Shown here: piece by piece, positions 1 to 10,977 of the stretch
Layout: every line of letters starts with the position of its first letter
How positions within the stretch are numbered: the first letter of the stretch is position 1
Assembly: GCA_001816645.1 (NCBI GenBank)
Contig: MHCO01000028.1
Span: forward strand, 13,043-24,019
Direction: 5' to 3'
DNA length: 10,977 nt
From: Candidatus Woykebacteria bacterium GWB1_45_5
GTDB lineage: Bacteria; Patescibacteriota; Microgenomatia; Woykebacterales; RBG-16-39-9b
The notes under the pieces: generated by a model
The model's database searches: none
Told to the model about the DNA's origin: nothing
What the model saw: only the letters and a program-made list of their open reading frames with translations
Program-made: the position numbers and the translations under genes

Positions 1-739
1 CTAAGTGAGTCTTGAAGGTAGCCCGACTAAACGTTCCTCCACGGTTCAGGTTATCAGCATCGGCAACTAAAGTCCTAGCAATACCTCGCAAGATCCACTG
101 AACCCTAGTCGCGTAGTAATGAACCAGGTCCGATCGACCACCAAGCTTACCTTTGATCAAACCCATGTCTTGCCAGCGACGGCCGAGCCAACTTTGAAGT
201 CGAGCCATTTCCTCGCGCGCAACAGGGGAGAGTGCAGGACCAAAGATGGTTGAAGAGGCGACTCTTTGTTCGATTTCACGTTGAATTGCCTCGTTGCGTG
301 AAAGTTCACGCTGGTAGTTGGCGAAGATATGAATAAACATTCGCCGCGTGTGATTCATATCCTCAACCACCTGGTAGGTAAGCAGTTTCCACTGCTTTTC
401 ATTTTCGTCGTAAAAGACGCCCTTGCCTTTTCTCACCTCCAGAGGCTTTTCAGTGAGGTACCAGAGCGGTGAATCTTCGTTCAGGTTCACCCACCGCAGA
501 CAAAGGTAGCAAGCAGATATCGTGATCCTATTCCTCCGCTTTCCTTTCCTCCTCTCAAGCCTCACATTCAGAAAAGGCACACGAATCCGGAAGGCCAATG
601 CTATTTCCAGCACCTCATAACCGAAGATAGGGGTAAAATCCACCCGAACTCTCTGCGGATCCGCAAGCCAATCATTGGCCGCGATTGCCTCCATTATTCG
701 GAAGGCAGGGACAACCAAATCTTCCCTGTACTTTGACAA
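1..739 (-). CDS. Unrecognised protein, N-terminal 246 residues, runs off the left edge
   Basis: Reading the minus strand from a TTG at 737-739 gives 246 codons without a stop to the left edge, so the C-terminus is missing. The start is supported by GGGGAGG seven bases upstream; the first in-frame ATG (692-694) lies 15 codons further in and would cut the conserved-looking SKYREDLVVPAF start. The protein is soluble-looking, basic and mixed alpha/beta. An Arg/Lys-rich stretch (RLERRKGKRRNR, about residues 59-70) precedes a segment with two Cys (ISACYLCLRWVNL). The second half is Arg-rich and helical, with RRMFIHIFANYQREL near residue 132. No signal peptide, membrane segment or catalytic motif is visible and I do not recognise the family. 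It is transcribed divergently from the HD-domain gene at 869. The reading frame is convincing; the function is unknown. Confidence 0.75.
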   Translation of the reverse strand, partial: MSKYREDLVVPAFRIMEAIAANDWLADPQRVRVDFTPIFGYEVLEIALAFRIRVPFLNVRLERRKGKRRNRITISACYLCLRWVNLNEDSPLWYLTEKPLEVRKGKGVFYDENEKQWKLLTYQVVEDMNHTRRMFIHIFANYQRELSRNEAIQREIEQRVASSTIFGPALSPVAREEMARLQSWLGRRWQDMGLIKGKLGGRSDLVHYYATRVQWILRGIARTLVADADNLNRGGTFSRATFKTHL

Positions 740-786
740 GATGATCCCTCCCCATGAATTACCAAAGATATAAGGTACGAGGCGGT

Positions 787-815
787 ATTTTATACCTTTA
801 AGACGCTCTTTGCAA
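787..815 (-). promoter_or_regulatory. Predicted promoter of the left-edge gene
   Basis: Reading the minus strand, TTGCAA (815-810), a 17-base spacer and TAAAAT (792-787) precede the TTG start by about 48 bases. TATAAA two bases nearer the -35 box is an alternative -10. The palindromic TTGCAA is the same hexamer used by the opposite promoter. Confidence 0.4.
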
Positions 816-838
816 ACCACAAGCAAGGCATTTATAAT
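810..838 (+). promoter_or_regulatory. Predicted promoter of the HD-domain gene
   Basis: TTGCAA (810-815), a 17-base spacer and a perfect TATAAT (833-838). A start of transcription near 845 would give a leader of about 24 bases. The leader is AT-rich and shows no Shine-Dalgarno sequence before the ATG at 869. Confidence 0.65.
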
Positions 839-868
839 ATGCTACGTAATTAAATAAATCGTTAACCT

Positions 869-1441
869 ATGGCAAAGATATTTGATCACCTTTTAAATCG
901 AAATTTGGCGCACGTTACTAGGTTTAACAACCGGCCGCAACATTTCCCAGAAAGCGTGGCCGAACACTCATTTTATGTTTCTTATTTCACATTGCTCTTA
1001 ACCAAACTTTTGGAGAAACAGAAAGTGAAAATTGATGGTAAAAAGGCATTGCAGATCGCAATAATTCATGATGCCGAGGAAGGCTTTTCGGGGGATATTC
1101 TAAACCCTTTCAAGCATTACAACGAAAAAGTTTATCAAGCGATAAAAGAAGTAAATCGGGAAATGGTAGGGGAGACATTTATTGATCTACCAACCGATTT
1201 GAGTAGTGAGCTTGTCGAACTATGGCACGAAGAAACAAACACGAAAACGCTCGAGGCCCAAGTCGTTAAAGTCGCCGACAAACTCTCTCTACTTTCTAAA
1301 TGCTTCGAAGAAATCCAAGCCGGCAACAACTATTTTGAAGAAATTTACAAACATCAACTTTCTTCCCTGAAAAAGCTAGACTACCCCTGGTGGCAAAAAA
1401 TCCGCGACGAAGTCCTCGCCGGAGCAGAGAAACAGATTTAA
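869..1441 (+). CDS. HD-domain phosphohydrolase, YfbR-like 5'-deoxynucleotidase
   Basis: A 190-residue HD-superfamily metal-dependent hydrolase that probably dephosphorylates (deoxy)nucleoside 5'-monophosphates in the cytoplasm. The metal ligands are all visible: H33 in SVAEHSF, H67-D68 in IIHDAEE and D137 in KVADKLS. E71 and D76 follow in the HDAEEGFSGD block, and R18 sits where YfbR has its substrate-binding Arg. Spacing and length match E. coli YfbR (about 200 residues) closely. The start is the first ATG, directly upstream of the usual N-terminal helix; there is no Shine-Dalgarno sequence. It stands alone, divergent from the left-edge gene and 141 bases ahead of the lipoprotein gene, which has its own promoter. 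The exact substrate (dNMP, or another phosphorylated nucleoside as in other HD families) cannot be settled from sequence. Confidence 0.85.
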   Translation: MAKIFDHLLNRNLAHVTRFNNRPQHFPESVAEHSFYVSYFTLLLTKLLEKQKVKIDGKKALQIAIIHDAEEGFSGDILNPFKHYNEKVYQAIKEVNREMVGETFIDLPTDLSSELVELWHEETNTKTLEAQVVKVADKLSLLSKCFEEIQAGNNYFEEIYKHQLSSLKKLDYPWWQKIRDEVLAGAEKQI

Positions 1442-1475
1442 ATAGTTATCCAACACATCAGTCTGCAAAAAAACC

Positions 1476-1504
1476 TTGATAAACTAAACAATTTCTGTTA
1501 TTTT
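1476..1504 (+). promoter_or_regulatory. Predicted promoter of the lipoprotein gene
   Basis: TTGATA (1476-1481), a 17-base spacer and TATTTT (1499-1504). The leader would be about 70 bases and carries a small hairpin, CGGCT (1510-1514) with AGCCG (1522-1526). A Shine-Dalgarno sequence GGGAGAG lies just before the ATG at 1583. Confidence 0.5.
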
Positions 1505-1582
1505 TGAGGCGGCTAAAAACCAGCCGAACTGGCAATAGGCAAGTACCTTAACAAAAACCAAAGAGAGAAAGGGAGAGAACTC

Positions 1583-2701
1583 ATGATCGGCAAGCTCTTA
1601 CTCCTAGCCCTCGGTGTATTTCTGATTCTCGGCGCAACCGCCTGCCGCGGTAAGATTGCTTACCTCGGAAACGACGGAAACATCAATTTGGTCAATGCGA
1701 CTGGTACCGACCAAATCACGCTGACCCTTGATGCCAGGGATTACTTCAAATATCCAGTGATGGACAGGATTTCTTACTCCGCTCCTAGCTGGTCGTGGGA
1801 CGGACGATACCTAGCTTGGAGGAGAGGCGAAGAGGCTGGAACATACCCCAATTTTACCGGCGGTACCTCGCTTGTTGTCTTTGACAGCCTCACAAACACG
1901 ACCAAAACAATCGACCTACCCGACCGAAAAGACCCGCTCTTCGGTTTGGCTTGGCGGCGGGATAGGACTTCTCTCTACGTCGACTACACTACGATGGAGG
2001 GAGTAAATGCGTGCTTTGCGGACACCATCAAGGGCTTTCGGATCGCCGAAGTGGATGTCGAAACAGGAACGACCAATACAATATTACTTCTGGAGGATGG
2101 TTTTTTCGCCTGGAACATCAAACCATCACCAGACCCCAATCTTCTTGCCTTCTACCTGAACAACTACTGCGAGGGTCTTGGTAAACTTTGCATCCTCGAC
2201 CTAACTAGCGGCGAGAGACGTTGTACGGCTGAAGCAGTTGGCAGAGCCAATTGGTCGCCAGATGGGCAAAAGCTCATCTTTGACACCTGTTTTTACTTAG
2301 CGGAAGCCTGCGGTATAACAATTCTGGACGCAGACACTCTGGCGGAAACTGCCGTTTTCCCCAGAGGTAGTTCAGTCTCTTATACCAACCCGGTCTGGTC
2401 ACCCTCTGGAGATTTGTTCATCTATTCATTGTCACGGGGCCCACTCGGCCAAGAAAGTCTCGGGGTGTGGGCAACTAGTGTAGACGGCTCCAACACCTGG
2501 AAGATCGACGATGGCCACTTTCCAAGCGACCCACAAGCCTTTTCGCCCGACGGCCGTTACATCACCTATACAAAGAGGCTGTCGATCGAAAAGTCTGAGA
2601 TCTGGATTGCTTCGATCGACGGCCACTTTAAGACCAAGATCGCTGATGGGAACGCTCCAGTTTGGCAACCCAAAGAGGCCGTTCCCACTCCATCTCAATA
2701 G
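1583..2701 (+). CDS. TolB-like (PD40) beta-propeller lipoprotein
   Basis: A 372-residue secreted protein. Residues 1-20 form a lipoprotein-type signal peptide (one Lys, then a Leu-rich core) ending GATAC, with C21 as the probable lipidated residue; Ala rather than Leu at -3 makes the lipobox imperfect. The rest is a beta-propeller built of PD40/WD40-like repeats of the TolB type. Recurrent W-S-x-D-G-R/Q-x-L motifs occur near 69-79, 180-191, 222-232, 271-281 and 318-330, and further blades lack the full motif. Several Cys (for example 143, 195, 203, 214, 236, 242) could form disulfides outside the cell. Such propellers usually act as binding or scaffold modules; no enzyme motif is visible. The ATG is preceded by GGGAGAG. 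The gene has its own promoter and terminator, so it is probably monocistronic. The ligand is unknown. Confidence 0.8.
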   Translation: MIGKLLLLALGVFLILGATACRGKIAYLGNDGNINLVNATGTDQITLTLDARDYFKYPVMDRISYSAPSWSWDGRYLAWRRGEEAGTYPNFTGGTSLVVFDSLTNTTKTIDLPDRKDPLFGLAWRRDRTSLYVDYTTMEGVNACFADTIKGFRIAEVDVETGTTNTILLLEDGFFAWNIKPSPDPNLLAFYLNNYCEGLGKLCILDLTSGERRCTAEAVGRANWSPDGQKLIFDTCFYLAEACGITILDADTLAETAVFPRGSSVSYTNPVWSPSGDLFIYSLSRGPLGQESLGVWATSVDGSNTWKIDDGHFPSDPQAFSPDGRYITYTKRLSIEKSEIWIASIDGHFKTKIADGNAPVWQPKEAVPTPSQ

Positions 2702-2779
2702 TCCTTGGGTGGAGTAGCAGAAGAAAGGAGATCTGGCAGCCTAGTCCATAGGCTCTCCAGTCAGAGATCATCGTTGCTC

Positions 2780-2809
2780 AAGACCACCTCTATCCAGGGT
2801 GGTCTTTTT
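2780..2809 (+). terminator. Intrinsic terminator of the lipoprotein gene
   Basis: Nine-base-pair stem AAGACCACC (2780-2788) with GGTGGTCTT (2798-2806), loop of nine bases, then a T run to 2809. Another hairpin lies upstream in the 3' untranslated region: AGCCTA (2738-2743) pairs with TAGGCT (2749-2754), flanked by CTGG and CCAG. Confidence 0.85.
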
Positions 2810-2840
2810 CTATTACCACCAAAACCCCTGCCCAAGGTCC

Positions 2841-2934
2841 GACCTTTGAACTAAACTTTTCGTACCCTCTACAATCTGGTTTTGGTCAATACCAAAATTT
2901 CTGAAAGTTGTGCGGCAAGATCGGACCTTTGAAC
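2841..2934 (+). repeat. Two copies of an 11-base direct repeat, GACCTTTGAAC
   Basis: GACCTTTGAAC occurs at 2841-2851 and 2924-2934, 83 bases apart. The flanks are similar (TCC before the first, TCG before the second; CTAA or TAA after). The hairpin at 2880-2897 lies between them. Meaning unknown. Confidence 0.5.
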
Positions 2935-3074
2935 CTAACATTACAAATTAGAAAAACCTTCCTTGAAAAGTGGCAAATCAACGAATCCCGCTCTTCCAAT
3001 CGAAAATCCTAACGCCACCACTTTTGGGTAAGAACCCAAATTGGTACATAAACCGCTATACGAGCACGGCGTAT

Positions 3075-3169
3075 TAAAACTAGCAAAAATGTGAGGAGGA
3101 AACGGAAACTGACCCCGATTCTATCGGGGGAATTTCCGAGGATCCCAAAGCATTTTTGCTCTAGTTTTA
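3075..3169. repeat. 95-base imperfect palindrome (long hairpin)
   Basis: The outer arms TAAAACTAG-CAAAAATG (3075-3091) and CATTTTTG-CT-CTAGTTTTA (3151-3169) pair over 17 bp with a two-base bulge. Inside, CGGAAA (3103-3108) pairs with TTTCCG (3133-3138), then CTGA faces GAA. The tip is CCCCGAT (3113-3119) with ATCGGGG (3123-3129) closed by TCT. It could be a small RNA, a miniature mobile element remnant or a DNA-level cruciform. No other copy is in the window. Confidence 0.75.
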
Positions 3170-3199
3170 CAGCCAGCGCAGTCTAGCGGTCGTTTTGGC

Positions 3200-3223
3200 G
3201 CCACCTTTGCGACCAAAGGTGGC
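3200..3223. repeat. Perfect 10-bp inverted repeat
   Basis: GCCACCTTTG (3200-3209) and CAAAGGTGGC (3214-3223) are exact reverse complements around CGAC. It ends 21 bases before the -35 box of the RNA gene. It could be an operator, or a terminator without a T run. A bound protein cannot be named. Confidence 0.6.
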
Positions 3224-3244
3224 ATAATAAATAATACTAGAGGG

Positions 3245-3273
3245 TTGACAAAGGGTTCCGTTTGTGGTATACT
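3245..3273 (+). promoter_or_regulatory. Strong promoter of the structured RNA gene
   Basis: Consensus TTGACA (3245-3250), a 17-base spacer and TATACT (3268-3273). This is the closest match to a housekeeping-sigma promoter in the window. Transcription would start near 3280. Confidence 0.8.
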
Positions 3274-3292
3274 TTTTAGCGTCTTTTGACAC

Positions 3293-3321
3293 TTGACATT
3301 CCTTACGGATTGTCATAAATT
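3293..3321 (+). promoter_or_regulatory. Possible second promoter, or 5' hairpin, of the RNA gene
   Basis: A second TTGACA (3293-3298), 17-base spacer and TAAATT (3316-3321) would start transcription near 3328. The same bases form a hairpin in the longer transcript: TGACA-TCC with GGA-TGTCA around TTAC (3294-3315), with one T-T mismatch. Either reading is possible. Confidence 0.35.
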
Positions 3322-3687
3322 CCCTTTGTACTTTGAAAGTTGAGAGAAAAGTCCTGCGGGGCAATTTGGGTTTCAATTTCGCTTGGAGCTTAGGTTGTCC
3401 TTCGGGACCCCAGCGGTGCGCGGAGACCACCTCCAGGCTGTGTAATGTCTGGACAGTTGACCGCTCTCAGCTTGTCTCGGCTTCTCGGCCAAAAGCGGGG
3501 TCGCAGAGCGAGTGGGCCGTTGGGTCAAAAAACAAGAGCAGGTGGCGGGGTTGAGGCGTTGGACTTCTCAAAAGGTCGATAGAGGTTCGATTTCTCACTT
3601 CCACCGGCTCGCAGCTGGAGGGCAAGTGTGTCCCGGTCCGTTTCTCCTACGGACGTCCGGCGACTCTCCTCCAGCTACTGAACTACC

Positions 3688-3729
3688 ACCGGCAGTTATG
3701 GCCTTCGAGCTTCTGCCGGTTTCTCTTTT
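3688..3729 (+). terminator. Intrinsic terminator of the structured RNA
   Basis: Eight-base-pair stem ACCGGCAG (3688-3695) with CTGCCGGT (3713-3720) followed by TTTCTCTTTT. It points in the plus direction and abuts the dinB stop codon (3730-3732). It has no T run on the minus strand, so it would not obviously end dinB transcription. Confidence 0.8.
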
Positions 3730-4968
3730 CTAGTTAAGTTTTCTGTGTTTCAAACCCGATAAAGTTGCGGGCACCACACTGTCCTTGCCGAATTTTGAGC
3801 GTAAGTAGTCGACTCTTTTTTCCAGCTCCAATCTTTTCTCCCTCACCCTATCAAAAAGATTAGGTTGGAGTGTCTGACACTTGGCCTCAACTTTTGAAAC
3901 GGCGATACCTACTAATCGAAGCGGAGTACAACCATCCCAAAGTTCTTTCAATAATATTTCGCCCATTTCATAAATTTCTTTTGTCAAAGCTGTAGAGTAG
4001 GGAAGCATCCGTTGGCGGGAAACAGTCCGAAAGTCGCTGTAACGAATTGTGACGTGAACGCAGCGGCCAAAATAGCCCTCGCGCCTCATCTCTTCACCAA
4101 CTTTTTCGGTAAGATATTGAAGCATCGCCAAAATAAACTTTGGATCAGAGCTATTTTTCGCAAAAGTTTCACTACGGGAAACGGATTTTACTTCGGCCCT
4201 TGGTGAAAACCACAAGTTATCGATACCGTTTGCCGCCTGCCAAAGACTTAAACCAACTTTACCTAGATTTTCTTCGACAAAATCCCGTGGTAGAGAAGCG
4301 AAATCACCAATCGCAATTTCTTTATTTTCCTTTACTATATTACTATCTATCAATATAGTAAGGATTTTTTGACTAGTTTTGTTATTAACGCCTGGTAAAT
4401 CAGTTAAAGGTAGGGGAGCGAGAAATTCTTTTTCCCGGCCAAGTTCGACGTAGGTTAGACCGTCAGGTTTTTGAAAATCAGAAGCAACTTTAGCGCAAAC
4501 TTTTGTCCCTGCAATCCCAATCGAAGCAGTAATACCAACCTCGCGTTCAACATCTTCCTTAATTTTCTTTGCTATTTCGACTAAATCTGGGTAAATTAAT
4601 TCGGTTCCAGAAAAATCTAAAAATGCTTCATCAATCCCAGTTTGTTCTATTTTCGGCGCATATCTAGCGGCAATGGAAAAAACTTGATTTGACGCTTTAA
4701 TATATTCTTCGTAATGACCACCGACGACAATCGCTTCCGGGCAAAGTTTCAAAGCTTGAAAGAGAGGCTGTCCGGAACGACAACCAAATTTTCTTGCTTC
4801 ATAAGAACAAGTAGCGATAACACCCCGAGGGACACTTCGGCCGTGAGGATCAACCCTACCAACTAAAACCGGTTTACCACGCAAGGAAGGATTGAGCTTT
4901 ATCTCAACACTAGCAAAGAAAGCGTCAAGATCCAAATGCATCCAGGAAGGACGGGTATTATGTATCAT
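3730..4968 (-). CDS. dinB: DNA polymerase IV (Y-family translesion polymerase)
   Basis: A 412-residue Y-family polymerase that copies damaged DNA. The palm carries the catalytic acids D13 in HLDLDAFFASVE and D113-E114 in TGIDEAFLDFS; F17 is the expected steric-gate residue. CSYEARKFGCRSG (54-66) is the fingers motif. A helix-hairpin-helix thumb segment begins at LPGVNNKTSQKIL, the little-finger domain follows, and QPNLF (368-372) fits a beta-clamp-binding motif. About ten residues (ILIDSNIVKENKE region, 205-217) seem inserted in the thumb. The ATG at 4966-4968 sits in the second copy of a 14-base tandem repeat; the next in-frame ATG (M10) would leave only two residues before the conserved LDLDAFF. 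No Shine-Dalgarno sequence is visible. It lies downstream of the nuclease gene in the same direction but appears to have its own promoter. I see no LexA box. Confidence 0.95.
   Translation of the reverse strand: MIHNTRPSWMHLDLDAFFASVEIKLNPSLRGKPVLVGRVDPHGRSVPRGVIATCSYEARKFGCRSGQPLFQALKLCPEAIVVGGHYEEYIKASNQVFSIAARYAPKIEQTGIDEAFLDFSGTELIYPDLVEIAKKIKEDVEREVGITASIGIAGTKVCAKVASDFQKPDGLTYVELGREKEFLAPLPLTDLPGVNNKTSQKILTILIDSNIVKENKEIAIGDFASLPRDFVEENLGKVGLSLWQAANGIDNLWFSPRAEVKSVSRSETFAKNSSDPKFILAMLQYLTEKVGEEMRREGYFGRCVHVTIRYSDFRTVSRQRMLPYSTALTKEIYEMGEILLKELWDGCTPLRLVGIAVSKVEAKCQTLQPNLFDRVREKRLELEKRVDYLRSKFGKDSVVPATLSGLKHRKLN
4332..4361. repeat. 10-bp inverted repeat inside dinB
   Basis: TTACTATATT (4332-4341) and AATATAGTAA (4352-4361) are exact reverse complements with a ten-base loop. 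They encode dinB residues 203-213, at the point where the thumb seems to carry extra residues compared with the usual family pattern. The stretch is much more AT-rich than its surroundings. Confidence 0.6.
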
Positions 4969-4982
4969 GTATTATGTATCAT
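4955..4982 (-). repeat. Tandem 14-base duplication across the dinB start
   Basis: On the minus strand ATGATACATAATAC occurs twice in tandem (4982-4969 and 4968-4955). The second copy starts dinB. The first copy reads ATG ATA CAT AAT ACA TGA, a five-codon frame encoding the same MIHNT that begins DinB. Its stop overlaps the dinB start as ATGA. Confidence 0.9.
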
Positions 4983-4989
4983 TGTCCGA

Positions 4990-5018
4990 AATATATCCGA
5001 ATAAATCAAGGGGGTCAA
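4990..5018 (-). promoter_or_regulatory. dinB: Predicted dinB promoter
   Basis: On the minus strand TTGACC (5018-5013), a 17-base spacer and TATATT (4995-4990). The -10 box ends seven bases before the first of the two duplicated ATGs, so the transcript would begin almost at that ATG and about 15 bases before the dinB ATG. Confidence 0.6.
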
Positions 5019-5042
5019 AATAGATCAGGGAGAACTTCAGGT

Positions 5043-5834
5043 TCAAACCTTCGACTTTCGCCAACCGGCGCTTTTAGCTTCTTCTTCGGTACAGAACCAG
5101 CGTTCGCCTTTGCCCTCGTCAATTACGGTTTGGTTGTAATAGCGCTGACCAGGCATATGGTAGATTTTCTCGCCAGAAGAGGAAATATTTCCTTTAATTA
5201 CACAATTGGTTGCCGGCTGGGTTGTTTTAGTCCCTGCGACCAATCCACACGAACCCCATAAACCACGGCTGGCTTCTCGCGCTTCTTTTTCAGCTTTGGT
5301 AAATAAATATTGGTTCTTTACATCCGGTGGGTAGGTTGAAGAAAAGGCGTAACCTTCTTTGACCAAAATTTCATTAACAAAACTATCGCCAACATAAACA
5401 TAGCGTAACAACCGGCTATATTTATCAGTCTCTGAAACATCTTTCTCTAAGCGAACGCGTTTTCCTTCAACCAACTCCCGGTTTTTCGCTGCGGCTTCTT
5501 TCCCAAAGCACTGAACGCCCTTTCTTGGATCAACAGTTTCAGGTGTATCAATTCCAATGTATCTAACTTTCTGGCCGCCTTCGATTTCAATCGTATCGCC
5601 ATCAACCACTCGAGTAACTAAAACGCCGTCGCCGCTTGAGGCTTGTCCTTTTTCATTTTCGCGAGAATCCGAAGAGCTGCCGGAGGAACTGCCATTTCCC
5701 GAAACGGGCGAGTTACTAGACTCATGGTCAGATGGAACAATACGCGTTGGCCCGTTTGTCAGATTAGACAAAAGAGCGAAGCTGCCAAGAAAAACGAGAA
5801 GGAAAATAGCCCCAGCCAAAAATCTTTGTGTCAC
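5043..5834 (-). CDS. Membrane-anchored thermonuclease (SNase family) with C-terminal sunset-like domain
   Basis: A 263-residue extracytoplasmic nuclease. Residues 5-25 are a hydrophobic signal or anchor and 35-70 a Ser/Gly-rich linker. Residues 71-195 are a staphylococcal-nuclease domain. D78-G79-D80, R91, D96 and E99 (VDGDT and RYIGIDTPE) match the calcium-binding and catalytic residues, and R141 in DKYSRLLRYV matches the second catalytic Arg. Residues 210-263 form a small C-terminal module with IKGNIS, EKIYHMPGQRYY and GERWFC, plus Cys at 211 and 248. This resembles the sunset domain found after secreted nucleases; that name is from memory. The start is GTG at 5832-5834; a stop lies two codons upstream and the predicted -10 box ends six bases away, so the mRNA may be leaderless. 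It probably cuts external DNA for scavenging or uptake. Confidence 0.88.
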   Translation of the reverse strand: MTQRFLAGAIFLLVFLGSFALLSNLTNGPTRIVPSDHESSNSPVSGNGSSSGSSSDSRENEKGQASSGDGVLVTRVVDGDTIEIEGGQKVRYIGIDTPETVDPRKGVQCFGKEAAAKNRELVEGKRVRLEKDVSETDKYSRLLRYVYVGDSFVNEILVKEGYAFSSTYPPDVKNQYLFTKAEKEAREASRGLWGSCGLVAGTKTTQPATNCVIKGNISSSGEKIYHMPGQRYYNQTVIDEGKGERWFCTEEEAKSAGWRKSKV

Positions 5835-5840
5835 TCTCTA

Positions 5841-5869
5841 AAAGTAAAACAGCCAACTATACTTGTCAA
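5841..5869 (-). promoter_or_regulatory. Predicted promoter of the nuclease gene
   Basis: On the minus strand TTGACA (5869-5864), a 17-base spacer and TACTTT (5846-5841). Only six bases separate the -10 box from the GTG start, so transcription would start at or next to the first codon. Confidence 0.6.
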
Positions 5870-5891
5870 CTCAAAACTTTTCCGCTAGAAT
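5863..5891 (+). promoter_or_regulatory. Predicted promoter of the acyltransferase gene
   Basis: TTGTCA (5863-5868), a 17-base spacer and TAGAAT (5886-5891). The -35 hexamer overlaps that of the opposite nuclease promoter by five bases. The leader would be about 23 bases and carries GGAGGAAG before the ATG. Confidence 0.6.
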
Positions 5892-5920
5892 AACACATCA
5901 GGAAAGGAGGGTGGAGGAAG

Positions 5921-6586
5921 ATGTCCTTCGCTTACGAGCAAATAGGCCTCCGAATAGCCGGACTGGTTTGTCGGCGACTCGAGCTTAAAATCGAGGGGGC
6001 GAAGAACATACCAGTTTCCGGCCCTTTACTGTTAATAGGCAAACACCAAAGGGAAGCCGACGGGCCGTGGGTGCTCGGATCCGTTCCGAGACCCGTCTGG
6101 ACAATCATCAAGGACGATGTGAACTGGCCGACAAAGGCAATCCTTGGTTTGCTAGGCAATATGTACCCCATGAAGAGAAACGCCATGGATCCAAGCGCCT
6201 ACAGGACAACAATCGCTCACTTACGTAAAGGAGAGGCGGTTGTTATGTTTCCTGAGGCACATCGTGTCCGCGAACTTATTGGCTTCCACCCCGGCGTAGC
6301 TGGTATAGCGAGAAGGGTGGAGAAAACTCCTATAGTACCATTCGTCGTCCTCAACTCAGAAAATCTGGGGGTTTTACGAATAGTACACCACCTCTTCTTG
6401 GGGGCTCCAACGGAACAACCAATCATCAGGTTCGGTCTACCTTTCGTCCTACCACCTGCTACTGAGAAGCGGCGGAGTGATCAGTACCAAAAGGACATCA
6501 AGTTTATCCGAGACAAAGTAGCAGCACTGATGCCACCGGATCTGATCGGAGGTAACGAGCTGCATGTAATCTCAAAAGAGAAGTAG
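5921..6586 (+). CDS. PlsC-like 1-acylglycerol-3-phosphate acyltransferase family protein
   Basis: A 221-residue member of the glycerophospholipid acyltransferase family, which moves an acyl chain onto a lysophospholipid at the inner face of the membrane. Motif I, the catalytic H-x4-D, is H42-QREA-D47. Motif II is near 84-86 (MKR). Motif III reads FPEAHR (110-115), where the usual Gly is Ala. Motif IV is IVPFVV near 138-143. N-terminal residues 8-16 are mildly hydrophobic but no full membrane helix is evident. The start is fixed by a strong GGAGGAAG sequence. It converges on the DegV/FakB-like gene, whose relatives deliver fatty acids for phospholipid synthesis, so both may serve membrane lipid building; that link is inferred. 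The acyl acceptor cannot be told from sequence. Confidence 0.85.
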   Translation: MSFAYEQIGLRIAGLVCRRLELKIEGAKNIPVSGPLLLIGKHQREADGPWVLGSVPRPVWTIIKDDVNWPTKAILGLLGNMYPMKRNAMDPSAYRTTIAHLRKGEAVVMFPEAHRVRELIGFHPGVAGIARRVEKTPIVPFVVLNSENLGVLRIVHHLFLGAPTEQPIIRFGLPFVLPPATEKRRSDQYQKDIKFIRDKVAALMPPDLIGGNELHVISKEK

Positions 6587-6609
6587 GAGAGGCTGTCAAA
6601 TAACGAGGA

Positions 6610-6638
6610 GGGCTAAAAGGTCGTAGACCTTTTAGCCC
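6610..6638. terminator. Perfect 13-bp hairpin between convergent genes
   Basis: GGGCTAAAAGGTC (6610-6622) and GACCTTTTAGCCC (6626-6638) are exact reverse complements around GTA. It lies between the stop codons of the acyltransferase and the DegV-like gene, where a shared terminator is expected. No T run follows on either strand, so its mechanism is uncertain. Confidence 0.6.
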
Positions 6639-6665
6639 ATCGCTCCCTCCCCAGACTCTTTTGCG

Positions 6666-7574
6666 CTAGAGTGTACCAACCGGTCTACCGCAATCAACCG
6701 CAATACCAACCGCCCCATAGCCAGCTTGGCCAATGATAATGGCGGAAGCCTCTGCCATGATTATTTCACCGATCGGCACACCAAGTCTCGCGCTTAGACT
6801 CTCGGCTACGTACCTGGCTCGTCCCTCATCGTCTGTTTTGATTACCGAAAGCCTTCCTTGGCCAGCTTTTTCCGGCCAACGCTCGACCACTTTATCCACC
6901 AGCGCGTTGCAGGCTGCCTTCATCGCCCTGTGGGGAATACCAAAGCGCTTAGGCTTCTCGTTGGGTAGCAAGATTATGGTCGGGTGCAGCTTCAGGACCG
7001 AGTTCACAACGAGCAGCAGCCCGTCAACCCTACCGTGCTTATCAGCGTACTCGGTGGTTTCCAAAGCGGCGCAGACAAAAATGTTATGCCGCCACGACTC
7101 TGCCATCGCCACAGCATTGTCAAGGCCGACGCCTTTTTCGATCTCCCCAGCCAACCGCAGAGCAAGAAGTCCCATACCCATAGCGGTGGAGTAGGAATCG
7201 ACTACCTCGATATGCAGACCATCGGCAGGTCTATCTGTGAGTAACGATTGCGCGCCAGTTTTGATCGAGTCGAAAACACCGCTTGAATGCTTCGGTAAAG
7301 TAAGGGCGACAATGTCCTTGATCCCTTGTTCATCAACTATCGACTCAAATACCTGCTTGGCGATACCAGGCGGAGGAGCAGCGGTTTTGACTTCTTTGTT
7401 TTCCCGCTGGGCGGCTGTGATTTGCGAGACCGATATGTTACCCGCTTGACTACCCTCTAGGTAGTTCATCCCGTCAACCAAAACCTGTAGCGGGATTACC
7501 CCGATATTATGCTGTTTGAGCAGATCGGGTGGCAAACCAGCCCCGCTGTCGACAACCAGTTTTATCGATGCCAC
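6666..7574 (-). CDS. DegV family fatty-acid-binding protein (FakB-like)
   Basis: A 302-residue DegV protein. Family members bind a fatty acid and, as FakB, present it to the kinase FakA for conversion to acyl-phosphate. The N-terminal domain begins KLVVDSGAGLPPDLL. The linker motif, usually TSQPSP, reads TAAPPPG (64-70). H96-SSG-VFDS (96-103) holds the carboxylate-contact Ser, VVDSYSTAMGMG lies at 124-135, and the C-terminal block is GQAGYGAVGIAV. In the usual H-x-GPGA-x-G motif the His is conserved; here it aligns with Q283 and the Pro with Tyr. The carboxylate site is therefore atypical and the ligand may differ. The start is GTG at 7572-7574 behind AGGAGGGAG, the strongest Shine-Dalgarno sequence in the window. 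No FakA gene is in view. Confidence 0.88.
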   Translation of the reverse strand: MASIKLVVDSGAGLPPDLLKQHNIGVIPLQVLVDGMNYLEGSQAGNISVSQITAAQRENKEVKTAAPPPGIAKQVFESIVDEQGIKDIVALTLPKHSSGVFDSIKTGAQSLLTDRPADGLHIEVVDSYSTAMGMGLLALRLAGEIEKGVGLDNAVAMAESWRHNIFVCAALETTEYADKHGRVDGLLLVVNSVLKLHPTIILLPNEKPKRFGIPHRAMKAACNALVDKVVERWPEKAGQGRLSVIKTDDEGRARYVAESLSARLGVPIGEIIMAEASAIIIGQAGYGAVGIAVDCGRPVGTL

Positions 7575-7613
7575 TTTCTCCCTCCTTGATCTCGCTCGCT
7601 AAGACCAGTAGCT

Positions 7614-7642
7614 AGTATAAAATCTGTTGAGAAATTTTGCAA
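7614..7642 (-). promoter_or_regulatory. Predicted promoter of the DegV-like gene
   Basis: On the minus strand TTGCAA (7642-7637), a 17-base spacer and TATACT (7619-7614). The leader is about 33 bases and contains the AGGAGGGAG sequence. The -35 box lies inside the spacer of the opposite promoter. Confidence 0.65.
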
Positions 7643-7655
7643 ATTGTGGTAAAAA
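7627..7655 (+). promoter_or_regulatory. Predicted promoter of the alpha/beta hydrolase gene
   Basis: TTGAGA (7627-7632), a 17-base spacer and TAAAAA (7650-7655). Seven bases separate the -10 box from the ATG at 7663 and no Shine-Dalgarno sequence exists, so a leaderless mRNA is likely. The -10 box is a weak match. Confidence 0.45.
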
Positions 7656-7662
7656 CTAGCTA

Positions 7663-8406
7663 ATGAGAAAATTTGTTTTGCTGGCCGTTGTCATATTAGT
7701 TACCGGTCTGGCCTTTCTCATTCTTTTTGCTAAAGAAGCTGGCAAAGAAAAGGAGGTAGAAAAACCAAAAATGGGCGAAAACATTTCTTTTAATACAAAT
7801 GACGGAATAAAGATAGCGGCGACTTTTTACAAATCCCAAAACCCAAATGGTGTGGGCGTGATTTTATTACACATGCGGGCAAAAAGCCGCGGCGACTGGG
7901 CGGATTTTGCCGCAAAATTAAATGACGCTGGTTTTGATGCTCTAGCAATTGATTTCCGAGGCCATGGCGAAAGTGGGGGAGTAAGCGTCAATAAATTTTC
8001 CGAAAGCGATTATCAAAAACTGACTCTCGACGTAGCAGCCGCAGAAGATTATTTAAAAAATGAAAATATAAAAATTACTATCGCTGGCGGCAGTATTGGC
8101 GCCAACACGGCTTTAAATTACGCCGTCCAAAACCCGAACGTGAAAGCAGTCGTTTTACTTTCTCCGGGGTTAAACTACAAAGGAGTAAGAACCGATGGAA
8201 CCAGTAAACAGATAACCGTACCGATATTCCTAGCTAGCTCTTCCGATGACCCGCAATCTTACGATGGTTTGGCAACTTGGAAGGCAAACATCAAAAACCT
8301 TGAGCTTGTTACTTATACCGATGCTGGCCACGGTACAGATATGTTTGGTCCCCATCCCGAACTCGCCGAAAAAATTATTGACTGGCTCAAGAAAACCACA
8401 CTTTAA
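7663..8406 (+). CDS. Membrane-anchored alpha/beta hydrolase
   Basis: A 247-residue serine hydrolase fused to an N-terminal anchor. Residues 4-23 are one hydrophobic helix, followed by a charged Lys/Glu linker (24-37), so the enzyme domain is probably outside the membrane. The nucleophile is S144 in the elbow AGGSIGAN. H223 in TDAGHGTDMF is the catalytic His. The acid is D195 or D196 in LASSSDDPQSYD. LLHMRAKSRGDW (68-79) holds the oxyanion-hole strand, and DFRGHGESGG (97-106) is the usual post-strand motif. The fold is closest to dienelactone hydrolase or acyl-peptidase-like proteins, and the substrate is unknown. The ATG has no Shine-Dalgarno sequence. The truncated DUF429-like gene follows after 33 bases without a terminator, so the two may be co-transcribed. 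Confidence 0.88.
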   Translation: MRKFVLLAVVILVTGLAFLILFAKEAGKEKEVEKPKMGENISFNTNDGIKIAATFYKSQNPNGVGVILLHMRAKSRGDWADFAAKLNDAGFDALAIDFRGHGESGGVSVNKFSESDYQKLTLDVAAAEDYLKNENIKITIAGGSIGANTALNYAVQNPNVKAVVLLSPGLNYKGVRTDGTSKQITVPIFLASSSDDPQSYDGLATWKANIKNLELVTYTDAGHGTDMFGPHPELAEKIIDWLKKTTL

Positions 8407-8439
8407 TTCCGAACTGAAGGATCAAACCCTTGAGGCCAA

Positions 8440-8724
8440 ATGTTTTTTATTGGGATTGATCTTAGTTGGAAAGATAAGAAAACCACCGGAATTTGCATTT
8501 TGGATGAAAACCGCAAGATCCGATCAAGTAGAGTAGTCCAAGGAGCAAAGCTTCTCACCGCTATTCAACCTTTCATCAAAAAAACCGCAGTGATTGCTGT
8601 TGACGCACCGCTGACCATCGGAAAAGGGAAAGGAAAACTAAGACTCTTTGAAAAATTTTTGTTGACCAAGCCATTTCGACCTTGGCGCACAAACCCCCTA
8701 CCACCTGCTTTTATCAAATCTTAA
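8440..8724 (+). pseudogene. C-terminally truncated DUF429-like protein
   Basis: The 94-residue product begins MFFIGIDLSWKDKKTTGICIL and contains VIAVDAPLTIGKGKGKLRLFEKFL, the N-terminal signature of DUF429 proteins (predicted RNase H-fold nucleases). There the first-strand Asp (D7) and the Asp of the DAPL motif (about residue 55) are the expected acidic residues. Complete members, as I recall them, are about 200 residues or more; this one stops after PPAFIKS, just where the second half should begin. Only 63 bases follow before the next gene, so the C-terminal half has been deleted rather than moved out of frame. GAGG lies five bases before the ATG and the gene follows the hydrolase closely. 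It may be a decaying remnant or a functional short form. The family call rests on the N-terminal motifs alone. Confidence 0.6.
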
Positions 8725-8750
8725 GATATAAATCAAATTTCACAATGATC

Positions 8751-8779
8751 TTGCTATTAATGACTCATAGTGATAGTAT
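8751..8779 (+). promoter_or_regulatory. Predicted promoter of the PIG-L gene
   Basis: TTGCTA (8751-8756), a 17-base spacer and TAGTAT (8774-8779). Eight bases separate the -10 box from the ATG at 8788. An in-frame GTG at 8770 would fall inside the promoter, which supports the later start. Confidence 0.55.
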
Positions 8780-8787
8780 TCTTTTCA

Positions 8788-9504
8788 ATGAAAACAGAAC
8801 AATCCTATAAGGGGAAGGTGGTTTTAGCCATCGGGGCCCACCCGGATGATATTGATTTCGCCGCTAGCGGCACAATCGCTAAGATGATTAAAGAGGGGGC
8901 GACTGCGTACCATCTCTTACTTACAAATGGGAATAAAGGATCAGAAGATCCAAAAATAAGCAAAGAAAAATTAGCAGAGATAAGAAGAAAAGAACAGATT
9001 ACAGCAGCCAAAATATTGGGATTCGAAAAAGTCTTCTTTTTGGATCATGAGGATTGTAATTTAGTGGACGATATCAACCTAAAAGAAGAGATAGTTTATC
9101 ATATCCGAAAATTAAAACCCGATATTGTTTTTTGCTGGGATCCAACATTGATTTATTCACTAAGACACAACTATATTATGCACTCAGACCACCGAGCCGC
9201 TGGACAAGCCACCCTGGATGCAGTTTATCCACTTAGTCGTGACCGCTTAACCTTCCAAAACCTTGAAAACTACGGCGTAAAACCCCATAAGGTAAAGGCT
9301 GTCTATATGATAAATATTGATGAGGGAGATAATTTTTTTGATATCAGCGAAACAATTGATTTAAAAATCAAGGCTTTGAAGGCTCATAAAAGTCAGGTCA
9401 GTGCAAGACACATCGAAATGATAAAGGGGTGGGCAAAAGAAACCGGTAGAAAAGTAAATTTCAAATATGCTGAGGCTTTCAAGAAAATTGAACTCCTCCA
9501 ATAA
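8788..9504 (+). CDS. PIG-L / LmbE family deacetylase
   Basis: A 238-residue zinc-dependent deacetylase of the LmbE fold, which removes acetyl groups from N-acetylglucosamine-type substrates. Zinc-binding motif 1 is GAHPDDIDF: H18 and D21 are the ligands, D20 is the likely general base, and Ile replaces the usual Glu after DD. The second motif HSDHRAAG gives H135 as third ligand. TNGNKGSED (46-54) and the R-R-K-E-Q block (66-70) match the family. Pfam-like coverage is essentially the whole chain; no signal peptide is present, so it acts in the cytoplasm. ATG 8788 is chosen over GTG 8770 because the latter lies in the predicted promoter and adds a non-conserved hydrophobic hexapeptide. The mRNA may be leaderless. 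No sugar-pathway neighbour reveals the substrate. Confidence 0.9.
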   Translation: MKTEQSYKGKVVLAIGAHPDDIDFAASGTIAKMIKEGATAYHLLLTNGNKGSEDPKISKEKLAEIRRKEQITAAKILGFEKVFFLDHEDCNLVDDINLKEEIVYHIRKLKPDIVFCWDPTLIYSLRHNYIMHSDHRAAGQATLDAVYPLSRDRLTFQNLENYGVKPHKVKAVYMINIDEGDNFFDISETIDLKIKALKAHKSQVSARHIEMIKGWAKETGRKVNFKYAEAFKKIELLQ

Positions 9505-9526
9505 CCAACTAACGCTAGTCTGCTGC

Positions 9527-9555
9527 TTGATCACCAGGTTTTATTTTGCTAATAT
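9527..9555 (+). promoter_or_regulatory. Predicted promoter of the Cys-rich protein gene
   Basis: TTGATC (9527-9532), a 17-base spacer and TAATAT (9550-9555). Transcription would start near 9562, giving a leader of about 26 bases with GGGAGGGAG. Confidence 0.55.
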
Positions 9556-9587
9556 GTTTCGAACTTATTGAAGGGAGGGAGACCTTC

Positions 9588-9869
9588 GTGGATTGCTCGT
9601 GTTGGTTTGTCAACGGGAGAGGAGAGCCCGAGCAAAGAAGATGCAGCTCCGGTGAGCGGCAGGACCAAGAGTGTCGTGGCTTCCCTGATTGCGGTTTTGT
9701 AGAAGGCAATGTAAGTCACCGCGATGCTTTGGCTGCGCTTCAAAGAGAACGGGAGCAAGGAGTCGAGAGAGCAGCTAGAGAAGAAGGGATGGTGAGTCAT
9801 ATCGAAGGAACTTCAGCGGACGACGCAAAGTTTCTCAACGAAGTCAATCATGGAGTGAAAAAAACTTAA
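9588..9869 (+). CDS. Small Cys-rich protein of unknown function
   Basis: A 93-residue product starting at GTG 9588-9590. The start is chosen because GGGAGGGAG (9573-9581) lies six bases upstream; a longer frame from TTG 9546 would overlap the -10 box. The N-terminal part has five Cys in 35 residues (3, 5, 19, 29, 35), with Gly, Arg and Glu between them, and could bind a metal. The C-terminal part (about 48-80) is a charged, probably helical segment (HRDALAALQREREQGVERAAREEG cut into shorter heptad-like stretches), followed by a polar tail ending in KKT. There is no signal peptide. Own promoter and a following terminator suggest a single-gene unit. I recognise no family. The clear ribosome site and promoter argue that it is real. 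Confidence 0.6.
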   Translation: MDCSCWFVNGRGEPEQRRCSSGERQDQECRGFPDCGFVEGNVSHRDALAALQREREQGVERAAREEGMVSHIEGTSADDAKFLNEVNHGVKKT

Positions 9870-9876
9870 TATTTTG

Positions 9877-9905
9877 TTGACTTTCTTCCGAATTCCAGCT
9901 ATTAC
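9877..9905 (+). promoter_or_regulatory. Possible promoter just before a terminator
   Basis: TTGACT (9877-9882), a 17-base spacer and TATTAC (9900-9905). Transcription from near 9912 would run straight into the terminator at 9916-9953 and make an RNA of only about 40 bases. It may be a chance match. Confidence 0.3.
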
Positions 9906-9915
9906 CGAGAGAGAT

Positions 9916-9953
9916 AGGACCGACGCTGCCTGCTTTGTTCGTCGGTCCTTTTT
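9916..9953 (+). terminator. Intrinsic terminator after the Cys-rich protein gene
   Basis: Ten-base-pair stem AGGACCGACG (9916-9925) with CGTCGGTCCT (9940-9949), loop of 14 bases, then TTTTT followed by CTTT. It separates the Cys-rich gene from the DUF763 gene. Confidence 0.85.
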
Positions 9954-9960
9954 CTTTAAG

Positions 9961-9989
9961 TTGATTTTCGGTAAAATTTGGGGTAGAGT
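9961..9989 (+). promoter_or_regulatory. Predicted promoter of the DUF763 gene
   Basis: TTGATT (9961-9966), a 17-base spacer and TAGAGT (9984-9989). Eight bases separate the -10 box from the ATG at 9998, the same spacing as for the PIG-L gene, and there is no Shine-Dalgarno sequence. Confidence 0.5.
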
Positions 9990-9997
9990 AAAGTTAT

Positions 9998-10977
9998 ATG
10001 AGAGTTGGTACTGCTCATCTTCCGTTACATTATGGATCTGCGCCGCGCTGGCTCTTTGAGCGGATGGCAAAACTTGCTAGGGAAATCACGATTGTCATTG
10101 TCGATGAATTTGGGGCAGAGGAGTTTTTACGTCGGATCTCCCACCCGTATTGGTTTCAATCTTTTGGTTGTGTCTTGGGTTTTGATTGGCACAGTTCTGG
10201 TTTAACGACAACGGTTGGCGGCGCATTAAAAGTTGGTCTTGCACCAATATCTAAAGACTTAGGTTTGTTTGTTGCTGGAGGAAAAGGAGGCACAAGCCGC
10301 AAAACTCCCGATGAAATTAACCAGACCTCACAAATGTTGGGGAAAGATTTCTCAAAACTAGTTTATTCTTCCAAAATGAGCGCCAAAGTAGATACCGCAG
10401 CTTTGCAAGATGGCTACGATCTTTACCATCACAATTTTTTCTTTACTAAAAAAGGTGATTGGGCAGTAGTTCAACAAGGGATGAACCCCTATACTCGCTG
10501 GGCCCGGCGCTATCATTGGCTTTCCGATAACCTGACTTCGTTTGTCGAAGAGCCGCACAACGCAATCGCCTCGGATCAGAAGGGTTCTGTACTCAATATG
10601 GTCGCGAAAACTAGTTTAGAATCTAGAATTCAGAGTTCAGAACTAGCAAAAGAAAAACCAGAAAAAGTCGTTAAACAATTCCAACGAGTCCTAGAACTCC
10701 AAATGCCACAGCGGGAAGAGGTTGAAATATCTGATATCCAACCAGATAACCTTAAGAAAATTCTCCTTTCGACTTACGAACAGCAGCCAAAAGATTTCGA
10801 GAATCTGCTTTCAACCAGAGGGGTGGGACCAAAAACCATCCGGGCGCTCTCTTTGATATCGGAATTAATTTATGACGCACCAGCTAGTAGAGAAGATCCA
10901 GTCAAATTTTCCTTTGCCCACGGCGGCAAAGACGGCACACCCTATCCAGTCAACAAAAAAACCTACGATAAATCAAT
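9998..10977 (+). CDS. DUF763 family protein, C-terminus beyond the right edge
   Basis: An open frame of 326 codons runs from ATG 9998 to the right edge. The start MRVGTAHLPLHYGSAPRWLFERMAKL (given here only as its family hallmark, about residues 1-20 for the core) is typical of DUF763, a family frequent in archaea and scattered in bacteria. Residues 88-100 carry a Gly/Lys-rich turn (GGKGGTSRKTP). Residues 270-290 form a helix-hairpin-helix, LLSTRGVGPKTIRAL, which suggests DNA or RNA contact, and the conserved block KFSFAHGGKDGTPYPV follows near 304-319. The biochemical role is unknown; the HhH and the acidic and basic clusters suggest a nucleic-acid protein. There is no Shine-Dalgarno sequence and the promoter ends eight bases upstream, so translation is probably leaderless. 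Full members are somewhat longer than what is seen here. Confidence 0.88.
   Translation, partial: MRVGTAHLPLHYGSAPRWLFERMAKLAREITIVIVDEFGAEEFLRRISHPYWFQSFGCVLGFDWHSSGLTTTVGGALKVGLAPISKDLGLFVAGGKGGTSRKTPDEINQTSQMLGKDFSKLVYSSKMSAKVDTAALQDGYDLYHHNFFFTKKGDWAVVQQGMNPYTRWARRYHWLSDNLTSFVEEPHNAIASDQKGSVLNMVAKTSLESRIQSSELAKEKPEKVVKQFQRVLELQMPQREEVEISDIQPDNLKKILLSTYEQQPKDFENLLSTRGVGPKTIRALSLISELIYDAPASREDPVKFSFAHGGKDGTPYPVNKKTYDKS

Follow-up and report, generated by a model that had tools for sequence, protein, structure and literature searches.

Positions 3280-3729 of the window, the analysed stretch of 10,977 nucleotides (G000:C28:13043-24019, where G000 is the source genome), probably carry a real and new structured RNA gene that acts in trans. 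We put the probability of this reading at about 0.78. The promoter, the fold, the compensatory changes in two helices named P2 and P3, the position next to dinB and the lack of an Rfam match together point to a non-coding RNA gene of about 400-450 nucleotides. Our reading is a large non-coding RNA that evolves fast and has a lineage-restricted distribution. The first-pass annotation had proposed a candidate new large structured RNA at this place, and the missing Rfam match and the compensatory changes in P2 and P3 support the proposal.

Patescibacteria have small genomes and are mostly uncultured. To our knowledge, few structured RNA families seem to have been described from them, and among the papers listed by full-text searches that reached a minor part of the subscription journals, none dealt with their structured RNAs. 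The G000 assembly has 882,399 bases in 55 contigs and is 92.5% complete, and a single copy of the RNA unit was found in it by BLAST.

Transcription signals

The main promoter is the TTGACA-17-TATACT described in the first-pass annotation. It lies at 3245-3273 on the plus strand, has a TG preceding the -10 hexamer and matches 11 of 12 positions. The expected start is near 3280. It is followed on the same strand by a second promoter-like site, TTGACA-17-TAAATT, at 3293-3321 (10 of 12 positions). The hexamers and the spacer of this site are identical to those of the second promoter-like site in the related unit of the genome G003. Between positions 2600 and 4000 of the window, 5 promoter-like sites were counted, compared with a mean of 0.8 (sd 0.9) in shuffled sequences. 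A TTGACA promoter with a 17-base spacer precedes all four units that occupy the slot beside dinB (in the window, G003, L052 and G004), and shuffles of these four promoter regions gave 0.4-0.9 promoter-like sites.

At the other end of the interval, a hairpin (3688-3695/3713-3720) followed by TTCTCTTTTC is predicted from the fold as a putative intrinsic terminator at 3688-3731 on the plus strand. It has an 8-bp stem and a 17-base loop and abuts the 3' end of the convergent dinB. The strong terminator claimed in the first-pass annotation was kept in part: the stem and TTCTCTTTTC are there and make a transcript end at this place plausible, but the terminator scanner did not call it, since a 17-base loop is outside the range that the scanner can report.

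BoxA elements take part in rRNA antitermination. A boxA-like leader motif of putative function, TGTACTTTGAAA, is located at 3327-3338 on the plus strand. Passages of PMC5725501, which are in line with this role of boxA, give the gamma-proteobacterial consensus GYTCTTTAANA. GTACTTTGAAA agrees with 9 of the 11 positions of this consensus, which may not be that of the host. In the G003 RNA the boxA is weaker (8/11 positions), and in L052 no clear boxA was seen. The rRNA leader of G000 was not found.

Predicted fold of the RNA

The minimum free energy of 3280-3729 is -190 kcal/mol, compared with -157 (sd 6.5) kcal/mol for dinucleotide shuffles (z -5.0), and none of 100 shuffles folded as low. The plus strand was also scanned in 37 segments of 400 bases with 25 shuffles each, 36 of them at 300-base steps and one placed by hand on 3330-3729. 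The three lowest z values (-6.05, -4.66 and -3.92) all belong to segments that overlap the RNA locus; the lowest, 3027-3426, also includes a separate structured element upstream, and the other two segments are nearly identical to each other. When the units in the dinB slot were folded one by one, z was -4.96 for the window (100 shuffles), -9.98 for G003 (30), -5.92 for L052 (100) and -4.47 for the G004 unit (100).

The 5' strand of the helix P1, at 3342-3348 on the plus strand, has its predicted partner at 3721-3727 in the U-rich tail of the putative terminator. P2 is a long hairpin at 3351-3408 (3351-3356/3403-3408 and 3358-3376/3383-3401) and is followed by the P3 domain at 3409-3524, whose closing helix pairs 3409-3417 with 3516-3524 (CCCAGCGGU/GCCGUUGGG); both are backed by the fold and by covariation. 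The inner helices of P3, 3432-3438/3447-3453 and 3470-3474/3509-3513, are predictions. Two further domains are predicted from the window sequence: P4 at 3536-3610, with an inner helix 3558-3568/3581-3591, and P5 at 3613-3676, closed by 3613-3622/3667-3676 and with an inner helix 3637-3641/3649-3653. All these elements are on the plus strand. Two helices pointed out in the first-pass annotation were located in P4 and P5: GAGCaGGTGG/CCACCgGCTC at 3536-3545/3601-3610 and AGCTGGAGG/CCTCCAGCT at 3613-3621/3668-3676. The letters of its cUUCGg tetraloop hairpin are present as well, but the favoured fold places these bases in the stem of P2. L052 retains the P2 stem without UUCG.

Relatives found through dinB

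When the whole unit was used as a BLAST query across 59 genomes, it returned its own copy in G000 alone (1/59) and missed the form in G003. Relatives were sought through the neighbouring dinB gene, with synteny as the handle. Among 40 genomes searched, 29 had a dinB match; in a scan of contigs, the best 80 of 126 dinB loci were kept. The dinB flanks of five family loci (G001, G003, G004, G006 and L052, the last being contig MEZF01000089.1) were inspected beside the window. This led to two relatives, one in G003 and one in L052, which share with the window unit the placement convergent to dinB and the TTGACA-17 promoter. The G003 unit is 991 nt long, compared with 409 nt as folded in the window. 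In L052 the 3' part is a run of N, and an additional stretch separates P2 from P3. The L052 contig is filed under Candidatus Bathyarchaeota and is probably misbinned; its dinB is 70% identical to that of the window and its gene order matches the family.

In the segment that opens shortly ahead of P1 and runs up to where P3 begins, the window and G003 have 65 of 97 bases in common (pair E 2e-7). Between the window and L052, BLAST found no significant match. However, the model R2, built from the window and G003 alone, had its top match across the five loci (66,762 bases) in the RNA slot of L052, with 17.9 bits and E 0.0037; the runner-up scored 13.8. Across 59 relatives, R2 gave matches in 3 genomes at E up to 1. 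A match in G002 (27.1 bits) was discounted because it lies on the opposite strand of a leader. The model R3 was run across 373 genomes of the class and matched 6 of them at E up to 0.01, including G000, G003 and G006; the three matches outside the family (24.7-27.7 bits) were treated as noise. The large genome scans, this one included, were run with stricter filters, by which weak matches are lost.

G001 and G006 have dinB with no such RNA adjoining, and no dinB match was found in G002 and G005. Neither R2 nor R3 found a clear copy elsewhere in G001, G002, G004 or G005, so that the RNA may not be universal even within the family. It is clear in 2 of the 7 family genomes compared, and in L052 from another collection. 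The pattern TTGTCCTTCGGGACCCC, with one mismatch allowed, occurs in 3 of the 373 class genomes (G000, G003 and G130), and by eye the surroundings of the G130 site, which has one mismatch, are unlike the RNA. The same pattern was seen in three stretches of viral contigs, of which two have identical surroundings; by eye the resemblance did not extend further, and we attribute these to chance.

The dinB slot of G004 (L150:7315-7652) holds a different structured unit of 338 nt with z -4.5, a TTGACA-17-TAATAT promoter and, by eye, a hairpin and a T run at its end. It could not be aligned with the RNA and no similarity was detected, and P2 and P3 with compensatory change were not found in it. The unit was dropped as a proven homologue.

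Compensatory changes in P2 and P3

Three sequences could be aligned (window, G003 and L052), one of them without its 3' part. For P2, the pieces were trimmed with knowledge of the R2 match and then aligned with MAFFT by sequence only. Both sides had changed in 13 of the 25 pairs, and 93.3% of the 75 cells were paired. None of 500 shuffles attained any of the five measures. When the partner strand was slid by 1-3 columns, 1-3 pairs with changes on both sides were left, compared with 13 in the unslid alignment. With the window and G003 alone the signal was weaker, with 4 of 25 pairs and 29 of 500 shuffles.

The closing helix of P3 was tested as nine pairs of closing strands joined by a spacer. 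In the three sequences all 27 cells were paired and both sides had changed in 4 of the 9 pairs; four measures were attained by 5 of 500 shuffles each, and the fifth by 51 of 500. The strands were chosen from three separate minimum-energy folds, which favours pairing and, less so, paired change. Compensatory change, the check proposed in the first-pass annotation, is seen in P2 and P3 across three sequences. We define the family by P2 and P3 with compensatory change, beside dinB, and this combination was found in the window, G003 and L052. All three sequences retain three G-U/U-G pairs of P2. Since the opposite strand would have A-C mismatches at these places, the kept pairs point to an RNA that is read from the plus strand.

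Folding predicts P1 for both the window and G003. Full shuffles gave a P1-like closure in 19 of 120 cases for the window and 1 of 24 for G003; with the interior alone shuffled, the figures were 88 of 120 and 22 of 24, respectively. With MAFFT, the P1 strands could be aligned with an indel in place of paired changes. Given these closure rates and the indel, P1 was dropped as proof of the architecture; a closing helix P1 is suggested, not proven.

Known RNA classes

When the window was compared with the 4227 families of Rfam 15, no match reached the gathering score, and at 3280-3729 no significant match to RNase P, tmRNA or another class was found. A lenient search of the window gave four sub-threshold matches (E 2.7-8.9) to viral, DnaX, human and spliceosomal families, which make no sense here. 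At E up to 1, Rfam had no match in L020, L021 and the slot of L052. The covariance models of OLE, ROOL and GOLLD did not match at the locus, and ARAGORN found neither a tRNA nor a tmRNA there. The by-eye judgement of the first-pass annotation that RNase P, tmRNA, SRP and 6S RNA do not fit is supported by these scans.

The models of RNase P class A (RF00010) and tmRNA (RF00023) had no match at the RNA locus. An RNase P class A candidate was found at G000:C39:8595-8978 with 72.9 bits and E 1.2e-22, below the gathering score of 100, and a tmRNA copy at G000:C52:43273-43629 with 130.7 bits. The SRP models RF00169 and RF01854, for which 11 and 6 of the 14 control genomes were positive, gave nothing at the locus and nothing in the 10 genomes of the order (G000-G009). 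Since they match none of these genomes, the SRP RNA of the lineage is unplaced, and it may be unusual; the exclusion of SRP here rests on the missing match and not on locating SRP elsewhere. The 6S models of Rfam had no match in the scans of this region. SRP and 6S are excluded less firmly than RNase P and tmRNA.

Coding potential and neighbouring genes

Five ORFs of at least 50 aa that overlap the interval, two on the plus and three on the minus strand, were tested and have no Pfam domain, in agreement with the earlier statement that the interval codes for nothing recognisable. ORFs of 73 aa are present at 3333-3554 and 3512-3733; a protein search with the former found no homologue. The longest sense ORF among those listed for the G003 unit has 91 aa and no Pfam domain. 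The convergent neighbour dinB, encoding DNA polymerase IV (Pfam IMS), lies at 3730-4968 on the minus strand, and the convergent arrangement is also present in G003, L052 and G004. The neighbours within the window that could be named by Pfam are ordinary chromosomal genes.

On the other side of the RNA, a remnant resembling the C-terminus of MazG was seen at 2941-3009 on the plus strand, with E 8.4e-4 and 61% over 23 residues. At the corresponding place before the RNA, the MazG frame of L052 is full (Pfam MazG). A near-palindromic repeat of the AAGGTCCGACCTT type occurs in two copies at 2832-2860 and 2904-2942, and also in G002 (L145:1054-1090).

A similar leader next to FemAB genes

The R3 match in G006 (G006:C19:224-293, 38.4 bits, E 1.3e-7) lies within the 5' leader of another transcript. 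This leader has a TTGACT-17-TATAAT promoter and a boxA-like motif, and is followed by an ORF of 55 aa without a Pfam domain and then by a convergent gene of the FemAB family. The window and the G006 leader agree at 63% over 90 aligned positions (pair E 0.001). The match is a real signal, but it is located in the leader of another transcript. This speaks against P2 as the sole defining feature of the RNA and allows boxA and P2 to be read as an antitermination site. Two kinds of transcript may share a leader made of boxA and a P2-like hairpin.

The pattern TGNWCYTTGAAA was searched in 22 loci. It was present in the window (likewise in a duplicate locus of the window) and in the FemAB-adjoining leaders of G001, G003 and G006, the last through two loci; among the loci searched it was absent from the G003 RNA, L052 and the G002 leader. 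Corresponding FemAB-adjoining transcripts were seen at L166:1-800 (G006), L156:1400-2050 (G002), L171:700-1500 (G001) and, for G003, in the first 1200 bases of the minus strand of L170. These loci have a promoter-like leader, a boxA-like motif (weak in G002), a small ORF, and hairpins that hold a Shine-Dalgarno-like AAAGGAGGTGA, for which G003 has the variant AAAGGTGGTGA. No Rfam match at the gathering score was found in these transcripts.

Alternative readings

That the RNA is a divergent form of a known large class (RNase P, tmRNA, SRP, 6S, OLE, ROOL or GOLLD) is very improbable. The SRP RNA is unplaced in the ten genomes of the order, and GGTTCGATTTC in P4 resembles by eye the T arm of a tRNA, but Rfam offered just the four sub-threshold matches to unrelated families, RNase P and tmRNA lie on C39 and C52, ARAGORN was negative, and in G001 and G006 the RNA is not beside dinB. 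We give as little credence to a coding or decaying stretch, be it small proteins, debris of mobile elements or debris of a broken mazG. The compensatory changes in P2 and P3 argue against it, as does L052, where a full MazG frame and the RNA stand side by side. Two ORFs of 73 aa and the mazG remnant would fit such a stretch; however, no Pfam domain was found in the five ORFs, and the ORF at 3333-3554 has no protein homologue.

An unlikely reading, though one to be taken more seriously, is a unit that acts in cis, in which boxA and P2 would be an antitermination or attenuation leader that acts mainly on its own elongation or, by convergent transcription, on dinB. The convergence with dinB in the window, G003, L052 and G004 is consistent with this. 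So is the G006 leader, where a promoter, a boxA-like motif and a downstream small ORF accompany the R3 match, such that boxA and a P2-like hairpin may form a common leader module. However, the next gene is convergent and not downstream on the same strand, conservation extends beyond P2 to P3, and 400-1000 nt of structure exceed what a leader needs. The terminal hairpin may also halt transcription ahead of dinB. We prefer the reading as a trans-acting RNA gene.

Possible function and comparison with known systems

As a gene of its own, the RNA would be transcribed from the main promoter and, since this promoter is near-consensus, would be abundant. The boxA-like leader could let the RNA polymerase traverse the untranslated structured stretch, and transcription would end at the terminal hairpin (3688-3731). 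The RNA is predicted to fold into a multi-helix junction, P1 to P6. Other members would have gained arms, as in the 991-nt form of G003 and in the extra stretch between P2 and P3 of L052. An architecture that is kept while the sequence is weakly kept and arms are freely gained fits a structural RNA, either a protein scaffold or self-assembling, more readily than a sensor of small molecules or an RNA with a conserved catalytic core.

Passages of PMC12286853 describe OLE, ROOL and GOLLD as large, extensively structured RNAs whose sequences are not highly conserved, with stems supported by covariation and a poorly understood function. The window RNA is likewise large, with much secondary structure, a weakly kept sequence and covarying stems. 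It differs in that it and its relatives have no Rfam match, that the length of the family varies more than twofold (409 versus 991 nt) and that its Pfam-named neighbours are ordinary chromosomal genes. With a boxA-led rRNA operon it shares a strong promoter, a boxA-like motif and a long structured RNA, but it is not rRNA and the putative boxA is weaker in the two relatives. RNase P RNA and tmRNA have a similar length (models of 367 and 374 positions) and a compact fold, but both are encoded elsewhere in G000 and neither model matches the window RNA. We regard it as a new family among the loosely known large structured RNAs.

From its architecture, we tentatively consider a role as a scaffold or assembly RNA, comparable in a loose sense to OLE, ROOL and GOLLD though belonging to none of these families. 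Still more speculative is a new class of expandable RNA assemblies of small-genome Patescibacteria. In such RNAs P2 and P3 would be the constant core, with P1 as a possible closing helix, and arms added by individual lineages would bring the length from about 400 to about 1000 nt. Transcribed under Nus-type antitermination, they would work as a scaffold of RNA alone or of RNA and protein, with no counterpart among described RNAs. In genomes of about 1 Mb, an RNA that can reach 1 kb is costly and hence probably useful. Since its sequence changes fast while the architecture is kept, similarity searches miss it, which suggests that synteny-led searches would reveal more such RNAs.

A separate and very strongly folded element was observed at 3013-3223 on the plus strand, just upstream of the promoter. 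No relative of it was found among the loci compared. The fold of 3010-3240 has a z of -8.98, reached by none of 200 shuffles, with helices nested around 3082-3091/3151-3160 and a perfect 10-bp hairpin at 3200-3223. Positions 3033-3043 of this element are exactly complementary to 3362-3372 within P2.
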